A DNA stretch of 64,000 nt from Erythrobacter sp. Alg231-14 (GTDB lineage: Bacteria > Pseudomonadota > Alphaproteobacteria > Sphingomonadales > Sphingomonadaceae): NCBI RefSeq assembly GCF_900149685.1, contig NZ_LT702999.1, positions 2,790,001 to 2,854,000 on the forward strand, written 5' to 3'. Under the pieces are notes generated by a model that saw nothing but the letters and a program-made list of their open reading frames with translations, was not told the origin of the DNA and made no database searches. A program made the position numbers and the translations under genes. Below are positions 1 to 64,000 of the stretch, piece after piece. Every line of letters starts with the position of its first letter. The first letter of the stretch is position 1.

Positions 1-175
1 CCAATGCAGACCAAGCGCCGGCCAGCTTTTCGATTTGTGCACGATCAACCTTGGCCAGTTCTCCGACCACCTCTTCGGCACCGTCCAAATCCCGACGATA
101 AGCGGACACAGTGTTTGCCGCCGCGCCGCGTTCTGCGGCCAACATATCCAGAAACGATTGAACCGCCGCCGACAT
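1..175 (-). CDS. xerD: Tyrosine recombinase XerD, N-terminal part (cut by window edge)
   Basis: Only the first 58 codons are inside the window. The protein begins with an ATG at 175, five bases after a GAGG ribosome binding site. The residues (start MSAAVQSFLDMLAAERG, then NTVSAYRRDL) match the core-binding SAM-like helical domain of XerC/XerD recombinases, including the NT.xaYrrDL signature. XerD works with XerC at dif to resolve chromosome dimers. The catalytic domain lies outside the window, so XerC or another tyrosine recombinase is possible. The start is 10 bases beyond the stop of the upstream gene, which suggests cotranscription. Confidence 0.75.
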   Translation of the reverse strand, partial: MSAAVQSFLDMLAAERGAAANTVSAYRRDLDGAEEVVGELAKVDRAQIEKLAGAWSAL

Positions 176-185
176 CAGCGCCTCG

Positions 186-2084
186 TCAAATCCGCGCAAC
201 CGCCTCTGCGGCTATCAAGCGAGCCTCGGCCTCCATGCCCACTTGGCGCAAAGCAGATACGACATGATAGAGGTGCAGCGGGGTCATCTGGGACCATTGT
301 TCCCCTTGCATGCCTAGGCCGGCGAGCATCGCCACCATGGTTGGGTTTCGCACCTCTGCAGCGCGCCCAATAACGCGGGTCCAGCGGGTGATGCGGCCCA
401 GATCTGCGCCATAATTGTTCGCGTCGGCCATGCTCAAACGATCAAGCCCAGCCAATCCGGCGACAAGAAAGGCCGATTTCATCGCCTCTTCGCTGTCGTC
501 GCCGCCGTAGAATGCGTCCACCCCTTCGATGGTCGCGTTGCCGCCGTTGGGATCAGACAGAGCAATCAACGCCCACGCCAACGATCCCGGCTCCACAACA
601 TCACGCCAAGCCGCCGCATCGCGATCAAGCCCGGCCGTCAACATGGATGCGATCAAATCACCGGCGTCATCGGCATTTTCGGCCGAGGGTGCGATCCGCG
701 CCGCAGCATAGGCGGTTAGGATTTGGCCAGAGAAGCCCGCATCGCCCTCTCCCCAAAGCCCTTTCATCGCGGCAATGCGCGTGTTCGCATCGGTGCCGAC
801 AAACGCCTCACGCAAGCGCACTGCACGCTGTGTCGCGACGCCGCTGATGGAATTGTCGGAATAGACTTGTGAATACAGGTCAACCATCGCCGAAGCTGAC
901 AACACGCCGCGGCTCGCCGCGACTTCGGCATATTGCGCCCTTGTTGAAAGCGGTAACATCGGCGCAGACGCTGCAGAAAGCGGGTAATACACACCGCGCG
1001 GCCCAGAAAGCGCGCTTTCCAACAAAGCAGCCGGAATGGTGTCGCCGACCGCGTTGGCAATCGCAAAACGCCATGGGGTCAATTCTTCTACGCCATCCCA
1101 ACTTACAGTGGTGCCGCCGCGCCCACGGCCGGCCGCACCGGCGTAACGCTGGGCCAGCAAAATATCGATTTCCGGCGCAATTTCATCATTTTGCGCACCA
1201 TTCAATTGCGATCCGGCCAGCGCACCTTCACCCGCATAGGCGTTGCAGATGGCCTGCATCATCACCCATTCGGGATTTTCACGCGATGATCCCTGCAAAC
1301 GAACCGCCGGACACGCGCCAACCAAATCCGATGACGCAATATAAGCGGTCAACGCTTGGCTGGTCATTGCCTCAGACCAATTGCCCGTGTCGACATCCTG
1401 AACAAGCCCGCGCGTGACAGCATATTCGCCAATTGAATTCAGAACGCCCGCACGCAAGGTCGCAAATTCGACCGGGTCCATGCCTTCGGGTGCGGCCAGA
1501 CGGCTCGCCATGGTGCGGCGCGTCAGAATGTGCCCCCACCGCGACACGATCGGCCCGCGCATCCCTGCGAGAATGGCGCGGACCAGATTCTCCGGTTGAT
1601 TGGCAAGACCGGCAATCGGCAAGCCGCCTTCTTGTGGAGAAATCACGCCCACTTGCGCCAATGATCGACGGGCAGCTGGAGGAATGTCGAATTTCGGTTT
1701 TAGCCCCAACAGATCATCCAGCTGATCAGTCGAAAGGTCTTCCAGCTCTTCGAGCGATGGCAGCCCGGATAGCTCATCCTCGGACAATTGCGGCGCAGGC
1801 GGAATATTGCCGGGCAAAGGAGCGCCCGGAGCCGGCGCAGGGCCCGTCGCCGGTCCTGTCGCTGGGCCGGTTACAGGTTGTGCGGGGCCGACCGGCGCAA
1901 CCGGAGGCGCTACGGTTGGCGGAGGCGCAGGCGTTGGTGCGGGAATTGGATCATCGAATCCAGGTGGCAGCAGCGATTCGGGCGCTTCCTGCGCGCTAAC
2001 CCAAGATGCCGCGACCGCGCCGAGGCACGCCACCGCCAAAGCCACCGATGTTGTTCCCGTGGTCAAAACACCGCGTTTCATCAT
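186..2084 (-). CDS. Large secreted Ala-rich helical protein with Pro-rich N-terminus, function unknown
   Basis: I do not recognise a named family in this 632-residue protein. Residues 1-31 form a signal peptide (basic start MMKR, hydrophobic core, cleavage probably near VSA-QE). Residues 38-100 are low-complexity Pro/Ala/Gly with repeated GPAT units. The rest is predicted mainly helical, rich in Ala, Leu and Asp, and resembles a periplasmic scaffold of helical repeats. The start codon overlaps the stop of the 69-residue membrane protein upstream (ATGA). The start of xerD follows 10 bases after the stop, so the three genes look like one operon. A surface or periplasmic role is inference from the signal peptide only. 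Confidence 0.8.
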   Translation of the reverse strand: MMKRGVLTTGTTSVALAVACLGAVAASWVSAQEAPESLLPPGFDDPIPAPTPAPPPTVAPPVAPVGPAQPVTGPATGPATGPAPAPGAPLPGNIPPAPQLSEDELSGLPSLEELEDLSTDQLDDLLGLKPKFDIPPAARRSLAQVGVISPQEGGLPIAGLANQPENLVRAILAGMRGPIVSRWGHILTRRTMASRLAAPEGMDPVEFATLRAGVLNSIGEYAVTRGLVQDVDTGNWSEAMTSQALTAYIASSDLVGACPAVRLQGSSRENPEWVMMQAICNAYAGEGALAGSQLNGAQNDEIAPEIDILLAQRYAGAAGRGRGGTTVSWDGVEELTPWRFAIANAVGDTIPAALLESALSGPRGVYYPLSAASAPMLPLSTRAQYAEVAASRGVLSASAMVDLYSQVYSDNSISGVATQRAVRLREAFVGTDANTRIAAMKGLWGEGDAGFSGQILTAYAAARIAPSAENADDAGDLIASMLTAGLDRDAAAWRDVVEPGSLAWALIALSDPNGGNATIEGVDAFYGGDDSEEAMKSAFLVAGLAGLDRLSMADANNYGADLGRITRWTRVIGRAAEVRNPTMVAMLAGLGMQGEQWSQMTPLHLYHVVSALRQVGMEAEARLIAAEAVARI

Positions 2085-2290
2085 TCTTCACCCGAATTGA
2101 TGGAATTGCCGCCCGCCTGAGGCAGCGCAATTTGTTGTTCGATAGGTCGGATCGGCTCTTCGCCGCCGTCAATATACGCGATCACCAACAAGACGACCAC
2201 CGCCAAAACGCCATAGATCGCCCACTTGCGACCACCGGTTTTCGCCGCGGTGTCCGACAGTTCAAGTGGGAGAATGCGTTGTTTAGACAT
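2081..2290 (-). CDS. Small single-pass membrane protein, unknown
   Basis: A 69-residue protein with one clear transmembrane segment at about residues 23-41 (WAIYGVLAVVVLLVIAYID). A basic 22-residue tail precedes it and a short acidic/polar C-terminus (EEPIRPIEQQ) follows, giving an N-in topology by the positive-inside rule. Its stop overlaps the start of the large secreted protein by 4 bases, so translation is probably coupled. It is divergent from aroK across only 38 bases. No family recognised. Confidence 0.75.
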   Translation of the reverse strand: MSKQRILPLELSDTAAKTGGRKWAIYGVLAVVVLLVIAYIDGGEEPIRPIEQQIALPQAGGNSINSGEE

Positions 2291-2328
2291 GTTGCGCGCG
2301 CTCTACCCCATCTATAGGCGATGGGGCA

Positions 2329-2895
2329 ATGACCGCGAACGTGCCTTTGACCCAAACCGATATCGCCGCAATTTCAAGGCGGCTCGACCGACCTGTTGTG
2401 TTGGTCGGTTTAATGGGCGTGGGCAAATCCACCGTGGGACGGCGGCTCGCAAGCATGTTGAATCGCGACTTTGTTGATGCCGATGATGCCATCGAACAGG
2501 CCGCCCAACGATCCATCCCAGAGATTTTTGATGAATTTGGCGAAGGGTATTTCCGCGATGGAGAGCGCCGCGTAATCGGACGCCTGATCGAAGAGAGCAC
2601 CGGCGTCATTGCGACCGGCGGCGGGGCGTTCGTTGACACCGAAACGCGGCAAATCATCTTGGAACGCGGTCTTGCTGTGTGGATCGATTGCGATATCGAC
2701 ACTCTGGTTGAACGAACATCGCGCCGCAACACGCGCCCGTTGCTGCGAAATGGTGATCCTCGGAAGATCCTGACCGATTTGATGGGCGCACGACAACAAT
2801 TCTACGCTCAGGCCCCCATTCGGGTTGAGAGCCATGACGGCCCGCACTCCGACACTGCGCGCGCAATTATTGAGGCAATAGACGAATGGCTGTGA
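2329..2895 (+). CDS. aroK: Shikimate kinase
   Basis: Phosphorylates shikimate with ATP in the chorismate pathway, in the cytoplasm. The 188 residues show the P-loop GLMGVGKST at 27-35, the substrate-binding DADD at 50-53, FRDGER at 75-80 and GGGAF at 97-101. A lid arginine lies in the NTRPLL segment near 136. The length is normal for AroK with a short N-terminal extension before the first strand (VVLVG at 23-27). The last 10 bases overlap aroB, so the two steps are made together, as in many proteobacteria. The ribosome binding site is weak. Confidence 0.95.
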   Translation: MTANVPLTQTDIAAISRRLDRPVVLVGLMGVGKSTVGRRLASMLNRDFVDADDAIEQAAQRSIPEIFDEFGEGYFRDGERRVIGRLIEESTGVIATGGGAFVDTETRQIILERGLAVWIDCDIDTLVERTSRRNTRPLLRNGDPRKILTDLMGARQQFYAQAPIRVESHDGPHSDTARAIIEAIDEWL

Positions 2896-4001
2896 TTGAT
2901 GTGGCGTTGGCCGGGCGCGCTTACGATGTGACGATAGAGGCGGGGTTGTTGGACCGGATTGGCGAATGGGCCACCGATTACCTACCCGCGCCCGATCGCA
3001 AAGTGCCGTTTGTTGCGGATACAAACACGCATCGAATCTTTGCTGAACGCGTAGACAAAGCACTTAACTCCGCCGGGCACACGGCCGATTGGTTCGTCGT
3101 GGAGCCCGGTGAAGGCGCAAAGAGCTGGGCGGTTTTGGAACGTTTGACCGATTGGCTTTTGGCCTTGGGCGTCACCCGATCGGATCGTGTTTTTGCCTTG
3201 GGCGGCGGGGTTGTCGGTGATTTGACCGGCTTTGCTTGCGCCGTGATGAAACGCGGATGCGGCTTTGTTCAAATCCCGACCACCTTGTTGGCACAAGTGG
3301 ACAGTTCGGTCGGTGGTAAAACCGCGATCAACACCGGTGCCGGCAAGAATTTGATCGGTGCCTTTCACCAACCGTCCGCCGTGTTAATCGATCCATTGGT
3401 TTTGAACACATTGCCCGATCGCGACATGCGCGCCGGTTACGCCGAAGTGATCAAATACGGCGCGCTTGGCGATATCGGCTTTTTCGAATGGCTGGAAAAG
3501 AACGCAGCCGATGTCCTGGCGCGGGAACCGGTGGCTCTATCACACGCGATCGCCACCAGCATCCGCGCAAAAGCAAAGATCGTCGCAGAGGATGAGCGCG
3601 AAACGACCGGCGTGCGCGCTTTGCTGAATTTGGGCCACACATTCGGCCATGCTTTGGAGGCGGAAACCGGCTTTTCCGACCGACTTCTCCACGGCGAAGC
3701 GGTCGCACTTGGGATGGTTTTGGCGGCGCGTTATTCCGCCCGTCGTGAGGAAATGACAGCCGTCGATGCCGACCGTGTGGAAACCGCCATTGCGGCGTCC
3801 GGCCTTCGATCAAAAATCACCGAGTTGCAGATGCGATGCAACGGCGAACGCTTGGTCGATCACATGCGGCACGACAAGAAAATGGAAAGCGACCACCTGC
3901 CCTTCCTGCTGCTGAAAGGGATTGGCGCTGCCTATATGGCGCGCAACGTCGCATTGTCTGATGTAGCCGCGTTTCTTGATGCGGAATTGGAGCGCGCATG
4001 A
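2886..4001 (+). CDS. aroB: 3-dehydroquinate synthase
   Basis: Converts DAHP to 3-dehydroquinate, the second step of the shikimate pathway, using NAD and a divalent metal. The 371 residues contain the NAD-binding GGGVVGD at 106-112 and PTTLLAQVDSSVGGK from 131. The metal ligand set is E187, H251 (in LNLGHTFGHALE) and H269 (in LLHGEAV). The length is typical. The start lies inside the end of aroK, and the stop overlaps the next start (ATGA), giving an aroK-aroB-cyclase transcription unit. Confidence 0.96.
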   Translation: MAVIDVALAGRAYDVTIEAGLLDRIGEWATDYLPAPDRKVPFVADTNTHRIFAERVDKALNSAGHTADWFVVEPGEGAKSWAVLERLTDWLLALGVTRSDRVFALGGGVVGDLTGFACAVMKRGCGFVQIPTTLLAQVDSSVGGKTAINTGAGKNLIGAFHQPSAVLIDPLVLNTLPDRDMRAGYAEVIKYGALGDIGFFEWLEKNAADVLAREPVALSHAIATSIRAKAKIVAEDERETTGVRALLNLGHTFGHALEAETGFSDRLLHGEAVALGMVLAARYSARREEMTAVDADRVETAIAASGLRSKITELQMRCNGERLVDHMRHDKKMESDHLPFLLLKGIGAAYMARNVALSDVAAFLDAELERA

Positions 4002-4768
4002 CCCAATTTATCGATCTTTCCATTCCGATCACCAATGACGTGATCTCAGACCCCGAAGTGATGCGCCCCAAAGTCACTTATATGACGCATGAGGACACAT
4101 GGGCCCAAATCGCCATGTTTTTTCCCGGCCTAGAAAAAGACGATCTGCCCGATGGAGAAGGGTGGGCTGTCGAAATGCTCGAATTGTCGACGCACAACGG
4201 CACCCATATGGACGCGCCGTGGCATTACCATTCCACCACCAATGATGGCGCGGCCCCCGCACCCAGCATCGACGAAGCGCCGCTGGATCGATTCTTTCGG
4301 CCCGGCGTAAAGTTGGATTTTTCTCATTTGCCCCACGGCCATGTCGTCACCGCGGCCGAATTGGAGGCTGCCTTTGCAGCGATTGAATACACGCTTCAAC
4401 CGCTCGACATTGTGTTGATCCAATCGGGCGCAATTTACGGCACAGACAATTTCACCGATCAAGGCGTGGGTCTGGGCGCAGAAGCCACCTTGTGGCTAAC
4501 GCAGCGCGGCGTCGAAGTTGTAGGCACCGATGCGTGGAGTTGGGATGCTCCGTTCAGCCACACGGCGAAGAAATGGGCCGAAACAGGCGATCCATCGATC
4601 ATTTGGGAAGGCCACAAGGCGGGACGAATCCGCCCCTATTACCAAATCGAAAAGCTAACCAATTTGGAAAACTTACCCGCGCATGGCTTCACGTTCAGCT
4701 GTTTCCCAGTGAAAATTGAACGCGCCAGCGCCGGTTGGATACGCGCGGTTGCGATGCTCGACGGGTAA
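3998..4768 (+). CDS. Cyclase family metal-dependent hydrolase
   Basis: A 256-residue member of the Cyclase family (PF04199), the group that includes bacterial kynurenine formamidase. The metal-binding signature HNGTHMDAPWH at 66-76 (H66, H70, D72, H76) is intact and lies where expected. Most relatives hydrolyse amides or lactones; the substrate here cannot be read from the sequence. The gene overlaps aroB by four bases (ATGA). No kynurenine pathway genes are nearby, so I do not call it kynB. Confidence 0.85.
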   Translation: MTQFIDLSIPITNDVISDPEVMRPKVTYMTHEDTWAQIAMFFPGLEKDDLPDGEGWAVEMLELSTHNGTHMDAPWHYHSTTNDGAAPAPSIDEAPLDRFFRPGVKLDFSHLPHGHVVTAAELEAAFAAIEYTLQPLDIVLIQSGAIYGTDNFTDQGVGLGAEATLWLTQRGVEVVGTDAWSWDAPFSHTAKKWAETGDPSIIWEGHKAGRIRPYYQIEKLTNLENLPAHGFTFSCFPVKIERASAGWIRAVAMLDG

Positions 4769-4777
4769 GGTCGTACG

Positions 4778-4794
4778 CCCGACCAATCGTCGGG
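4778..4794. terminator. Terminator-like hairpin between convergent genes
   Basis: CCCGAC, five-base loop, GTCGGG: a perfect 6-bp GC-rich stem in the 41-base gap between the convergent cyclase gene and the 92-residue unknown gene. There is no T-run on either side, so it is only terminator-like. Confidence 0.4.
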
Positions 4795-4809
4795 TCCGGA
4801 TGTTCGCGC

Positions 4810-5088
4810 TTAGCCTGCGGGTCGTTGGATTTTTGTGACCTTGTCGGAAATATTGGCAAGCTTTGCGCCCTTACCGGCCGCTTCCTCTGCCATCATTTCA
4901 TCGTGTTCACCAAACAGACGCTCAATCTCCAACCGCCGGTCCAAAATCGTGTGCGCGATCCCGGGTGCCAAGCTTTCGCCGTCGCCGATTTGACCCAGCA
5001 ATGCCGCCAGATCGCTTTCGGTTGCCTCCCGGCCCGTTTTGAAGAAGTTCCCTTTCCGGTCGAAATAACCGGTGCCTTTTTTAGCCAC
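4810..5088 (-). CDS. Conserved small protein, unknown
   Basis: A 92-residue soluble protein that I do not recognise. The chosen start is GTG at 5088 with GGGAG seven bases upstream. This puts the protein at MAKKGTGYFDRKGNFFKT, which looks like a genuine conserved N-terminus. The rest is helical and charged (ESDLAALLGQIGDGE, LEIERLFGEHDEM) and ends in a Lys-rich tail. No signal peptide or membrane segment. It stands alone, convergent with the aro cluster. About 230 bases upstream, to the end of pccA, hold no gene that I can see. Confidence 0.65.
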   Translation of the reverse strand: MAKKGTGYFDRKGNFFKTGREATESDLAALLGQIGDGESLAPGIAHTILDRRLEIERLFGEHDEMMAEEAAGKGAKLANISDKVTKIQRPAG

Positions 5089-5321
5089 ATTCGATCTCCC
5101 TAAATGGGGTCGCCGCAACCGTCCAAGAACGCGACAAACCCGATTCGGTAAGAAGATCGTCCCTTAATCAGGGCGCATTTGCCAGTCATGGTGTGGACAA
5201 ACCCGCATCCATGCATGAAATTGTCGGATCAATACAAAACCATGCGCAGGTTACCCTAGTCTTGGGCACCTAAGATTGCGGCGAAGGCTAAGATTGTAAG
5301 GCGCTGTCTACGCCGAAACCG

Positions 5322-7370
5322 TCAATCCAATTCCAAAATCACTGCATCAACAGCAAGGCTTTCACCTTCTTCGGCGTTGATTTTGGCGATGGTAGCCTCT
5401 TTTTCCGCGCGCAGGATGTTTTCCATCTTCATCGCTTCGACCGTGGCAAGCGGTTGACCCGGTTGAACCGTTTCCCCCTCGCTCACATGCAGTTTCACCA
5501 GCATGCCCGGCATTGGACAAATCAGCATCTTGGAAAGATCGGGCGGCTCTTTCTCGATCATATGACCGGCCAGCGGCGCAACGCGCGCAGGCAACACGAT
5601 CGCTTCGTGTGAAGCCCCACGGGTGGTCATCCGCCACCGCACACCCACGCGTTCAACCTGAACCGCCATATCGTGGGTTTCGGAACCATCGCCGGTGACC
5701 ATTGCGATCGGCATGCCGACTTCCCAATCCCACGTGCCCCGAACGTTCTCGCCGTCAACTTCGGCGCCGCCTTCTTCAAGCGTGACATCAAACGCGCGAT
5801 CGCCGATTTTCACCATCCAATCAGAAGGCGGATTTTCGGCTGAGTTCAATTGACCTGAAATTTGGCGCGCACGCACTTGGCTGGTGAATTCAGCGCCCGC
5901 AAACAGCGCCGCCATTTGACGCATCAACGCGTCATTGGCCGGGGCACCGACGAATCCATCGGGATATTCTTCCGCGATAAAACCAGTGGTCAATTCGCCT
6001 GAACGGAACCGCTCATGCTGCATAATCGCGCTAAGGAAATCGACATTGTGGCCCAATCCCTTGATCCGAAAACGATCAAGCGCCTCAATCTGAAGGTCAG
6101 CGGCACCTTCGCGAGTTGGCGCCCATGTGATCAATTTTGCGATCATGGGATCGTAAAACATGGACACTTCGCCGCCTTCAAAGACGCCATCGTCTACGCG
6201 CACACTGCCTGCGCCATGGGCCACACCGCGGCGCGCTTTGCCCTGCACTTCGCCGTCATCGGTCCAACCGGGAACCGATGGGGAATAATGCACAAGCCGT
6301 CCGGTTGATGGCAGGAAGCCGCGATAGGGATCTTCGGCATAGACGCGGTTTTCAATCGACCACCCATCAATACCGATGTCGTCTTGCGTCATGGAAAGCG
6401 CTTCGCCTGCCGCAACGCGGATCATCTGTTCGACCAGATCGATGCCCGTGATCGCTTCTGTGACAGGGTGCTCCACCTGAAGACGTGTGTTCATTTCGAG
6501 GAAATAAAAGCTTTCCCCGGTCGGATCCGCTCCGCTCACGATCAATTCAACCGTGCCGGCCGAATGGTAATCCACCGCGCGGGACAAGGCGACAGATTGT
6601 TCGCCCATCGCTTTGCGCATTTTGGGGGTCACGAATGGCGACGGTGCCTCTTCGACGACTTTTTGGTGACGCCGTTGGATCGAACATTCTCGTTCATTCA
6701 GATACAGAATGTTGCCGTGTTTATCGCCAAGGATTTGGATCTCAATATGGCGCGGGTTTTCGATGAATTTTTCAATGAAAACGCGATCATCGCCAAAGGA
6801 GTTTAGCCCTTCGCGTTTGGTGGCTTCAAAGCCTTCGCGCACGTCCTTTTCAGACCAAGCAAGCCGCATACCTTTGCCGCCGCCTCCGGCGCTGGCCTTC
6901 ATCATCACCGGGTAACCGATGTCGTCGCTGATCTCGACGGCGTGATCGGTGTCACGAATTTCGCCGACAAAACCGGGGACCACATTGACGCCCGCGGCCT
7001 TTGCCAGTTTCTTGGATTCAATCTTGTCACCCATCGCGGCAATCGCACCGGCAGGTGGGCCGATAAAGGCGATGTTTTCTGCGGCCAAGGCTTCGACGAA
7101 GCTAGCGCGTTCAGAGAGGAAGCCATAGCCCGGATGCACCGCTTCCGCGCCGGTTTCTTTGCACGCGGCGATGATCTTTTCAGGGATCAAATAGCTTTCT
7201 GCCGCAGGCGACGCACCGATATGCACGGCCTCATCCGCCAATCGTACGAACGGGGCGTTTCGATCTGCATCGGAATAGACCGCCACGGTGGCGATCCCCA
7301 TTTTCTTAGCTGTCTGAATAACGCGGCATGCAATTTCGCCGCGATTGGCAATCAGAATTTTCGAAAACAA
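5322..7370 (-). CDS. pccA: Propionyl-CoA (acyl-CoA) carboxylase, biotin-carrying alpha subunit
   Basis: ATP-dependent carboxylation of biotin, then transfer by PccB to propionyl-CoA. The 682 residues run as biotin carboxylase N-domain (FSKILIANRGEIACRV), ATP-grasp domain with KASAGGGGKGMR and ERECSIQRRHQK, BC C-domain, BT linker, and a C-terminal biotinyl domain with EAMKMEN, the biotinylated lysine being K648. The full BC-BT-BCCP layout separates it from AccC. The start is TTG at 7370, seven bases after a GGAG. The partner pccB, the epimerase and the mutase lie about 8 kb away on the same strand, and bioB lies between. Confidence 0.95.
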   Translation of the reverse strand: MFSKILIANRGEIACRVIQTAKKMGIATVAVYSDADRNAPFVRLADEAVHIGASPAAESYLIPEKIIAACKETGAEAVHPGYGFLSERASFVEALAAENIAFIGPPAGAIAAMGDKIESKKLAKAAGVNVVPGFVGEIRDTDHAVEISDDIGYPVMMKASAGGGGKGMRLAWSEKDVREGFEATKREGLNSFGDDRVFIEKFIENPRHIEIQILGDKHGNILYLNERECSIQRRHQKVVEEAPSPFVTPKMRKAMGEQSVALSRAVDYHSAGTVELIVSGADPTGESFYFLEMNTRLQVEHPVTEAITGIDLVEQMIRVAAGEALSMTQDDIGIDGWSIENRVYAEDPYRGFLPSTGRLVHYSPSVPGWTDDGEVQGKARRGVAHGAGSVRVDDGVFEGGEVSMFYDPMIAKLITWAPTREGAADLQIEALDRFRIKGLGHNVDFLSAIMQHERFRSGELTTGFIAEEYPDGFVGAPANDALMRQMAALFAGAEFTSQVRARQISGQLNSAENPPSDWMVKIGDRAFDVTLEEGGAEVDGENVRGTWDWEVGMPIAMVTGDGSETHDMAVQVERVGVRWRMTTRGASHEAIVLPARVAPLAGHMIEKEPPDLSKMLICPMPGMLVKLHVSEGETVQPGQPLATVEAMKMENILRAEKEATIAKINAEEGESLAVDAVILELD

Positions 7371-7481
7371 ATCGAGGCTCCAAAATTGGCAACTTAACTG
7401 TGGCAGCAGCCTATGCCGCCTTACCCCGCACCAATCAACCTATCGGAAGTGGGGTTGCAGCGCGGGGATCGAAGGCAAAAT

Positions 7482-8783
7482 TTACAATGAGGCGAGCGCC
7501 TGATCCAAATCCGCCTTTATGTCGTCAATATGCTCAATGCCCACAGACACACGGATGACATCGGGACCGGCTCCGGCTGCGACCAATCCTTCTTCGTCAA
7601 GTTGGCTGTGTGTGGTGGAGGCGGGATGAATGATAAGCGAGCGTGTGTCACCAATATTGGCGAGGTGGCTGAACAGTTTCACGTTCGTCACGAGCCCTTT
7701 GCCCGCTTCAAATCCGCCTTTCAGCCCAAAGGTGAAGACGGCCCCACCGTGCCCGCCGAGATATTTCTGAGCGTTGGCATGATACTCGCTTGAAGGCAGG
7801 CCAGCGTAGCTAACCCAAGCGACCTTTTCATGGCCCTCCAACCATTGGGCCAGAGCCAGCGCATTGGCGCAATGCCGCTCCATTCTAAGATGCAGTGTTT
7901 CCATCCCAGTGAGCGCCAAAAACGCGTTCATCGGCGCCATGGCCGGACCAAGATCACGCAATCCAAGAACGCGGCACGCAATGATGAATGCAATTGGGCC
8001 AATCGGCTCCAATGCATCGACCAAAATCGCCCCGTGATAGGACCCATTGGGCTGGGTTAGAGATGGGTATTTGTCGGCTTGCGCCTTCCAATCGAAATTG
8101 CCGCTATCGACGATCACACCGCCAACCGCATTGCCGTGACCGTTCAGAAATTTGGTGGTCGAATGGACCACAATATCCGCCCCGTGTTCAAACGGGCGGC
8201 ACAGCGCCGGGCTGGCCATGGTGTTGTCCACCATCAACGGGACACCGCCTGCGTGGGCTATGTCTGCGATCGGCCCAATATGGCTGACCACACCGCCGGG
8301 ATTGGCGAGGCTTTCGATGAACACTACGCGCGTTTTGTCATCCATCGCGGCGCGCACGTTCTCTGGATCATCCGCATCAACAAAACGCGTTTCCCAACCG
8401 AATTTCTTGAACGCTTCGCCCAATTGATTGAGCGATCCGCCGTACAATTTCTTGGCGGCTACGATGTTGCAGCCCGGTTCCATCAATGTGTGAAACGCGA
8501 TCAATTGTGCCGCGTGGCCCGATGCAACGCCCAGCGCGCCAACGCCGCCTTCCAACGCTGCGACTTTCTTTTCTAATGCATCGTTCGTGGGGTTCATGAT
8601 GCGGGTGTAGATGTTGCCGAATTCCGCCAGTGAAAACAGGTTCGCCGCGTGATCCGGGCTGTCAAAAACATAGGATGCGGTTTGATAGATCGGCGTGATC
8701 CGCGCATTGGTTGTCGGATCAGGGGCCGTGCCGGCATGAACGCTTAGAGTTTCGGGACGGGTGTCGGGCGGCAAATCGGTCAT
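7482..8783 (-). CDS. metY: O-acetylhomoserine sulfhydrylase (aminocarboxypropyltransferase)
   Basis: PLP enzyme of the Cys/Met metabolism family that makes homocysteine from O-acetylhomoserine and sulfide. At 433 residues it has the longer MetY form. Features are the N-terminal ETLSVHAG, the phosphate-binding region GNIYTRIMNPT at 56-66, SGHAAQ, and the PLP lysine K211 in HSTTKFLNGHG. The start ATG shares one base with the stop of the LprI-like gene (TGATG), so it is the last gene of the six-gene bioB operon. O-succinylhomoserine use (MetZ) is less likely at this length. Confidence 0.93.
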   Translation of the reverse strand: MTDLPPDTRPETLSVHAGTAPDPTTNARITPIYQTASYVFDSPDHAANLFSLAEFGNIYTRIMNPTNDALEKKVAALEGGVGALGVASGHAAQLIAFHTLMEPGCNIVAAKKLYGGSLNQLGEAFKKFGWETRFVDADDPENVRAAMDDKTRVVFIESLANPGGVVSHIGPIADIAHAGGVPLMVDNTMASPALCRPFEHGADIVVHSTTKFLNGHGNAVGGVIVDSGNFDWKAQADKYPSLTQPNGSYHGAILVDALEPIGPIAFIIACRVLGLRDLGPAMAPMNAFLALTGMETLHLRMERHCANALALAQWLEGHEKVAWVSYAGLPSSEYHANAQKYLGGHGGAVFTFGLKGGFEAGKGLVTNVKLFSHLANIGDTRSLIIHPASTTHSQLDEEGLVAAGAGPDVIRVSVGIEHIDDIKADLDQALASL

Positions 8784-9199
8784 CAGGGTAGCTCCACAAG
8801 TTCGCGTAATTGTTTGGTGCGCGCCTCAGTCAGCGCGGTTTTGCACGTCGAAGTCAGCAAGGGTTCCAAGCTGCCGCCACGGGCATAATACCCTTCGCTG
8901 CGGCAGTGGGCATCGCGATAGGACAGCCATGCGCGCTGCGCCTCCAATAAGGTATCGAAATAGCCGGGGCGATCGTCACCATCGTTGTACCGGGCAAAGT
9001 TCGCATCGCGTTCGCGCATCGCGTCGCGGGTGATCTGCCATTGTGCGTTGAGTTCCGCATCCGCGATCAGGAAATCACGAAAAGCGCAGATGTTCATCTC
9101 CATCTGAATACCCTGTTCCGCCGCTTCGGCGTTGCAGACGGGCAGATCGTCGTTGATCCCCATCAACAACAGCGCGGCGATCGTATGAACAGCAATCAT
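8783..9199 (-). CDS. Lysozyme inhibitor LprI-like (DUF1311) secreted protein
   Basis: 138 residues with a short hydrophobic N-terminus (HTIAALLLMGI) consistent with export. It has four cysteines arranged as in LprI/DUF1311 proteins (PF07007): C.AEAAEQGIQMEMNIC, then AHCRSEG and TSTC. The LprI core LEAQRAWLSYRDAHC is clear. Family members are periplasmic or lipoprotein proteins, one shown to inhibit lysozyme; here the role is open. No lipobox. It overlaps the gene before it by 4 bases (ATGA) and metY by one base. Confidence 0.8.
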   Translation of the reverse strand: MIAVHTIAALLLMGINDDLPVCNAEAAEQGIQMEMNICAFRDFLIADAELNAQWQITRDAMRERDANFARYNDGDDRPGYFDTLLEAQRAWLSYRDAHCRSEGYYARGGSLEPLLTSTCKTALTEARTKQLRELVELP

Positions 9200-9999
9200 A
9201 AGGCGTTCCTTTGTGCGGCAAATCCGGCCAGAGCATCAGCATAGGCAGGCGCGCCGCGCCGGTCACCCTCCCCCGCAACAAGATTTTGTGTAGCCTTGGC
9301 AAGCATGGCGATGTTTCCGTCCGTCAACGTACCCAAGGGGTCGACATAAATGCCTATCGTGAAAAGGATTGCGCCTGTTTTTGGCAGTCGTCGCAATGTT
9401 TGACGTTCGGAGCGCACAAACAATGTATCGCCAGCGTTCGCCGACGTGACATGAGCAAAAGCGTCTAGAGGGGAGCGGGTTTCGAGCCATCGCCGCTCAC
9501 CCGTGGCGGCGATAAACCAATTGCACCGCCCATAAATCGCGCCGGGTTTGAGCGTTTCCATAAACCGATCCACGCCCGTCGCCAGCTGCGCCTCATACCC
9601 TGCAATCGGTGCATGGAGCGCGCGCAAGGGCAGGCCAATTTTGTCTTTTGGGTGCCAGTCAGAAGGCCATGCGACAGCAGCTCCGATCAGCCGATAGACC
9701 TCTTCATCGTCCCGCAGGGTCAGCAAACACATGTCTTCGTGCGACGCCGCCGCGGCCTCTGGCAAACCGCCTTCAACGCCGATCATTCCGGCCAATTCGC
9801 GTCCCGGCGCGTCAGCCTCTGGTGTAAGCTGCACGCCCTCTGACCAGTCGGAAAAACCCGCACGGCGTGCGGATAGGTCGGGAACAGGTTGTAGCCATTC
9901 GTCTTCGCTCAACCGGACAAGGCCCATGCGCAATTGTCCGCCGCCGCGCGCTTTCGGCAAAAGAGCATCGACGCAAAATCCAAGCGCGCTTTCGCTCAA
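9196..9999 (-). CDS. Heme-dependent oxidative N-demethylase-like protein (DUF3445)
   Basis: The sequence MGLVRLSEDEWLQP, the LRDDEEVYRLIGAAVAWPSDW region and FVRSERQTLRRLPKTGAILFTI are typical of the DUF3445/HODM family, whose studied member is a heme-containing oxidative N-demethylase acting on dimethylamine. I place the start at TTG 9999 (LSESALGF...), five bases after a GAGG and just past the stop of the esterase gene; this gives 267 residues. The open frame continues further upstream inside the esterase gene but without protein-like sequence. Its stop overlaps the LprI-like start by 4 bases. The substrate in this organism is unknown. Confidence 0.8.
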   Translation of the reverse strand: MSESALGFCVDALLPKARGGGQLRMGLVRLSEDEWLQPVPDLSARRAGFSDWSEGVQLTPEADAPGRELAGMIGVEGGLPEAAAASHEDMCLLTLRDDEEVYRLIGAAVAWPSDWHPKDKIGLPLRALHAPIAGYEAQLATGVDRFMETLKPGAIYGRCNWFIAATGERRWLETRSPLDAFAHVTSANAGDTLFVRSERQTLRRLPKTGAILFTIGIYVDPLGTLTDGNIAMLAKATQNLVAGEGDRRGAPAYADALAGFAAQRNAL

Positions 10000-10006
10000 T
10001 GCGCCC

Positions 10007-10840
10007 TCACCCCGCCTTTGGACCGCTTTGGTCACAGCGCAATTCGAAGCCAAATTCCTCCAACCAATCGGCTCGTGTTGGGAGCAGGAATTGCAGCGCC
10101 TCCGGCAAAAGGCCGTGCAACGAGGTGGCATGTTTCAAATCGCTGCGCCGGTCGGAAAAACACCATGGTTGATCGGTCGGCATTGCGCCGATGGCGCGCA
10201 TGACGCCGCTTTCAGTGGCGCCGCCTTCGTCAGCCAAAGAAATATAAAGCGCAGGTCGCACAGGGTCGCCGGCATCAAACCGGTTCGAAAGGCTTTCTTC
10301 GTCCCATTGAAGGCTGGGCGAAATCGCCGCATATCCTGCAAAAGCGGCGGGCGTTTCGATCCACGTTTCAACCACGAAATGTCCGGCCGCGCTTTCCCCC
10401 ACCAAATACGCCCCGTCCGTACGATACCGTTCGGCAATGCGCGGCATCACCGCGTTCACCAACCAGTTACGGAAAATCGCGCTGTCCCCGGCGGTCGGGT
10501 AACGACCCGCCTCTGCATCATTCCGTGTTGGCGGAAGCAGTTCGCGTTGCCGATCTTTCGTTTCGACCCCGACCCAAATCACCGACTGACTTCGGCCCCA
10601 TAGGCGGTTCCAACCGGCTATGCCTGCACCCATCATCAAATCCTGATCCAATGCCCCATCGAGCATATAAACAACCGGCCAAACGTGATCAGGATGGTCG
10701 TTATAGTCCGGCGGCAAAATGACATTCACCGCGCGGTCTTCGTCCAGAATATGGAACGTGGCGGTTTCACCGATGGTCAGCGGTGCAAAATCACCAACAG
10801 GTTGCAGCACCAACAGCGTCGCGGCGAAGGCGCTGATCAC
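10007..10840 (-). CDS. Alpha/beta-hydrolase, esterase D type (PF00756)
   Basis: 277 residues. A weak hydrophobic N-terminus ([14 protein letters not shown]) may be a signal peptide. The body has the esterase-D pattern: a [10 protein letters not shown] strand, VVYMLDG, and a nucleophile elbow GESAAGH in [12 protein letters not shown], with a likely C-terminal His in [10 protein letters not shown]. Relatives include ferric enterobactin esterase and S-formylglutathione hydrolase; the substrate is not readable. The start is GTG at 10840 and overlaps the bioB stop by 4 bases (GTGA). Confidence 0.8.
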
Positions 10841-11874
10841 TCGGCGGGCTCGCTAACCGTGTTTTGTTGTGCAAGGGTGCCGTTCGCCATAGCACGCGCG
10901 GGTTCCTCCTGCTGCAGAGCGGTTAGGCCCAGTTTCGCAAACAGAGCCCCATCGCTGTCATCACCCGCATTGGGCGCGGTGAGCAATTTGTCGCCGGTAA
11001 AGATCGAGTTCGCACCCGCCAGGAAGCACAATGCCTGCGTCGCTTCGCTCATGCTTTCGCGGCCCGCAGAAAGCCGGACCATGCTCATCGGCATCGTGAT
11101 GCGCGCGACCGCGACCGTGCGAACAAATTCGATATCGTCGATCTTTGCCATCGGCGTGTCGGCGAGCATATCGCCCAAAACAGTGCCTTTTACCGGAACC
11201 AACGCGTTGACCGGCACGCTTTCGGGATGCGCCTCCAACGTGGCGAGCGTGTGGATGAAGCCCACCCGATCATCGCGTGTTTCGCCCATACCGACGATCC
11301 CGCCGCTGCACACATTGATGCCCGATTTGCGGACGTGATCCAACGTATCAAGGCGGCATTGAAAATCGCGTGTAGAAATCACCCGCTCATAATATTCTGG
11401 GCTGCTGTCGATGTTGTGGTTGTAATAGTCGAGGCCCGCTTCGGCGAGCATGTCGGCCTGATGCGGCTCCAACATGCCAAGCGTCATGCAGGTTTCCAGC
11501 CCCATGTCGCTAACGCCTTTAACGATCTCTACAATCGCGGGCATGTCGCGGTCTTTCGGATTGCGCCATGCTGCGCCCATGCAGAACCGCTGGCTTCCCG
11601 CATCCTTGGCCTGCGCCGCGCGTTGCAACACCGCCTGAACATCCATCAACTTGGTCGCTTCAACGCCGCTATCGGCTTTCACCGACTGAGAGCAATATCC
11701 GCAATCTTCGGGGCAACCGCCGGTCTTGATCGACAGCAGCGTGCACAGTTGGATTTGCTCCGGCGGATGGTTCTCGCGGTGGACGCTGGCCGCTTGAAAC
11801 AACAGCTCTGTGAAGGGCAGATTGAAAAGGGTCGCGATTTCATCGCGGGTCCAATCGTTGCGGATGGTGCTCAT
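10837..11874 (-). CDS. bioB: Biotin synthase
   Basis: Radical SAM enzyme that inserts sulfur into dethiobiotin. With the start at ATG 11874 it has 345 residues, the usual size. The SAM-cluster cysteines C54, C58 and C61 sit in [10 protein letters not shown], and downstream blocks [18 protein letters not shown] and [15 protein letters not shown] are all present. The start overlaps the transporter stop by 4 bases (ATGA), and the stop overlaps the esterase start. No other bio gene is in the window. The biotin-dependent carboxylase subunits pccA and pccB flank this operon. Confidence 0.96.
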
Positions 11875-12332
11875 GTCGTCTTCCTTGCCAGATACACGCC
11901 TGCTGCCATCAACATGATGCCAGCGATACGGCGCACCGTGATTTCTGTTTTGATCGCGCCCCATAGGCCATAGTGATCAATCGCCGCTGCGGCCACCAAT
12001 TGGCCAAGCAACACGAAGAATACCGCGTTACCGATCCCCATCTTTGGCCCTGCCCATGTGATCGAGAGGATATAGAACAGGAAAAATGCCCCGCCCAAAT
12101 AGAGGATGGGCCTGTCTAACGTGAAGCTTTGCGCGGCAGGGACATTACCTGTAAAAAGCATCAAATTGCCGGCAATCACTGCGGCAACCCCAAGCAAGAT
12201 CAGGCAAGCGGCAATCGGGCTGCCCAGTTGGGCGCCCAACCCGCCGTTTAATGTGGCCATAATGGGGATGCCGATGCCCGATAAAAACATCAGCAGAGCG
12301 AGCGCGGCGAATGTGTCAGTGGAAAGGTTCAT
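11871..12332 (-). CDS. DMT-type small membrane transporter (DUF606)
   Basis: With the start at ATG 12332 (GGGG four bases upstream) the protein has 153 residues and five hydrophobic segments. It matches the half-size DMT family DUF606/YdcZ (PF04657): [20 protein letters not shown] near the start, [19 protein letters not shown], and [19 protein letters not shown] longer form from 12383 is possible but adds a non-hydrophobic extension. It is the first gene of the bioB operon. A role in export or import of a biotin-related molecule is only a guess from position. Confidence 0.8.
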
Positions 12333-12449
12333 TTGACCCCGCAACGCAAAATTGTTTTTCCGCAGCTCACTGGAAATGCACACGAGAAAGATGCATCATG
12401 CCGACCGAAATGGCAGCAACAGCGATCAATGGTGCCGCGCGATAGAAAC

Positions 12450-12478
12450 CCTATAATTGTCCGCTGTACGCAAGCAAG
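12450..12478 (-). promoter_or_regulatory. Candidate promoter of the bioB operon
   Basis: On the minus strand CTTGCT at 12478-12473 and TATAGG at 12455-12450 are separated by exactly 17 bases, close to the alphaproteobacterial CTTGAC/CTATAT pattern. It lies about 120 bases before the transporter start and after the stop of no other minus-strand gene. Confidence 0.5.
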
Positions 12479-12524
12479 AGTGGAACTCCGATTATCGAAG
12501 CAAACCGGCTGTGTGCCTTCCACA

Positions 12525-14774
12525 CTACTCGGCTGCCTCATCAAGCCCTTCACCAAGCGGCGGCATATTGTGCCCCAACAGCGTCAGAATATCCGCCGCG
12601 CATTCGACCACGTTTGATCCGGGACCGTAAATCCCCTGTACGCCTGCTTCGCGCAGGAAGTCGTAATCTTGCGGAGGGATAACGCCGCCCGCAGTAACTT
12701 TGATGTCGCCGCGACCCGCTTCTTTTAGTAAGCGGATGAGTTCTGGGATCAACGTTTTGTGGCCCGCGGCGAGGCTAGATGCGCCGACCACATCCACGTC
12801 CTTGCGCAGCGCCATATCTCGCGTTTCTTCGGGTGTTTGGAACAAGGGGCCTGAGACAACTTCAAAACCCATATCGGCAAAGGCCGATGCGATTACATTG
12901 GCTCCGCGATCGTGACCGTCTTGGCCCATTTTGGCGACCATTATCCGCGGCTTTCGGCCCAACCGCCGTTCCACCGCGTCCACACCGCCGGTAACCTGGG
13001 CCCAACGTTGGTCGAATTCATAGGCAGTTTTGTAAACCCCGCTCACCGGTTTTGGTGTTGCGTCGTGACGGCCAAATGTCTGTTCCATCGCCGCCGAAAT
13101 TTCGCCCAATGTCGCATCGTGGCGCGCGGCCTCCACCGCTTTGCCCAACAGATTGACGTCGGCCATCTTTTCAAGTTCGGCGATTTTTGATGGAGGCAAT
13201 GGAATGCCGTTTTCATCTCGACCGCTTGCGACGGCTTCGCGGTGGGTCGCCGGGTTCGCAGCCGCCGCCTCAGCCAATGCCTGCAACGCCGCCTGACATG
13301 CGGCTTCATCGCGACCTTCGCGCACTTTGGCGATGCGTTCGATCTGACTTTTGCGCACGGCGGCGTTGTCGATGTCGAGCGTGTCGATCTGCTCTTCCTT
13401 GGCGAGCTGATATTTGTTCACGCCGACGATAACAGTTTCGCCTTTGTCGATACCGGTTTGTTTCTCCGCCGCCGCGCGCTCAATCGCGGCCTTGGGCGCG
13501 CCGGTCGCAACGTATGCGGTCATGCCGCCAGCTGCATCGACTTCTGCAATCAGTTTTTCCGCCTCTTCAACCAGTGTCGCGGTCAACGCTTCAATATAGT
13601 GCGATCCACCTAAGGGATCGACGACATTGGTGATGCCGCTTTCCTCTTGCAGGACCAATTGCGTGTTCCGGGCGATGCGAGCGGAGAAGTCCGTCGGCAG
13701 CGCGATGGCTTCATCCAATGCGTTGGTGTGCAGCGATTGGGTTCCGCCCAATGTTGCGGCCATAGCCTCAATCGTGGTGCGCATCACGTTGTTGTATGGA
13801 TCTTGTTCCTGCAACGACACGCCGCTGGTCTGACAGTGTGTGCGCAGCATTTTGGACCGGTCTGATTTCGCGCCCAAACCGTCCATCACATTATACCACA
13901 ACGTGCGCGCGGCGCGCAGCTTGGCGATCTCCATGAAGAAGTTCATGCCGATCCCGAAAAAGAATGAAAGTCGGCCAGCAAACGCATCAATATCAAGGCC
14001 TGTCGCCATCGCTTTTTCGGCGTATTCCTTGCCATCCGCGATGGTAAAGGCGAGCTCTTGAACCGCTGTCGCCCCGGCTTCGTGCATGTGATAGCCGCTG
14101 ATGGAAATGCTGTTGAATTTCGGCATGTTGGCCGATGTGTATGCGATGATATCCGAAACAATCCGCATGCTGGGTTCGGGCGGATAGATGTAAGTGTTCC
14201 GAACCATGAACTCTTTTAAGATGTCGTTCTGGATCGTGCCCGAAAGCTTCTCCGCGCTCACACCCTGACGTTCGCCTGCGACGATATAGAATGCGAGGAT
14301 AGGAATAACCGCGCCGTTCATCGTCATAGAAACCGACATCGTGTCGAGCGGAATTTGATCGAACAGGATCTGCATATCAGCGACCGTGTCGATCGCCACG
14401 CCGGCTTTACCAACATCGCCGGTGACGCGTTCGTGATCGCTATCATAACCCCGGTGCGTCGCGAGATCGAAGGCTACCGATAGCCCCTTTTGCCCCGCAG
14501 CCAGATTGCGGCGATAAAATGCGTTGGATTCTTCCGCCGTGGAGAAACCCGCATATTGCCGGATCGTCCATGGCCGCCCCGCATACATTGACGCTTTTAC
14601 GCCGCGGGTGAACGGCGCAAATCCGGGTAGCCCGGCATCAAAATCCGCGTGGTCGTCCTTGGTATAAAGCGGCTTGATCGCGAAACCTTCTGGTGTTTCC
14701 CAGGTAAGGTCGCGCCCCTTGCTCTCTTTATCGGCTAGGGCTTTCCAATCGGCGGGGGTCGGTTTTTCAGTCAT
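12525..14774 (-). CDS. scpA: Methylmalonyl-CoA mutase, single-chain, B12-dependent
   Basis: Isomerises methylmalonyl-CoA to succinyl-CoA. 749 residues from ATG 14774 (an upstream frame start at 14792 is less likely). The N-terminal CoA-binding TIM barrel contains [20 protein letters not shown]. The C-terminal cobalamin domain has the DxHxxG signature in [10 protein letters not shown] (H621) and [12 protein letters not shown]. The whole protein is in one chain, as in the ScpA/MutB type, with no separate small subunit. The mce gene lies about 70 bases upstream on the same strand. Needs adenosylcobalamin; no cob or meaB gene is in view. Confidence 0.96.
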
Positions 14775-14843
14775 GCACGCCTCTAAGCACAATCGCTGGG
14801 TGAACGAAACCTAGCAAGCTTGATGGGATGCGCGACGCCGCGT

Positions 14844-15278
14844 TCAATGATCCTTTGGCGTTTCCATAATTTCCGTCAGCATGCCCTGCATGTCTTTGGG
14901 ATGAAGGAAAAAGATCGGCGTGCCATGCGCACCAATGCGCGTTGGGCCAAGGATGCGTTTGCCCAACGCATCAAAGTCGGCGCGCGCGGCTTCGATATCG
15001 GGCACTTCGAAACAGACATGGTGCTGGCCGCCGGCCGGATTCTTCGCGAGGAATCCGTTGATCGGCGAGCTTTCATCATAGGGTTCGATCAACTCAATCT
15101 GAGTGCCGTTCAAACCGGTGTCAGTGGGCGTGTCGACAAAACACACCTTTACCCCTTGTTCGGGCAGATCAAACGGTTCGGTGATGGCCGTCGCGCCCAT
15201 CACATCGCGATAATGCACTATGGAATCCGCGATCGAAGGCGTCGCAACGCCAATATGGTTTAACCGGCCAAGTTTCAT
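14844..15278 (-). CDS. mce: Methylmalonyl-CoA epimerase
   Basis: Interconverts the (S) and (R) forms of methylmalonyl-CoA between PccB and the mutase. 144 residues from ATG 15278. Two VOC modules: LNHIGVATPSI at the start supplies the first metal His, GGQHHVCFEV the second, and the C-terminal GMLTEIME the glutamate. The length is normal. It sits between the pccB side and the mutase on the same strand, 16 bases after the small membrane protein gene. Confidence 0.95.
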   Translation of the reverse strand: MKLGRLNHIGVATPSIADSIVHYRDVMGATAITEPFDLPEQGVKVCFVDTPTDTGLNGTQIELIEPYDESSPINGFLAKNPAGGQHHVCFEVPDIEAARADFDALGKRILGPTRIGAHGTPIFFLHPKDMQGMLTEIMETPKDH

Positions 15279-15294
15279 CGCACATCTTCCCAAT

Positions 15295-15537
15295 TCAAAA
15301 GATTAGACCCAACAACGCAACCAAGGCGCAAACGGCGCCGATCGTGCAAAATATTCCGATGTCGAGCCAAGAGTGAAACACCACCTCTTTCGTCTCGCCA
15401 TCGATGTGCCAATTTTCGGGATTTCGCCACGCGCCTACGACCATAAACGCGCAATACAGCGTCATCAAAAGCATGGCCCCGGTGAAGATCGCAACGAACA
15501 TCGCGGGCAATGTGAGCGCAGATTTCTGCGTTGGCAA
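15295..15537 (-). CDS. Small two-helix membrane protein, unknown
   Basis: 80 residues, TTG start at 15537 preceded by GAGG at six bases. Two transmembrane helices at about 11-36 (LPAMFVAIFTGAMLLMTLY) and 60-80 (IGIFCTIGAVCALVALLG) flank a short hydrophilic loop with WRNPENWHIDGETKE. No known family. It lies between pccB and mce in the same direction with short gaps, so it is probably part of the propionate operon. A link to the carboxylase or mutase is positional only. Confidence 0.75.
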   Translation of the reverse strand: MPTQKSALTLPAMFVAIFTGAMLLMTLYCAFMVVGAWRNPENWHIDGETKEVVFHSWLDIGIFCTIGAVCALVALLGLIF

Positions 15538-15577
15538 TAGGGTCCTCTCCTACCACCGCGCATAACCTCCGCTAGGA

Positions 15578-17110
15578 TCAGAGCGGAATGTTATCGTGTT
15601 TCTTCCACGGGTTCTCCAACACTTTGGTCCGCAATTTCCGAAGCCCAAGGGCAATGCGGCGGCGCGTGGAATGCGGGTGGATCACCTCATCGATATATCC
15701 GCGCGATGCGGCCACAAATGGGTTGGCAAAGCGGTCTTCGTATTCTTTGGTTTTTTCCGCGATCTTTTCCGCATCGCCGCGATCCTTGCGGAAGATGATC
15801 TCCACCGCACCTTTCGCGCCCATCACCGCGATTTCCGCTGTGGGCCATGCATAATTGAGATCACCGCGAAGGTGTTTTGACGCCATCACATCGTATGCGC
15901 CGCCGTATGCTTTGCGGGTGATGATGGTGATTTTGGGCACGGTTGCCTCAGCATAGGCGAACAGCAATTTCGCGCCATGTTTGATGATGCCGCCCAATTC
16001 CTGAGACGTACCGGGCAGGAAGCCGGGAACATCGACCAAGGTGACAATCGGAATTTCGAACGCATCGCAGAACCGCACAAACCGGGCGGCCTTTTTGGAT
16101 GAATTGATGTCGAGCACACCGGCCAGAACCATCGGCTGGTTCGCGACAACACCCACGGTGCGCCCTTCGACCCGGCCAAAACCACAGATGATGTTCGCGG
16201 CGTGACCCGGCTGAATCTCAAAGAAATCGCCGTCATCCAGTACCTTCGAAATCACCTCATGCATATCATAAGGCTGGTTCGCATTGTCCGGGATCAACGT
16301 GTCGAGCGACACTTCTTCGCGGTCCCACGGATCATTTGTGGGGACCACAGGAGGATCTTCGCGATTGGACAGGGGCAGGTAGTCATAGAACCGGCGGGTT
16401 GCCAACAAAGTCTCTATATCGTTTTCAAACGCGATATCGGCCACGCTAGTCTTGGTGGAATGGGTGATCGCGCCGCCCAATTCTTCCTGTGTCACTTCTT
16501 CGTTGGTGACCGTTTTCACCACTTCGGGGCCGGTGACGAACATGTAAGAGCTGTCTTTCACCATAAAGATGAAATCGGTCATCGCTGGGGAATACACCGC
16601 CCCGCCCGCGCACGGTCCCATGATCAAACTGATTTGCGGCACGACGCCGCTGGCCAAGGCATTGCGTTGGAACACTTCGGCGTATCCGCCAAGACTGGCG
16701 ACGCCTTCTTGAATCCGCGCACCGCCGGAATCGTTGAGGCCGATTACCGGCGCACCAACTTTCATGGCGGTGTCCATCACTTTACAGATTTTTTCCGCAT
16801 GCCGTTTGGACAACGATCCACCAAAGACGGTGAAATCTTGCGAAAAGACATAGACCAACCGGCCGTTGATCGTGCCCGAGCCGGTTACAACACCATCGCC
16901 GGGAATCTTTTGCTCTTCCATGCCGAAATCGACGCAGTCGTGTTCGACATAGGTGTCGACCTCTTCAAAGCTGCCTTCGTCCAACAACACGTCGAGCCGT
17001 TCGCGGGCGGTCAGTTTGCCTTTGGAATGTTGAGCATCGATCCGCTTTTGCCCACCACCCATTTTGGCGGCTTCGCGACGGCGTTCCATTTCAGCAATAT
17101 TGGCAGACAT
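15578..17110 (-). CDS. pccB: Propionyl-CoA carboxylase beta (carboxyltransferase) subunit
   Basis: Transfers CO2 from biotin on PccA to propionyl-CoA. 510 residues with both crotonase-fold halves: [20 protein letters not shown] near the start, [33 protein letters not shown] in the first half, and [18 protein letters not shown] in the second. The length and ending (KKHDNIPL) are those of PccB rather than AccD. First gene of pccB-small membrane protein-mce-mutase on the minus strand. The 97-base gap to the XRE gene probably holds its promoter. Confidence 0.96.
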
Positions 17111-17207
17111 TCAATCAGGCCCTTTGGCATTGTTGCACACGTGACAAGTCCGTTGCCGGACCCTAGCCGCAGGGTCAACGTATCAAAAACGCTATTGTCG
17201 CGGTGTT

Positions 17208-17447
17208 TTAATCCGCATCCGCCGCATGGGGCGTTGCCTCGTCGCTGGGTCGATATTCCAAAATGTCGCCCGGCTGACAGTCCAATTCGTGACACAAAGC
17301 CTCCAAAGTTCGATACCGAACGCCTTGCACTTTGCCTGTTTTCAACAGCGACAAATTGGTGTTGGAAATGCCAATCCGCTCGGCCAGTTCTTTCAAACTG
17401 ATCTTTCGTTTGGCCATCATCACGTCAAGATTTGTGACTATCGGCAT
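17208..17447 (-). CDS. XRE-family transcriptional regulator (YozG-like)
   Basis: A 79-residue Cro/C1 helix-turn-helix protein. The HTH covers residues 14-36 (ISLKELAERIGISNTNLSLL), followed by the family's YRTLEALCHELDCQPGDIL. No sensor domain. Its start shares one base with the DUF2975 stop (TAATG). This two-gene arrangement is common: a small XRE repressor with a DUF2975 membrane partner. Autoregulation is likely given the inverted repeats ahead of the pair. Confidence 0.9.
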   Translation of the reverse strand: MPIVTNLDVMMAKRKISLKELAERIGISNTNLSLLKTGKVQGVRYRTLEALCHELDCQPGDILEYRPSDEATPHAADAD

Positions 17448-18073
17448 TACACCACACTTTCGCTATCATTGCGGTACGCGGTTCCCGTTTTGAACGCCTC
17501 AGAAAACAGCAGCGCCAAACCGCCCAATGCGAACGTAATGATGGGCGGATCATAATGCAGCCAAATATTCGTCGCCCCCTGCACATCCCACGACAATGAT
17601 GGGTGCAAGACAGTCCCATCGACAGGCGTCACAGCGGCAAGGATAGCGGGTTGGAGAACCAGCGCCTGCACCACGGATAACGCGCACACTGTAAGCAGGA
17701 TGTGTCCAATTTTCCTAAGCGCTTGTGCGTTTTCGGCGTTGATCAATTCGCCTTGCGCAAAACCGGTTAGAACAGAACGAAGCACCATCAGTGCAGCGAT
17801 AAAAAGCGCAATTGTCGCGAAGGAAAAGCCCAGATCGATCGCGTGCCAAAGCGGCTGATCCGAAATTTGCAGAGTGCCGTCCGTGAAATTGACCATCGCG
17901 CTATCACTCATCGCCATTTCAAGGCCATAGGCTCCCGCCTGAACCGGCCATTGCAGCACGCCAAAATCCCCATTCAACGCGGATGCCGTCGCCCGGCCGA
18001 TCAAAAGGAAAGCGGCGATAAAGAACAAGGCGATCACCGCCTCAAGCACAAATCGGATGAATTTTGCAGACAT
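17447..18073 (-). CDS. DUF2975 membrane protein
   Basis: 208 residues from ATG 18073. A GGGAG lies six bases ahead of this ATG and three bases ahead of ATG 18076; the frame is open back to ATG 18124. Four hydrophobic helices: about 5-30, a second near 75-100 after an extracytoplasmic stretch, then 120-145 and 170-190. The RSVLTGFAQGELINAENAQALRKIGHI segment is the diagnostic DUF2975 loop. Function is not established for the family; it is regularly paired with a YozG-like XRE regulator, as here. Confidence 0.88.
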   Translation of the reverse strand: MSAKFIRFVLEAVIALFFIAAFLLIGRATASALNGDFGVLQWPVQAGAYGLEMAMSDSAMVNFTDGTLQISDQPLWHAIDLGFSFATIALFIAALMVLRSVLTGFAQGELINAENAQALRKIGHILLTVCALSVVQALVLQPAILAAVTPVDGTVLHPSLSWDVQGATNIWLHYDPPIITFALGGLALLFSEAFKTGTAYRNDSESVV

Positions 18074-18079
18074 CATAAA

Positions 18080-18101
18080 CTCCCAGACCTCAATCTGGGA
18101 G
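18080..18101 (-). promoter_or_regulatory. Hairpin covering the DUF2975 ribosome binding site
   Basis: On the minus strand CTCCCAGA (18101-18094), loop TTGAGG, then TCTGGGAG (18087-18080) form a perfect 8-bp stem. The GGGAG ribosome binding site is inside the 3' arm, and the start codons follow three and six bases later. As RNA this would block initiation unless melted. It also falls inside the longer possible frame from ATG 18124. Confidence 0.65.
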
Positions 18102-18121
18102 CGTTGATAGCGTCGAAATTT

Positions 18122-18155
18122 CATAAAACAACATGTATTTTATGTTTTACATAAA
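18122..18155. promoter_or_regulatory. Nested inverted repeats, candidate operator of the DUF2975-XRE pair
   Basis: Two overlapping inverted repeats in an AT-rich stretch: CATAAAA-N9-TTTTATG (18122-18144) and TTTATGT-TTT-ACATAAA (18139-18155). They lie 50-80 bases upstream of the DUF2975 start, where the promoter must be, and the small XRE protein encoded just downstream is the obvious candidate ligand (inference). Confidence 0.5.
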
Positions 18156-18169
18156 TTTCTTACTGCATA

Positions 18170-18892
18170 TCAAAATTTCAACGTCACACTACGAGCCAAA
18201 GAAGGCGATAGGGATTCCGCCCATCTCAACGCCTTCGTCATACCGATATTCGCTTCATTCCGATCTTTCTCAAGCGCTTCGACAATCTGCCGTGCGCATT
18301 CTTCGGCGGGCATTTTCTTCATCGGATTGCCGTCGTTCATTTGCGTATCAACAACGGGAGGCAATGCCTCAATCACGCGCACCGCCGTCTCTTTTAGCTG
18401 TTCCCGCAAGGACAGGGTGTAAAAGCGCAATCCCGATTTGGTCGCACAATAGACCGGCTGACGCGCGGCGGGAGAAATCGCCAAACCGCTGGTCACGTTT
18501 ACGATGGCGGAGGATGGGCGCGACTTTAGCGCATCGATCAAACCAGCAATTAGACGGATTGGGGCGTTCAAATTGGCATAGATCGCAACATCGGCCGCGT
18601 CCGCATCCACTGCACCTTTACGAAAATCGTGATCGACCAATTGTCCAGCATTGTTCAACAAGACATCCAAGGGACGATCGCCCCATTGCGCGATAAGGGC
18701 ATCAACCCCGGCCGCGTTGGATAGGTCCGCGGCCATTGTTTCAAACCCCGCCGCTTCCATCGCGGCGATCCGTTCGGGATTGCGCCCGGTCACAACAACG
18801 TGAGCGCCCTTATCCTTTAATTGCAGCGCAATCTCGCGGCCAATGCCGTTGGTCCCACCGGTCAGTAAGACACTCTTTTCATTCAGATTCAT
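18170..18892 (-). CDS. Short-chain dehydrogenase/reductase (DltE-like)
   Basis: 240-residue classical SDR. NAD(P)-binding TGGTNGIGRE at 11-20, NNAG at 82-85, then catalytic VTSG and YCATK (Tyr/Lys). Position 37 in the VTGRNPERIA loop suggests NADP. The closest pattern I know is the DltE-like group of single-domain oxidoreductases; the substrate is unknown. It starts two bases after the stop of the epimerase-like gene, so both are cotranscribed, probably as an oxidoreductase pair. Confidence 0.87.
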   Translation of the reverse strand: MNLNEKSVLLTGGTNGIGREIALQLKDKGAHVVVTGRNPERIAAMEAAGFETMAADLSNAAGVDALIAQWGDRPLDVLLNNAGQLVDHDFRKGAVDADAADVAIYANLNAPIRLIAGLIDALKSRPSSAIVNVTSGLAISPAARQPVYCATKSGLRFYTLSLREQLKETAVRVIEALPPVVDTQMNDGNPMKKMPAEECARQIVEALEKDRNEANIGMTKALRWAESLSPSLARSVTLKF

Positions 18893-18894
18893 GA

Positions 18895-19917
18895 TTATTT
18901 GATCAACCCATGTTCGGCCAAGCTGCGCAGCGTGTCTTCCAACGTCTGCTCAGCGGCAATGTAGTCAAAGCCCAAGACCTGGGCCGAGTGTGAACCATCG
19001 ACATCGCGCGTTTTGCCAAGCTCGCTTTTCAACATCTTCATCTCGTTCAAGAATGGCGACAGCAATTTAACCAGAAAATCGGGCATTGGCCGCGTGGGCG
19101 TCTTTCCCGCAAGCTCAGGCGCGCGGGCACGCAATGTGGCGGCCATGTCGCGCATCCACATGAACTTTTCCTGCAAAGGGAAACGGCCATCGCGCACCGT
19201 GTCATCGGGCAATTCCAACGCCGCAAAATGCGCCCGCACAACATCGCGCACATCGACTACGCCAATACCCATATTGGGCGCCAACGGGATCGATCCATCG
19301 ACCATCTTTTGAACCATCTCAATCGATGTCGACAAATCGTCATTCGCGATCGGTCCGAAAACGGCGACCGGATTGATCGAACAGAACACCATGTCTGGTG
19401 CGTTCTGCGCGACCCATGCACGTGCCTCTTTTTCCGCGATGGTTTTGGATTTTGCGTATGCGGCCACGCTGGGGGACGCCGCGTCGGTCCAGTCGGAATG
19501 ATCGAAGTGCTTCTTTTCCAACGGGTGACCATAGGCTATCGCGGCGGCCGAGCTTGTCAAAACGAACCGCTTGACCCCCGACCCATCGGCAAAGCGCAAC
19601 GCCCGCAAGGCACCTTCGCGCGCAGGGACAATAAGTTCATCGTCGTTCTTGGGTGCAGCCAAGGGAAAGGGAGAGGCCACATGCGCAACCGCATCGCATC
19701 CAGCGCACGCTTCCGCCCACCCTGCATCGCTTTCCAAATCCGCTTCGAATACTGCAAGCCGTTCGCCCGCATCGCCCCAACGCGTGCGCAAACGCAGCTC
19801 GCTTTTGGCTTTGCTGCGCACGGTGGTGTGAACCGTTTTACCGGCGGCGAGCAATTGATCTATAAGCTCGCCGCCAATATATCCGGTCCCGCCGGTTACC
19901 AAAATTGTGCTCGACAT
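18895..19917 (-). CDS. NAD-dependent epimerase/dehydratase, dihydroflavonol-reductase-like
   Basis: 340-residue extended SDR. N-terminal TGGTGYIGGELIDQL nucleotide-binding motif, VAHVASPFPL, VLTSSAAAIAYG with the active Ser, and the catalytic YAKSKTIAEKEA. This pattern is that of the dihydroflavonol-4-reductase/cinnamoyl-CoA reductase group in bacteria, whose substrates are mostly aldehydes or ketones. It runs tail to head with the SDR gene (2-base gap) and follows gor. Confidence 0.87.
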   Translation of the reverse strand: MSSTILVTGGTGYIGGELIDQLLAAGKTVHTTVRSKAKSELRLRTRWGDAGERLAVFEADLESDAGWAEACAGCDAVAHVASPFPLAAPKNDDELIVPAREGALRALRFADGSGVKRFVLTSSAAAIAYGHPLEKKHFDHSDWTDAASPSVAAYAKSKTIAEKEARAWVAQNAPDMVFCSINPVAVFGPIANDDLSTSIEMVQKMVDGSIPLAPNMGIGVVDVRDVVRAHFAALELPDDTVRDGRFPLQEKFMWMRDMAATLRARAPELAGKTPTRPMPDFLVKLLSPFLNEMKMLKSELGKTRDVDGSHSAQVLGFDYIAAEQTLEDTLRSLAEHGLIK

Positions 19918-19975
19918 CTTGCTTTCCTACTCCCCGTTCGACGGGAGCGTAGTCGGGCCAGTTGCAAAGCGCAAT

Positions 19976-21328
19976 TTACTTCAGGAGCACCAACTCTTCG
20001 GCCATGCTGGGGTGAATTGCGGTGGTTGCATCGAAATCGGCCTTTGTCAGCTTTGCTTTGATCGCGACCGCCGCCGCCTGAATGATCTCCGCTGATTCCG
20101 GACCAATCATGTGCAGGCCAAGAACCTGCCCCGTTTCGCCATGGCACACCATCTTATAAAGCCCGCGTTCCATCCGGTCCGAAAAGATGTTTTTCATCGG
20201 ACGGAAGTCGGACGTGTAGACCGCAATATCGCCATGCTCTTTGCGCGCTTCGGCTTCGGTCAGACCAACCGACGCGATCGAAGGTTGTGAGAACACCGCA
20301 CTAGGGATGCATGAATGGTCCACGGCGCGTGGATTGTTCCCAAACACCGTATCGGCAAAGGCATGCCCTTCGCGGATGGCCACCGGGGTCAATTGCACAC
20401 GGTTGGTCACATCACCGACGGCATAGATGCTGTCACAGCTGGTCTTGCTGTAGGCATCGACGAGGATTTCGCCGGCTTTGCCTAGCTCAACGCCCGCCGT
20501 TTCGAGGCCCAGACCTTCGCTGTTCGGTTTGCGTCCAGTGGCGACCAAGATTCGATCAACTTGCTTGGTCACGCCATTAGTAAGCGTCACGGTGAACGAT
20601 CCATCATCGTTCTTCGCCACGCTATCAACGACAGTGCCCAATTGCAGGTCCATGCCGCGCGCTTTCATCACAACCGGCAATCGATCAACGATGTCCGAAT
20701 CGTAAGTGCGCAGGATCGTATCCGTGCGATTGACCAGTGTAACATCACCGCCCAATGCGTTGAAAATACCGGCGAATTCTACGGCAATATACCCGCCGCC
20801 CAACACCATCAAACGTTGGGGGAATTCTTCGACATGGAAAATCTCGTTGGACGTGATGCAATGTTCATTGCCATCAAATTCGGGAAGCATCGGCCACCCA
20901 CCCGTTGCAACGAGGATCTTCTTCGCCGTGATTTCTTTGCCCGATGCAAGCCGCACGGAATTGGGCCCGGTGATGACGGCGCGTTCGGAATACACCTCGA
21001 CCCCGGCATTGCCCAATGTGCCGTCATACAGCCCTTCGAGGCGATCGACGTCGCTGTTCACGAAATCGCGCAGCGTCGGCCAATCAAAGCTCTTTTCGCC
21101 TAGGGTCCACCCTTTATGCGCCGCATGGCCCAATTCTTCGGCGAACATGGAAGCGTAAACCAACATCTTTTTGGGCACACAGCCGCGAATAACACAGGTG
21201 CCGCCCATCCGGTATTCCTCTGCGATGGCGACTTTTGCGCCATGCGAGGCCGAAATACGGCTGGCCCGGACACCGCCGGAACCGCCACCAATTGTGAAAA
21301 GATCGTAGTCAAATTCGGCCTCAGCCAT
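19976..21328 (-). CDS. gor: Glutathione-disulfide reductase
   Basis: 450-residue flavoprotein disulfide reductase, reducing glutathione disulfide with NADPH. FAD motif TIGGGSGGVRAS at 12-23, redox pair C45/C50 in GGTCVIRGCVPKK, second nucleotide fold VLGGGYIAVEFAG, and C-terminal AIHPSMAEELV with the active His-Glu pair. The GGTCVIRGC spacing and HPSMAEE rather than HAHPT mark glutathione reductase over dihydrolipoamide or mercuric reductase. Likely monocistronic from the promoter noted just upstream. Confidence 0.95.
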   Translation of the reverse strand: MAEAEFDYDLFTIGGGSGGVRASRISASHGAKVAIAEEYRMGGTCVIRGCVPKKMLVYASMFAEELGHAAHKGWTLGEKSFDWPTLRDFVNSDVDRLEGLYDGTLGNAGVEVYSERAVITGPNSVRLASGKEITAKKILVATGGWPMLPEFDGNEHCITSNEIFHVEEFPQRLMVLGGGYIAVEFAGIFNALGGDVTLVNRTDTILRTYDSDIVDRLPVVMKARGMDLQLGTVVDSVAKNDDGSFTVTLTNGVTKQVDRILVATGRKPNSEGLGLETAGVELGKAGEILVDAYSKTSCDSIYAVGDVTNRVQLTPVAIREGHAFADTVFGNNPRAVDHSCIPSAVFSQPSIASVGLTEAEARKEHGDIAVYTSDFRPMKNIFSDRMERGLYKMVCHGETGQVLGLHMIGPESAEIIQAAAVAIKAKLTKADFDATTAIHPSMAEELVLLK

Positions 21329-21358
21329 CGCTCAATTCCCTTCCTATACAGGGATCAG

Positions 21359-21387
21359 CCTATGGCCTTCTCCCCGTGAATTGCCAA
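21359..21387 (-). promoter_or_regulatory. Candidate gor promoter
   Basis: TTGGCA (21387-21382) and CATAGG (21364-21359) are 17 bases apart on the minus strand, about 30 bases before the gor start codon. The -10 is imperfect. Confidence 0.4.
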
Positions 21388-21429
21388 CAGCAATACGGGA
21401 GAATGGAGGGGTAAGTTACACGTCGCCAA

Positions 21430-22458
21430 TCAGCTTTCGAGGAATCGCCCGTAATCGCGCAACAATTCCGACGCTTTCATATTCTCAAGCGTGATCCGGC
21501 TTTCATCTTCGATCCCGGTAAGACGATAGATCAGCCGCAAAATTGCCTTTTGCTGCGTCGGGCTGATGTCGACAAGGCTGACGAGCATATCGGGATTGTC
21601 GTGTTCCAATTGATCGAACAGCATGGCGACGTTCATCGGATCAAACCCAAATCCCAAAAAGCCAAGCCGTTTGCCGCGCGACATTTCCGACCGCAGATAG
21701 GATTGGAATTGACGCGAATTGGCACGTTGGCTGGCGGTATAGATCCGTTTTGACAAACGCACGATGTTGTCGGGATCGGTGTCCCCCCAAACCGCGCCAT
21801 ATTCCTCATCCCCCTGCCACGGCAGGCGGCCAACAACGCCATAGGGATGCACAATACGCAGCCGGTTCGCGACCAGTTCATTGGCTTCGTCGATGGTCAT
21901 GCCAAAGGCGCGTTGAACCACCCATGGCAGGTAATGTTCAATTGCGCGGTCATAATTGAAACACACGATCGAAAGCTTTTCAAAAGCCTCTTCGGCCCGA
22001 GCGCGCGGGACGCCTTTCACAATCAATTGACCCAATTGGAACAACCAATTGTCGGTCCCCCGCAACGGCAGCTCACCCGAGGCGCGCGGTTCAACCGCCA
22101 TGGTCGATTTCGATTCCCCTTGGAGCGTGTAATACACAATCGCCAATTTACCCGCGGCAAGCACAGCCGGATCGTGGCCATATTGTTCGAGGATCGCGTC
22201 GATCGACGTGCTGACCAAAGTCGCATCGCGGATCGCCATCGCGCCCGCGACCAATTCGTCATAGGTCATGTCGAGTTCGCCGGCGACACGTTGAAACAGG
22301 ATCGAAAAATTCACCAGATCCCGGGACTTTACCTCGGAATCGAGACGTTCAAATTCAAAGCCACCGGCAATCTTTGACAAAAGATCCGGCCCATCGGGCA
22401 TCTCAATCTCGCGATTGGCCCCAGCTCCTACAATCAGGGTGGTATCAGTTCTGATCAT
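21430..22458 (-). CDS. SIR2-like domain protein
   Basis: 342 residues. The N-terminus TLIVGAGANREIEMPDG (7-23) is the Rossmann GAG motif of SIR2-like (SIR2_2 type) proteins. Further blocks agree: CFNYDRAIEHYL, IVHPYGVVG and LGFGFDPMNV near the C-terminus, matching the usual FNYD, H.HG and LGFG blocks. Such domains include NAD-cleaving effectors of phage defence, but many are of unknown role. No second effector or sensor domain is fused and neighbours are housekeeping genes, so defence is inference only. The ATG at 22458 lacks a close ribosome binding site; GAGG lies 12 bases upstream inside a hairpin. Confidence 0.72.
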   Translation of the reverse strand: MIRTDTTLIVGAGANREIEMPDGPDLLSKIAGGFEFERLDSEVKSRDLVNFSILFQRVAGELDMTYDELVAGAMAIRDATLVSTSIDAILEQYGHDPAVLAAGKLAIVYYTLQGESKSTMAVEPRASGELPLRGTDNWLFQLGQLIVKGVPRARAEEAFEKLSIVCFNYDRAIEHYLPWVVQRAFGMTIDEANELVANRLRIVHPYGVVGRLPWQGDEEYGAVWGDTDPDNIVRLSKRIYTASQRANSRQFQSYLRSEMSRGKRLGFLGFGFDPMNVAMLFDQLEHDNPDMLVSLVDISPTQQKAILRLIYRLTGIEDESRITLENMKASELLRDYGRFLES

Positions 22459-22467
22459 GGGAGCGGT

Positions 22468-22505
22468 CGGCCTCTTCGTTAACGGTGATCGTCACTTAGA
22501 GGCCG
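22468..22505 (-). promoter_or_regulatory. Inverted repeat in the leader of the SIR2-like gene
   Basis: CGGCCTCT and AGAGGCCG form a perfect 8-bp inverted repeat (22468-22475 with 22498-22505) around a 22-base interior that can itself pair (GTGA/TCAC). It ends nine bases before the ATG and holds the only GAGG near the start, so it could be an operator or a translation-blocking hairpin. Confidence 0.45.
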
Positions 22506-22590
22506 TATGCTTAATTTTCGCTTAGAATTGATCGCGATATTGCGAAAAAATCCGGATGGTCTGCCGCGTCAATAGGCCGGGATAGCGGGC

Positions 22591-24036
22591 TTAACGTTGC
22601 CCGCCGCCCCCGCCGCCCTGATTGCCGCCACGACCACCGCCGCCGCCGCGCCGCCCGCCAGGACGACCGCCACCGGGCCGACCGCCACCAGGGCGACCGC
22701 CGCCGGGACGGCCACCGGGTTTACCGCCCGGCTTTCCCTTACGATCAGGGTGTTTGACACCAGAGTTTTTCCCGCCCTCGCCGCGCGGCTTGCTAGCGCC
22801 GGTTGGGCGCGGTTTGATCCGCTTGCTCGACACGCGGTTTTGCCCACGTGGTGCCGGTTTTGTCGGTCCGACCCCTTCGACAACCGCACGGAAATTGTCC
22901 GGCAAAGGCAGTCGGTCCAATTCTGCGCCTGTCGTCTTTTGAATATCCTTGAGATAAGCGCGCTCATCCTCGGCACAGAACGCGATTGCAACACCATCTT
23001 TGCCGGCGCGCGCAGTCCTTCCGATGCGGTGCACATATTGTTCGGGCACATTGGGCAATTCATAATTGATGACGTGGCTAACGCCCGGGATGTCGATCCC
23101 GCGCGCGGCAACATCGGTCGCGATTAGGACATTCGTTTTGCCCCGACGGAATTCATCCAACGCGCGCTGACGTTGCGGTTGCGATTTGTTGCCGTGGATT
23201 GCGTTGGCTTGGATGCCGCGCTGGCTTAGCTTTTTCACAACGCGATCCGCGCCGTGCTTCGTACGGGTAAAGATCAATATCCGTTCAAGTTCCCCCGGCG
23301 TTTCGTGCCGGCCCGACAGGATCATTTCGAGCAATGCTTGCTTTTCATCCTGTTGAACCATGAAGAGGAATTGTTCGATCCGCTCGGCTGTCGTGCTTTC
23401 CGGAGTGACCGACACTTGGACCGGGTTTTTGCAATATCCGCTGACCAATTCCTTGATCGATTTCGGCATCGTTGCGCTGAAAAAGAGCGTTTGACGGTTG
23501 TCTGGCACCAATTTGTTGATGGTGCGCAATGCGTGGATAAAACCAAGATCAAGCATCTGATCGGCTTCATCCAAGACGAGCACCTCGACTGAGCCGAGAT
23601 TGAACGCTTTTTGATCGATCAGGTCGAGCAAACGGCCCGGCGTCGCGATCAAAATATCGGTGCCACGGTGCAGTTTGTTGCGGTCTTTGTTGACCGATGT
23701 ACCGCCGACGATGGATTGCACTTTCAATCCTGCAAGCGCGCCGTAATCCTTTGCGCTGGCAGCGATTTGCATCGCCAATTCACGCGTCGGGGCCAGCACC
23801 AGCATACGGCAGGATTTGAATGGAATGTTGTTGTCCGATGCGCGCAACCGATCGATAGCAGGCAGCATGAATGCCGCCGTTTTACCGGTGCCAGTTTGCG
23901 CAATGCCCAACAAATCGCGCCCTTCAAGAACGGGCGGGATTGCCTGTTCTTGGATCGGGGTTGGGGTCGAATACCCTTTTAGATCAAGGGCTTGAAGAAC
24001 AGGTTGAGATAGACCGAGGTCCGAAAATTGTGTCAT
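22591..24036 (-). CDS. rhlE: DEAD-box RNA helicase, RhlE type
   Basis: 481 residues from ATG 24036. Helicase motifs in order: Q motif (GYSTPTPIQEQAIP), AQTGTGKTAAF, PTREL, TPGRLLD, DEAD in VLDEADQMLDLGF, SAT, and HRIGRTARAG. After about residue 370 comes a basic linker, then a Gly/Arg/Pro-rich tail of about 45 residues built on GGGRP repeats. Such tails add RNA affinity. RhlE proteins act in ribosome assembly, RNA decay and cold growth. The 195-base region upstream holds no gene and may be a long 5' leader, as seen for cold-induced helicase genes (inference). Confidence 0.93.
   Translation of the reverse strand: MTQFSDLGLSQPVLQALDLKGYSTPTPIQEQAIPPVLEGRDLLGIAQTGTGKTAAFMLPAIDRLRASDNNIPFKSCRMLVLAPTRELAMQIAASAKDYGALAGLKVQSIVGGTSVNKDRNKLHRGTDILIATPGRLLDLIDQKAFNLGSVEVLVLDEADQMLDLGFIHALRTINKLVPDNRQTLFFSATMPKSIKELVSGYCKNPVQVSVTPESTTAERIEQFLFMVQQDEKQALLEMILSGRHETPGELERILIFTRTKHGADRVVKKLSQRGIQANAIHGNKSQPQRQRALDEFRRGKTNVLIATDVAARGIDIPGVSHVINYELPNVPEQYVHRIGRTARAGKDGVAIAFCAEDERAYLKDIQKTTGAELDRLPLPDNFRAVVEGVGPTKPAPRGQNRVSSKRIKPRPTGASKPRGEGGKNSGVKHPDRKGKPGGKPGGRPGGGRPGGGRPGGGRPGGRRGGGGGRGGNQGGGGGGQR
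22594..22730. repeat. GGGRP-coding tandem repeat in the rhlE 3' end
   Basis: Imperfect direct repeats of about 15 bases (minus strand) encode successive GGGRP units followed by GGRRGGGGGRGG. Codon use varies between copies (cgaccgccacc, cgaccgccgcc on the plus strand), which points to selection on the peptide rather than a very recent expansion. Confidence 0.7.
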
Positions 24037-24231
24037 TGTGACTCGCAATATGTGCGACGCGCACGCGCCAATAGGGCGTGCGAAGCGCGGGGTTTAGGAA
24101 CCGCCCGCGTGAAAAGGGAAGTAGGGAAATTTGGTACGAGGCGTAGCCGAGGCGGATCCGATCGGACCGGCCGCTTCACGCTGGCTGTAACGCCTCATGT
24201 GCGGCGCAAATGGGGGTTCGCCCCTTAAAAG

Positions 24232-24690
24232 TCAATCATCATCGTTCGAGCCGGGCGGGCCCCGCCGGGCAATCATCGAATTGTAATTGATGTTCATCTC
24301 ATACTGGCCCGCCGTCGGATTGCCCGATGCGTCGGTTGCCGGGCTGAAACGCGAATAGTTCAATATGGGTCGGCACAGATCGATTTGGGTCGCCGCGCGG
24401 CGGAATTTTCGCTTGGTTTCGCAATGGGTCGGCGTGCCAATGGCGTCAACGGCGATGATAAAGGTCAATTCCTGCGACAAAATCCGTTGGCGAGATGCCG
24501 CACGCGCCAAAAGGTTTATGCCATCAAACGCAATCAATTCCGGCTCGGCTTTGCCCATCGGCGCGGCTTCGTCAGTCGGCTCGCCTTGCAAAGCCGCCGT
24601 AGATGCCGCCGCTGTCGCGGGTATCGCTGTTAGAGTTGTAGAAAGCGCCAATGCCGCCAATGGGTGAACCAAAAGCCGCTTGGCCGCCAT
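24232..24690 (-). CDS. Secreted protein with TonB C-terminal-like domain
   Basis: 152 residues, signal peptide 1-29 (HPLAALALSTTLTAIPATAAA). The C-terminal half has the pattern of the TonB C-terminal fold: FIIAVDAIGTPTHC, a second cysteine in ATQIDLCRPI, then FSPATDASGNPTAGQYEMNINY. It lacks the membrane anchor and Pro-rich linker of TonB. It follows its paralogue at 24692-25168 with its ATG one base past that stop. Orphan domains of this kind are common in sphingomonads; function unknown. Confidence 0.75.
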   Translation of the reverse strand: MAAKRLLVHPLAALALSTTLTAIPATAAASTAALQGEPTDEAAPMGKAEPELIAFDGINLLARAASRQRILSQELTFIIAVDAIGTPTHCETKRKFRRAATQIDLCRPILNYSRFSPATDASGNPTAGQYEMNINYNSMIARRGPPGSNDDD

Positions 24691-24691
24691 A

Positions 24692-25168
24692 TTAATTCAA
24701 CCGCTCGTACATTTCGGCATAAGCCAACCGCGCGGAATATTCGCCAGCAACCGGAGTGCCGCTTTCATCATGCGCGGGTTCAAAAGTATGATGCTCCATC
24801 AACACGGCGCACAAACTATCCGACACGCGGCGCATCCGGAACGTTTCGGTCAATTCGCAACCGGTCGCATTCCCTTCGGCATCAACGGTCAAATTGTAAG
24901 CAATGTGCGAACGCCAAATGCGCAAGCGGCGCGAGGTCTTCATAAATTCAAAGTCGCCATCCCATGATACCAATTGCACGGGCATCGCGGTCATCACTTC
25001 TTCTTCGACGGCCACTTCAATGGCGCGCGTCGCAACCCGTTCTTCCAACTCGGTTTCTTGGATTTCCAAGGTCACTTCGTCTGATTGCGCCCCGTCCAAT
25101 TCAGCCGGTTCTGCCGGGTTAAGCGCAAAGGCCGCGACAGGCGCCGCAAGAATGGCAAACAAAAACAT
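24692..25168 (-). CDS. Secreted protein with TonB C-terminal-like domain (paralogue)
   Basis: 158 residues. Hydrophobic N-terminus MFLFAILAAPVAAFAL is a signal peptide, with an acidic segment (EVTLEIQETELEERV) after it. The C-terminal domain repeats the plan of the next gene: YNLTVDAEGNATGC, a paired cysteine in RVSDSLCAVL, then FEPAHDESGTPVAGEYSARL. The two genes are one base apart from coupling and clearly arose by duplication. A third copy with a doubled domain lies at 29713-30306. Confidence 0.75.
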   Translation of the reverse strand: MFLFAILAAPVAAFALNPAEPAELDGAQSDEVTLEIQETELEERVATRAIEVAVEEEVMTAMPVQLVSWDGDFEFMKTSRRLRIWRSHIAYNLTVDAEGNATGCELTETFRMRRVSDSLCAVLMEHHTFEPAHDESGTPVAGEYSARLAYAEMYERLN

Positions 25169-25535
25169 AGCAGGTAAGGACCTTTGAAAACGAGCGGGGG
25201 AAGCTGCGACAGGAATGCGAAAATACGCAGTTTCGGTGAAAGTGCAAATCGGACTCTAATGCTGCGCCGCAGCGAAACTTGCATGCGAGATTGTACACAT
25301 CAGAGTAACAGTGTTGCGATTGAACGTTGGTTTGCGTCGTGAATCGGGAGAATCATGCCAACCATGCTTAACAATCTGACATCAGACCAAAAACGTGATG
25401 GCCAATTGGAGTGAGCCGGGTTCATACCGCTCACACCGCTTCCCAAAATGGCGACGTGTGGAGGACAGTGCCGCCCACGACGCATATTCATATTTAGAGC
25501 CCCGAAGATGAACAGAGGTTGAAGCTCGAGAATCT
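25169..25535. other. Non-coding gap of 367 bases
   Basis: I see no convincing gene or RNA here. Short frames on both strands lack protein-like sequence. The left end probably holds the promoter of the TonB-C-like pair: TTGCAC (25247-25242) and TATTTT (25225-25220) lie 16 bases apart on the minus strand. The right part follows the pgi stop and has no strong terminator hairpin. Confidence 0.4.
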
Positions 25536-27077
25536 CTAAACCTTAAGCCCAGCCGCCGCCATCAAAGCCAACGTGCTCGCGTCAAAGTCACCCTCACCGC
25601 TGTCGATCGATTTCGCCATGGCTTTGCCCAATTCGACACCGAATTGATCAAACGGGTTGATGCCCATCAACACCGCCGCGGCAAAAGTGCGGTGTTCATG
25701 GAACGCGATCATCGCGCCGAAAGTGGCAGCATCGATATCATCCAGCAAGAACATCGCAGAAGGACGGTCACCGGGATAATTGCGAGCGGGATCGTCCGAT
25801 TGCTTGCCAGCCATCAGCGCCGCCCCTTGCGCAAGGCAATTCAACAACAAATTGCGATGATGCGCCGGGTCCAATTCATCGCCGGGTGCAACGGTTGCGA
25901 TGAAATCGACCGGGATCAAATGCGTCCCTTGGTGCAGCAATTGGAACACGGCGTGTTGAGCATCGGTGCCCACCCCGCCCCACGTTACCGGCGCGGTGGG
26001 TTGGGTGATGGGCCCGCCATCGGCACGAACGCTTTTGCCGTTCGATTCCATTTCCAGCTGTTGCAGATAGTCCGGCAGCAAAGCGAGGCGTTCGTCATAC
26101 GCGAACACCGCGCGTGTCTGACACCCGCGAATACGCGTGTAATACAGATCACCGAACGCGGCGAGCAAAGGCGCATTGGTCCGCCCATTGGCCCCGCGGA
26201 AATGTGTATCGATCGCCTGGGCGCCCGCCAACATCGCTTGAAAATCTTCCATACCCACGGCCAAAGCGACCGGGAAACCGATGCTGGACCAGAGTGAATA
26301 GCGGCCACCGACGCTTTCGGGAAACGGCAGGATGCGTGTTTCATCCACGCCAAAATCCACCGCACCTTGCGGGTTTGCGGTCAGGGCGACGATCCGACCC
26401 GAAGGATCATCCACTTTGTTATCCGCCAACCATTTTAGCGCGCTGTTCGCGTTGGTCATGGTTTCGGTCGTTGTGAAAGTCTTGGATGCCACCGCGATCA
26501 ACGTGGTTTCCGGGTCACAGGCGGCAAACGCTTGTTCTAGCGCCAGGCCATCGATGTTCGAAACGACATGGACATCAACCAGTTTCAAATCGCGGGTCAA
26601 CGCATCCACCGCCAAGGCAGGTCCCAGCGCTGATCCGCCAATGCCGATATGGATGAGGTGTTTGATTGTGCCCAACGCCCCTTCGTGGATCGCTTCGACC
26701 AACATTCCCATCCGCGCCAGCAACGCTTCGGCTTCTTCGACGTCCGCTTCGGTGCCGCTGCCGCGCATTGCGCCATGAGTTGCGGGTCGCCCTTCGGTGG
26801 GGTTTACAATGCCACCATCAAACAACGCATCACGCGCCGCATCGAAACCGGCGGTCTGCGCCAAATCTTCGAACACATCCAAGGCCGCATCGTCCAGATG
26901 GGTCTTTGACCAATCCAGCAACATCCCCAATTGCCCCAATTCGCCCAGATCCGCGTCGATCCGTTGGCTCATTTTGGCAACGCGATCGCCATCGGCGGCA
27001 AACAGGTCAGAAAGCGTGGTTTGCGGCAATTTTGCCAGCCGCGTCCAAGCGTCAGTGATTTTTGTGTGATCAGTCAT
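25536..27077 (-). CDS. pgi: Glucose-6-phosphate isomerase
   Basis: Interconverts glucose-6-phosphate and fructose-6-phosphate. The start is ATG 27077 with GGGG eight bases upstream; the frame is open for 83 more codons but those residues are not Pgi-like. 513 residues. Hallmarks: HIGIGGSALGP, SKTFTTTETMTNA, the GGRYSLWSSIGF signature, LMESNGKS-type EMESNGKS, and FDQFGVELGKAMA with the active lysine. Divergent from lepB with under 50 bases between starts. Confidence 0.96.
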   Translation of the reverse strand: MTDHTKITDAWTRLAKLPQTTLSDLFAADGDRVAKMSQRIDADLGELGQLGMLLDWSKTHLDDAALDVFEDLAQTAGFDAARDALFDGGIVNPTEGRPATHGAMRGSGTEADVEEAEALLARMGMLVEAIHEGALGTIKHLIHIGIGGSALGPALAVDALTRDLKLVDVHVVSNIDGLALEQAFAACDPETTLIAVASKTFTTTETMTNANSALKWLADNKVDDPSGRIVALTANPQGAVDFGVDETRILPFPESVGGRYSLWSSIGFPVALAVGMEDFQAMLAGAQAIDTHFRGANGRTNAPLLAAFGDLYYTRIRGCQTRAVFAYDERLALLPDYLQQLEMESNGKSVRADGGPITQPTAPVTWGGVGTDAQHAVFQLLHQGTHLIPVDFIATVAPGDELDPAHHRNLLLNCLAQGAALMAGKQSDDPARNYPGDRPSAMFLLDDIDAATFGAMIAFHEHRTFAAAVLMGINPFDQFGVELGKAMAKSIDSGEGDFDASTLALMAAAGLKV

Positions 27078-27126
27078 TGGGCAAACCCCTTTGCGCAAAC
27101 TGTAGCCGCGAGTAAGGGGAGCGGTG

Positions 27127-28011
27127 ATGAATGTTAAGACCCAATCTCTGTCGCCCTCTCCCGCGTCCCCGGATAATGCGCCCAATACCGGCGCAGGCCC
27201 CGATGAATCAGGGGAGCAAAAAGAGAGCTTTGCAAGCTTTCTTTGGTTCCTTTTCAAACTGCTATTGGCGGTTTTGATCTTCCGCAGCTTTATCTTTTCG
27301 CCCTTTTCCATCCCATCGGAAAGCATGCTTCCCCGGCTTTGGAACGGCGATTATCTGCTTGCGGCGAAGTGGCCCTATGGCTTTTCCAGCTATTCGCTGC
27401 CCTACAGCGCGCCGTTGATCCCCGGCCGGGTTCTGGCGACGCAGCCGGATCGCGGCGATGTTGTAATCTTCAAACATCCGATCGACAAAACCGATTACGT
27501 GAAACGCGTGATCGGATTGCCTGGCGATAGCATCGCGATGGTCGAAGGGCGCATTTTGTTGAACGGCGAAATGATTGAACGCGAAGCGATCGACGATTTC
27601 GAAATCCCGCTTTCCATCAACACATCGTGTGCGTGGGGCGGGCAAGAGGCCACCAACGACGCCGGCGAACAGGTTTGCCGGTACACACAATTCCGCGAAA
27701 CTATACCCGTTGATGGGTCATCGAACGGCCGCCAATACACCGTCTTGGATTTTGGCAACACGCCCGCCGACAGTTTTGCCCCGACGGTCATCCCCGAAGG
27801 GCACATGTTTGTCTTAGGCGACAATCGAGATAACTCCCGCGACAGCCGGTTTGAGGCGCGCTCCGGCGATGCGGTTGGCATCGTCCCTCAGGCCAATTTG
27901 GTCGGAGAAGCGACGATCATCATGTGGTCCACCGATGGCAGCGCGGAATGGATCAAGCCATGGACATGGTTTACCGCCGCACGTTGGAGCCGGATTGGCA
28001 ATGGATTGTGA
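27127..28011 (+). CDS. lepB: Signal peptidase I
   Basis: Membrane serine protease that removes signal peptides from exported proteins. 294 residues from ATG 27127 (GGGGAG five bases upstream; an in-frame GTG precedes it). One N-terminal membrane helix at 38-58 is followed by the catalytic S66 in PSESMLPRL and K126 in DYVKRVIGLPGD. The box GDNRDNSRDSR lies near the end. The N-terminal 35 residues are hydrophilic and Pro/Ser-rich. It begins the lepB-rnc-era cluster, a conserved arrangement. Confidence 0.96.
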   Translation: MNVKTQSLSPSPASPDNAPNTGAGPDESGEQKESFASFLWFLFKLLLAVLIFRSFIFSPFSIPSESMLPRLWNGDYLLAAKWPYGFSSYSLPYSAPLIPGRVLATQPDRGDVVIFKHPIDKTDYVKRVIGLPGDSIAMVEGRILLNGEMIEREAIDDFEIPLSINTSCAWGGQEATNDAGEQVCRYTQFRETIPVDGSSNGRQYTVLDFGNTPADSFAPTVIPEGHMFVLGDNRDNSRDSRFEARSGDAVGIVPQANLVGEATIIMWSTDGSAEWIKPWTWFTAARWSRIGNGL

Positions 28012-28038
28012 TCGCACCCCAATGATCGGAACAACACG

Positions 28039-28752
28039 ATGAACGAGTTGCCATCAGAAACACGCGATTGGTTGACCGCAACCGGTTTCACCGTCCGCAA
28101 CGAAGAGGTGTGGGTCGAAGCTTTGACCCATGGCAGTTTCAATTCCACCGCCCCCAATGCGCGCTCTCACGGCAAAGGCGCCGACTACGATGCCGATTAT
28201 CAACGGTTGGAATTTTTGGGCGACCGGGTTTTGGGTCTATCCGTGGCCAGTTGGTTGTTCGGCGACAGCACCGGGCAAGAAGGAAAATTGTCCCAACGGC
28301 TCAACGCATTGGTCAGCGGCGCGACTTGCGCGCGGATCGCACGATCCATAGGCACATCGGACCACATCCGATTGGGCAAACAGGCCCGCGAGGACGGCGG
28401 CGCCGACAGCGACAATATCCTTGGCGATGTGATGGAGGCGTTGTTGGGCGCCAGCTTTGTCGAAAATGGATACGACATTACGCGCGATTGCGTCTATCGG
28501 CTTTGGGCCGGCCAACTGGATGGCGATGCGGGCAAATCAAAACACCCCAAAAGCGCGTTGCAGGAATGGGCTGCGGGCAACAAACGCGCCATGCCAGAAT
28601 ACGCCATCATTGAACGCAGCGGTCCGGATCATGCGGCCCGGTTCACCGTTGAAGTGAGCATACATTCGGTAGGCGCCGCAAAGGCCACCGCCACAAGCAA
28701 GAGCGAAGCGGAAAAGCTCGCTGCGAGAGCATTCTTGGAGGAATTCGGTTGA
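28039..28752 (+). CDS. rnc: Ribonuclease III
   Basis: Double-strand-specific endonuclease for rRNA and mRNA processing. 237 residues. The signature RLEFLGDRVLGL supplies the first acidic cluster, and DVMEALLGASFVENG the second. The C-terminal dsRNA-binding domain spans about 160-235 with HPKSALQEWA and a KATATSKSEAEKLAARAFL last helix. It overlaps era by 4 bases (TTGA). Confidence 0.96.
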   Translation: MNELPSETRDWLTATGFTVRNEEVWVEALTHGSFNSTAPNARSHGKGADYDADYQRLEFLGDRVLGLSVASWLFGDSTGQEGKLSQRLNALVSGATCARIARSIGTSDHIRLGKQAREDGGADSDNILGDVMEALLGASFVENGYDITRDCVYRLWAGQLDGDAGKSKHPKSALQEWAAGNKRAMPEYAIIERSGPDHAARFTVEVSIHSVGAAKATATSKSEAEKLAARAFLEEFG

Positions 28753-29693
28753 ACGTGAATACGGTGAATGAGTTGGGCGACGCGACCGATGATACGAAAT
28801 GCGGTGTCGTCGCGATTATCGGCGCGCCCAATGCAGGCAAATCCACATTGGTGAATGAATTGGTCGGCCAAAAAGTCGCCATCACCAGCGCCAAGGCGCA
28901 AACCACGCGCGCCCGTATGTTGGGAATTGCGTTGCATGGGGAACCCAAACACGACGTTCAGATGATCCTTGTCGACACGCCCGGTATCTTTGAACCGCGC
29001 CGCCGTCTGGATCGCGCTATGGTTAGCGCCGCTTGGGAAGGTGCGGAAAGCGCCGATGCAGTGTTGTTGATCGTCGACCCAATCAAACAACGGCGCCACG
29101 AGTTGATTCCGCTGCTCGAGGCGTTGGAAAAACGGCCTGAGAAAAAGATCCTCGTCCTCAACAAAGTGGATCGGGCCAAGAAAGAACCCCTCCTCGCGCT
29201 GGCACAGGAATTGGGCGAACGGATCGCGTTTGACGAGGTGTTCTTTGTCTCCGCGCTTACCGGTGACGGTGTGTCCGAAATGAAGGAAGCCTTGGCGAAA
29301 TTGATGCCCGCGGGACCATGGATGTATCCCGAGGATCAGGTTTCCGACGCATCAGAGCGCCTGCTTGCGACCGAGATCACCCGTGAACAGCTTTATGCTC
29401 AGCTTCACGAAGAATTGCCCTATGACGCCGCGGTGCGCCCGGAAAGCTACGAAGTGCGCAAAGACGGCAGCGTCGAAGTGCGCCAGCAAATCGTGATCGC
29501 CCGCGACAGCCAAAAACCCATCGTTCTGGGCAAAGGCGGGCAGCGCATCAAAGCCATTGGCGAAGCGGCCCGCGCGGAACTGGCCGAAATTTTGGGCGTA
29601 AAGGTGCATTTGTTCCTTCACGTCAAAGTCAGCGAAGGATGGAGCGAAGACAAAGAAGTGTTTGAAGAAATGGGGCTGGATTGGGTTAAGTGA
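28749..29693 (+). CDS. era: GTPase Era
   Basis: GTPase that binds 16S rRNA and assists 30S maturation. 314 residues. The TTG start overlaps the rnc stop and has GGAGG seven bases upstream. G1 GAPNAGKST, G2 TTRARM, G3 DTPG, G4 NKVD, and the C-terminal KH domain with GKGGQRIKAIGEAAR. An N-terminal 16-residue extension precedes the G domain. Confidence 0.96.
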   Translation: MNVNTVNELGDATDDTKCGVVAIIGAPNAGKSTLVNELVGQKVAITSAKAQTTRARMLGIALHGEPKHDVQMILVDTPGIFEPRRRLDRAMVSAAWEGAESADAVLLIVDPIKQRRHELIPLLEALEKRPEKKILVLNKVDRAKKEPLLALAQELGERIAFDEVFFVSALTGDGVSEMKEALAKLMPAGPWMYPEDQVSDASERLLATEITREQLYAQLHEELPYDAAVRPESYEVRKDGSVEVRQQIVIARDSQKPIVLGKGGQRIKAIGEAARAELAEILGVKVHLFLHVKVSEGWSEDKEVFEEMGLDWVK

Positions 29694-29712
29694 CCGTTTG
29701 ATCGGGACCGTT

Positions 29713-30306
29713 TCAACCGTTCACAAACACCTTGACCAAGCGGACATAGCGAACGGCATGGCCATCCGTGCCGATCATCGGCGCAATCGGGACAGTCAGC
29801 AAAAAATCGCAGACAGCTTGTTGTGAGGCGGTGTCTGCAATGTCCGGCGACAAAGCAATTTCGCAATGCGTGATTTGCCCGTCCGTTTCCACTTCGACCA
29901 ATGCACTGACCATCCCGGCAACCTGAAGGTTTGGCAGTGGCAACATCATGTCCGGATATTCCGTAACCGATCCTGCATCGCGTTCCGCACCAGGGAATCT
30001 GGTGACACGAATGCCCAAAACACCGTGGATCGGCCGTCCCTCACGATCGCTCGCAGCTTCGACCTTCAATCTACGGAATTCACGGCACAATTGCCTAAAG
30101 ACGCGCTCGCTTCCTTCGGAATGCTGCGTCGTGCATTCGAACACATCGCCGGATTGATCGACAAAAATGAGCGCCTCTGTCGACCAAGATGGATTCGTGC
30201 TTACAACCGGCACTTGGTCCGTCGCGCGGTGAACGTCTTGTGGGTCGACCGAAGGTAAGGCCAACGCGCCCGCCGCTGCCAAACCGATCATCATTGAAGC
30301 GACCAT
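29713..30306 (-). CDS. Secreted protein with two degenerate TonB-C-like domains
   Basis: 197 residues with a signal peptide (MVASMMIGLAAAGALALPS). Two successive copies of a motif like that in the small proteins at 24232 and 24692: first IFVDQSGDVFEC...RQLCREFRRLKVEAASDREGRP, then VEVETDGQITHC...QAVCDFLLTVPIAPMIGTDG. Each copy keeps its cysteine pair. The assignment is by pattern and is moderate. It is convergent with era over 19 bases and followed downstream on the opposite side by the small basic protein gene. Confidence 0.65.
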   Translation of the reverse strand: MVASMMIGLAAAGALALPSVDPQDVHRATDQVPVVSTNPSWSTEALIFVDQSGDVFECTTQHSEGSERVFRQLCREFRRLKVEAASDREGRPIHGVLGIRVTRFPGAERDAGSVTEYPDMMLPLPNLQVAGMVSALVEVETDGQITHCEIALSPDIADTASQQAVCDFLLTVPIAPMIGTDGHAVRYVRLVKVFVNG

Positions 30307-30317
30307 GCTTTCCGCCC

Positions 30318-30500
30318 CTACCGCTTCTTAGCGATCTTGATCTTCTGCTGTTTGGCAAAGCTCTTGGTTGAATCCTCGCTGCGGCCCAATGCCTTTGCGA
30401 TCTGTTTCAACCCCTGCCCCTTTGACGCGAGCAGTTTCAACCGCCCCGCTTCTTCGGCGTTCCACGGTTGTTTGTGACGTTCGAAATGTTCTTTGCCCAT
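30318..30500 (-). CDS. Small basic HTH/SANT-like protein
   Basis: 60 residues, strongly basic, start MGKEHFERHKQPWNAEE. The core PWNAEEAGRLKLLASKGQGL, then KQIAKALGRSEDSTKSFA, reads as a Myb/SANT-like or homeodomain-like helix-turn-helix. The last residues KIKIAKKR are Lys-rich. The ATG lies at 30500 and its stop is 12 bases before the start of the secreted TonB-C-like gene on the same strand. A DNA-binding role is inferred. Confidence 0.7.
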   Translation of the reverse strand: MGKEHFERHKQPWNAEEAGRLKLLASKGQGLKQIAKALGRSEDSTKSFAKQQKIKIAKKR

Positions 30501-30541
30501 GGCATGCCCTTTAACGGGTGCACAGCCAATTGGCGAGAGGA

Positions 30542-30949
30542 CTAGTCGACCTCAAGCCGCTCCAACTTCGCTCGAAGAGCCGCCTCGTCGAACGGTTTGA
30601 CGATGTAGTCATCCGCGCCGGCTTGAATCCCCTCTTGGATGTCCTCGACATGCCCTTTGGACGTGCAGAACACAACGGTCGGGGGATTAGGCGTCGGAAT
30701 GGCTCGCAAAGCAGTGACAAATTCCAGCCCGTCCATCTCTGGCATGTTCCAATCGGTCAAAACCAGATTGGGCATGCCGCGTTTGCACCGGGCCAAAGCC
30801 TCCATGCCGTCCTGCGCCTCAACCGGAACGTAGCCCAGGCTGCGGGCGATTTTCGACGAAACTTTGCGGATAACACGGCTGTCATCCACGATTAGACAGG
30901 TTTTAACCGGTGCCTGTTGAACCTCTGCAACCGGCGCGCCATCGCGCAA
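30542..30949 (-). CDS. CheY-like response regulator
   Basis: A receiver domain with acidic pair DD in LIVDDSRVIRK, phosphoacceptor Asp in LTDWNMPEMDG, Thr in FCTSKG, and Lys in IVKPFD. No output domain. The canonical start would be TTG 30949, but the frame stays open and protein-like for 57 more codons back to ATT 31120, which has GGGGAGG seven bases upstream. That form would add a helical, charged extension (LIKRTTGAHKRAADLERQ) and overlap the preceding gene's stop. No cognate kinase nearby. Confidence 0.88.
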   Translation of the reverse strand: MRDGAPVAEVQQAPVKTCLIVDDSRVIRKVSSKIARSLGYVPVEAQDGMEALARCKRGMPNLVLTDWNMPEMDGLEFVTALRAIPTPNPPTVVFCTSKGHVEDIQEGIQAGADDYIVKPFDEAALRAKLERLEVD

Positions 30950-31107
30950 CGCCTTGGCCGCGCGAACAATGGCATCGACATCTTGCGATCCTGCGCCATG
31001 GGGCGCTGGCTCTGCAATCGTGATCGATTGCTCCGCCGCGTGCTGTTTTGCGCGTTCTTGACGTTCAAGATCGGCCGCGCGCTTGTGCGCGCCCGTTGTG
31101 CGTTTGA

Positions 31108-31563
31108 TTAGATTTTGAATGGCTCGGCCTCCCCGGCAAGCGAGGCAAATTGACTTTCCGTGCCCAGATCATGCGCGGCGTCTTCGTGATCATACGCGCC
31201 AATGGGTTCGGGTTCGGATTCTGGTTGCGGATGCGTTTGCGGCGCCTGCGTTGCCATGGGATGCATGGCTGGCGCGGTTGGTACGGGCGCCACAGGTACG
31301 GCGGGTTCAACCGCAACGTGCGAGTGCTGTCTCACGCTCTCATCGACAATATCGGCCTCGCCCGGCGTGATGCAAATGTGCAGATACGGCATCCATACAT
31401 CGCCAAATTCGGCCTTTTGATACCACACATCCAACACATCGTAGCTGGCCCAAACCCCGTCAGGTTCACGCAACCTAATGCCTTCGCCAATGCGCGGCAC
31501 TGCGGAAAAGCGCATGCGCTCCTGCGTTTGGTGTGTTTCGTTCTGAACTTCGATTTCAATCAC
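31108..31563 (-). CDS. Unknown protein with N-terminal beta domain and Pro-rich tail
   Basis: 151 residues, GTG start at 31563. Residues 1-80 look like a compact beta-rich domain (RMRFSAVPRIGEGIRLREPD, VLDVWYQKAEFGDVWMPYLHI). Residues 85-130 are low complexity, rich in Pro, Ala, His and Gln. An acidic tail ends the protein. No family recognised. It sits between topA and the response regulator on the same strand, and its final codons carry the GGGGAGG that could serve the regulator. Confidence 0.65.
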   Translation of the reverse strand: MIEIEVQNETHQTQERMRFSAVPRIGEGIRLREPDGVWASYDVLDVWYQKAEFGDVWMPYLHICITPGEADIVDESVRQHSHVAVEPAVPVAPVPTAPAMHPMATQAPQTHPQPESEPEPIGAYDHEDAAHDLGTESQFASLAGEAEPFKI

Positions 31564-31687
31564 AGTGTCGTCCCCAAGCTCCCGAAAGGGGATAGGGGAT
31601 AATACTAAATGAAATGCGAACAGCGGTTAGGAATGCCGCCCATGGGCCGTTGGCGCGCCCGATCTTGGATCATGGGCCGCCTTTGGT

Positions 31688-34291
31688 TTATTCGGCCGCC
31701 TTTGTCGCAGCGGGCTTCTTGGCCGGTGCCTTCTTCGCTGTCGCCTTCTTTGCCGCTGGCTTCTTCGCAGCCGCTTTCTTAGGAGCTGCTTTCTTCTTCG
31801 GCGCGGCTTTCTTGCGCTTTTTCTTCGCCGGACCCTTTGCAGCGCGGGCATCGATCAACTCAATCGCTTGCGCGGCTTCGACGTCCTCAGGCTTCACATC
31901 TTTGGGGATGGTCGCGTTGGTCGTGCCGTCGGTCACATAAGGGCCGTAACGCCCCGGCATGACCTTGATTTCTCCACCGCTGGTCGGGTGTTCGCCCAGC
32001 GTCTTGATCGGTTCTGCTTTGCCGCGGCCGCCGCCTTTGCGATTGGCGGCTTCGGCCAACAATGTGACCGCCGCGTTCATACCGGTGTCGAACACGTCGC
32101 GCGTGCTGGTCAGCTTTGCGTATTTGCCATCGTGGCGCAGATACGGGCCATACCGCCCAATTGCGGCTTCGATGTCTTTCGTCGTTTCCGGGTGTGCGCC
32201 GATGATGCGCGGCAGGTCGAGAAGTTTGACTGCCCAATCCAAATCGAAATCGTCGAGGTCTTTGGGAATAGACGCGCGCTTTTTCTTCTCTTCGTGATCC
32301 ATTTCGACATAGGGGCCGAAACGTCCCGATTTGCGGTGAATTTCCGCGCCGGTTTCCGGGTGAGTACCCATCAAACCGTCTTGGCCGCTATCTTCGCCAT
32401 CCGCGCCCGGCTGTGCAAAGCGGCGCGTGTATTTGCATTCGGGGTAGTTCTGACACGCGATAAACGCGCCAAACCGGCCGCCACGAAGCGAAATCCGGCC
32501 TCCTTCGCGTCCCTCTGTTTCACAAAGCGGACAGTGACGGGGATCTTTGCCGTCTTCGCGTTCGGGGAACAGATAGTCGGACAGATACTCGTCCAAAACT
32601 TCGGTCACTTCACTCGGGAGCTTTTCCATGACCTCTTCGGTTTTGGGCTTAAAATCCTTCCAGAATTTGGCGAGCAGAGTTTTGTAATCTTCGCGTCCGT
32701 CGGACACGGTATCAAGCTCATCCTCCATCCCGGCGGTGAAGTCATAGGCGACATAGGTGGGGAAGAACCGTTCGAGGAAGGCCGTGAGCAAACGTCCGCT
32801 TTCCTCTGCAAAGAAACGGTTTTTCTCCATCCGAACATAGTCGCGATCACGCAGAGTTTGGATCGTTGAGGCGTAGGTGGATGGGCGACCAATGCCCAAT
32901 TCCTCAAGCCGTTTGACCAAAGACGCTTCGGAAAAACGCGGCGGTGGCTGTGTGAAATGTTGCGTTGCTTCAACGGCTGTCTTCGCCGGAGCATCGCCCT
33001 CTTTCATCGCCGGCAACAGGCCGTCCTCATCTTCTTCCTTGTCGTCAAAGCCTTCCTGATAGACCGCAAGGAAGCCCGGGAATTTGATAACCTGGCCGGT
33101 CGCGCGCAGTTCGTGCTGACCGGTGGCGTCGCGCATAGTGACCGTGGTCCGCTCCATTTGGGCGGCGGACATTTGGCTGGCCATGGCGCGTTTGAAGATG
33201 AGCGAATACAGCTTTGCCTCATCGCCCGACCCGGCTTTATCCCGGCTGAAATTGGTTGGGCGGATCGCTTCGTGCGCTTCTTGCGCGTTTTTGGCTTTGG
33301 ATGAATAAAAGCGCGGTTTTTCCGGCCGATATTCGGTTGCAAAGCGTTCTTCGATCGCATCGCGCGCGGCCATAATAGCGCTCATATCCATTTGAACGCC
33401 ATCGGTCCGCATGTATGTGATCGCGCCCGCTTCGTACAAAGATTGCGCACACCGCATCGTGTGGCTGGCCGAAAAGCCCAGCTTGCGCGCGGCTTCTTGT
33501 TGCATGGTCGATGTGGTGAATGGCGGCGAAGGATTGCGCTTTAACGGCTTTGTCTCAACCGCCTCAACGGTGAACCGGCCTGCCTCGACGGCGGCCTTTG
33601 CCTCCATCGCGATGCCTTCCGCGCCCAGCGAAAGCTTTTCGAGCTTATCACCTTTGTACCGCACCAGCCGCGCATCGAACGCGGTCCCATCATGCTGCAT
33701 TTTGGCGAGGACAGACCAATATTCGTCGGGTTTAAACGCCTCAATTTCGCGTTCCCGATCAACGATCAATCGCAAAGCGACCGACTGCACCCGTCCGGCC
33801 GATTTTGCACCCGGCAATTTGCGCCACAAAACCGGAGAGAGCGTGAATCCAAAAAGGTAATCCAGCGCGCGACGGCCCAAATAGGCGTCGATCAAAGGTT
33901 GATCCAATTCGCGCGGGGCACCCATCGCATCGGTCACGGCCTTTTTCGTGATCGAGTTGAATGTGACCCGGTCCACCTTGGTCGGCAACGCTTTGCGCTT
34001 CTTCAAAAGCTCTTGGACGTGCCAACTGATCGCTTCGCCTTCGCGGTCAGGGTCAGTTGCGAGAACGAGGCGCGATGCGTCTTTTGCGGCATCCGCGATC
34101 TCTTTGAACCGTTTTTGTTTGTCCCGATACAGTTCCCAATCCATCGCGAAATCTTCGTCCGGGCGCACGCTGCCATCTTTGGGCGGCAGGTCGCGCACGT
34201 GACCATATGAGGCGAGGACCTTAAAGTCGCTGCCCAGATATTTCTCGATAGTCTTCGCCTTGGCCGGCGACTCAACAATGACAAGCTGCAT
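31688..34291 (-). CDS. topA: DNA topoisomerase I
   Basis: Type IA topoisomerase that relaxes negative supercoils. 867 residues. TOPRIM domain at the N-terminus with IVESPAKAKTIEKYLG and ATDPDREGEAISWH. The catalytic Tyr lies in ITYMRTDG near residue 300. One C4 zinc module follows (CPLCETEG...CQNYPECKYTRRF), then three TopoC repeat modules with GRFGPYV/GRYGPYL/GRYGPYV motifs. It ends in a Lys/Ala-rich tail of about 48 residues. The tail is common in alphaproteobacteria and probably adds DNA affinity. Confidence 0.97.
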   Translation of the reverse strand: MQLVIVESPAKAKTIEKYLGSDFKVLASYGHVRDLPPKDGSVRPDEDFAMDWELYRDKQKRFKEIADAAKDASRLVLATDPDREGEAISWHVQELLKKRKALPTKVDRVTFNSITKKAVTDAMGAPRELDQPLIDAYLGRRALDYLFGFTLSPVLWRKLPGAKSAGRVQSVALRLIVDREREIEAFKPDEYWSVLAKMQHDGTAFDARLVRYKGDKLEKLSLGAEGIAMEAKAAVEAGRFTVEAVETKPLKRNPSPPFTTSTMQQEAARKLGFSASHTMRCAQSLYEAGAITYMRTDGVQMDMSAIMAARDAIEERFATEYRPEKPRFYSSKAKNAQEAHEAIRPTNFSRDKAGSGDEAKLYSLIFKRAMASQMSAAQMERTTVTMRDATGQHELRATGQVIKFPGFLAVYQEGFDDKEEDEDGLLPAMKEGDAPAKTAVEATQHFTQPPPRFSEASLVKRLEELGIGRPSTYASTIQTLRDRDYVRMEKNRFFAEESGRLLTAFLERFFPTYVAYDFTAGMEDELDTVSDGREDYKTLLAKFWKDFKPKTEEVMEKLPSEVTEVLDEYLSDYLFPEREDGKDPRHCPLCETEGREGGRISLRGGRFGAFIACQNYPECKYTRRFAQPGADGEDSGQDGLMGTHPETGAEIHRKSGRFGPYVEMDHEEKKKRASIPKDLDDFDLDWAVKLLDLPRIIGAHPETTKDIEAAIGRYGPYLRHDGKYAKLTSTRDVFDTGMNAAVTLLAEAANRKGGGRGKAEPIKTLGEHPTSGGEIKVMPGRYGPYVTDGTTNATIPKDVKPEDVEAAQAIELIDARAAKGPAKKKRKKAAPKKKAAPKKAAAKKPAAKKATAKKAPAKKPAATKAAE
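31691..31834. repeat. Lys/Ala-coding low-complexity tail of topA
   Basis: Imperfect repeats encode AAPKKKAAPKKAAAKKP-like units at the TopA C-terminus, in histone H1 style. Repeated ttcttcgc/ttctttgc blocks are visible on the plus strand. Confidence 0.7.
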
Positions 34292-34310
34292 GGTAGAGGT
34301 CTGAAATCCT

Positions 34311-34328
34311 TACACGTGTACGTACACG
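34311..34328. promoter_or_regulatory. Overlapping palindromes ahead of topA
   Basis: TACACGTGTA (34311-34320) overlaps CGTGTACGTACACG (34315-34328); both are perfect palindromes. They lie 20-37 bases before the topA ATG, a likely operator or promoter position. The binding protein is unknown. Confidence 0.45.
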
Positions 34329-34329
34329 C

Positions 34330-34369
34330 GAGGGTGGGCCGGGTTTGGGCGCTACGTCAACCCACCCTC
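34330..34369 (-). terminator. Candidate terminator hairpin after the vWA gene
   Basis: GAGGGTGGG (34330-34338) and CCCACCCTC (34361-34369) form a 9-bp stem with a 22-base loop; the flanking CGCG/CGCG can extend it with a bulge. It is just past the stop of the vWA gene and before topA. No T-run follows, so intrinsic termination is uncertain. Confidence 0.4.
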
Positions 34370-34389
34370 TCGCGCATTTCGCAAGGCCT

Positions 34390-35973
34390 CTAGCCCGCTT
34401 GCTGCGGCTTGTCTTCCCCCGTCTCTACGCGGCTGGCCTGAAAATCGGGCGGTAGGACGCATCGACCCGCATCATATTGGCCAACGGCGCGCACAATTTC
34501 ATTCTGCGACGGTTCAACCCGGCGTCCCGACAATTGGCTGTCGATGACACGGCGCAGCAAATGATCGAGCCGCGTGACTAGATAGCAATCGATCGCCGGT
34601 GGGGCGTGCGGATTTCCGATCCCGCTATCATCGGTGAGGAACGTGTAACGCGATTGAGTGACTGCAGCCATCGCCCGCATGACATATTCGGCCATATCGG
34701 CCACACCCGATGCGCCCACCGGGACGATGTGCACCCGTTCATTGCGCAGATGTTCTGCCGCCAGCCACGTTTTATCGACATCGCGATTGTGCGGCGGCGC
34801 ATCGGCCACCAGCAACAGTGTTTTCACCGCGTCATCGCGCCAATCCAACCGCGCGGCGCGAATCATCGCATCCTGCATCGCTTCGGGATAATCGCCGCCG
34901 CCCATGGCGACTTGTTGTCCCAACCGGCCTTGTGCGCGGTCTACGTTACCGTCGAAATCGAACGTCCGCGTGACGAATTGATCGCCTTGATCGCGGTAGA
35001 ACGTAAACGCCACCCGCACATCAAGATCGGAATGACGCGTTTCGAGCGCACCAATAATTGCCGTCAATTCGGTTTGGAGATAGGCGAGTTCATCCGACAT
35101 CGAGCCGGTGACATCCACCACCACTGCCAGATCGAGTTTCTGTACAGCGGGCGCGGCGCGCCTTTGTGTGATGGATACGGTTTGCGCGCCCGGTTCATTC
35201 GACAAACGCACGGCGCGCCAATCGCTGCCCCCGGCCCGCACCCAGACATCATCGCTCAACCGGTCCATACCGGGGAAGAACACAGCGCGGCCATCGGCAA
35301 CCGTCTTTAACGTGATCGAATTGCCGTCTTCGCACCGCACTTCGACCTCAGCAAAGGGTACGCTGCGCCCGCGCCGATCGCGCAATTCCACGGTCAACAA
35401 ACGACCCGTATCGACATTGGGCAGGCTTTGGATTTGCTGACCAAGATTGCTCTTGCGTTTGTAATCTTCGTAAAGCTCTGGATTGAGCAGATCGTCGTGT
35501 TCACCCGCAGTCAGCAGACCCGATTGCGGTTGGGGTTGTGGTGGGCGTGGTGGGATCGGGCCGGGCATAGGCGGACGGGGTCGCGGCGGCAAAGACCGCG
35601 CAACCGCCGATCGATCAGCCCCTGCCGCTGCGCGGCTTCCGGTGACGGAGATCGTGTCACCACTGCCCGCTGCTTCGGCCGATGGCGGTGGAGGCGCGGC
35701 CACTGCCATGGGCGGCGCTGGCGCGGCCGATGAATAGGCTCTGCCCCCGCGCGGTGACGATGGTTTTGACTGTTGATTGACCTGTTGTTCATCACCCAGA
35801 TCCGGCAACGCCGCAGGCCGACGGCAATAATCGCGACCTGACACAGGCGGCGGTACCGGCGCGATCCGGTCATTGGACAATTGGATCCGCGTGGTTGAAC
35901 TCGCAAAACTTGGAATGGCGAAACCCGTCGCGGTTAAGCTGGCGCAACACGCCAAAGCGATCACACGTTTCAT
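34390..35973 (-). CDS. Secreted von Willebrand factor A domain protein
   Basis: 527 residues. Signal peptide 1-24 (VIALACCASLTATGFAIPSFA). Residues 35-155 are Pro/Ala-rich and contain GDTISVTGSR near 105, a motif like the N-terminus of TonB receptor plugs. Residues 190-255 look like a beta sandwich (RLLTVELRDRRGRSVPFAEV). The vWA domain starts near 281 with MIDAS residues DVTGSMSDE at 287-295. It is a variant of DxSxS with Gly-Ser, as in several bacterial vWA proteins. Ligand and partner unknown. It stands alone, followed by the hairpin before topA. Confidence 0.8.
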   Translation of the reverse strand: MKRVIALACCASLTATGFAIPSFASSTTRIQLSNDRIAPVPPPVSGRDYCRRPAALPDLGDEQQVNQQSKPSSPRGGRAYSSAAPAPPMAVAAPPPPSAEAAGSGDTISVTGSRAAAGADRSAVARSLPPRPRPPMPGPIPPRPPQPQPQSGLLTAGEHDDLLNPELYEDYKRKSNLGQQIQSLPNVDTGRLLTVELRDRRGRSVPFAEVEVRCEDGNSITLKTVADGRAVFFPGMDRLSDDVWVRAGGSDWRAVRLSNEPGAQTVSITQRRAAPAVQKLDLAVVVDVTGSMSDELAYLQTELTAIIGALETRHSDLDVRVAFTFYRDQGDQFVTRTFDFDGNVDRAQGRLGQQVAMGGGDYPEAMQDAMIRAARLDWRDDAVKTLLLVADAPPHNRDVDKTWLAAEHLRNERVHIVPVGASGVADMAEYVMRAMAAVTQSRYTFLTDDSGIGNPHAPPAIDCYLVTRLDHLLRRVIDSQLSGRRVEPSQNEIVRAVGQYDAGRCVLPPDFQASRVETGEDKPQQAG

Positions 35974-36084
35974 AACCTCTTCCCCTTCAATACCTTTGAT
36001 TGGGAACGAGAATTATCCGGATCGCGATGAACCGTTTATGAGCATCGACGTGTCGTTTTGTTCAGGAGGAGGCAAAAATCTCTG

Positions 36085-36792
36085 TCATTCAAAGATTTGC
36101 GACAGGTCCTGCGTGTCATCTATCATCAAACGATAGGCCCCCACCGATAGGGCGGTGAAGATGATGGAGGATAGCAGTGTTTGGAACCCTTCGGCCAATA
36201 CCATGCCCCAAGGCCCCAAAAGGGCAGACAACCCCGTCATAATCCCGGACACAACCAACAAGGCAATATACAAAATGACATAAGCGCCAAAGATCGACCA
36301 TCCTCGACCGTCCGTCATGTCCCAACTTTTCCCAAACGCATCAAAGGACGGCCCTTCTTGCGAAAGGACAATCGGAAGCAATGGAGTCAAACGCACGATG
36401 AAAATTATCCCAGGGATAATTAAAAGCAGAAAGCCGATCCCAATCACGAGCCAAGATAGAATGGTTATGCCAATAAAGGGCAATAGCGTGTCAAAACTAG
36501 GCGATGTGGACCGATGAAACATCCCGGCAAGCAAATAGAAACTCGCCAGAATTTGGAATGCAACCGCGGCAAGCGCCCCAATTATTACGGTCGAGCCCGT
36601 CGCGGCCCGCGACCTGAAAACGTTCCAGACATCAGATCCGATAAAGCCATTTTCCGTCGCGCCGATCACCCCGAACATTGCGGCCGAAATCACCAAGATC
36701 AACGCCGAGTAAATCAAAATCACTTGCCAACTCTGTTGAATTTCATCGACCGTGACCGACAGTAAGCTGGCCAGATTTACTCTGTCGTTCAT
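36085..36792 (-). CDS. Multi-pass membrane protein (glycerophosphodiesterase membrane-domain-like)
   Basis: 235 residues with about six hydrophobic helices, beginning after MNDRVNLASLLSVTVDEIQQ. The middle has LLLIIPGIIFIVRLTPLLPIVLSQEGPSFDAFGKSW, a pattern seen in the membrane domain of glycerophosphoryl diester phosphodiesterases and YciC-like proteins: helix, IPGI..., charged segment, S..A...SW. Not an enzyme by itself. The next gene upstream on this strand (36829) has the same plan, so the two are tandem paralogues. Role unknown. Confidence 0.72.
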   Translation of the reverse strand: MNDRVNLASLLSVTVDEIQQSWQVILIYSALILVISAAMFGVIGATENGFIGSDVWNVFRSRAATGSTVIIGALAAVAFQILASFYLLAGMFHRSTSPSFDTLLPFIGITILSWLVIGIGFLLLIIPGIIFIVRLTPLLPIVLSQEGPSFDAFGKSWDMTDGRGWSIFGAYVILYIALLVVSGIMTGLSALLGPWGMVLAEGFQTLLSSIIFTALSVGAYRLMIDDTQDLSQIFE

Positions 36793-36828
36793 GGCATTAT
36801 TCTCCCCAAAATTTCGTCATCAGTTCGG

Positions 36829-37515
36829 TCATTCGAAAACCGACACCATGTCGTGCCCCGCATCGTTAAGCGCGCGATACGCGCTCACAGAAACACCCAT
36901 CAACAACAGGGGGAGTGTGTGCAAAAATGGCCAAATTAGCGGCCCCATCCTGCCATCATTGGCACCCCGTATGTTGAGCACAACCTGTTCAATTAACCCG
37001 GCGCCTGTGCCGCCGACCATAACGATGACGAACCAAATCAATCCGATGACGAACAACGCGACACCAATCGACATCACATTGTTATCGCTCAACGACCAGC
37101 TTGCGCCAAGAGCATCGAACAAATGGGTCTCCTCCGATACCAGAATCGCCGGGGCCATGACCCATTTCGTCATCAAGAGAAGGCCGGGAATGAAGAGTAA
37201 CGTGAACCCCAGATAGAGCGGGATTACGAGCACCAAGGCCATGAAAAACAGGCTAAAAACCTTGAAACGCGAATCCACAATCATCCCGCCTCGCGTCAAC
37301 ATTTCGCGGTACAGGTAATATTGGCCGAGGAAATAGAGGATCGTCGCTGGGAACCAGCCCAGCTCTTCCCCCAAAGGAGCAAATTCGGCAATCACTGCGA
37401 TGGCCGTGAACACGGCTAGGTAGATCCCAATTTCTTTCTTAATCCGCGCAAGTTCAATAAATGTGTTGGATATCAACGCGCCCGCGCTGATCTGTCGTAG
37501 TTGGATAAATGCCAT
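36829..37515 (-). CDS. Multi-pass membrane protein, tandem paralogue
   Basis: 228 residues, about six helices. It shares with its neighbour the N-terminal LRQISAGALISNTFIEL-type amphipathic start, the FIPGLLLMTKWVMAPAILVSEE segment followed by LFDALGASWSL, and a hydrophobic C-terminus ending in VFE. The genes are 36 bases apart in the same direction and probably cotranscribed. The family assignment is the same and equally cautious. Confidence 0.72.
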   Translation of the reverse strand: MAFIQLRQISAGALISNTFIELARIKKEIGIYLAVFTAIAVIAEFAPLGEELGWFPATILYFLGQYYLYREMLTRGGMIVDSRFKVFSLFFMALVLVIPLYLGFTLLFIPGLLLMTKWVMAPAILVSEETHLFDALGASWSLSDNNVMSIGVALFVIGLIWFVIVMVGGTGAGLIEQVVLNIRGANDGRMGPLIWPFLHTLPLLLMGVSVSAYRALNDAGHDMVSVFE

Positions 37516-37540
37516 GCGACCCTAACTGCCATCCTTAGAA

Positions 37541-38689
37541 TTATGCACCGTTCAAACTCACTTTGCCCGCGCCATGCCGTTCCAGCGCACCGGACAATTC
37601 CAATTCCAGCAACGCCATTTGAACCGCCGCGCCGCTGCCCCCGGATTGACGGATCAATTCGTCAATCGCGATGGGCGCAGTGGACAACAATGCCTCTATC
37701 ACCGCCGCATCTATCGGTTCGTTTGGCTCTGATGCATTGGGTTCGTAAATTTCGGATTCCTCGGCAACGCGATAGGTTGATCGCGGCGCGCCGGTGAAAT
37801 CTTCTACCAATTCGATCACGTCTTGTGGCTCGCTGATCAATATCGCCCCATCACGGATCAATTGGTTGCAACCGTGCGATCGCGTGTCGAGCGGGGAACC
37901 GGGAATGGCCATCACTTCGCGTCCCGCCTCCGCCGCCAATCGCGCGGTGATCAATGATCCCGATTTGGGCGCCGCTTCGACGACCAATGTCCCGCTTGCT
38001 AAACCGGCGATGATGCGGTTGCGGCTGGGAAAATGGCGACCGCGTGGCTCGGTCCCCGGCGGTTGTTCGGCAATCAACAACCCTTCTTGCGCGATCCGTT
38101 CCTGCAATTCTTTGTGTTGAGGGGGATACGCGATGTCGATCCCACTGGCGATAACCCCGATGGTGCGCCCTCCGCCGATATCGGCGTCCACCGCGTTCAG
38201 TGCGCCTTCGTGTGCGGCGCCATCAATCCCGCGCGCCAATCCGGAAACAATCGTAAACCCTCGTTGCGCCAATTGCGCGGCGAATGTCCGGGCCAAGGTG
38301 ACAGACGCCGCCGATGCGCTGCGTGCGCCAACAATGGCCACACAGGGTTGCGACGCCAATTCCAACCGGCCCCGACACGTTATGATCGGCGGCGCGCTGT
38401 CCAATCGGCTTAGCAATTCGGGGTAATCGGGTTGGTCATGAAACAGGTATCGCGCTCCAGCGGCACGAACGCCCTCAATCTCACGCTCAATCCGGTCCTT
38501 GGCGATGGGAGAATATCGCCTTTTCCCCCGCGCGCCCAAATCCGGCAACGCCTCGATCGCGTGGACAGCATTGCCGAACCGCGCAATCAACTGGCGATAC
38601 GCAATCGGCCCAATATTTGGGGACCGCAACAGCCGGATCCGCGCAAACGCCTCTTCCTGTGACAAGGCGGCGGCCTCCGCTTGGTTCAT
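37541..38689 (-). CDS. dprA: DNA-processing protein DprA
   Basis: Binds incoming single-stranded DNA and loads RecA during transformation. 382 residues. An N-terminal SAM-like domain (IRLLRSPNIGPIAYRQL) precedes the Rossmann-type DprA core: AIVGARSASAASVTLAR, SGLARGIDGAAHEGAL, SEQPPG-type AEQPPGTEPRG, FPSRNRIIAGL and KSGSLITARLA. A C-terminal winged helix (about 315-380) completes the alphaproteobacterial form. Its start overlaps the plsY stop by 4 bases (ATGA). Confidence 0.95.
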   Translation of the reverse strand: MNQAEAAALSQEEAFARIRLLRSPNIGPIAYRQLIARFGNAVHAIEALPDLGARGKRRYSPIAKDRIEREIEGVRAAGARYLFHDQPDYPELLSRLDSAPPIITCRGRLELASQPCVAIVGARSASAASVTLARTFAAQLAQRGFTIVSGLARGIDGAAHEGALNAVDADIGGGRTIGVIASGIDIAYPPQHKELQERIAQEGLLIAEQPPGTEPRGRHFPSRNRIIAGLASGTLVVEAAPKSGSLITARLAAEAGREVMAIPGSPLDTRSHGCNQLIRDGAILISEPQDVIELVEDFTGAPRSTYRVAEESEIYEPNASEPNEPIDAAVIEALLSTAPIAIDELIRQSGGSGAAVQMALLELELSGALERHGAGKVSLNGA

Positions 38690-39285
38690 TTTTTGCCGCC
38701 GATCTTCGGCTCCTCACCCTTGACCAATCGGCCGATATTTTCGCGATGGAGGTACACGATCAGGCCAGCAATCGCGGCCAGAACCGGGAAGTATTGCGGA
38801 AATCCAAACAAAGGCGCGGCTGCTGCGGCGGCGATAACGGCCGCCATCCCGGCCAATGATGAAATGCGGAAAATCAGCAACAGCGACACCCAAACCAAGG
38901 CATAGGCAAGCCCGATTGGCCATGCGAGGCCAAAGGCGACACCGGCATTGGTTGCGACACCCTTGCCCCCTTTGAATTTCAACCAAGCGGGATAGCAATG
39001 GCCGATCACCGCGCCGCCGGCGGCAAACGCTTTGGCGACCGCGCCGTTGTCCCCGGCCCAAATCATTCCGGCGGCCACAACCGGGGCAAGCCCCTTAAGC
39101 AGATCAAGCAGCAATGTGCCCGCAGCCAATCCCTTATTGCCGGTTCTAAGCACATTGGTCGCGCCGATATTGCCGCTACCGATGTTGCGGACATCGCCCA
39201 AGCCGGCCGCTTTGGTCAGCAACAAGCCGAATGGGATAGAGCCACAAATATAGCCCAACAACGCTGCTAATACCGGTTCCATCAT
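38686..39285 (-). CDS. plsY: Glycerol-3-phosphate acyltransferase PlsY
   Basis: Integral membrane enzyme that acylates glycerol-3-phosphate from acyl-phosphate in phospholipid synthesis. 199 residues, five helices. The three family motifs are present: GSIPFGLLLTK, GSGNIGATNVLRTGNKG and GGKGVATNAGV. First gene of plsY-dprA, a pairing seen in many alphaproteobacteria. Divergent from murI. Confidence 0.95.
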   Translation of the reverse strand: MMEPVLAALLGYICGSIPFGLLLTKAAGLGDVRNIGSGNIGATNVLRTGNKGLAAGTLLLDLLKGLAPVVAAGMIWAGDNGAVAKAFAAGGAVIGHCYPAWLKFKGGKGVATNAGVAFGLAWPIGLAYALVWVSLLLIFRISSLAGMAAVIAAAAAAPLFGFPQYFPVLAAIAGLIVYLHRENIGRLVKGEEPKIGGKK

Positions 39286-39457
39286 ATCCCCATTGCGCTT
39301 TCAAATTGCGACGCGGTTCCGTGCGCCATCTTTTCTTTTTCCAACGCCTAAGTAATACACTGCGTCTCGACAAGTTTTCAGATGATTAGGACCGATTATT
39401 TCTCACGCCGCGCCTTCTCCGGCTTCACCGTCCGAGGTCCATCCTGAGGCACCGATT

Positions 39458-40249
39458 TTGGTGTTTGATTCCGGCGTAGGCGGTCTTAGCGTGTACGACG
39501 AAGTGCATCGCGCCCTGCCCGATGCTCCGATCGTTTACGCCGCCGATTTTGCCGGATTGCCCTATGGCACCAAATCCGAGGCGGAAATTGCGGCCCGCGT
39601 GGCCGGTTTGCTGGGCAAAATGTCGGAACGGTTTGAGCCGCGCCTCATCTGTATTGCGTGCAACACAGCATCAACGATTGCACTGGGCATGGTGCGCGAG
39701 GTCATGGAAGTGCCCATCGTTGGCACGGTCCCTGCGATCAAACCCGCCGCTTTAGCAAGCCGGTCTGGTGTGATCGGGCTCTTGGGCACACAGGCGACCA
39801 TTCGCCAAGCCTATGTCGATGATCTTGAACGCGAATTTGTGGTCGGCAAAACCTTGTTGCGCCACGCCGCGCCGGGTTTAGTCAACGAAGCAGAGCGGAA
39901 ATTGCGCGGCGGCACGGTTGACCGCGGCGTTTTGGCAGAGGCGTTGAGAGGCGTTTCGACCGGCGAAAACGGCGCGATGATCGATCACGTCATCTTAGGT
40001 TGCACCCACTTCCCGTTGCTGTCGGACGAATTGAAAGACGTGGCGGTTGCCGATCTGGGTTGGTCTTCCGATGTCCAGTTTGTCGACGGCGCGGCCGGTA
40101 TCGCCCGGCGCGTGGTGGATCGGTTGGCGGGTCAGCCATTTCAAAAATCGGGTCAAAACCGGTTCGTCGTCACCGGCCCTATATCCAATGCCGGGGGTTT
40201 GGAAAGCGCGCTTTCTTCGCGTGAATTCGCCCCGGCGCAAGCGTTCTAG
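39458..40249 (+). CDS. murI: Glutamate racemase
   Basis: Makes D-glutamate for peptidoglycan. 263 residues from TTG 39458; the catalytic cysteines lie in ICIACNTAST and ILGCTHFPLL. The start is unsettled. The first strand should read APILVFDSGVGG, but TTG 39458 begins at MVFDSGVGG. ATT 39455 is five bases after GAGG and would restore one residue. The frame stays open back past 39386 with no ATG, GTG or TTG. Divergent from plsY. Confidence 0.93.
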   Translation: MVFDSGVGGLSVYDEVHRALPDAPIVYAADFAGLPYGTKSEAEIAARVAGLLGKMSERFEPRLICIACNTASTIALGMVREVMEVPIVGTVPAIKPAALASRSGVIGLLGTQATIRQAYVDDLEREFVVGKTLLRHAAPGLVNEAERKLRGGTVDRGVLAEALRGVSTGENGAMIDHVILGCTHFPLLSDELKDVAVADLGWSSDVQFVDGAAGIARRVVDRLAGQPFQKSGQNRFVVTGPISNAGGLESALSSREFAPAQAF

Positions 40250-40307
40250 ACCTGCAAACCACTCGCAAAGATCGTGGTTTCAAAACCTCTCCATCGCGCC
40301 TAAATAC

Positions 40308-40419
40308 CCCCAACGAAACTTTTGGGCCATGTTGGGGTTGTATGGTCTGTGCCGTGTCATTGCGGCCAATTCATTTCGGATTGTGAGAGCCTGATAAACG
40401 GGCCACCTTTTGCAAAAGG
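40308..40419 (+). promoter_or_regulatory. Inverted repeats in the hemA leader
   Basis: The 200 bases between murI and hemA hold no gene but two repeats: CCCCAAC/GTTGGGG (40308-40314 with 40331-40337) and the perfect palindrome CCTTTTGCAAAAGG (40406-40419), 32 bases before the hemA GTG. The first may terminate murI transcripts, the second may be an operator. No known factor matches with confidence. Confidence 0.4.
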
Positions 40420-40450
40420 CGCGGTCCACAAAGACAAGAGCGTTTGACCA

Positions 40451-41671
40451 GTGAATTACAACCAGATTTTCGATTCAGCGATTGACCGTCTGCACGAAGA
40501 AGGCCGCTATCGGGTCTTTATCGACATCATGCGCAACAAAGGCGCCTATCCCAATGCGCGGTGTTTCCATGGTCACAATGGACCCAAACCCATCACGGTT
40601 TGGTGTTCCAACGACTATCTCGCCATGGGTCAACACGATGTCGTGATCGGCGCGATGGAAAAAGCGTTGCACGATGTGGGCGCGGGTTCGGGCGGCACGC
40701 GCAATATCGGCGGCAACACGCATTACCATGTCGAATTGGAACAGGAATTGGCCGACTTGCATGGCAAGCAAGGCGCGTTGTTGTTCACCAGCGGCTATGT
40801 TTCCAACGATGCGACCTTGTCCACTTTGGCGAAATTGCTGCCGGGTTGTGTGATTTTCTCAGATGAATTGAACCATGCCAGCATGATTGCCGGCATCCGC
40901 AATTCTGGGTGTGAGAAAAAGGTGTTCCGTCACAACGACATGGCACATCTCGAAGAATTGTTGGCCGAACAAGACCACGAAACACCGAAATTGATCGCGT
41001 TTGAAAGCGTCTATTCAATGGATGGCGATGTGGCCCCGGTTCACGCCATTTGTGATCTTGCCGAAAAATACAACGCGCTCACTTACATCGATGAAGTGCA
41101 TGCAGTTGGCATGTATGGCGATCACGGCGGTGGCATTTCGGAACGCGATAACGCCGCGCACCGGATCGACATTATCGAAGGGACACTGGGCAAAGCCTTT
41201 GGCGTCATGGGTGGTTACATTGCGGCCGATACGCGGGTTATTGACTGCATCCGTTCCTACGCGCCCGGCTTTATCTTCACCACGTCGCTATCACCGGTTC
41301 TGGTCGCCGGGGTTTTGGCGTCGGTGAAGCACCTCAAATCCTCGAATGTCGAACGCAACGCTCATCAAAAGTCGGCGGCGACGTTGAAACTGAAATTCGC
41401 CGAAAGTGGGCTGCCCGTAATGGACAGCACGACGCATATTGTGCCGTTGATGGTGGGCGACCCTGCCCGCGCCAAAAAGATCAGCGACATTCTGCTCGCG
41501 GAATACGGCGTGTATGTTCAACCGATCAATTACCCCACCGTCCCACGCGGCACAGAACGCCTGCGGTTCACCCCCGGCCCGCATCACACCGATGCGATGA
41601 TGGACGAATTGACAGAGGCGTTGGTGGAGATTTGGGATCGGATGGATATGGAACTGGCGCAGGCCGCCTGA
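40451..41671 (+). CDS. hemA: 5-aminolevulinate synthase
   Basis: Condenses glycine and succinyl-CoA to 5-aminolevulinate, the C4 route typical of alphaproteobacteria. 406 residues, GTG start. Class II PLP aminotransferase fold with [12 protein letters not shown], the glycine-rich [13 protein letters not shown] at 78-89, [10 protein letters not shown] at 214-223, and PLP lysine K248 in [15 protein letters not shown] rather than the related KBL or BioF by the [16 protein letters not shown] and HNDMAHLE blocks. Confidence 0.96.
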
Positions 41672-41774
41672 TCCGCCGACCGCGCCCAACCGGCTGCGCT
41701 GCATCATAATGGATAACTTGATCCGCCTCGTATGACCGGGCACAAGCCTCTCAAGCCGGACTTGGGAGGGTTGA

Positions 41775-42632
41775 TTGGCCACTACATTTGATCGCACTAC
41801 GCTCGACACGGGCATGCTTCGCATTGAACCGATGACGCCCGCAGTTGGGGCCGAGATCCTTGATATTGACCTGGGCGATGCAAACATCGCCGACAGCATC
41901 CCGCAAATCCGCGCAGCCTTGTTGAAACACGGCGTGATTTTCTTTCGCGATCAGGACCTGACTCAGGAACAGCATATCGCCTTTGCCCGCCACTTTGGCG
42001 AATTGGAGGTCCACCCCGCGACCCCCAAGGACCAACCAAACCCAGAAGTCCTGCGCATTTCCCATGGCCCCAATAGCCGAGGTCAGGAAAATTACTGGCA
42101 TTCCGATGTGACATGGCGCGAGGAACCATCGCTGGGCTCGATCCTGTACGCACGTGAAGTGCCCGATTGCGGCGGCGACACACTGTTTGCCAACATGCAC
42201 CTCGCCTATGAACGCCTGTCTGAACAGATGCAGCGTTTCTGCGAAGGGCTAACCGCGGTCCACGATATCAGCCGTGTTTTCGCCAAGCGTTTGGGCAAAA
42301 CGCCGGAGGATTTGCATGATAAATTCCCGCCCATGCGCCATCCGGTAATCCGCACGCATCCCGAAACGGGCGAACGGGCAATCTACGTCAACACCGCCTT
42401 CACATCGCACATCGAGGGGTTGTCTTCGGCGGAAAGCCGTTGGCTGCTCGATCACTTGTATGCGACCGCCAAGGACGCCGAACTGCAATGCCGTTTTCGT
42501 TGGCGCCCGGGTTCCATCGCGTTTTGGGACAACCGTGTTTGCCAACATCTGGCTGTGTCGGATTATTTCCCGGCAAGGCGCATGATGGAACGCGTGACAA
42601 TCGCCGGTGATAGGCCCTATTTCGAAGCCTGA
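41775..42632 (+). CDS. TauD/TfdA-family Fe(II)/2-oxoglutarate dioxygenase
   Basis: 285 residues, TTG start with GGGAGG five bases upstream. Iron ligands: HxD in WHSDVTW and the distal His in NRVCQHLAVSDY. The 2-oxoglutarate-binding Arg lies downstream near RRMMERVTI. GVIFFRDQDLTQEQHIAFARHFGELE is the common TauD opening. Taurine, alkyl sulfates or phenoxyacetates are possible substrates and none is indicated by neighbours; no sulfonate transport genes nearby. Confidence 0.9.
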   Translation: MATTFDRTTLDTGMLRIEPMTPAVGAEILDIDLGDANIADSIPQIRAALLKHGVIFFRDQDLTQEQHIAFARHFGELEVHPATPKDQPNPEVLRISHGPNSRGQENYWHSDVTWREEPSLGSILYAREVPDCGGDTLFANMHLAYERLSEQMQRFCEGLTAVHDISRVFAKRLGKTPEDLHDKFPPMRHPVIRTHPETGERAIYVNTAFTSHIEGLSSAESRWLLDHLYATAKDAELQCRFRWRPGSIAFWDNRVCQHLAVSDYFPARRMMERVTIAGDRPYFEA

Positions 42633-42676
42633 TTGTTTGACCCTCCTGAATTTCAAATCTGAAAGACCAATCCAAC

Positions 42677-43351
42677 ATGAATTATGATGACGTGGTGCTT
42701 GGACGCCGCTCTATCCGTGGATACCTTGATAAGCCCGTGCCGCAGGCAATTATCGAAGAAATCATCGCCCTTGCCGTACGTTCGCCCACATCGATGAACA
42801 CCCAACCGTGGCATTTTCATGTGATCACCGGCGAACCTCTCGACCGGATCCGCAGAGGGAACACCGAACGCATTTTGGCCGGAGAGCCCGACAGCCGCGA
42901 ATTTCGGCGCGGCGAACCGTTTGCCGGCGTTCATCGGGAACGTCAGATTGGCGTGGCGAAACAATTGTTCGGTGCCATGGGGATTGAACGCGATGATAAA
43001 GAGCGGCGTCAGGATTGGGTCCTTCGCGGATTTCGCCAGTTTGACGCGCCGGTCTGCGTCATCATCACCTATGACCGTGAATTGACGACAAGCGACGACA
43101 CCGCCTTTGATTGCGGCGCAGCGACCACCGCTTTGGTGAACGCCGCATGGTCGCGCGGCCTTGGCTGTGTCATCAATTCCCAAGGGATCATGCAATCGCC
43201 CGTGGTGCGCGAACACGCGAACATCCCTGATGAACAGGTGATCATGAAAGCCATAGCATTGGGATGGCCCGATCCGGACTTTCCCGCCAATGCCGTGGTC
43301 AGCGAACGCAAAACCGTGGCCGAAGCGGCGCGGTTTGTCGGATTTGATTGA
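42677..43351 (+). CDS. Nitroreductase family FMN protein
   Basis: 224 residues. N-terminal LGRRSIRGYLDKPVPQAIIE and RSPTSMNTQPWHFHVI bind FMN phosphate; DCGAATTALVNAAWSRGLGC and AIALGWPDPDFPANAV complete the fold. This reads as the NfsA/Frm2-like or halophenol-type group of NAD(P)H nitroreductases; the natural substrate is unknown. It follows the dioxygenase by 44 bases in the same direction. Confidence 0.9.
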   Translation: MNYDDVVLGRRSIRGYLDKPVPQAIIEEIIALAVRSPTSMNTQPWHFHVITGEPLDRIRRGNTERILAGEPDSREFRRGEPFAGVHRERQIGVAKQLFGAMGIERDDKERRQDWVLRGFRQFDAPVCVIITYDRELTTSDDTAFDCGAATTALVNAAWSRGLGCVINSQGIMQSPVVREHANIPDEQVIMKAIALGWPDPDFPANAVVSERKTVAEAARFVGFD

Positions 43352-43399
43352 ACGGCGCCGGCTTCGCCCGAAGTCAGACATGCTGTACATTTGGTGAAT

Positions 43400-43438
43400 T
43401 TCGCAAATTGCAAAGGGATTGCCTGCGCAATTTGCGAA
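43400..43438. terminator. Perfect 12-bp inverted repeat after the nitroreductase gene
   Basis: TTCGCAAATTGC (43400-43411) and GCAATTTGCGAA (43427-43438) are exact inverse copies around a 15-base loop, about 50 bases past the nitroreductase stop. No T-run. It may act as a terminator, or as an operator for the gene at 43560. Confidence 0.45.
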
Positions 43439-43513
43439 GATTCTCATTCTGTCGGTTGAGCCGCCAATAGCGCATCACACTATCTCATTGAAATACAAGG
43501 TTTTCTAATCTTG

Positions 43514-43542
43514 GCACGGTCCGTGCTGTGTCTGTGACAGAC
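43514..43542 (+). promoter_or_regulatory. Two small hairpins in the leader of the secreted protein gene
   Basis: GCACG-GTC-CGTGC (43514-43526) and GTCTG-TGA-CAGAC (43530-43542) are adjacent; the second is followed by CTTTT. They end just before the GGAG that serves the GTG at 43560. An attenuator or RNA-stabilising leader is possible. Confidence 0.4.
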
Positions 43543-43559
43543 CTTTTGCGGAGTTTGTC

Positions 43560-45128
43560 GTGACATTTCGGACCCTCACCGATGACACAAACGTCTCTGC
43601 ACCCCCTGAAGGGAGCGGGTGGTTCTTCTGGGCCCGCTCCCTTCCAACCCGGTGTTTGATCGCGCTTATCGTTTGTCTGGGAGGGATCGTCGCTTTTGAC
43701 GGGCCCGCTCACGCGCAAGCCCGGTTCACCTGCACCGGCGACATCTATCAGGTGCAAAGCGGCCAATTGCGGATTTTCGACACCGCGACATCGACATACA
43801 CCAATGTCGGACAACGCAGTTCTTCGTACAATTCTTTGGCCTACAACCCGAACGACGATTTCTTCTACGCCACGCGTTCCAGCGGCATTATCAGGGTCGA
43901 TGCGAACGGCGTCGTGACCGACATGTTCGCCATTGGGTTCAATTCGTACATTGGCGACATCGATGATGCCAACAATATGTATTTGCGCCGATCCAACAAC
44001 ATCGTGATGCGGGTCAATTTGGCGACCCAACAACAAACCCCCATTACCCTATCGCAATCCTTGGCCAGCGGCGCGGCCGATTGGGCATTTGTGGACACGC
44101 CCCTTGGCCAAAGGTTGATCGCGCCGGGCCGCACGCAATTGTCTTTGATCGACGTGAACACAGGCGAGAATGTCGTTCGTTCCATCGCCGATTACCCCAA
44201 TGAAGGGTCCAGCGGCGCAACATGGTCCGATGTGAACGGCCGGGTCTTTACGTTCCGCAACACAACGGGAAATGTGTATGAAATCCTTGACTATTTAACA
44301 CCCAATCCGCGCGCTGTTTTGGTCGCGATTGGCGATCCCAGCAACAGCAATGACGGCAGTTCTTGCCGCAGGATGCCCTTCCCCAATTTCCCTCCAGTCG
44401 CCTATGACGATGCGTTCTCAACCGCGTTTCAAACCGCATTGGTCGACGTGAACGTAATCGCCGGCAGCGGCAACGGCGTGGACAACGATCCTGATGGGAC
44501 GCCCATCACAGTCACCACCGATTTAATCAGCCCGCCATCCAACGGATCGGTCGAAATCGATGCTGACGGATCCTTTATCTACACGCCAGAGCCGGGTTTT
44601 TCCGGGGAGGACACTTTCATCTATGAAATTAAGGACCAATCCGGGTTGGTCGCACAGGCGACAGTCACAATCACGGTCACTCGCCCCCGTCTAAAAGTGC
44701 GCAAACAATCAAGCGTCCATCAACAATCCGCGGGGTCGGCCTTTTTCCTACCCGGCCATGACGTGATCTACGACATCGAAATATCGAACACAGGCGATCA
44801 AGAGGTTGACCCCGATACATTGGTTATCATTGATCAATGGCCTGCCGACGTTCGGTTTTATTTTGGGGACTTGGACACGGGCGGATCGGCAGAATTCATG
44901 GAAACCGACCCCGTCGCATGGCGCGACAACGGATCGGGATTGAATTTCAGCTTTGATCGCGATGTGCGGTTTTCCAGTTCCGACACCAAACCCAGTTCCA
45001 TCGATCAATGCGGATACGAACCCCAATCCGGATACGATCCCAATGTCCGCTTTATCTGCATCATGCCCCAAGGCGCACTGCAACCATCCGGAAGCGCTAA
45101 TTTCTACATGCGCGGCCGCATACAATAG
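43560..45128 (+). CDS. Secreted multi-domain protein (DUF6923, cadherin-like, DUF11-like)
   Basis: 522 residues, GTG start with GGAG six bases upstream. A long signal region with hydrophobic core at 31-46 ends near AHAQ (about 53). Then a DUF6923-like propeller (GDIYQVQSG to about 275; repeated DxxNxxLxxxD... loops), a bacterial cadherin-like domain at about 283-375 (PPVAYDDAFSTAFQT to VTITVTRP), and a C-terminal DUF11-like beta domain with VIYDIEISNTGDQEV. The final 90 residues match the end of the protein at 63299-64000. No sorting signal seen. Probably surface or extracellular. Confidence 0.82.
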   Translation: MTFRTLTDDTNVSAPPEGSGWFFWARSLPTRCLIALIVCLGGIVAFDGPAHAQARFTCTGDIYQVQSGQLRIFDTATSTYTNVGQRSSSYNSLAYNPNDDFFYATRSSGIIRVDANGVVTDMFAIGFNSYIGDIDDANNMYLRRSNNIVMRVNLATQQQTPITLSQSLASGAADWAFVDTPLGQRLIAPGRTQLSLIDVNTGENVVRSIADYPNEGSSGATWSDVNGRVFTFRNTTGNVYEILDYLTPNPRAVLVAIGDPSNSNDGSSCRRMPFPNFPPVAYDDAFSTAFQTALVDVNVIAGSGNGVDNDPDGTPITVTTDLISPPSNGSVEIDADGSFIYTPEPGFSGEDTFIYEIKDQSGLVAQATVTITVTRPRLKVRKQSSVHQQSAGSAFFLPGHDVIYDIEISNTGDQEVDPDTLVIIDQWPADVRFYFGDLDTGGSAEFMETDPVAWRDNGSGLNFSFDRDVRFSSSDTKPSSIDQCGYEPQSGYDPNVRFICIMPQGALQPSGSANFYMRGRIQ

Positions 45129-45140
45129 GCCGGACGAATA

Positions 45141-45154
45141 AACGCCAAGGCGTT
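45141..45154. terminator. Hairpin between convergent genes
   Basis: AACGCC-AA-GGCGTT between the stop of the secreted protein gene and that of the ornithine decarboxylase gene. A 6-bp stem with a very small loop and no T-run, so a weak call. Confidence 0.35.
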
Positions 45155-45158
45155 GGCG

Positions 45159-46364
45159 CTATCGAAGCGAGATGACGTTGTCGCTGGCCGTGGGTTGGCG
45201 TGACCCGTCGAAAAGGCTCATCATAGGTTCGTCGCTCACGATGACGCATTGCGCGTCGCCAAACCCGTTAAAACCAGTCTTCATCGCCGCGCCATACGCG
45301 CCCAACATCCCGATTTCGATGTAATCGCCCGCTTGGATATCGCCGGGCAATGCGAATGGTCCGGCCATGTAATCCGCGTCGTCGCAAGTCGGGCCGTAAA
45401 ACGCAAAATCCTCTATCGGATCGCGCAGATCATCTTCCAACGCATTCACCGGGAACCGCCACGAAACATGCGCCGCATCGTACAACGCACCATAGGCGCC
45501 GTCGTTGATGTACAATTCGGATCCGCGCCGTTTTTCGACCTTCACGATCATGCTCGAATATTCAGCGGCCAAAGCGCGGCCCGGTTCGCACCACAATTCG
45601 GCATTGTAGGCGATGGGTAACGCTTCGTAGTGGTGATGGATGATCGCAAAGTAATCTTCGAGAGGAGGTGGCTCCATCTCAGGATAGACGCTGGGGAAAC
45701 CGCCGCCAATGTCGATCATGTCGATCACGACGCTGGCCTGCGCAATTGCGGCGCGGGTGCGGTCGATCGCCTGAACAAAGGCAAACGGCGTCATCGCCTG
45801 GCTGCCAACGTGGAAACACACGCCCAACCAATCGCAATGCTGGCGCGCCTTTTGCAGCAATTCCGGCGCTTCAAGCAGGTCACAGCCGAATTTCGAGGCA
45901 AGCGACAATTCGGAATATTCGCTGGAAACCCTAATCCGCACGCACAGGCGTAAATCTTGCGCTTCCTCACCCGTTTCGGGGTCGCGGCATGCCTCTACGA
46001 TCTTGTCCAGCTCCTCCATCGAATCGAGGCTGAACGTGACAACGCCGTGTTGGAAATACGCCTCTTTAATGGCACTGCGGGTTTTGATCGGGTGCATGAA
46101 GCACAGGTTGGCATCGGGCAGAATTCCCCGCACCAACCGCACTTCGGCGATGGAGGCCACGTCGTAATGCGTGATGCCGGATTCCCATAGAACTTGAATC
46201 AAATCAGGAGCCGGATTGGCCTTCACCGCATAAAGCACTTTGCCGGGAAACTTCTCGACGAAAAAGCGCGCAGCACGCCGCGCAGCATGCGGGCGATTAA
46301 GGATCACCGGCTCTTCAGGCGTTAGCGCCTGGGCTACAGTCTTGGCGTCAGGATATACGAGCAA
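45159..46364 (-). CDS. Ornithine decarboxylase, type III PLP fold
   Basis: Makes putrescine from ornithine. 401 residues, TTG start at 46364. Alanine-racemase-fold decarboxylase: PLP lysine K48 in LYAVKANP, IDIGGGFPS glycine-rich phosphate site, WCEPGRAL, and C327 in YGPTCDDADYM, the substrate Cys. Overall close to bacterial ODC/lysine-ornithine decarboxylases. The carboxynorspermidine genes nspC and the dehydrogenase lie within 8 kb on the same strand and would use its product. Confidence 0.9.
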   Translation of the reverse strand: MLVYPDAKTVAQALTPEEPVILNRPHAARRAARFFVEKFPGKVLYAVKANPAPDLIQVLWESGITHYDVASIAEVRLVRGILPDANLCFMHPIKTRSAIKEAYFQHGVVTFSLDSMEELDKIVEACRDPETGEEAQDLRLCVRIRVSSEYSELSLASKFGCDLLEAPELLQKARQHCDWLGVCFHVGSQAMTPFAFVQAIDRTRAAIAQASVVIDMIDIGGGFPSVYPEMEPPPLEDYFAIIHHHYEALPIAYNAELWCEPGRALAAEYSSMIVKVEKRRGSELYINDGAYGALYDAAHVSWRFPVNALEDDLRDPIEDFAFYGPTCDDADYMAGPFALPGDIQAGDYIEIGMLGAYGAAMKTGFNGFGDAQCVIVSDEPMMSLFDGSRQPTASDNVISLR

Positions 46365-46377
46365 CTCAAGGGACCCC

Positions 46378-46446
46378 CAGAAGGTTTAGTTTCTGACCAC
46401 ATGATGTGGTTTGGGCTGCCTTGCGGTATGTGTCCCTTGGGGCAGC
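46378..46446 (-). ncRNA. Structured leader of ornithine decarboxylase mRNA (speF-motif-like position)
   Basis: In minus-strand order: GCTGCC-N20-GGCAGC (46446-46415), ACCAC-N5-GTGGT (46410-46396) and CAGAA-N8-TTCTG (46395-46378), followed by a GGGGG ribosome binding site. An alphaproteobacterial speF RNA motif is known upstream of ornithine decarboxylase genes. The position fits; I cannot confirm the consensus. Confidence 0.45.
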
Positions 46447-46458
46447 GGAAGCGCGCAT

Positions 46459-46487
46459 ATATAGCCGATGCGCGGTTTCGCAAACAA
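46459..46487 (-). promoter_or_regulatory. Candidate promoter of the ornithine decarboxylase gene
   Basis: TTGTTT (46487-46482), 17-base spacer, CTATAT (46464-46459) on the minus strand. The -10 is the exact alphaproteobacterial form. The transcript would begin near 46452, just ahead of the structured leader. Confidence 0.55.
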
Positions 46488-46533
46488 AATCGTTCAAAAT
46501 GCTTGTTGGTTCCCGCACTTTTTTACCATTTGG

Positions 46534-47091
46534 TCAAAACCCGATTTGGGGCGCTTGATCGACCGTCCCGCGCTCGCTGTCATCCAATGTGTTGAAATCG
46601 GCCTGTTGAAAGCCAAACGCGCCGGCGAACATGATCGCAGGGAAGGCTTCGCGTGCGGTGTTGAATTGAGCAACGGCGGCGTTCAACGCGCGGCGGGCGG
46701 CGGCCAATTTGTCTTCGACATCGGCAAGCTCACGCTGCAATTCTTGGAAATTGCTGCTGGCTTTCAAATCGGGATAGGCCTCTCCCAAAGCCAAAAGGTT
46801 GTCGAGAGCGACTCGCAACCCTTTTTCGCTGCCGCTGTCAGGTTCGCCTTGTTTCGCGGTGTTGCGCGCGGCGATCACCGCTTCCAATGTGGCGGCTTCG
46901 TGACCGGCATACCCTTTGACGGTTTCGACAAGGTTTGGGATCAAATCATGGCGTTGGCGCAATTGTGCATCAATATCGGCTTTGCCTTGGCGCACGTTTT
47001 GGCGCAGCCCAACCAATCGGTTGTAAATGCCAATCACCACAAACGCGGCGATTACAACAACGCCAATCACAACAAAACTCAACATTCCCAT
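46534..47091 (-). CDS. lemA: LemA family protein
   Basis: 185 residues. One N-terminal membrane helix (FVVIGVVVIAAFVVIGIYN) followed by the helical LemA domain: NRLVGLRQNVRQGKADIDAQ, RHDLIPNLVETVKGYAGHE, and AIMFAGAFGFQQADFNT near the end. Extracytoplasmic bundle of unknown activity. LemA genes commonly sit next to a DUF3137 or TPM gene; here DUF3137 is divergent, 159 bases away. A -10-like CTATAG lies at about 47127-47122. Confidence 0.92.
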   Translation of the reverse strand: MGMLSFVVIGVVVIAAFVVIGIYNRLVGLRQNVRQGKADIDAQLRQRHDLIPNLVETVKGYAGHEAATLEAVIAARNTAKQGEPDSGSEKGLRVALDNLLALGEAYPDLKASSNFQELQRELADVEDKLAAARRALNAAVAQFNTAREAFPAIMFAGAFGFQQADFNTLDDSERGTVDQAPQIGF

Positions 47092-47249
47092 TTGTTTGCC
47101 CCTCCTTTACCGGGCACATCTATAGTAGCGTTAAGAGGTTAAGGGAAAGGCCCAAGGATCGAAAGGCGATTGCGCCTTGATCTTTGGGCAATCTCTGGGG
47201 TGATCTTTGGGCCAAGGGGATGGCCATTATCCGGGGCAAAGGAACGACG

Positions 47250-48206
47250 ATGGACGCTAATGTGCAAGGATTGATGCAGGGGCATCTCGGCCAATGGTTG
47301 GCCGATCAAGAATCCATGCGCGCGGAAGCAAAAAAGAAAGCGTTCAACCGCTGGTTCTATTCCGGGATCATCGCCCTGCCAATTTTGACCTTCGCGTGGT
47401 TTTCGGGATCATCGCTCGGTAGCTTTGGGATCCTACTGACCTTTGTCATTATTGGCGGGATAGCGGCATGGGGATACATGCCAATTTCCGAGGCGAAGCG
47501 CGCGATCAAAATTGGCATCAATTCCGCCATCGCACGCGAATTTGGCATTTCATACGAACACGATGTGAACCCAGGCAGCGAATTCGAAGCGGCAATGACC
47601 TATGGTCTATTGCCCGGATATGATCGCGACACTTTCGAAGACCGTTGGTACGGCTCGCTCGAAGGGCATGACTTCAACCTATACGAAGCGCATTTGGAGG
47701 AACGCCGCGGGTCGGGCAAAAACCGCCGATGGGTGACGGTGTTTCGCGGGGCTTTGGTCCATATGGAATTTGGCCGCGATTTCCATTCCACCACCCTGCT
47801 TCAACGCAAGGGGAAACACCGCAAATGGTTGGGCCTTGGCGGGCGGAAAGACCACGCCACGTTTGACGGGCATAGGCTGGATTACGTCGATCAGGTCCAC
47901 CCTGATTTCGAAGACGTGTTCGAGGTGTGGAGCGATGATCAGGTTGAGGCGCGCGTGCTTATCCACCCATCCTATGTCGAACATTTGCTCGCCCTAGAAC
48001 GCGCGTTTAACGGGGATGCCGTGCGCGCCCTGTTCAGCCGCGGCGAAGTCATTTTGGTCGTGGAAAGCGGCAATCTGTTTGAAAGCGGATCGATGGATGC
48101 GCGCGACGACGAGAACCGCGTCGCCGAAGCCACAGATCAATTTGGCGCAATGGCGCGATTGGCGTTGGCCATCAATCAGAACGAGCGCGGCAGATCGCAG
48201 CTTTAA
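47250..48206 (+). CDS. DUF3137 membrane protein
   Basis: 318 residues from ATG 47250 (AAGGA six bases upstream). Two adjacent membrane helices at about 30-75 (GIIALPILTFAWFSG, GILLTFVIIGGIAAWGYM) followed by a large soluble domain with the DUF3137 blocks LPGYDRDTFEDRW, FRGALVHMEFGRDF and DFEDVFEVWSDDQVEARVLI. The family has no known activity but pairs with LemA in many genomes, as here in divergent orientation. Confidence 0.87.
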   Translation: MDANVQGLMQGHLGQWLADQESMRAEAKKKAFNRWFYSGIIALPILTFAWFSGSSLGSFGILLTFVIIGGIAAWGYMPISEAKRAIKIGINSAIAREFGISYEHDVNPGSEFEAAMTYGLLPGYDRDTFEDRWYGSLEGHDFNLYEAHLEERRGSGKNRRWVTVFRGALVHMEFGRDFHSTTLLQRKGKHRKWLGLGGRKDHATFDGHRLDYVDQVHPDFEDVFEVWSDDQVEARVLIHPSYVEHLLALERAFNGDAVRALFSRGEVILVVESGNLFESGSMDARDDENRVAEATDQFGAMARLALAINQNERGRSQL

Positions 48207-48246
48207 GCGCGCAAGCGAACGCAAACTTGATCACTCAGATGCTATC

Positions 48247-48262
48247 GGTTGGCCATCCAACC
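48247..48262. terminator. Hairpin between convergent DUF3137 and YbjN-like genes
   Basis: GGTTGG-CCAT-CCAACC, a perfect 6-bp stem with a four-base loop in the 66-base gap between two stops. No T-run directly after it; a run of five T lies 20 bases further on the plus strand. Confidence 0.4.
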
Positions 48263-48272
48263 AGACTGCCCG

Positions 48273-48788
48273 CTAGAACGATTTTTGTTCCTGTTCCGGG
48301 TTGATGCCCGCCGCAACGGCGGCCGAAACCGGCGCTACATCCAACAACACCCGGACATTCTCTCGAATATTGGCCATTGTCGCCCCGTAATCGAGCACTT
48401 GATAACGCGTGACACCCAAGACTTTATCTTCGAAATCCACCCAAGTTTGCACGGCGGCTTGATCGTAGTTTGCCTCTGCAACGCTTTCATAAGTGACCTC
48501 TGGTGCAAGCCGATACCGGATCTGCATGTTAATCCCCTGACAACCGGGAACGCCGCCTACATTGCACGCCGTTCCGAACAGAAAATAAGCAGCCCCATCG
48601 GCGTCTTGGCCGACCACCAAATTTTCGTCTTCGTTGACTTCCAAAACTTCATGATCGAGCGAGGCAACAACCGCTTGCAAATCCTCAAGGGTCACCGATT
48701 TTTTGAGCAATTCTGGTGAGTAGGTTTGCGCCTGTGCCGGTATCGCAAACATCAACGGGGCAATCGCCCATATCCCGAGTTTCACCAT
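48273..48788 (-). CDS. Secreted YbjN-like protein
   Basis: 171 residues. Signal peptide 1-20 (VKLGIWAIAPLMFAIPAQAQ). The rest follows the YbjN pattern: VTLEDLQAVVASLDHEVLE, VVGQDADGAAYFLFGTAC, GINMQIRYRL, then YDQAAVQTWVDFEDKVLGV. YbjN-type proteins resemble type III secretion chaperones in fold but have no defined role. It is 21 bases downstream of nspC on the same strand. Confidence 0.72.
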   Translation of the reverse strand: MVKLGIWAIAPLMFAIPAQAQTYSPELLKKSVTLEDLQAVVASLDHEVLEVNEDENLVVGQDADGAAYFLFGTACNVGGVPGCQGINMQIRYRLAPEVTYESVAEANYDQAAVQTWVDFEDKVLGVTRYQVLDYGATMANIRENVRVLLDVAPVSAAVAAGINPEQEQKSF

Positions 48789-48809
48789 TCTTACCCCCTT
48801 TGTTTCGAT

Positions 48810-50021
48810 TCAGCTTAACCTGCCTCGAAAGTCTTCATATTCAAAGCGTTTTACGCATTCCAACGCGTCGGTTTCGCTATCCCACAACCATATGCTGGGC
48901 AGTTGGACGCCGTTGAATGTGTTGGTTTTGACCATCGAGTAATGCGCCTGATCCAGAAAGGCGAAACGCGCGCCCGGATCGGCCTTTACGGGCAATTTGT
49001 AATCGCCGATCACATCGCCTGCCAAACACGATGGACCGCCCAACCGGATCGGGATCGTGTCTGCGTCGGAAAGCTCGCCCATCATGGCCGGGCGGTACGG
49101 CGCCTCCAACACATCAGGCATGTGGCATGTCGCGGATACATCGGTGATGCCGATCGGCACTTCATTGAAGCCTGTATCCAGCAATGTTCCAACCAAAATG
49201 CCCGCATCCAAGGCGATGGCTTCGCCGGGTTCGATAATGATTTCGGCGCCGGTATCCGCCGCCGCATCTTTCAAGAATTCAATCAATTCGGCGCGTTCGT
49301 AATCTGCGCGGGTGATGTGGTGTCCGCCCCCCATATTGATCCATTTGAGTTGACCAAACCACGGCTCAATCGCGTCAAAAACCCGGTCCCACGTCCGTTG
49401 CAGCGGTTCAAAGGTCTGCTCGCACAGATTGTGGAAGTGGATGCCCTCCACGCCTTCCATCGCCTCTTCGGTCAATTGATCGATAGGAAAGCCGAGCCGC
49501 GATCCCGGCGCGCTGGGATCATATTTGGGGACATCGCCGGTCGCCAACATCGGATTAATCCGCAATCCCGGTGACACGTCACCGCCCGTTGTTGCAGCGT
49601 GATCAAGGATCAATGCGGCGCGCTTCATCTGGCCAGGGGAGTTGAAGATCACATGTTCGGATAGGCGACAGATCTCCTCCAATTCCTCCGGTTTGAAAGC
49701 GGCCGAATAGGTGGCGATTTCCCCATCGTAAAACTCCGATGCAAGCCGGGCCTCCCACAAACCGCTTGTCGAAACACCATCGAGATATTCGCCCATAATA
49801 TGCGCAACCGACCACATGGAGAACGCCTTTAGCGCGGCGAAAACTTTGATGCTCGCGCCGTCGCTCGCGGCTTCATCGCGGATTTCGGCGAGGATTTGGC
49901 AATTGGCGCGGATCTTTGCCGCGTCCACGACAAAGGCTGGGCTATCGACGCGGTTGAGATCAAACTGTGTGAACGCGCCGGGATTGCCCGCTTGGGTGGT
50001 CATGGGTGTTGATTGGGTCAT
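48810..50021 (-). CDS. nspC: Carboxynorspermidine/carboxyspermidine decarboxylase
   Basis: Decarboxylates carboxyspermidine or carboxynorspermidine, the last step of the alternative polyamine pathway. 403 residues. PLP lysine K65 in VFAALKAFSMW, substrate and PLP blocks IHFHNLCEQ, INMGGGHHIT, EPGEAIALDAG, SATCHMPDVLE and GPSCLAGDVIGDY. The GPSCLAGD Cys motif separates NspC from diaminopimelate decarboxylase. An 18-residue hydrophilic extension precedes the fold. Confidence 0.95.
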   Translation of the reverse strand: MTQSTPMTTQAGNPGAFTQFDLNRVDSPAFVVDAAKIRANCQILAEIRDEAASDGASIKVFAALKAFSMWSVAHIMGEYLDGVSTSGLWEARLASEFYDGEIATYSAAFKPEELEEICRLSEHVIFNSPGQMKRAALILDHAATTGGDVSPGLRINPMLATGDVPKYDPSAPGSRLGFPIDQLTEEAMEGVEGIHFHNLCEQTFEPLQRTWDRVFDAIEPWFGQLKWINMGGGHHITRADYERAELIEFLKDAAADTGAEIIIEPGEAIALDAGILVGTLLDTGFNEVPIGITDVSATCHMPDVLEAPYRPAMMGELSDADTIPIRLGGPSCLAGDVIGDYKLPVKADPGARFAFLDQAHYSMVKTNTFNGVQLPSIWLWDSETDALECVKRFEYEDFRGRLS

Positions 50022-50106
50022 ACCATGCTCTCTAACGGTTTTTTCGCGAAGATCACGCCCCGACGCGGTTCTGTTGTGCTATTGACGGCGACGATAAGGA
50101 GAAGAA

Positions 50107-51519
50107 ATGCACCGTTTTGCCGCCATGATTGCTCTCATCCTCGCATCCACATTGCATGCGAGCGGCCCTGCCACATCGATCGATGCCTTTGTCGCGGAGG
50201 AAATGCCCTCGGCTGGCGTGCCCGGATTGGCCTATGGCGTAACTTTTGAAGGGGAGATTAGCGGCGATCAACACGGTCTGCTGAGATCCGACGAGGAAAC
50301 CGAAGTCGCTCCTAGCACGCCGTTCCTCATCGGTTCGGTTTCCAAAAGCTTCACCGCGCTGGCGGTGATGCAATTGGTGGAAGCCGGTGCAGCAGAATTG
50401 GACGCGCCGATTGGCCGGTATCTGGACGTCTATGCCGGTCGACCGCAAAGCGCGATCACAGTCCGCCAATTGTTAAGCCACACCAGCGGTTATTCCACGC
50501 TTCAGGGCAATATGTCGCAGAACGATTTGACGATGGATGCGGCATCCCTCTCTAGACGAGTGGACAACATCGCCGGCATGACGCCCGTGTCCCAGCCGGG
50601 CGAAACATGGGAATATTCCAACGCCAATTATCAGGTGTTGGGCCGGTTGATCGAAGTTTTGAGCGGACAAGATTACGCCGATTACACCGCCGACAATATC
50701 CTAAGCCCGATCGGCATGAATGACAGTTTCGTCCATGGGCCCGACAACACAAACGGTATGGCAACCGGGCACCGACCTTGGTTTTGGACCAAAGCCCCGT
50801 CAAACGAAGTCTTCACCGGGCGCGGATCTGGGCCGCAAGGCGGCATCGTGGCCAGCGCGCGGGATATGGCGCGATACCTCTCCGTCATGATGAATGGCGA
50901 AGACGACGTATTGAGCGCCGCGGGCAAAGCTCAAATGATGCAACCGGCCAACGACGCATCTCCCTTCTATGGGCTGGGATGGTTTGTGAACACGCAGGAC
51001 GGCACCGTCTATCACTCAGGCTCCAACCCCGGATATGAAGCATTGGCCACAATGATCCCGGCAGAGAAGAAAGGCGTCGCCGTGCTGACCAATGCCGGGT
51101 CGGGCATCGGGTTTGGCGGCACCATTGAATTGCGCAATGGTGTCACTGCGCGCGCGTTGGGACGGGACTACAACGGCGAGGCCAGCCCCCTTCCTCAACA
51201 AGCGACCTTCGTCATGCTCGCGGCGCTGCCGATCCTGTTTGTGATTGCGATGATATGGGCATGGGTCAAACGCGCCGCGATTAGAGCCAAGACCGGGTGG
51301 TCCGGTCGGTTCAGCCTGTGGTTCCCATTGGTTACGACGGTTGGGTTGGCGATGGCGGTGTTCTTGATCGTCCCTCAAGCGTTTGGCGCGCCCCTTCACA
51401 CCATCCGATTGTTTGTCCCCGATATGGGATTGGCCATGATCGCAGGCGCAGTAACCGGGGTGACGTGGGCCGTGTGGCGTCTGATCATCGCTTACACCGG
51501 GTCTACAAAAGCGAGCTAA
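50107..51519 (+). CDS. Beta-lactamase-fold serine hydrolase with C-terminal membrane helices
   Basis: 470 residues, ideal GGAG before the ATG. Signal peptide 1-19. The class C beta-lactamase/PBP-like domain has SxxK at S77-K80 (GSVSKSF), YSN in WEYSNANYQ, and a third-box HSG in VYHSGSNPGYEA. After about residue 355 come three hydrophobic helices (LAALPILFVIAMIWAWV and others). This layout is common for peptide or D-amino-acid amidases and esterases. The substrate is not readable. Divergent from nspC. Confidence 0.88.
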   Translation: MHRFAAMIALILASTLHASGPATSIDAFVAEEMPSAGVPGLAYGVTFEGEISGDQHGLLRSDEETEVAPSTPFLIGSVSKSFTALAVMQLVEAGAAELDAPIGRYLDVYAGRPQSAITVRQLLSHTSGYSTLQGNMSQNDLTMDAASLSRRVDNIAGMTPVSQPGETWEYSNANYQVLGRLIEVLSGQDYADYTADNILSPIGMNDSFVHGPDNTNGMATGHRPWFWTKAPSNEVFTGRGSGPQGGIVASARDMARYLSVMMNGEDDVLSAAGKAQMMQPANDASPFYGLGWFVNTQDGTVYHSGSNPGYEALATMIPAEKKGVAVLTNAGSGIGFGGTIELRNGVTARALGRDYNGEASPLPQQATFVMLAALPILFVIAMIWAWVKRAAIRAKTGWSGRFSLWFPLVTTVGLAMAVFLIVPQAFGAPLHTIRLFVPDMGLAMIAGAVTGVTWAVWRLIIAYTGSTKAS

Positions 51520-51555
51520 TCTCGTTAGATCATCGCCAAGCAGGCAACGGCCAGA

Positions 51556-52077
51556 TCAAAGGGTTCGGTGCATCACCAGCGCATCGACCAGCCCTTTTTC
51601 AGGATGGTCAAACCCTTTGGGAACGGTTCCAACAATATCGAAACCCAATTCTCGCCATAGAGCAACCGCGCCCGTGTTGGTGGAAACGACGAAATTGAAT
51701 TGCATCGCAGTGAAGCCAGCATTGCGCGCCGCGATCATTGAATGTTTGCACAGTGTCCGACCCAGCCCTTTACCCTGTGCATCGGACGAAACCATGTAGC
51801 CGCAATTGCACACATGGCCGCCGCCTCCACCCTGATTGCGGCGCAGGTAATATGTGCCCATGACCACCCCATCCAATTCGGCAACGAAGCATTCTTGGTC
51901 CCAACCGGCGTCGCCCGTTCCCATCCAATAGGCGATCGCATCATCGCGCCTGATGTCGCGATCGATTGCATAGGTTTCGCCGGCACGGATGACGGGTTCA
52001 ACAATCCGCCAGATCGCTTCGCCGTCCTGATCGTCGGCGGGCCGTATCAACACGGGCTTCTCTTCATCGGGCGGCAC
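51556..52077 (-). CDS. GNAT-family N-acetyltransferase
   Basis: 173 residues, GTG start at 52077, three bases after the stop of the carboxynorspermidine dehydrogenase gene, so very likely cotranscribed. Acetyl-CoA motif GYMVSSDAQGKGLGRTLCKH, with the V..N..A..L..ELGF pattern in VVSTNTGAVALWRELGF. The closest plan is the general GNAT group of unknown substrate. Polyamine acetylation would fit the operon but is inference. Confidence 0.85.
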   Translation of the reverse strand: MPPDEEKPVLIRPADDQDGEAIWRIVEPVIRAGETYAIDRDIRRDDAIAYWMGTGDAGWDQECFVAELDGVVMGTYYLRRNQGGGGGHVCNCGYMVSSDAQGKGLGRTLCKHSMIAARNAGFTAMQFNFVVSTNTGAVALWRELGFDIVGTVPKGFDHPEKGLVDALVMHRTL

Positions 52078-52080
52078 CGA

Positions 52081-53292
52081 TCAAAACGCGACCGGCCCGT
52101 CCAATTCCTTCACTTGCCACGGCAATCCATGGTCGTTCAACATGTCCATAAACGGATCAGGGTCCATTTCTTCCATGTTGAACACTCCGTTTCCGGCCCA
52201 TGTTCCCGTCACCATCATCGCCGTGCCAATCATCGCAGGCACGCCGGTCGTGTAGCTGACAGCTTGGTTGCCGGTTTCCTCATAGGCGGCTTCGTGACTG
52301 CAAATGTTGTTGATGTAGAACGTCTTCTCACCCGATCCGTCCAACGCCTCGCCCGTTGCGATGCACCCGATATTGGTGTTGCCCTTGGTCGTTTCGCCTA
52401 GGCTTTCTGGTTTGGGCAGCACAGCGGCGAGGAATTGCAGCGGGATGATTTCCTGTCCTTGATATTTGATCGGCTCAATCCCGGTCATGCCAACATTCTG
52501 CAAGACAGTGAGGTGTTTGATATATTCATCGCCAAACGTCATCCAGAACCGCGCGCGCTCCATTTCTGGATTGAATTTCGAAAGGCTTTCCAGCTCTTCG
52601 TGATACATCAAATACGCCTGGCGGGTGCCGACCTTTTCAAAATCAAACGGGGTTGAAACCTGCATCGCAGGCGTTTCCACCCAATCGCCATTTTCCCAAT
52701 GCCGCGCCGGGGCGGTCACTTCGCGGATGTTGATTTCGGGATTGAAATTGGTTGCGAACGCCTGACCATGATCGCCGCCATTGCAATCGAGAATGTCCAG
52801 AGTGCGGATCGTCTTCAACTTATGTTTCTTTAGCCACATCGTGAAAACGCTGGTCACACCAGGATCAAACCCGCTGCCCAACAACGCCATCAAACCCGCT
52901 TCTTTGAAACGGTCATGATAGGCCCATTGCCAGTGATATTCGAATTTCGCCTCATCCTTGGGCTCGTAATTCGCCGTATCTAGGTAATGCACGCCCGCTT
53001 CCAAACACGCATCCATGATCGGCAAATCTTGATAGGGAAGCGCCAGATTCACGACGAGCGTCGCGCCAATTTTCTTGATCAAGTTGACCATGGCGGGGAC
53101 TTCTTCGGCGTCGATTTCGTAGGTTTCAACCGACTGACCTGTGCGTGCCTTCACGCTTTTCGCGATGGCATCGCATTTTGACTTGGTCCGACTGGCCAAA
53201 TGCAATTCGGGGAAAATGCCTGCGTTCATGCACATTTTGTGGACCGCAACGGAGCTGACGCCCCCTGCCCCGACTACCAATATTTTCGACAT
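52081..53292 (-). CDS. Carboxynorspermidine/carboxyspermidine dehydrogenase (saccharopine-dehydrogenase family)
   Basis: Condenses putrescine (or diaminopropane) with aspartate semialdehyde using NADPH. 403 residues from ATG 53292. N-terminal Rossmann SKILVVGAGGVSSVAVHK, HLASRTKSKCDAIAK, DTANYEPKDEAKFEY and GSGFDPGVTSVFTMWL match the CASDH group of the Lys9-like family. nspC and an ornithine decarboxylase nearby on the same strand support this over saccharopine dehydrogenase. Confidence 0.93.
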   Translation of the reverse strand: MSKILVVGAGGVSSVAVHKMCMNAGIFPELHLASRTKSKCDAIAKSVKARTGQSVETYEIDAEEVPAMVNLIKKIGATLVVNLALPYQDLPIMDACLEAGVHYLDTANYEPKDEAKFEYHWQWAYHDRFKEAGLMALLGSGFDPGVTSVFTMWLKKHKLKTIRTLDILDCNGGDHGQAFATNFNPEINIREVTAPARHWENGDWVETPAMQVSTPFDFEKVGTRQAYLMYHEELESLSKFNPEMERARFWMTFGDEYIKHLTVLQNVGMTGIEPIKYQGQEIIPLQFLAAVLPKPESLGETTKGNTNIGCIATGEALDGSGEKTFYINNICSHEAAYEETGNQAVSYTTGVPAMIGTAMMVTGTWAGNGVFNMEEMDPDPFMDMLNDHGLPWQVKELDGPVAF

Positions 53293-53430
53293 GGCCAAAC
53301 GCCTCTTCGCTAAGATGATTCTTGAATGCCGCCCTTAATCCAATGGAACGATAGGCTCAATCATCGCTCTGATTTTGCGCAAAGGGATCGGTTGATTGAC
53401 ACAATGCCGAAAACGCACAAGGCTGATGCG

Positions 53431-54576
53431 ATGAACGATTTTCAAAGCACCCTCGACACCGCTCTTTCCAAAACCAATGTGATCGGCGCGGTCGCCGCGA
53501 TCGGCAACAGCGGCGGCATCACATCCTTGGCCGCGGCCGGCCTTTCGGACGCCGCATCCGGCAACGCAATGGCAACGGACAGCATTTTTCAAATCGCCTC
53601 TATGACAAAAGCGATCACGTCTGCGGCGGCCCTCCAATTGGTTGAACGCGGCGCCTTGTCGATGGACGACCCCATTGGCGCGGTGTTGCCCGATCTCGGC
53701 GATGCTCAGGTCCTTATCGGGTTTGCCGACGATGGCAGCGCGCAAACGCGGGCCGCCAACAGTCAGATTACCCTGCGCCATTTGCTGACCCACACATCGG
53801 GATTGGGATATTCCTTCACCAGCGGCGATATGGGCAAAGCGCAAGGCGAAGTGGTGCCGGGATCGTTGAACAGCTTAAAGTCGCCCCTGATGTTCGAACC
53901 GGGCAGCGATTGGTTGTATGGCGTAAACACAGATTGGGTCGGGCTCGCGGTGGAGGCGGTGAGTGGACAAAGTCTGGGCGATTACATGGCGCAGCAATTC
54001 TTTGAACCGATGGGCATGAAAGACACCGGATTTGCCGTTCCGACGGACAAAGCGAGCCGTCGGGTCTCCCTCATGGCGGCGACAGCGGATGGTTTTGCCC
54101 CCTTCCCCCTAGAAATTGGCGGCGGTGACGCGGCGGAATTTACGTCCGGCGGTGGCGGGCTCTATTCCACTGCGCCGGATTACATGCGCTTTATGCAGAT
54201 GATCCTTGGTAAGGGTGTGTTTGATGGCAATCGGATCCTAAGCGAGGAAAGCGTTCGATCCATGTCGACCAATCAAATCGGCGGCATTCGCGCAGGTAAA
54301 ATGGAAAGCTTCGTGCCGATGCTTGCCAACACATTCGATGCATTCCCAGATATGCAGAGCGAATGGGGTTTAGGGTTCCTGATCAACCCAAAGGACGGTC
54401 GCAATGGCCGGGCCGCGGGCAGTTTGGCGTGGGCCGGGATCGCCAATTGTTATTACTGGATCGATCCGGCCAATGACATTGCCGGTCTGGCTTTGATGCA
54501 ATTCTTGCCGTTCGGGGATGAACGCGCCTTGGGTGTCTTCGCACAAGTTGAACAATCGGCGTACCGGACAAGTTAA
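53431..54576 (+). CDS. Class C beta-lactamase-fold serine hydrolase
   Basis: 381 residues from ATG 53431 (AAGG eight bases upstream; ATG 53404 is possible). SxxK at S57-K60 in IASMTKAIT; the Tyr box is WLYGVNTDW; the C-terminal region has a degenerate third box (GRAAGSLAWAGI). No signal peptide, so cytoplasmic. The plan matches the esterase EstB/6-aminohexanoate hydrolase type. Divergent from the dehydrogenase gene. Confidence 0.87.
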   Translation: MNDFQSTLDTALSKTNVIGAVAAIGNSGGITSLAAAGLSDAASGNAMATDSIFQIASMTKAITSAAALQLVERGALSMDDPIGAVLPDLGDAQVLIGFADDGSAQTRAANSQITLRHLLTHTSGLGYSFTSGDMGKAQGEVVPGSLNSLKSPLMFEPGSDWLYGVNTDWVGLAVEAVSGQSLGDYMAQQFFEPMGMKDTGFAVPTDKASRRVSLMAATADGFAPFPLEIGGGDAAEFTSGGGGLYSTAPDYMRFMQMILGKGVFDGNRILSEESVRSMSTNQIGGIRAGKMESFVPMLANTFDAFPDMQSEWGLGFLINPKDGRNGRAAGSLAWAGIANCYYWIDPANDIAGLALMQFLPFGDERALGVFAQVEQSAYRTS

Positions 54577-54697
54577 GGCGGGCGTTTCCTACTGTGCCAA
54601 TGTGTTGCATAGGCCGTCCATATGGTCATTCCCTTTCCAACACGCGGCTGTGCCAATATCGCGCAAAGCGCAGAAATACGGACCTCTTTTCGCGCTT

Positions 54698-54720
54698 TGG
54701 ACCGTGTAACATGCGGTCCA
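54698..54720. promoter_or_regulatory. Inverted repeat upstream of the threonine dehydratase gene
   Basis: TGGACCG-TGTAACATG-CGGTCCA, a perfect 7-bp inverted repeat 43 bases before the dehydratase ATG. A possible operator. The 186-base region around it has no gene. Confidence 0.4.
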
Positions 54721-54762
54721 TGTCTCTCTCAAAGTCTCACTCCACAATAGGCTTGTATCGCA

Positions 54763-55713
54763 ATGACTGACCTTCGCACCCCGACCCGACAAGGCGTGAT
54801 CGCCGCTGCAAAGAGCATCGCCGCGATCCTACCGCCGACACCGCTGCTGCCGGTGGAGATTGACGGTGTGACGGTCCATGTGAAGGCGGAAAACCTGCAA
54901 CCGGTTGGCGCGTTCAAGATCAGAGGCGGATGGTGGCGTCTTTCCAACCTAAACGAGGCGGATCGCGCGGCCGGCGTGGTCGCGGTGTCTTCGGGCAACC
55001 ATGCCCAAGGCGTGGCGTGGGCGGCGCGGCGATTGGGGATCAACGCAACCATCGTGATGCCACGCGATGCACCGCAGGTGAAATTGGACAACACGCGCGC
55101 ATTGGGTGCCGAGATCATTCTCTATGACCGCCCCGGCGAAGACCGCGACGCGGTGGCGGCCAAATTGATCACGGAAAGCGGCGCAGCTTTGGTTCATGCA
55201 TTTGGCGATCCATGGGTGATCGAAGGGCAAGGCAGCGCAGGAATCGAGGCGGTTGCCCAGCTTGGTCGAGAGCCGTCGCGTATCCTTGCATGTTGTGGCG
55301 GTGGCGGATTGGCGGCGGGCCTATCGCTGGCATGTCCGAATGCCGCGATCCATGCGGTTGAACCGGTCGGATGGGACATGGTCGGCCAAGCATTGGCCAC
55401 AGGCGACATCGTCAATGCGGGCGATGATGCGCCCGCGACGATCTGCGATGCGTTGCAGCCCACCGCAACCAAACCAATCAACCTCGGCATCCTTTCTGGC
55501 CGCGCAGAACCCGGCATTGCGGTCTGCGACGACGAAGTGCGCCATGCGCAAAGATGGGCCTTTGCCAACCTCAGATTGGTGATCGAACCGGGCGGTGCGG
55601 CCGCTTTGGCGGCGGCGTTGGCGGGCAAAGCGCCGTTGGACGACAGCACCGTCATCATGGTCACGGGCGGCAATGCCGACCCTGCTGCGTTTGCAAAGAC
55701 CATCGGCGGATAG
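54763..55713 (+). CDS. Threonine/serine dehydratase, PLP-dependent
   Basis: 316 residues. PLP lysine K52 in VGAFKIRGG, SSGNHAQGVAWAA, the phosphate loop CCGGGGLAAGLS, and a C-terminal EPGGAAALAAAL. No ACT domain, so it is a catabolic-type enzyme without isoleucine feedback, or a serine racemase-like relative. Converts threonine to 2-oxobutyrate, which can feed propionyl-CoA metabolism (inference). Followed by two MAPEG genes in the same direction. Confidence 0.9.
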   Translation: MTDLRTPTRQGVIAAAKSIAAILPPTPLLPVEIDGVTVHVKAENLQPVGAFKIRGGWWRLSNLNEADRAAGVVAVSSGNHAQGVAWAARRLGINATIVMPRDAPQVKLDNTRALGAEIILYDRPGEDRDAVAAKLITESGAALVHAFGDPWVIEGQGSAGIEAVAQLGREPSRILACCGGGGLAAGLSLACPNAAIHAVEPVGWDMVGQALATGDIVNAGDDAPATICDALQPTATKPINLGILSGRAEPGIAVCDDEVRHAQRWAFANLRLVIEPGGAAALAAALAGKAPLDDSTVIMVTGGNADPAAFAKTIGG

Positions 55714-55804
55714 GTGCAAACGACGGGGCTCACCACGGGCCGGTGGAATTGACAATCGAACCGCCCTCTCGCAGGGATGCAAAAAAAGAGAGAGGGGTTC
55801 ACTC

Positions 55805-56254
55805 ATGCAAGCACAAATGCTCGCGCCGGCCGCCGTTCTGGTGGTTTGGACGCTCATCGTTCTATTCTGGATCGTACCGGTTCGCTTTGGCGCCATCGCC
55901 AAAGCAGACAAATCCAATTTTAGCGGAAAACAGGGCGGACGCGGCCAAGACCTAGAAGGGGTGATCCCGGATAAGGCCAATTGGCCATCCCACAATCACA
56001 CGCACCTGCACGAACAACCGACATTGTTCTATGCGGTCGTGGCGATTTTGGCGATTGTCGGGCCGGGTGCGATCGATGTGATGATCGCTTGGGTCTATGT
56101 TGGGCTGCGCATTGTGCATTCCCTGTGGCAGATTTTGGTCAACAAGCTGCCGCTGCGTTTTGCGCTGTTCTTGCTCAGTACATTCGCGCTGATTGCGTTG
56201 GCGGTTCGGGCCGTAATGGCGACCGTGTTCGCCGATCCCAGCGTCGTTTCTTAA
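55805..56254 (+). CDS. MAPEG-family membrane protein 1
   Basis: 149 residues from ATG 55805 (AGGGG seven bases upstream). Four helices; the central segment HLHEQPTLFYAVVAI with a following GLRIVHSLWQ is the signature of bacterial MAPEG proteins (membrane-associated eicosanoid/glutathione metabolism). In the family, a conserved Arg and His line the glutathione site. The activity of bacterial members is poorly known. The next gene is a clear paralogue. Confidence 0.85.
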   Translation: MQAQMLAPAAVLVVWTLIVLFWIVPVRFGAIAKADKSNFSGKQGGRGQDLEGVIPDKANWPSHNHTHLHEQPTLFYAVVAILAIVGPGAIDVMIAWVYVGLRIVHSLWQILVNKLPLRFALFLLSTFALIALAVRAVMATVFADPSVVS

Positions 56255-56287
56255 GCTAAAAAACTATCCGAAAGGACACCGACTGAC

Positions 56288-56713
56288 ATGATCGGAATGG
56301 ACATTCTGCAACCCGCCGTCGCGTTGATGATCTGGACTATGATCATCTGGCTATGGATGTACGCATCGCGCATCCCTGCGATGCAAAAGGCACAAATCTC
56401 TGCGGATGATGCGCGCGCCACGGGTGTGCTTGATCAAAGGCTTCCCCAAGAAGTCCAATGGAAAGCGCACAATTACAATCACCTGCACGAAGCGCCGACA
56501 TTGTTCTATGCGGTGGCCATTACATTGGCGATCCTGGGACAGGGCGATGGCATGAACGCGTTCCTGGCGTGGATCTACACCGGTTTGCGCGTGGTCCATT
56601 CCATCGTTCAAGTCACCGCAAACAAAGTGATGGTTCGCTTTGTTTTGTTCGCACTGTCGAGCCTCGTGCTGATCGCGTTGATCGTGAAAGCCGCGTTGAT
56701 CGTCTTTGCCTAA
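56288..56713 (+). CDS. MAPEG-family membrane protein 2
   Basis: 141 residues. It shares the layout of its neighbour: HLHEAPTLFYAVAITLAILG, GLRVVHSIVQVTANKV, and a hydrophobic C-terminus. The genes are 33 bases apart and likely formed by tandem duplication. The N-terminus MDILQPAVALMIWTMIIWLWM is the first helix. Confidence 0.85.
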   Translation: MIGMDILQPAVALMIWTMIIWLWMYASRIPAMQKAQISADDARATGVLDQRLPQEVQWKAHNYNHLHEAPTLFYAVAITLAILGQGDGMNAFLAWIYTGLRVVHSIVQVTANKVMVRFVLFALSSLVLIALIVKAALIVFA

Positions 56714-56735
56714 GGCATGATCGCATAAAGAGCGC

Positions 56736-56765
56736 GCAGAAGCGGTGTTATTCCGCCGCTTCTGC
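56736..56765. terminator. Strong hairpin shared by the trxB end and the MAPEG genes
   Basis: GCAGAAGCGG (56736-56745) and CCGCTTCTGC (56756-56765), a perfect 10-bp stem with a 10-base loop. It overlaps the last codons of trxB (right arm) in the convergent gap. The strongest terminator-like stem in the window, though without a T-run. Confidence 0.5.
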
Positions 56766-57719
56766 CGCTTCTTGTGCGTCTTCGAGTGCGGCCAAATACC
56801 GCTCTCCATCAAGCGCCGCCATGCATCCCATGCCCGCCGCGGTAACCGCTTGACGGTATGTGTGGTCGGTTACGTCACCTGCGGCGAATACGCCGGGAAT
56901 GACGGTTTTCGGGGTGCCGGGCTCCGTATCCAGATATCCTCCGCCATCCATCGGCAGCTTACCCTTAAACAGCTCCGTTGCGGGCGCATGGCCAATGGCA
57001 ACAAACGCGCCGTCCGTGGCCAATGTCGATGCCTCTCCGGTCTGTGTATCCTTCAAGTTCAAATGGCCCAAAGCGCCATCCTCGCCCGCCTCGAAGCTTT
57101 CGACAGTCTTGTTCCACAAGACCGAAATCTTGGGGTTTTTCATCAATCGTTCTTCGAGGATTTTCTCTGATCTCAATTCGTCACGGCGATGGATCAAGGT
57201 TACATCGTCAGAATGGTTGGTGAGGTAGAGGGCTTCTTCCACCGCAGTGTTGCCACCACCGATGACCGCGACTTTCTTGCCGCGGAAAAAGAACCCATCG
57301 CACGTCGCGCATGCCGACACGCCTTTGCCGCCCAGTTCTTGTTCGCCCGGAACGCCCAGCCATTTCGCCTGAGCGCCGGTGCAGATCACCACAGTTTCGC
57401 CGATATATTCGTCGCCGCTGTCGCCGATTGCTTTGAACGGTGCCCCGTTCTCCAAATCGACAGAGACAATCGTGTCCCACATCATCCGCGTGCCAACGTG
57501 TTCGGCCTGAGCCTGCATTTCTTCCATCAACCACGGTCCCTGCACCACATCGCGATAGCCGGGATAGTTCTCGACATCTGTCGTGATCGTCAATTGACCG
57601 CCGGGTTGAAGACCCTGAACCACAATTGGTTCAAGCATCGCGCGCGCAGCGTAGATGGCGGCGCTGTATCCGGCAGGACCGGAGCCGATGATGAGCATCT
57701 TTGTGTGATGAGTGGCCAT
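56748..57719 (-). CDS. trxB: Thioredoxin-disulfide reductase
   Basis: Reduces thioredoxin with NADPH. 323 residues from ATG 57719. FAD motif IIGSGPAGYSAAIYAAR at 10-26, active CxxC (C137, C140) in ACATCDGFFF, NADPH motif VIGGGNTAVEEAL, and C-terminal GVFAAGDVTDHTYRQAVTAAGMG. The extended C-terminal Ala/Glu tail (EDAQEAAEAAE) is usual. Confidence 0.96.
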   Translation of the reverse strand: MATHHTKMLIIGSGPAGYSAAIYAARAMLEPIVVQGLQPGGQLTITTDVENYPGYRDVVQGPWLMEEMQAQAEHVGTRMMWDTIVSVDLENGAPFKAIGDSGDEYIGETVVICTGAQAKWLGVPGEQELGGKGVSACATCDGFFFRGKKVAVIGGGNTAVEEALYLTNHSDDVTLIHRRDELRSEKILEERLMKNPKISVLWNKTVESFEAGEDGALGHLNLKDTQTGEASTLATDGAFVAIGHAPATELFKGKLPMDGGGYLDTEPGTPKTVIPGVFAAGDVTDHTYRQAVTAAGMGCMAALDGERYLAALEDAQEAAEAAE

Positions 57720-57746
57720 GTGCAATTCCTGTTTAAGTTCTGTGCC

Positions 57747-57775
57747 AATTTAAGCGGTCATATGCCCGGCTTCAA
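57747..57775 (-). promoter_or_regulatory. Candidate trxB promoter
   Basis: TTGAAG (57775-57770), 17-base spacer, TAAATT (57752-57747) on the minus strand, about 28 bases before the trxB ATG. Confidence 0.5.
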
Positions 57776-57807
57776 TTCGCAATCAATTGGGTTGGGGATG
57801 GATTGTG

Positions 57808-58623
57808 TTATCCATCCAAAAGCTGTTCTTTCAACGCATCGCGCATAGTCGCATCCACACCCAAAGCGCGTTCAAGATAGGCGTCGGTTGATCCAAACCG
57901 TGTTTGGATAGATTGCCGCGCCGCATTCAAAAACGCAGCATCAACGCCCATCAAAACCCGAACGGTGGCCTCGTCAATTCCGCCGTATTTGTCGCCCATC
58001 AATTCCATGCCATGAGCAATGCGTTCTTCGTTGCGCGGTGACGCGTTGGTCAACAAATAATCCGCCATCGCATCATCCGGATGGACGCCCATCGCGTGAT
58101 GCAGCAAATCAACCGCCATGCCGGTGCGGTCTTTGCCCGCTGCGCAATGGACCAAGCTGGCCCCTGCGCCCTTTGACAAAGCGGCAAAGTAACGCTGCAA
58201 AACCCAAGTCAGCCCTTCTCTATCGGGCAAGGCACCGTACAAACCGACCATGGCATCAAAGGCCGACGTTGCATCAACGCTGCCTTGTGCGGCCTCAAGA
58301 TGCGGGGCTAGGCCAGCGGTTTCGCCGGCAAAGAAGATCACTTCACCATCAAAATTGCCCGCCCGTTGACATGTATGGCGCGCGCGTTCGCTATCGCCGC
58401 GCATATCGATCACATGTTTCAGATCAATCTGCGCCATCAAATCCAGATCATCATGGCTCGCTTCGGCATGATGTCCGGATCGATAGAGAAAACCGGTTCT
58501 CACCCGTCCACCATCCGCAGCAGAATAGCCGCCGTAATCACGCAGATTGTGAATGCCTTGGGCGGACAAAAATGGCGGCTGTTCTGAGGATCGAATCATA
58601 GCCACCATCAGTGGCAGGCCCAT
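57808..58623 (-). CDS. Protein-tyrosine phosphatase, PF13350 type
   Basis: 271 residues. P-loop HCAAGKDRTGM with catalytic C160 fits the CX5R rule. N-terminal NLRDYGGY, FLYRSGHHAEA and a DMRGDSER general-acid region are typical of the bacterial family that includes LipA/MptpB-like phosphatases. Such enzymes act on phosphotyrosine or phosphoinositides. A promoter probably lies between this gene and the divergent response regulator. Confidence 0.9.
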   Translation of the reverse strand: MGLPLMVAMIRSSEQPPFLSAQGIHNLRDYGGYSAADGGRVRTGFLYRSGHHAEASHDDLDLMAQIDLKHVIDMRGDSERARHTCQRAGNFDGEVIFFAGETAGLAPHLEAAQGSVDATSAFDAMVGLYGALPDREGLTWVLQRYFAALSKGAGASLVHCAAGKDRTGMAVDLLHHAMGVHPDDAMADYLLTNASPRNEERIAHGMELMGDKYGGIDEATVRVLMGVDAAFLNAARQSIQTRFGSTDAYLERALGVDATMRDALKEQLLDG

Positions 58624-58776
58624 TCAAAACCGGCAACCGCGCGCCGTCCGTTTCACACCGTAGCCGGGGAAATTGCTTAGGTATGGTTCCGAAGGGCGCG
58701 TCAAAGGCGTGATTGGGGTTTGCCTACTATTCCTGTCATCACCGATGAACCGCTAAGGAAAGAGGCACCTCGAAAA

Positions 58777-59238
58777 ATGGCGTACATTCTCATTGCTGAT
58801 GACGATGAATTGATCGCAGAATTGGCATCTCAGGTTTTGATTGATGCTGGCCATGCTTGCGGCTGGGTCACTACCGGCGAGGAAGCATGGGATCTGCTCG
58901 CCAAACGGCGCCCTGATGTCCTTTTGCTGGATCAGGACATGCCCGGCATGACCGGCGTGACGTTGCTGCGCAAGCTGCGGGGATCGCCGGAATTCTATGA
59001 TCTGCCCGTGGTCATGTTCACCGCGATGAGCGGGGTCGAAGACGAAGCGCAAGCAATCTATGCCGGTGCTCAAGATTTTGTGCGCAAACCATTTGATCCG
59101 CGCGGTTTGACAAGCCGTATCAATCGCGTCCTATCGAAACGCAAAGATCAACCACAACACACCGATCTAAAAACATACCTGGCCAGAAATTCGGGCATGG
59201 TCACGGATCCAGAGCCCGCATTGCGGCGGTTTATCTGA
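58777..59238 (+). CDS. CheY-like response regulator
   Basis: 153 residues from ATG 58777; the 19 codons upstream in frame are not receiver-like. Acidic pair in ILIADDDELIAE, phosphoacceptor in LLLDQDMPGMTG, Thr in VVMFTAMSG, Lys in FVRKPFDPRG. A short unstructured C-terminal tail (to residue 153) follows the receiver domain. No histidine kinase adjacent, so its input is unknown. Confidence 0.88.
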   Translation: MAYILIADDDELIAELASQVLIDAGHACGWVTTGEEAWDLLAKRRPDVLLLDQDMPGMTGVTLLRKLRGSPEFYDLPVVMFTAMSGVEDEAQAIYAGAQDFVRKPFDPRGLTSRINRVLSKRKDQPQHTDLKTYLARNSGMVTDPEPALRRFI

Positions 59239-59265
59239 GGCTCGGCCTAAACCAGAATTGTCGGG

Positions 59266-60657
59266 TCAACCGGCGGCCAGATCTTCGCAGAACCGCGTTG
59301 TCCAATTTTGGACGTTGTCATCGCGCACGGTCCCGATCATGCGTTGGTACCGCGCCTTGCGTTCATCCAGCGGCATATCCAACGCCTTTTTAATCGCGCT
59401 GGCCATGCCATCTGGGCTGTGAGGATTGACCAAAACGGCCCCCTGCCCATCGCACCCCAATTGGTGCGCTGCCCCAGCAAATTCCGACAGGATCAAAACG
59501 CCCGGATCATCGGGATCTTGCGCGGCCACATATTCTTTTGCGACCAGGTTCATCCCGTCGCGCAACGGCGTAACCACGCCAATCTTTGACGCTCGGAAAA
59601 ATCCGAACAATTCGGCATGGCTGTATCCACGGTTCACATAGCGGATCGGCACGATATCGACTTCGCTGCGCGCGCCGTTGATCTGTCCGGTTTTCTGTTC
59701 CAGCGTTTCACGAATGTGCTGGTAGCTTTCCACATCTTCGCGGCTGGGCGGAGCAATCTGGACAAAGACCAGATCGCGGGTCCGTTCGGAATTCTCATCG
59801 AAAAAGCGGCCAATTCCATCGATTCGTTCGGGCAATCCTTTGGAATAATCGAGCCGGTCTACCCCAATCATACAGGTGCGCCCACGGATGGAAGCCAAAA
59901 AGCGATCTTCGGCGGTTTTCGCTTCCTCTGTTTCGCCTTGCTGTGAAAAATGATCCCAATCGATCCCAATGGGATAGGCGCGCGCGGTAACGGTCCGCCC
60001 TTCAAATGTGATCCGCCCGCTATCGTGATCGATTTCGGCGCCCAGTTCATTTTCGCAATAATGGACGAAGCTAGACAACCATTCTTCGGTCTGAAAACCT
60101 ACCACATCGTAGGCAAGCATCGTGCGCACCAACCGTTCATGAAACGGCAGCGAGGTCAGCAATCGCGTGGGTGGCCACGGTGTGTGAAGGAAGAACCCGA
60201 TCCGGTTCTCGACACCGCGTGCACGCAATCGCTCTCCCAATGGTATAAGGTGGTAATCATGGACCCAGACGAGGTCATCTTCCTCAATCAAGGGCATCAC
60301 GCTGGTTGCGAAGCGGTCATTGACCCGTTCGTACCCCTCGCCGGTCTTTTGTTCGAAACGCGCCAAATCGATGCGGTAATGGAACAAAGGCCAAAGCGTC
60401 GAATTGGCGTAACCGTTGTAATATTCGCCCACATCGCGGGTTGATAAATCGACGGTTGCGGTGGTCACGCCGTCGTTGCGTTGCAGGTCCATATTGCCTG
60501 TTCGATCATCGCTTTCTTGACCGGACCAACCGAACCACACCCCGCCGCGATCTTTCAACGCGGCGTTCAACGCGCCGGCCAACCCGCCTTGAGCGCCAGC
60601 AACGCCGCGCGCTTTTGGCACGGCAACCCGGTTCGATATGACTACTAGACGGCTTAT
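59266..60657 (-). CDS. otsA: Trehalose-6-phosphate synthase, with apparent ATA start
   Basis: Makes trehalose-6-phosphate from UDP-glucose and glucose-6-phosphate. The conventional start is GTG 60621, but the conserved OtsA N-terminus SRLVVISNRVAVPKARG is encoded just upstream and ends in the codons ATA AGC CGT at 60657. The frame has a stop two codons further up. So the real start seems to be ATA 60657, overlapping the GH15 stop (ATAA) with GGAG nine bases upstream. 463 residues then. GVDRLDYSKGLPERI and the GGLAGAL loop are intact. Confidence 0.93.
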   Translation of the reverse strand: MSRLVVISNRVAVPKARGVAGAQGGLAGALNAALKDRGGVWFGWSGQESDDRTGNMDLQRNDGVTTATVDLSTRDVGEYYNGYANSTLWPLFHYRIDLARFEQKTGEGYERVNDRFATSVMPLIEEDDLVWVHDYHLIPLGERLRARGVENRIGFFLHTPWPPTRLLTSLPFHERLVRTMLAYDVVGFQTEEWLSSFVHYCENELGAEIDHDSGRITFEGRTVTARAYPIGIDWDHFSQQGETEEAKTAEDRFLASIRGRTCMIGVDRLDYSKGLPERIDGIGRFFDENSERTRDLVFVQIAPPSREDVESYQHIRETLEQKTGQINGARSEVDIVPIRYVNRGYSHAELFGFFRASKIGVVTPLRDGMNLVAKEYVAAQDPDDPGVLILSEFAGAAHQLGCDGQGAVLVNPHSPDGMASAIKKALDMPLDERKARYQRMIGTVRDDNVQNWTTRFCEDLAAG

Positions 60658-62453
60658 CGCACTTCACTCCACGGTTTGGACAATAGACCGGCGCAATTGA
60701 TCACACCAACAAGCGAGTAGGTTTGCGGGAAATTCCCCCACAGCTCTCCTGTTTCATAATCGAGGTCCTCTGACAAAAGGCCGGACCCGGTCGTGTGGCT
60801 TAACATGGTGTCGAACAATGTGCGCGCTTCTTCGTCCCGCCCGGCAAGATGCAGCGCCTCTATCAGCCAGAATGTGCACACGTTGAACGCGGTTTCTGGC
60901 GCACCAAAATCGTCTTCGGCCGCGTAACGCAGCATATGATCGCCGCGTCGCAGATGCTCTTCGACCGCGGCAAATGTCTGTTTGAACCGTTCATTGTCCG
61001 GGGAAAGGAAACGCAATTCGACCATCTGCAACAAGCTGGCATCAAGATAGTCACTTTCGAAACTGGCGCCGTAATGGCCGGTACCGTTCTCGCCCTCTTT
61101 CCAAGCTTTTGCATCGATGGTTGCTGCGATTGCCTCTGCCCGCTCTCGCCAGATTTTGGCCCGGTCGTCTTTGCCAATATGCTCCGCGACGTTCGCCAAA
61201 CGATCGCATGCGGCCCAGCTCATGACGGCCGAATAGGTGTGAACCTCTTGGCGGGTGCGAAACTCCCACAATCCAGCGTCGGGTTGGTCGTGCATCGCCC
61301 ATGCCATTTTGCCGACCTGTTCAAGGTTTTCAAAATCGCGTTCATCCGCCGGCCTCAACAAACGCTTGTCAAAGAAACCCTGCGCGCTGGGCAAGACTAT
61401 TTGACCGTATGCGTCGTGCTGAATTTGTTTGTAGGCTGCGTTCCCCCGGCGAACGGGGCCCATGCCGCGATATCCGGCAAGATAGCTGGCGGTGGTTTCG
61501 TCGAGCTCGCTTTCGCCCATGACTGAGTAGAGCGGTTGAATCTGACCACCGCGCGCGCCGTCAACGATGTTGCGCAGATAGCCGAGATACTTCTCCATCA
61601 CATCGAGCGCACCCAATCGGTTTAGGGCCTGAATTGTGTAATAGGAATCGCGAATCCAACAATATCGGTAATCCCAATTGCGTTCCGAATGGGCGGCTTC
61701 GGGAATGGATGTGGTCAACGCGGCAACAATGGCGCCAGTCTCTTCATGCTGACACAATTTGAGGGTGATGGCGCAGCGGATAACTTCTTCCTGCCATTCC
61801 AACGGAATGCTCAGGCCGCGAACCCACCCTTGCCAATACTTGCGCGTGGATTGTTCCATCGAACGGGCCTGTTCGCGAAGATTGCCGACAAAGGGTTCAT
61901 CCGGGCCGAGGAAAAAGTGCGTGTCCGCCTCTACGCGGAATGTGCGTCCTTCGACGATGTATCCGACCGGCGCATCGGTGGAAAGACGCAGGGCTTGCGC
62001 GCCCAAAAGGTAACGGATGTGATTTGTCCCCGCCGTCGTATCGGCCAATCCAGCGCCGTAATTTTTGGTCGGTTTTAGGATAACGCGGATGCGGGGATTG
62101 CCGCTAATGGGGCGCACAATGCGGACATAGGAAACGGGGCGGTACATCCGGCCGGACCGCTCAAATCGAGGGCAAAAATCGAGGATTTCGACCGCGCTGC
62201 CGTCCTTGGCCGTCAATGTGGTGACAAGGTTTGGCGTGTTTCGGATGTACTCTTGGCTTGCGCTGATCTGACCTTCCAACTCAAACCGCCAGATGCCCGC
62301 ATCGCGTTGATCGCCATTCAACAAGGCTGAAAACACCGGGTCGCCATCAACCCGCGGAACACATCCCCAAACGAGCGCGCCGGTTTGGTCGATCAATCCC
62401 GACACTTGGCAATTGCCAATGGGCCACAATTCAAGATTTGGTGTGTGTGCCAA
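60654..62453 (-). CDS. Glycoside hydrolase family 15 protein (glucoamylase/trehalase-like)
   Basis: 599 residues, TTG start at 62453 with GGAG nine bases upstream. Starts IGNCQVSGLIDQTGALVWGC, the N-terminal beta-sandwich of GH15. The (alpha/alpha)6 barrel follows with RNWDYRYCWIRDSYYTI and ELWGNFPQTYSLVGVIN. Family members hydrolyse alpha-glucosides; mycobacterial-type GH15 proteins are trehalases, so in this operon trehalose hydrolysis is plausible. It lies between otsB and otsA on the same strand, with the stop overlapping the otsA start. Confidence 0.92.
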   Translation of the reverse strand: MAHTPNLELWPIGNCQVSGLIDQTGALVWGCVPRVDGDPVFSALLNGDQRDAGIWRFELEGQISASQEYIRNTPNLVTTLTAKDGSAVEILDFCPRFERSGRMYRPVSYVRIVRPISGNPRIRVILKPTKNYGAGLADTTAGTNHIRYLLGAQALRLSTDAPVGYIVEGRTFRVEADTHFFLGPDEPFVGNLREQARSMEQSTRKYWQGWVRGLSIPLEWQEEVIRCAITLKLCQHEETGAIVAALTTSIPEAAHSERNWDYRYCWIRDSYYTIQALNRLGALDVMEKYLGYLRNIVDGARGGQIQPLYSVMGESELDETTASYLAGYRGMGPVRRGNAAYKQIQHDAYGQIVLPSAQGFFDKRLLRPADERDFENLEQVGKMAWAMHDQPDAGLWEFRTRQEVHTYSAVMSWAACDRLANVAEHIGKDDRAKIWRERAEAIAATIDAKAWKEGENGTGHYGASFESDYLDASLLQMVELRFLSPDNERFKQTFAAVEEHLRRGDHMLRYAAEDDFGAPETAFNVCTFWLIEALHLAGRDEEARTLFDTMLSHTTGSGLLSEDLDYETGELWGNFPQTYSLVGVINCAGLLSKPWSEVR

Positions 62454-62456
62454 TTT

Positions 62457-63212
62457 CTATAGCTCCAGCCATGCGTGCACTGCGGCGACATCGTTAAGTG
62501 AAAATTCGGCGTCGGTTTCATCACGACTGCCGACCAAAATGCCAGCGCCGCCCATGGCCCGACATGCGCGAAACCCGGCTTCGTCGGTTAGATCATCGCC
62601 GATAAAGAAAGGGACCGTCCCGGCAAAAGGCGCGGTAGCCATGAGAGCCGCGACGGCCCCGCCCTTGCTCGCGCCCTTTGCCACCAATTCGGCCACGCAT
62701 TTGCCGCTTTGCACCATCCAACCATGTTTGGCCGCCAGCTTTTCGGCAAAGGCCTGTACACTGGGTCCAGCACTGGGATCATTGCGGTAATGCAAGGCTC
62801 CGCCATGGGGTTTGTGTTCGTAACGCACGCCCGTATTCTTCGCATAATCGCGCAAAGCGGTTTCAATGACCGGCGGCAGGGTGATCGCGCCATCGCCCGA
62901 TGCATCGACCAAGGCATCGCCCTTGGCGTCGCGAATATCGGACCCATGGGATCCAGCCATCGCCGCATCAATCGGGCCAATATGACCAATGATATCGTCA
63001 ATGGATCGGCCGCTTATTACAGCCAATCGACCGCCCAACCGCCGTGTCAGATTGTTCAATCGTTGCGCCAAATCCGCGATCGGTTTGATCGCATCTGGCG
63101 CGGGCGCCAATTCAACAAGCGTCCCATCAAAATCTAGGAAAAGCGTCACGCGTTCGCTTTCCAAAAGCGATGTCAGCGGCGGCGGAACGCCAAGATCAAT
63201 GCGTGATTGCAT
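62457..63212 (-). CDS. otsB: Trehalose-6-phosphate phosphatase
   Basis: HAD phosphatase releasing trehalose. 251 residues from ATG 63212 (TTG 63233 possible). Motif I LFLDFDGTLVELAP, VISGRSIDDI, and motif IV FFIGDDLTDEAGF. First of the three minus-strand genes otsB-GH15-otsA; the stop lies four bases before the GH15 start. Confidence 0.93.
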   Translation of the reverse strand: MQSRIDLGVPPPLTSLLESERVTLFLDFDGTLVELAPAPDAIKPIADLAQRLNNLTRRLGGRLAVISGRSIDDIIGHIGPIDAAMAGSHGSDIRDAKGDALVDASGDGAITLPPVIETALRDYAKNTGVRYEHKPHGGALHYRNDPSAGPSVQAFAEKLAAKHGWMVQSGKCVAELVAKGASKGGAVAALMATAPFAGTVPFFIGDDLTDEAGFRACRAMGGAGILVGSRDETDAEFSLNDVAAVHAWLEL

Positions 63213-63298
63213 TGGGTTTGCATAACGGATCAACCGGTGCGGTCAACAATTCTGCTGCACTGCAACACGCGCCGTCAAAGATCGGCGAGGATTACGGA

Positions 63299-64000
63299 TC
63301 AATCGATTTGGTATCTCACCGTGATTGTGAAACTTCTGCCTGCATCGAACGCGCCGCCGGGACGAACACGAAAATCGGTGATTTCGGTATCGCAGCCATC
63401 GTCATCTGCGATTGGCGTGTATTCAAAATTGTCGCTTCCGTCATCTTCCGAAAATTCCAAGTCATCGGTGTCGAGGGCGAGATCAAGGGTCACGCTGCCC
63501 GTGCCGCCATAATCATAATTCAGACCAGAATTGTTGCCCGGATCACCAAAGATAACCGGCCCGCCGCTGCGGCCTAATAGACACATTTTTGCGTCCGAAG
63601 GGCCATCATCCCAGACAACCACGCTATCTGCGTCGGTCGCTTCGCTTCCGGTGTTTGTGACGGTAATCACATATTGGACCATCGCGCCTGGTATCGCTTT
63701 GGGCGAAACACCCCCGGGTACGGCCGCGCCATTGACCGGGTCAAAGATGATCGAACTTACCTTTGTCACATCCAACGTTGTGAACGGGTTGCAAACGGTG
63801 ATGTCGTGAATGCCGATCGCCTGTTGACCGGGATCGTTCGGTGCGGTCGTGTGGTTGCCATACCGAATGATGATCGTTTCGACCGCTTGCGTGAATGTTA
63901 CAACGACATTGCCCAACGCTTGATCGGAACCGGATGCGCCATCACCAATCGCGACGTTGCCGCCTTGGATAAAGTTTACGTTGCCGTTGGTCAGGACCGC
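63299..64000 (-). CDS. C-terminal part of a secreted DUF11-like repeat protein (cut by window edge)
   Basis: The frame runs to the window edge without a start: upstream codons read AVLTNGNVNFIQGGNVAIG. The 233 visible residues include ETIIIRYGNHTTAPNDPG, then a DUF11-like beta domain (PGAMVQYVITVTNTGSEATD) and a final DTEITDFRVRPGGAFDAG tail. The last 100 residues match the ending of the protein at 43560-45128 in layout: NTGS/NTGD, acidic, a cysteine pair, F..RP.G. It stops at the otsB promoter side, 86 bases before otsB. Confidence 0.75.
   Translation of the reverse strand, partial: AVLTNGNVNFIQGGNVAIGDGASGSDQALGNVVVTFTQAVETIIIRYGNHTTAPNDPGQQAIGIHDITVCNPFTTLDVTKVSSIIFDPVNGAAVPGGVSPKAIPGAMVQYVITVTNTGSEATDADSVVVWDDGPSDAKMCLLGRSGGPVIFGDPGNNSGLNYDYGGTGSVTLDLALDTDDLEFSEDDGSDNFEYTPIADDDGCDTEITDFRVRPGGAFDAGRSFTITVRYQID

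Follow-up and report, generated by a model that had tools for sequence, protein, structure and literature searches.

A hairpin over the Shine-Dalgarno sequence of a DUF2975-like/XRE operon in Erythrobacter and its relatives: a candidate silencer of read-through transcripts built into the promoter

Why should a bacterial operon carry a hairpin over its own ribosome binding site, and how would its message then be translated? This question is raised by a locus within the 64,000-nucleotide stretch of Erythrobacter sp. Alg231-14 DNA analyzed here (the window), whose features are collected in Table 1. On the minus strand CTCCCAGA pairs perfectly with TCTGGGAG and buries the Shine-Dalgarno (SD) motif GGGAG just 5' of two start codons, as can be read directly from the sequence: the 3' arm is followed by TTT, by an ATG at 18076-18074 and by a second ATG at 18073-18071. 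A sequence-only reading of the same DNA had described an 8-bp stem with a 6-base loop and the SD in its 3' arm close to the starts, and we confirm this arrangement on the minus strand. Folding of the leader, a check proposed with that reading, gave -14.3 kcal/mol for the 29-nt hairpin element (z -3.46), with none of 200 shuffled sequences as stable. When flanks were included, the z-score was -2.40 at 71 nt (4 of 200 shuffles as good), -1.27 at 91 nt (17 of 200) and -3.27 at 131 nt (0 of 200). Perfect 8-bp stems are not rare in the window, since a scan of all 64 kb for such stems with loops of 3-8 nt listed ten (two of them one place in different registers), and the case for this hairpin therefore rests on its placement on the SD and on pairing in relatives. 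The evidence on both leads us to conclude that the hairpin over the SD does exist and that related bacteria carry counterparts of it.

Table 1. Features of the operon and its upstream region, with positions in the window.
Feature	Positions	Strand	Basis or remark
Short-chain dehydrogenase (SDR) gene, co-directional	18170..18892	minus	Pfam; possible source of run-in RNA
Palindromic operator TTTATGT-AAA-ACATAAA (TTTAYGTNNNACRTAAA), 17 bp	18139..18155	minus	Predicted
Predicted -35 element TTGTTT	18126..18131	minus	TTG shortly after the operator in 20 of 21 close genes
Predicted -10 box TATCAA	18104..18109	minus	Column signal anchored on TTG; TATCA also in outer helix
5' arm (anti-SD) CTCCCAGA	18094..18101	minus	Sequence, fold, self-versus-swapped pairing test
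Predicted transcription start, inside 5' arm	18096..18097	minus	Inferred from published commonest promoter spacings
Loop TTGAGG	18088..18093	minus	Sequence; other loops in relatives
3' arm TCTGGGAG	18080..18087	minus	Holds SD GGGAG (18080-18084); sequence, fold
DUF2975-like membrane protein gene	17447..18073	minus	Pfam match below cut-off; alignment A1; hydrophobic segments
XRE regulator gene (HTH_26)	17208..17447	minus	Start overlaps DUF2975-like stop (TAATG)

The two genes of the operon had been described as a DUF2975 membrane protein paired with an XRE regulator. The regulator stands, as it matched Pfam HTH_26 (PF13443) with 81.9 bits, above the cut-off of 22, whereas the membrane protein scored 24.1 bits against Pfam DUF2975 (PF11188; E 3.7e-5), short of the curated cut-off of 27, and is for this reason called DUF2975-like here. 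Searches of NCBIfam and the PDB with the XRE protein gave distant relatives only. The likely start codon of the DUF2975-like gene is ATG 18073, with ATG 18076 also in frame, because in alignment A1 the SD-preceded starts of homologs align with ATG 18073 (MSAKF), which lies 6 nt after GGGAG. A start at ATG 18124, named in the earlier reading as the observation that would count against it, looks unlikely on this evidence; that codon is in frame, is without an SD under our recognized-SD rule and is not supported. Of 20 loci listed, 19 have the XRE start overlapping the DUF2975-like stop (L011 has an adjacent TAGATG), and given the overlap TAATG in the window, translation of the XRE regulator is probably coupled to that of the DUF2975-like protein.

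Protein searches found relatives in 16 of 396 genomes of the same order, the window's own included, and in 13 of 397 genomes of the same family at E 1e-10; several genera were searched too, a scan of named genomes with a longer operator pattern yielded 11 stretches, and a protein scan of named genomes found no relative. The retrieved loci, a sample and not a census, hold at least 112 distinct family members, and at least 21 of these, the window gene included, scored above 150 bits and constitute what we call the close group. From the other 91 members, 83 with a start and a recognized SD were tested as distant paralogs, 8 having been dropped beforehand. The named records among the relatives are from Erythrobacter, Qipengyuania, Pontixanthobacter and Aurantiacibacter.

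All 21 close genes have the palindrome TTTAYGT-NNN-ACRTAAA on their 5' side, 42-67 nt ahead of the start codon, and we consider it probably an operator bound by the partner XRE regulator. The pattern matches the window's own genome once, at this locus, and matches 11 of the 397 family genomes (3 for a reversed control pattern), seven of which belong to the close group. The loci in the remaining four (L030, L031, L036, and L038) contain no DUF2975 family member, and their operator-like palindromes have other center bases. Two close genes, L004 and L016, have the operator and lack the lock on the SD. The block TTGCGAATCG, common in relatives and located at 18122-18131 (minus) in the window, exceeds a -35 hexamer and may be a second regulator contact; in L010 TTGCGAATCGCAA is palindromic, and the window copy has diverged to TTGTTTTATG. 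Several distant paralogs carry another palindrome, unlike the close group: in L131, L057, L133, L115, and L122 these are AT-rich and of the TTATCG/CGATAA type, are perhaps operators of those paralogs' own regulators, and in the first three sit at a TTGAC box.

The arms of the hairpin differ from gene to gene (for example CCTCCAA/TTGGAGG in L006, CTCATC/GATGAG in L009, CTCCCC/GGGGAG in L011 and TCCTCCA/TGGAGGA in L010), as do the loop sequences. Because an alignment fitted to the structure was to be avoided, we relied on a swap test, in which the duplex energy of a gene's own upstream and SD segments is compared with that of segments exchanged among genes. A sequence-only alignment (A2; 19 genes, without L015 and L016) does not hold the register of the stem since SD spacing differs, and no pairs were therefore counted on it, the swap tests taking its place. 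Across the 21 genes the self mean was -12.17 kcal/mol versus -8.91 kcal/mol for swapped segments (sd 0.54), none of 20,000 permutations was as low, and the exchange of arms between genes costs about 3 kcal/mol of pairing. The outcome was the same (0/20,000) for 14 chosen representatives that included the hairpin-less L004 and L016, the choice of representatives being the sole way in which relatedness was handled in the pairing tests, and was not significant inside the window's own clade of four (1,713/20,000). The stem in relatives, whose examination the sequence-only reading had also proposed, has thus retained its pairing though the arm sequences differ, and as judged by these comparisons the hairpin is conserved as pairing rather than as sequence.

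A strict contiguous-stem test (against 1,000 mononucleotide shuffles for each close gene and 200 for each paralog) was significant at p<0.05 in 11 of the 21 close genes versus 1 of the 83 distant paralogs. This measure is blind to bulged stems and to stems over fewer than four SD bases, and eight genes scored 0 (L013, L020, L005, L009, L019, L138, L004, and L016). The mean SD openness accompanying it was 0.17 in the close genes and 0.38 in the distant paralogs. Both tests bear on the explanation that the hairpin is a by-product, in which C-rich sequence close to the start site pairs with a purine-rich SD through composition, with no selected function. We regard this as improbable, given that arm swaps among genes of the same layout lose pairing and that a comparable stem occurs in just the one SD-bearing paralog, even though short leaders do bring the two elements close and 4 of the 21 genes are without the lock.

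Pairing extends beyond the hairpin. In the fold of the window sequence TATCA pairs with TGATG, and this outer helix would lock the start codon as well in run-in RNA, that is, in transcripts entering the operon from an upstream gene. The box can pair with the AUG in 14 of 20 genes (L015 left out), a count that is not independent because the rule by which the box was picked favors YAT. In those 14, the base after the box pairs with position -1 in 12, as T-A, C-G, G-C, A-T, or T-G, where the permutation mean was 5.6 and none of 20,000 permutations reached 12. Taken together, the hairpin and the outer helix point to selection on RNA pairing. This is relevant to whether the inverted repeat might act as DNA, as an operator over the start site for the XRE protein or another repressor, with RNA pairing incidental. 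XRE proteins bind palindromes and the repeat overlaps the predicted -10 box and start site, a usual position for a repressor; yet pairing is maintained across widely differing arm sequences, the outer helix of L001 and L002 relies on U-G pairs with the AUG, and another palindrome, near letter-for-letter constant, is already present upstream in 21 of 21 genes. We consequently consider a DNA element quite improbable.

The position from which the operon's own RNA would start is suggested by a TTG that follows the operator and is missing only in L015 of the 21 close genes. A box lies 16-18 nt beyond it (16 nt in the window), which is the expected place of a sphingomonad -10 box. When columns were anchored on the TTG with the spacer unadjusted, the box (23-25 nt on) had 0.4-0.9 bit and the C-rich 5' arm (30-34 nt on) 0.3-0.9 bit; with anchoring on the start codon, positions -40 to -26 had at most 0.21 bit and position -25 had 0.54, and the SD (-10 to -8) had 0.66-1.17. 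By this measure the box and the 5' arm are spaced from the TTG, not from the start codon, as expected of promoter elements. In excerpts of a study of Novosphingobium, the -7T is missing from more than 80% of the sigma70 promoters, and the commonest spacings of mapped promoters are a 17 bp spacer and 6 bp from the -10 box to the transcription start (PMC8407463). Like most of those promoters, the predicted -10 box is without the E. coli -7T, and a consensus promoter scan of the window did not call the predicted promoter, a weak one when judged against the E. coli consensus. From the published spacings we infer a start inside the 5' arm, a position that derives from the promoter reading itself and so is not independent of it. 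With such a start, the greater part of the anti-SD bases would be absent from mRNA made at the operon's own promoter. The center of the operator would be at about -50 from the predicted start, a distance that would be fitting for an activator.

By eye, the distant paralogs L131 and L057 have TTGACA or TTGACG, 17 nt and CATATC, a similar -10 form with a consensus-like -35, and in L131, the sole paralog with an SD stem, the predicted start is also inside the 5' arm. L015, a distant member of the close group with 42 nt from operator to start codon, has a different SD hairpin, at whose 5' arm there is a possible promoter (TTGAAC-16-TATATC).

Along the minus strand the genes run SDR, DUF2975-like, XRE, with the SDR stop 14 nt ahead of the operator, and no terminator-like site was listed for the window in the gap from that stop to the hairpin. 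Of the 19 close loci that could be assessed (L025 and L019 could not), 17 have a co-directional open reading frame ending 9-44 nt ahead of the operator, frames having been chosen by eye in places where the antisense strand is open too. When the longest frame was taken automatically, only 14 of the 21 loci had a co-directional one within 150 nt. No co-directional upstream frame was seen in L015 and L016, of which L015 has a hairpin nonetheless. The co-directional frames near the operator and the gap without a listed terminator-like site make run-in transcription from the upstream gene plausible. Judging from their C-termini, we take the upstream frames in relatives to encode TlyA-like methyltransferase, glutathione reductase-like and epimerase-like proteins. 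The DUF2975/XRE pair of relatives follows an SDR, epimerase-like or glutathione reductase-like frame, and these are consecutive neighbors in the window (17208-21328), which suggests a single ancestral locus that has lost genes, together with another location behind the TlyA-like frame.

The predicted accessibility of the SD in the two kinds of transcript differs. With the SD defined as closed when less than 0.25 unpaired, as predicted at 30°C, it is closed in run-in RNA in 17 of the 21 close genes, the others being L012 (0.45), L003 (0.49), L004 (0.63), and L016 (0.99). In all 17 at least 67% of the SD pairing partners are 5' of the predicted start. The pairing center is 1.5-4.5 nt ahead of that start in 14 of the 17 and 16-28 nt ahead in L005, L020, and L015; the SD in L005 (center -19) and L020 (-28) is closed by farther-upstream sequence, not by the local arm, which is weak in Erythrobacter sp. 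NAP1 (L005/L024). Mean SD openness was 0.17 in run-in RNA and 0.50 in RNA beginning at the predicted start (Wilcoxon p 0.0013, uncorrected for relatedness), and 0.14 versus 0.51 with L010, L004, and L015 anchored on CTG and a shorter upstream stretch. The corresponding values for the window gene at 30°C were 0.00 and 0.63. In L003, L004, and L016 SD openness falls instead of rising with RNA from the predicted start, and in L008, L138, and L015 it reaches just 0.24-0.29.

These predictions also concern what might open the hairpin. The sequence-only reading had offered translational control, for example through thermal or protein-dependent melting. Translational control of the operon by the hairpin is likely, because the hairpin hides the SD and relatives keep the pairing despite different arms. 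The two proposed triggers fare less well. In the window's run-in transcript the SD had an unpaired probability of 0.00 at 20, 30, 37, and 45°C, and an Rfam search of 18300 back to 17900 found no thermometer, its single chance match being to the miRNA model lsy-6 (E 3.5). We therefore rejected an RNA thermometer, the stem being predicted closed at 45°C, with no Rfam match and with loops that differ; the differing loops among relatives likewise speak against a loop-specific binding protein. More generally, the whole hairpin could be part of the main mRNA as a regulated switch in the leader that opens with temperature, through a protein or small RNA, or on translation of upstream codons. A promoter further upstream would make the hairpin always present, and the locking of both SD and start codon with gene-specific pairing is consistent with such a switch. 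Set against these points are the absence of predicted melting in the window gene up to 45°C, the variable loops without an Rfam match, and the spacing of box and arm, which is steadier relative to the TTG than relative to the start codon, and we think a leader switch rather unlikely.

The computations support the hairpin, its gene-specific pairing, the spacing of arm and box from the TTG and the gene context. We are moderately confident that the hairpin silences read-through RNA as a built-in part of the promoter, the operon's own message starting inside the hairpin and so escaping it. According to this preferred explanation, run-in transcripts from the upstream co-directional gene would carry both arms, and their SD would be locked by the hairpin and their start codon by the outer helix. 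Neither the DUF2975-like protein nor the XRE regulator, if its translation is coupled as we expect, would then be made from such RNA. RNA from the promoter of the operon itself (TTG, 16-18 nt, YA-box) would start inside the 5' arm, past most of the anti-SD bases, and the resulting short leader would leave the SD more open. A lock on run-in RNA together with an open short leader would reserve expression for the promoter beside the putative XRE operator. A more elaborate proposal, which we put forward tentatively, is that promoter and lock are one stretch of DNA, in which the -10 box doubles as the anti-start-codon and the start-site stretch as the anti-SD, so that the operon would be translatable only from its own promoter and a self-activating XRE/membrane-protein switch would be shielded from being tripped by run-in transcription.

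If the silencer explanation is true, insulation from run-in transcription can be written into the promoter itself in a regulator operon of a bacterial chromosome, across relatives of Erythrobacter, and an anti-SD at the transcription start becomes a signature that can be searched for. The obscure DUF2975-like/HTH_26 pair would also gain a candidate operator and a testable rule of expression. DUF2975 is rarely mentioned in the literature searched, in which the arrangement of an anti-SD at the transcription start of such an operon was not described. Our literature search found no dRNA-seq work on Erythrobacter, the matches listed for YozG had nothing on this gene, and the match for run-in RBS hairpins in chromosomal genes concerned, in the excerpts available, type I toxins.

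The proposed arrangement has likenesses to several known systems. The distant DUF2975 paralogs encode a distantly related membrane protein, but a comparable SD stem is confined to the single case noted above. Run-in transcripts of the IS10 and Tn5 transposase genes fold over the RBS and the elements' own transcripts start inside the hairpin, whose arms come from the element ends; here, too, run-in RNA is predicted to fold over the RBS and the operon's own RNA to start inside. RNA thermometers such as ROSE and FourU resemble this operon in that the 3' arm of their leader hairpin holds the SD, but the stem here is G-C-rich, is closed at 45°C in silico and has the predicted transcription start inside its 5' arm.

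Genes just downstream of others face their neighbors' transcription, and phage T4 answers with start sites inside an RBS hairpin. As described in excerpts of two reports on T4 gene e and I-TevI, longer upstream transcripts form a hairpin that hides the RBS, whereas transcripts from proximal promoters are without the hairpin's 5' portion and are translated, and I-TevI represses its own promoter as well (PMC3014915, PMC2988022). To the extent of those excerpts, the operon described here is like gene e and I-TevI in having an SD-hiding hairpin in the longer RNA (here a prediction, with openness below 0.25 in 17 of 21 genes). It is unlike them, with their phage late promoters, in being a chromosomal XRE/DUF2975-like operon with a predicted sigma70-type promoter, and in having the anti-SD at the predicted start and a -10 box that can also base-pair with the start codon. 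The resemblance to the T4 genes is accordingly a likeness of working, not of descent.
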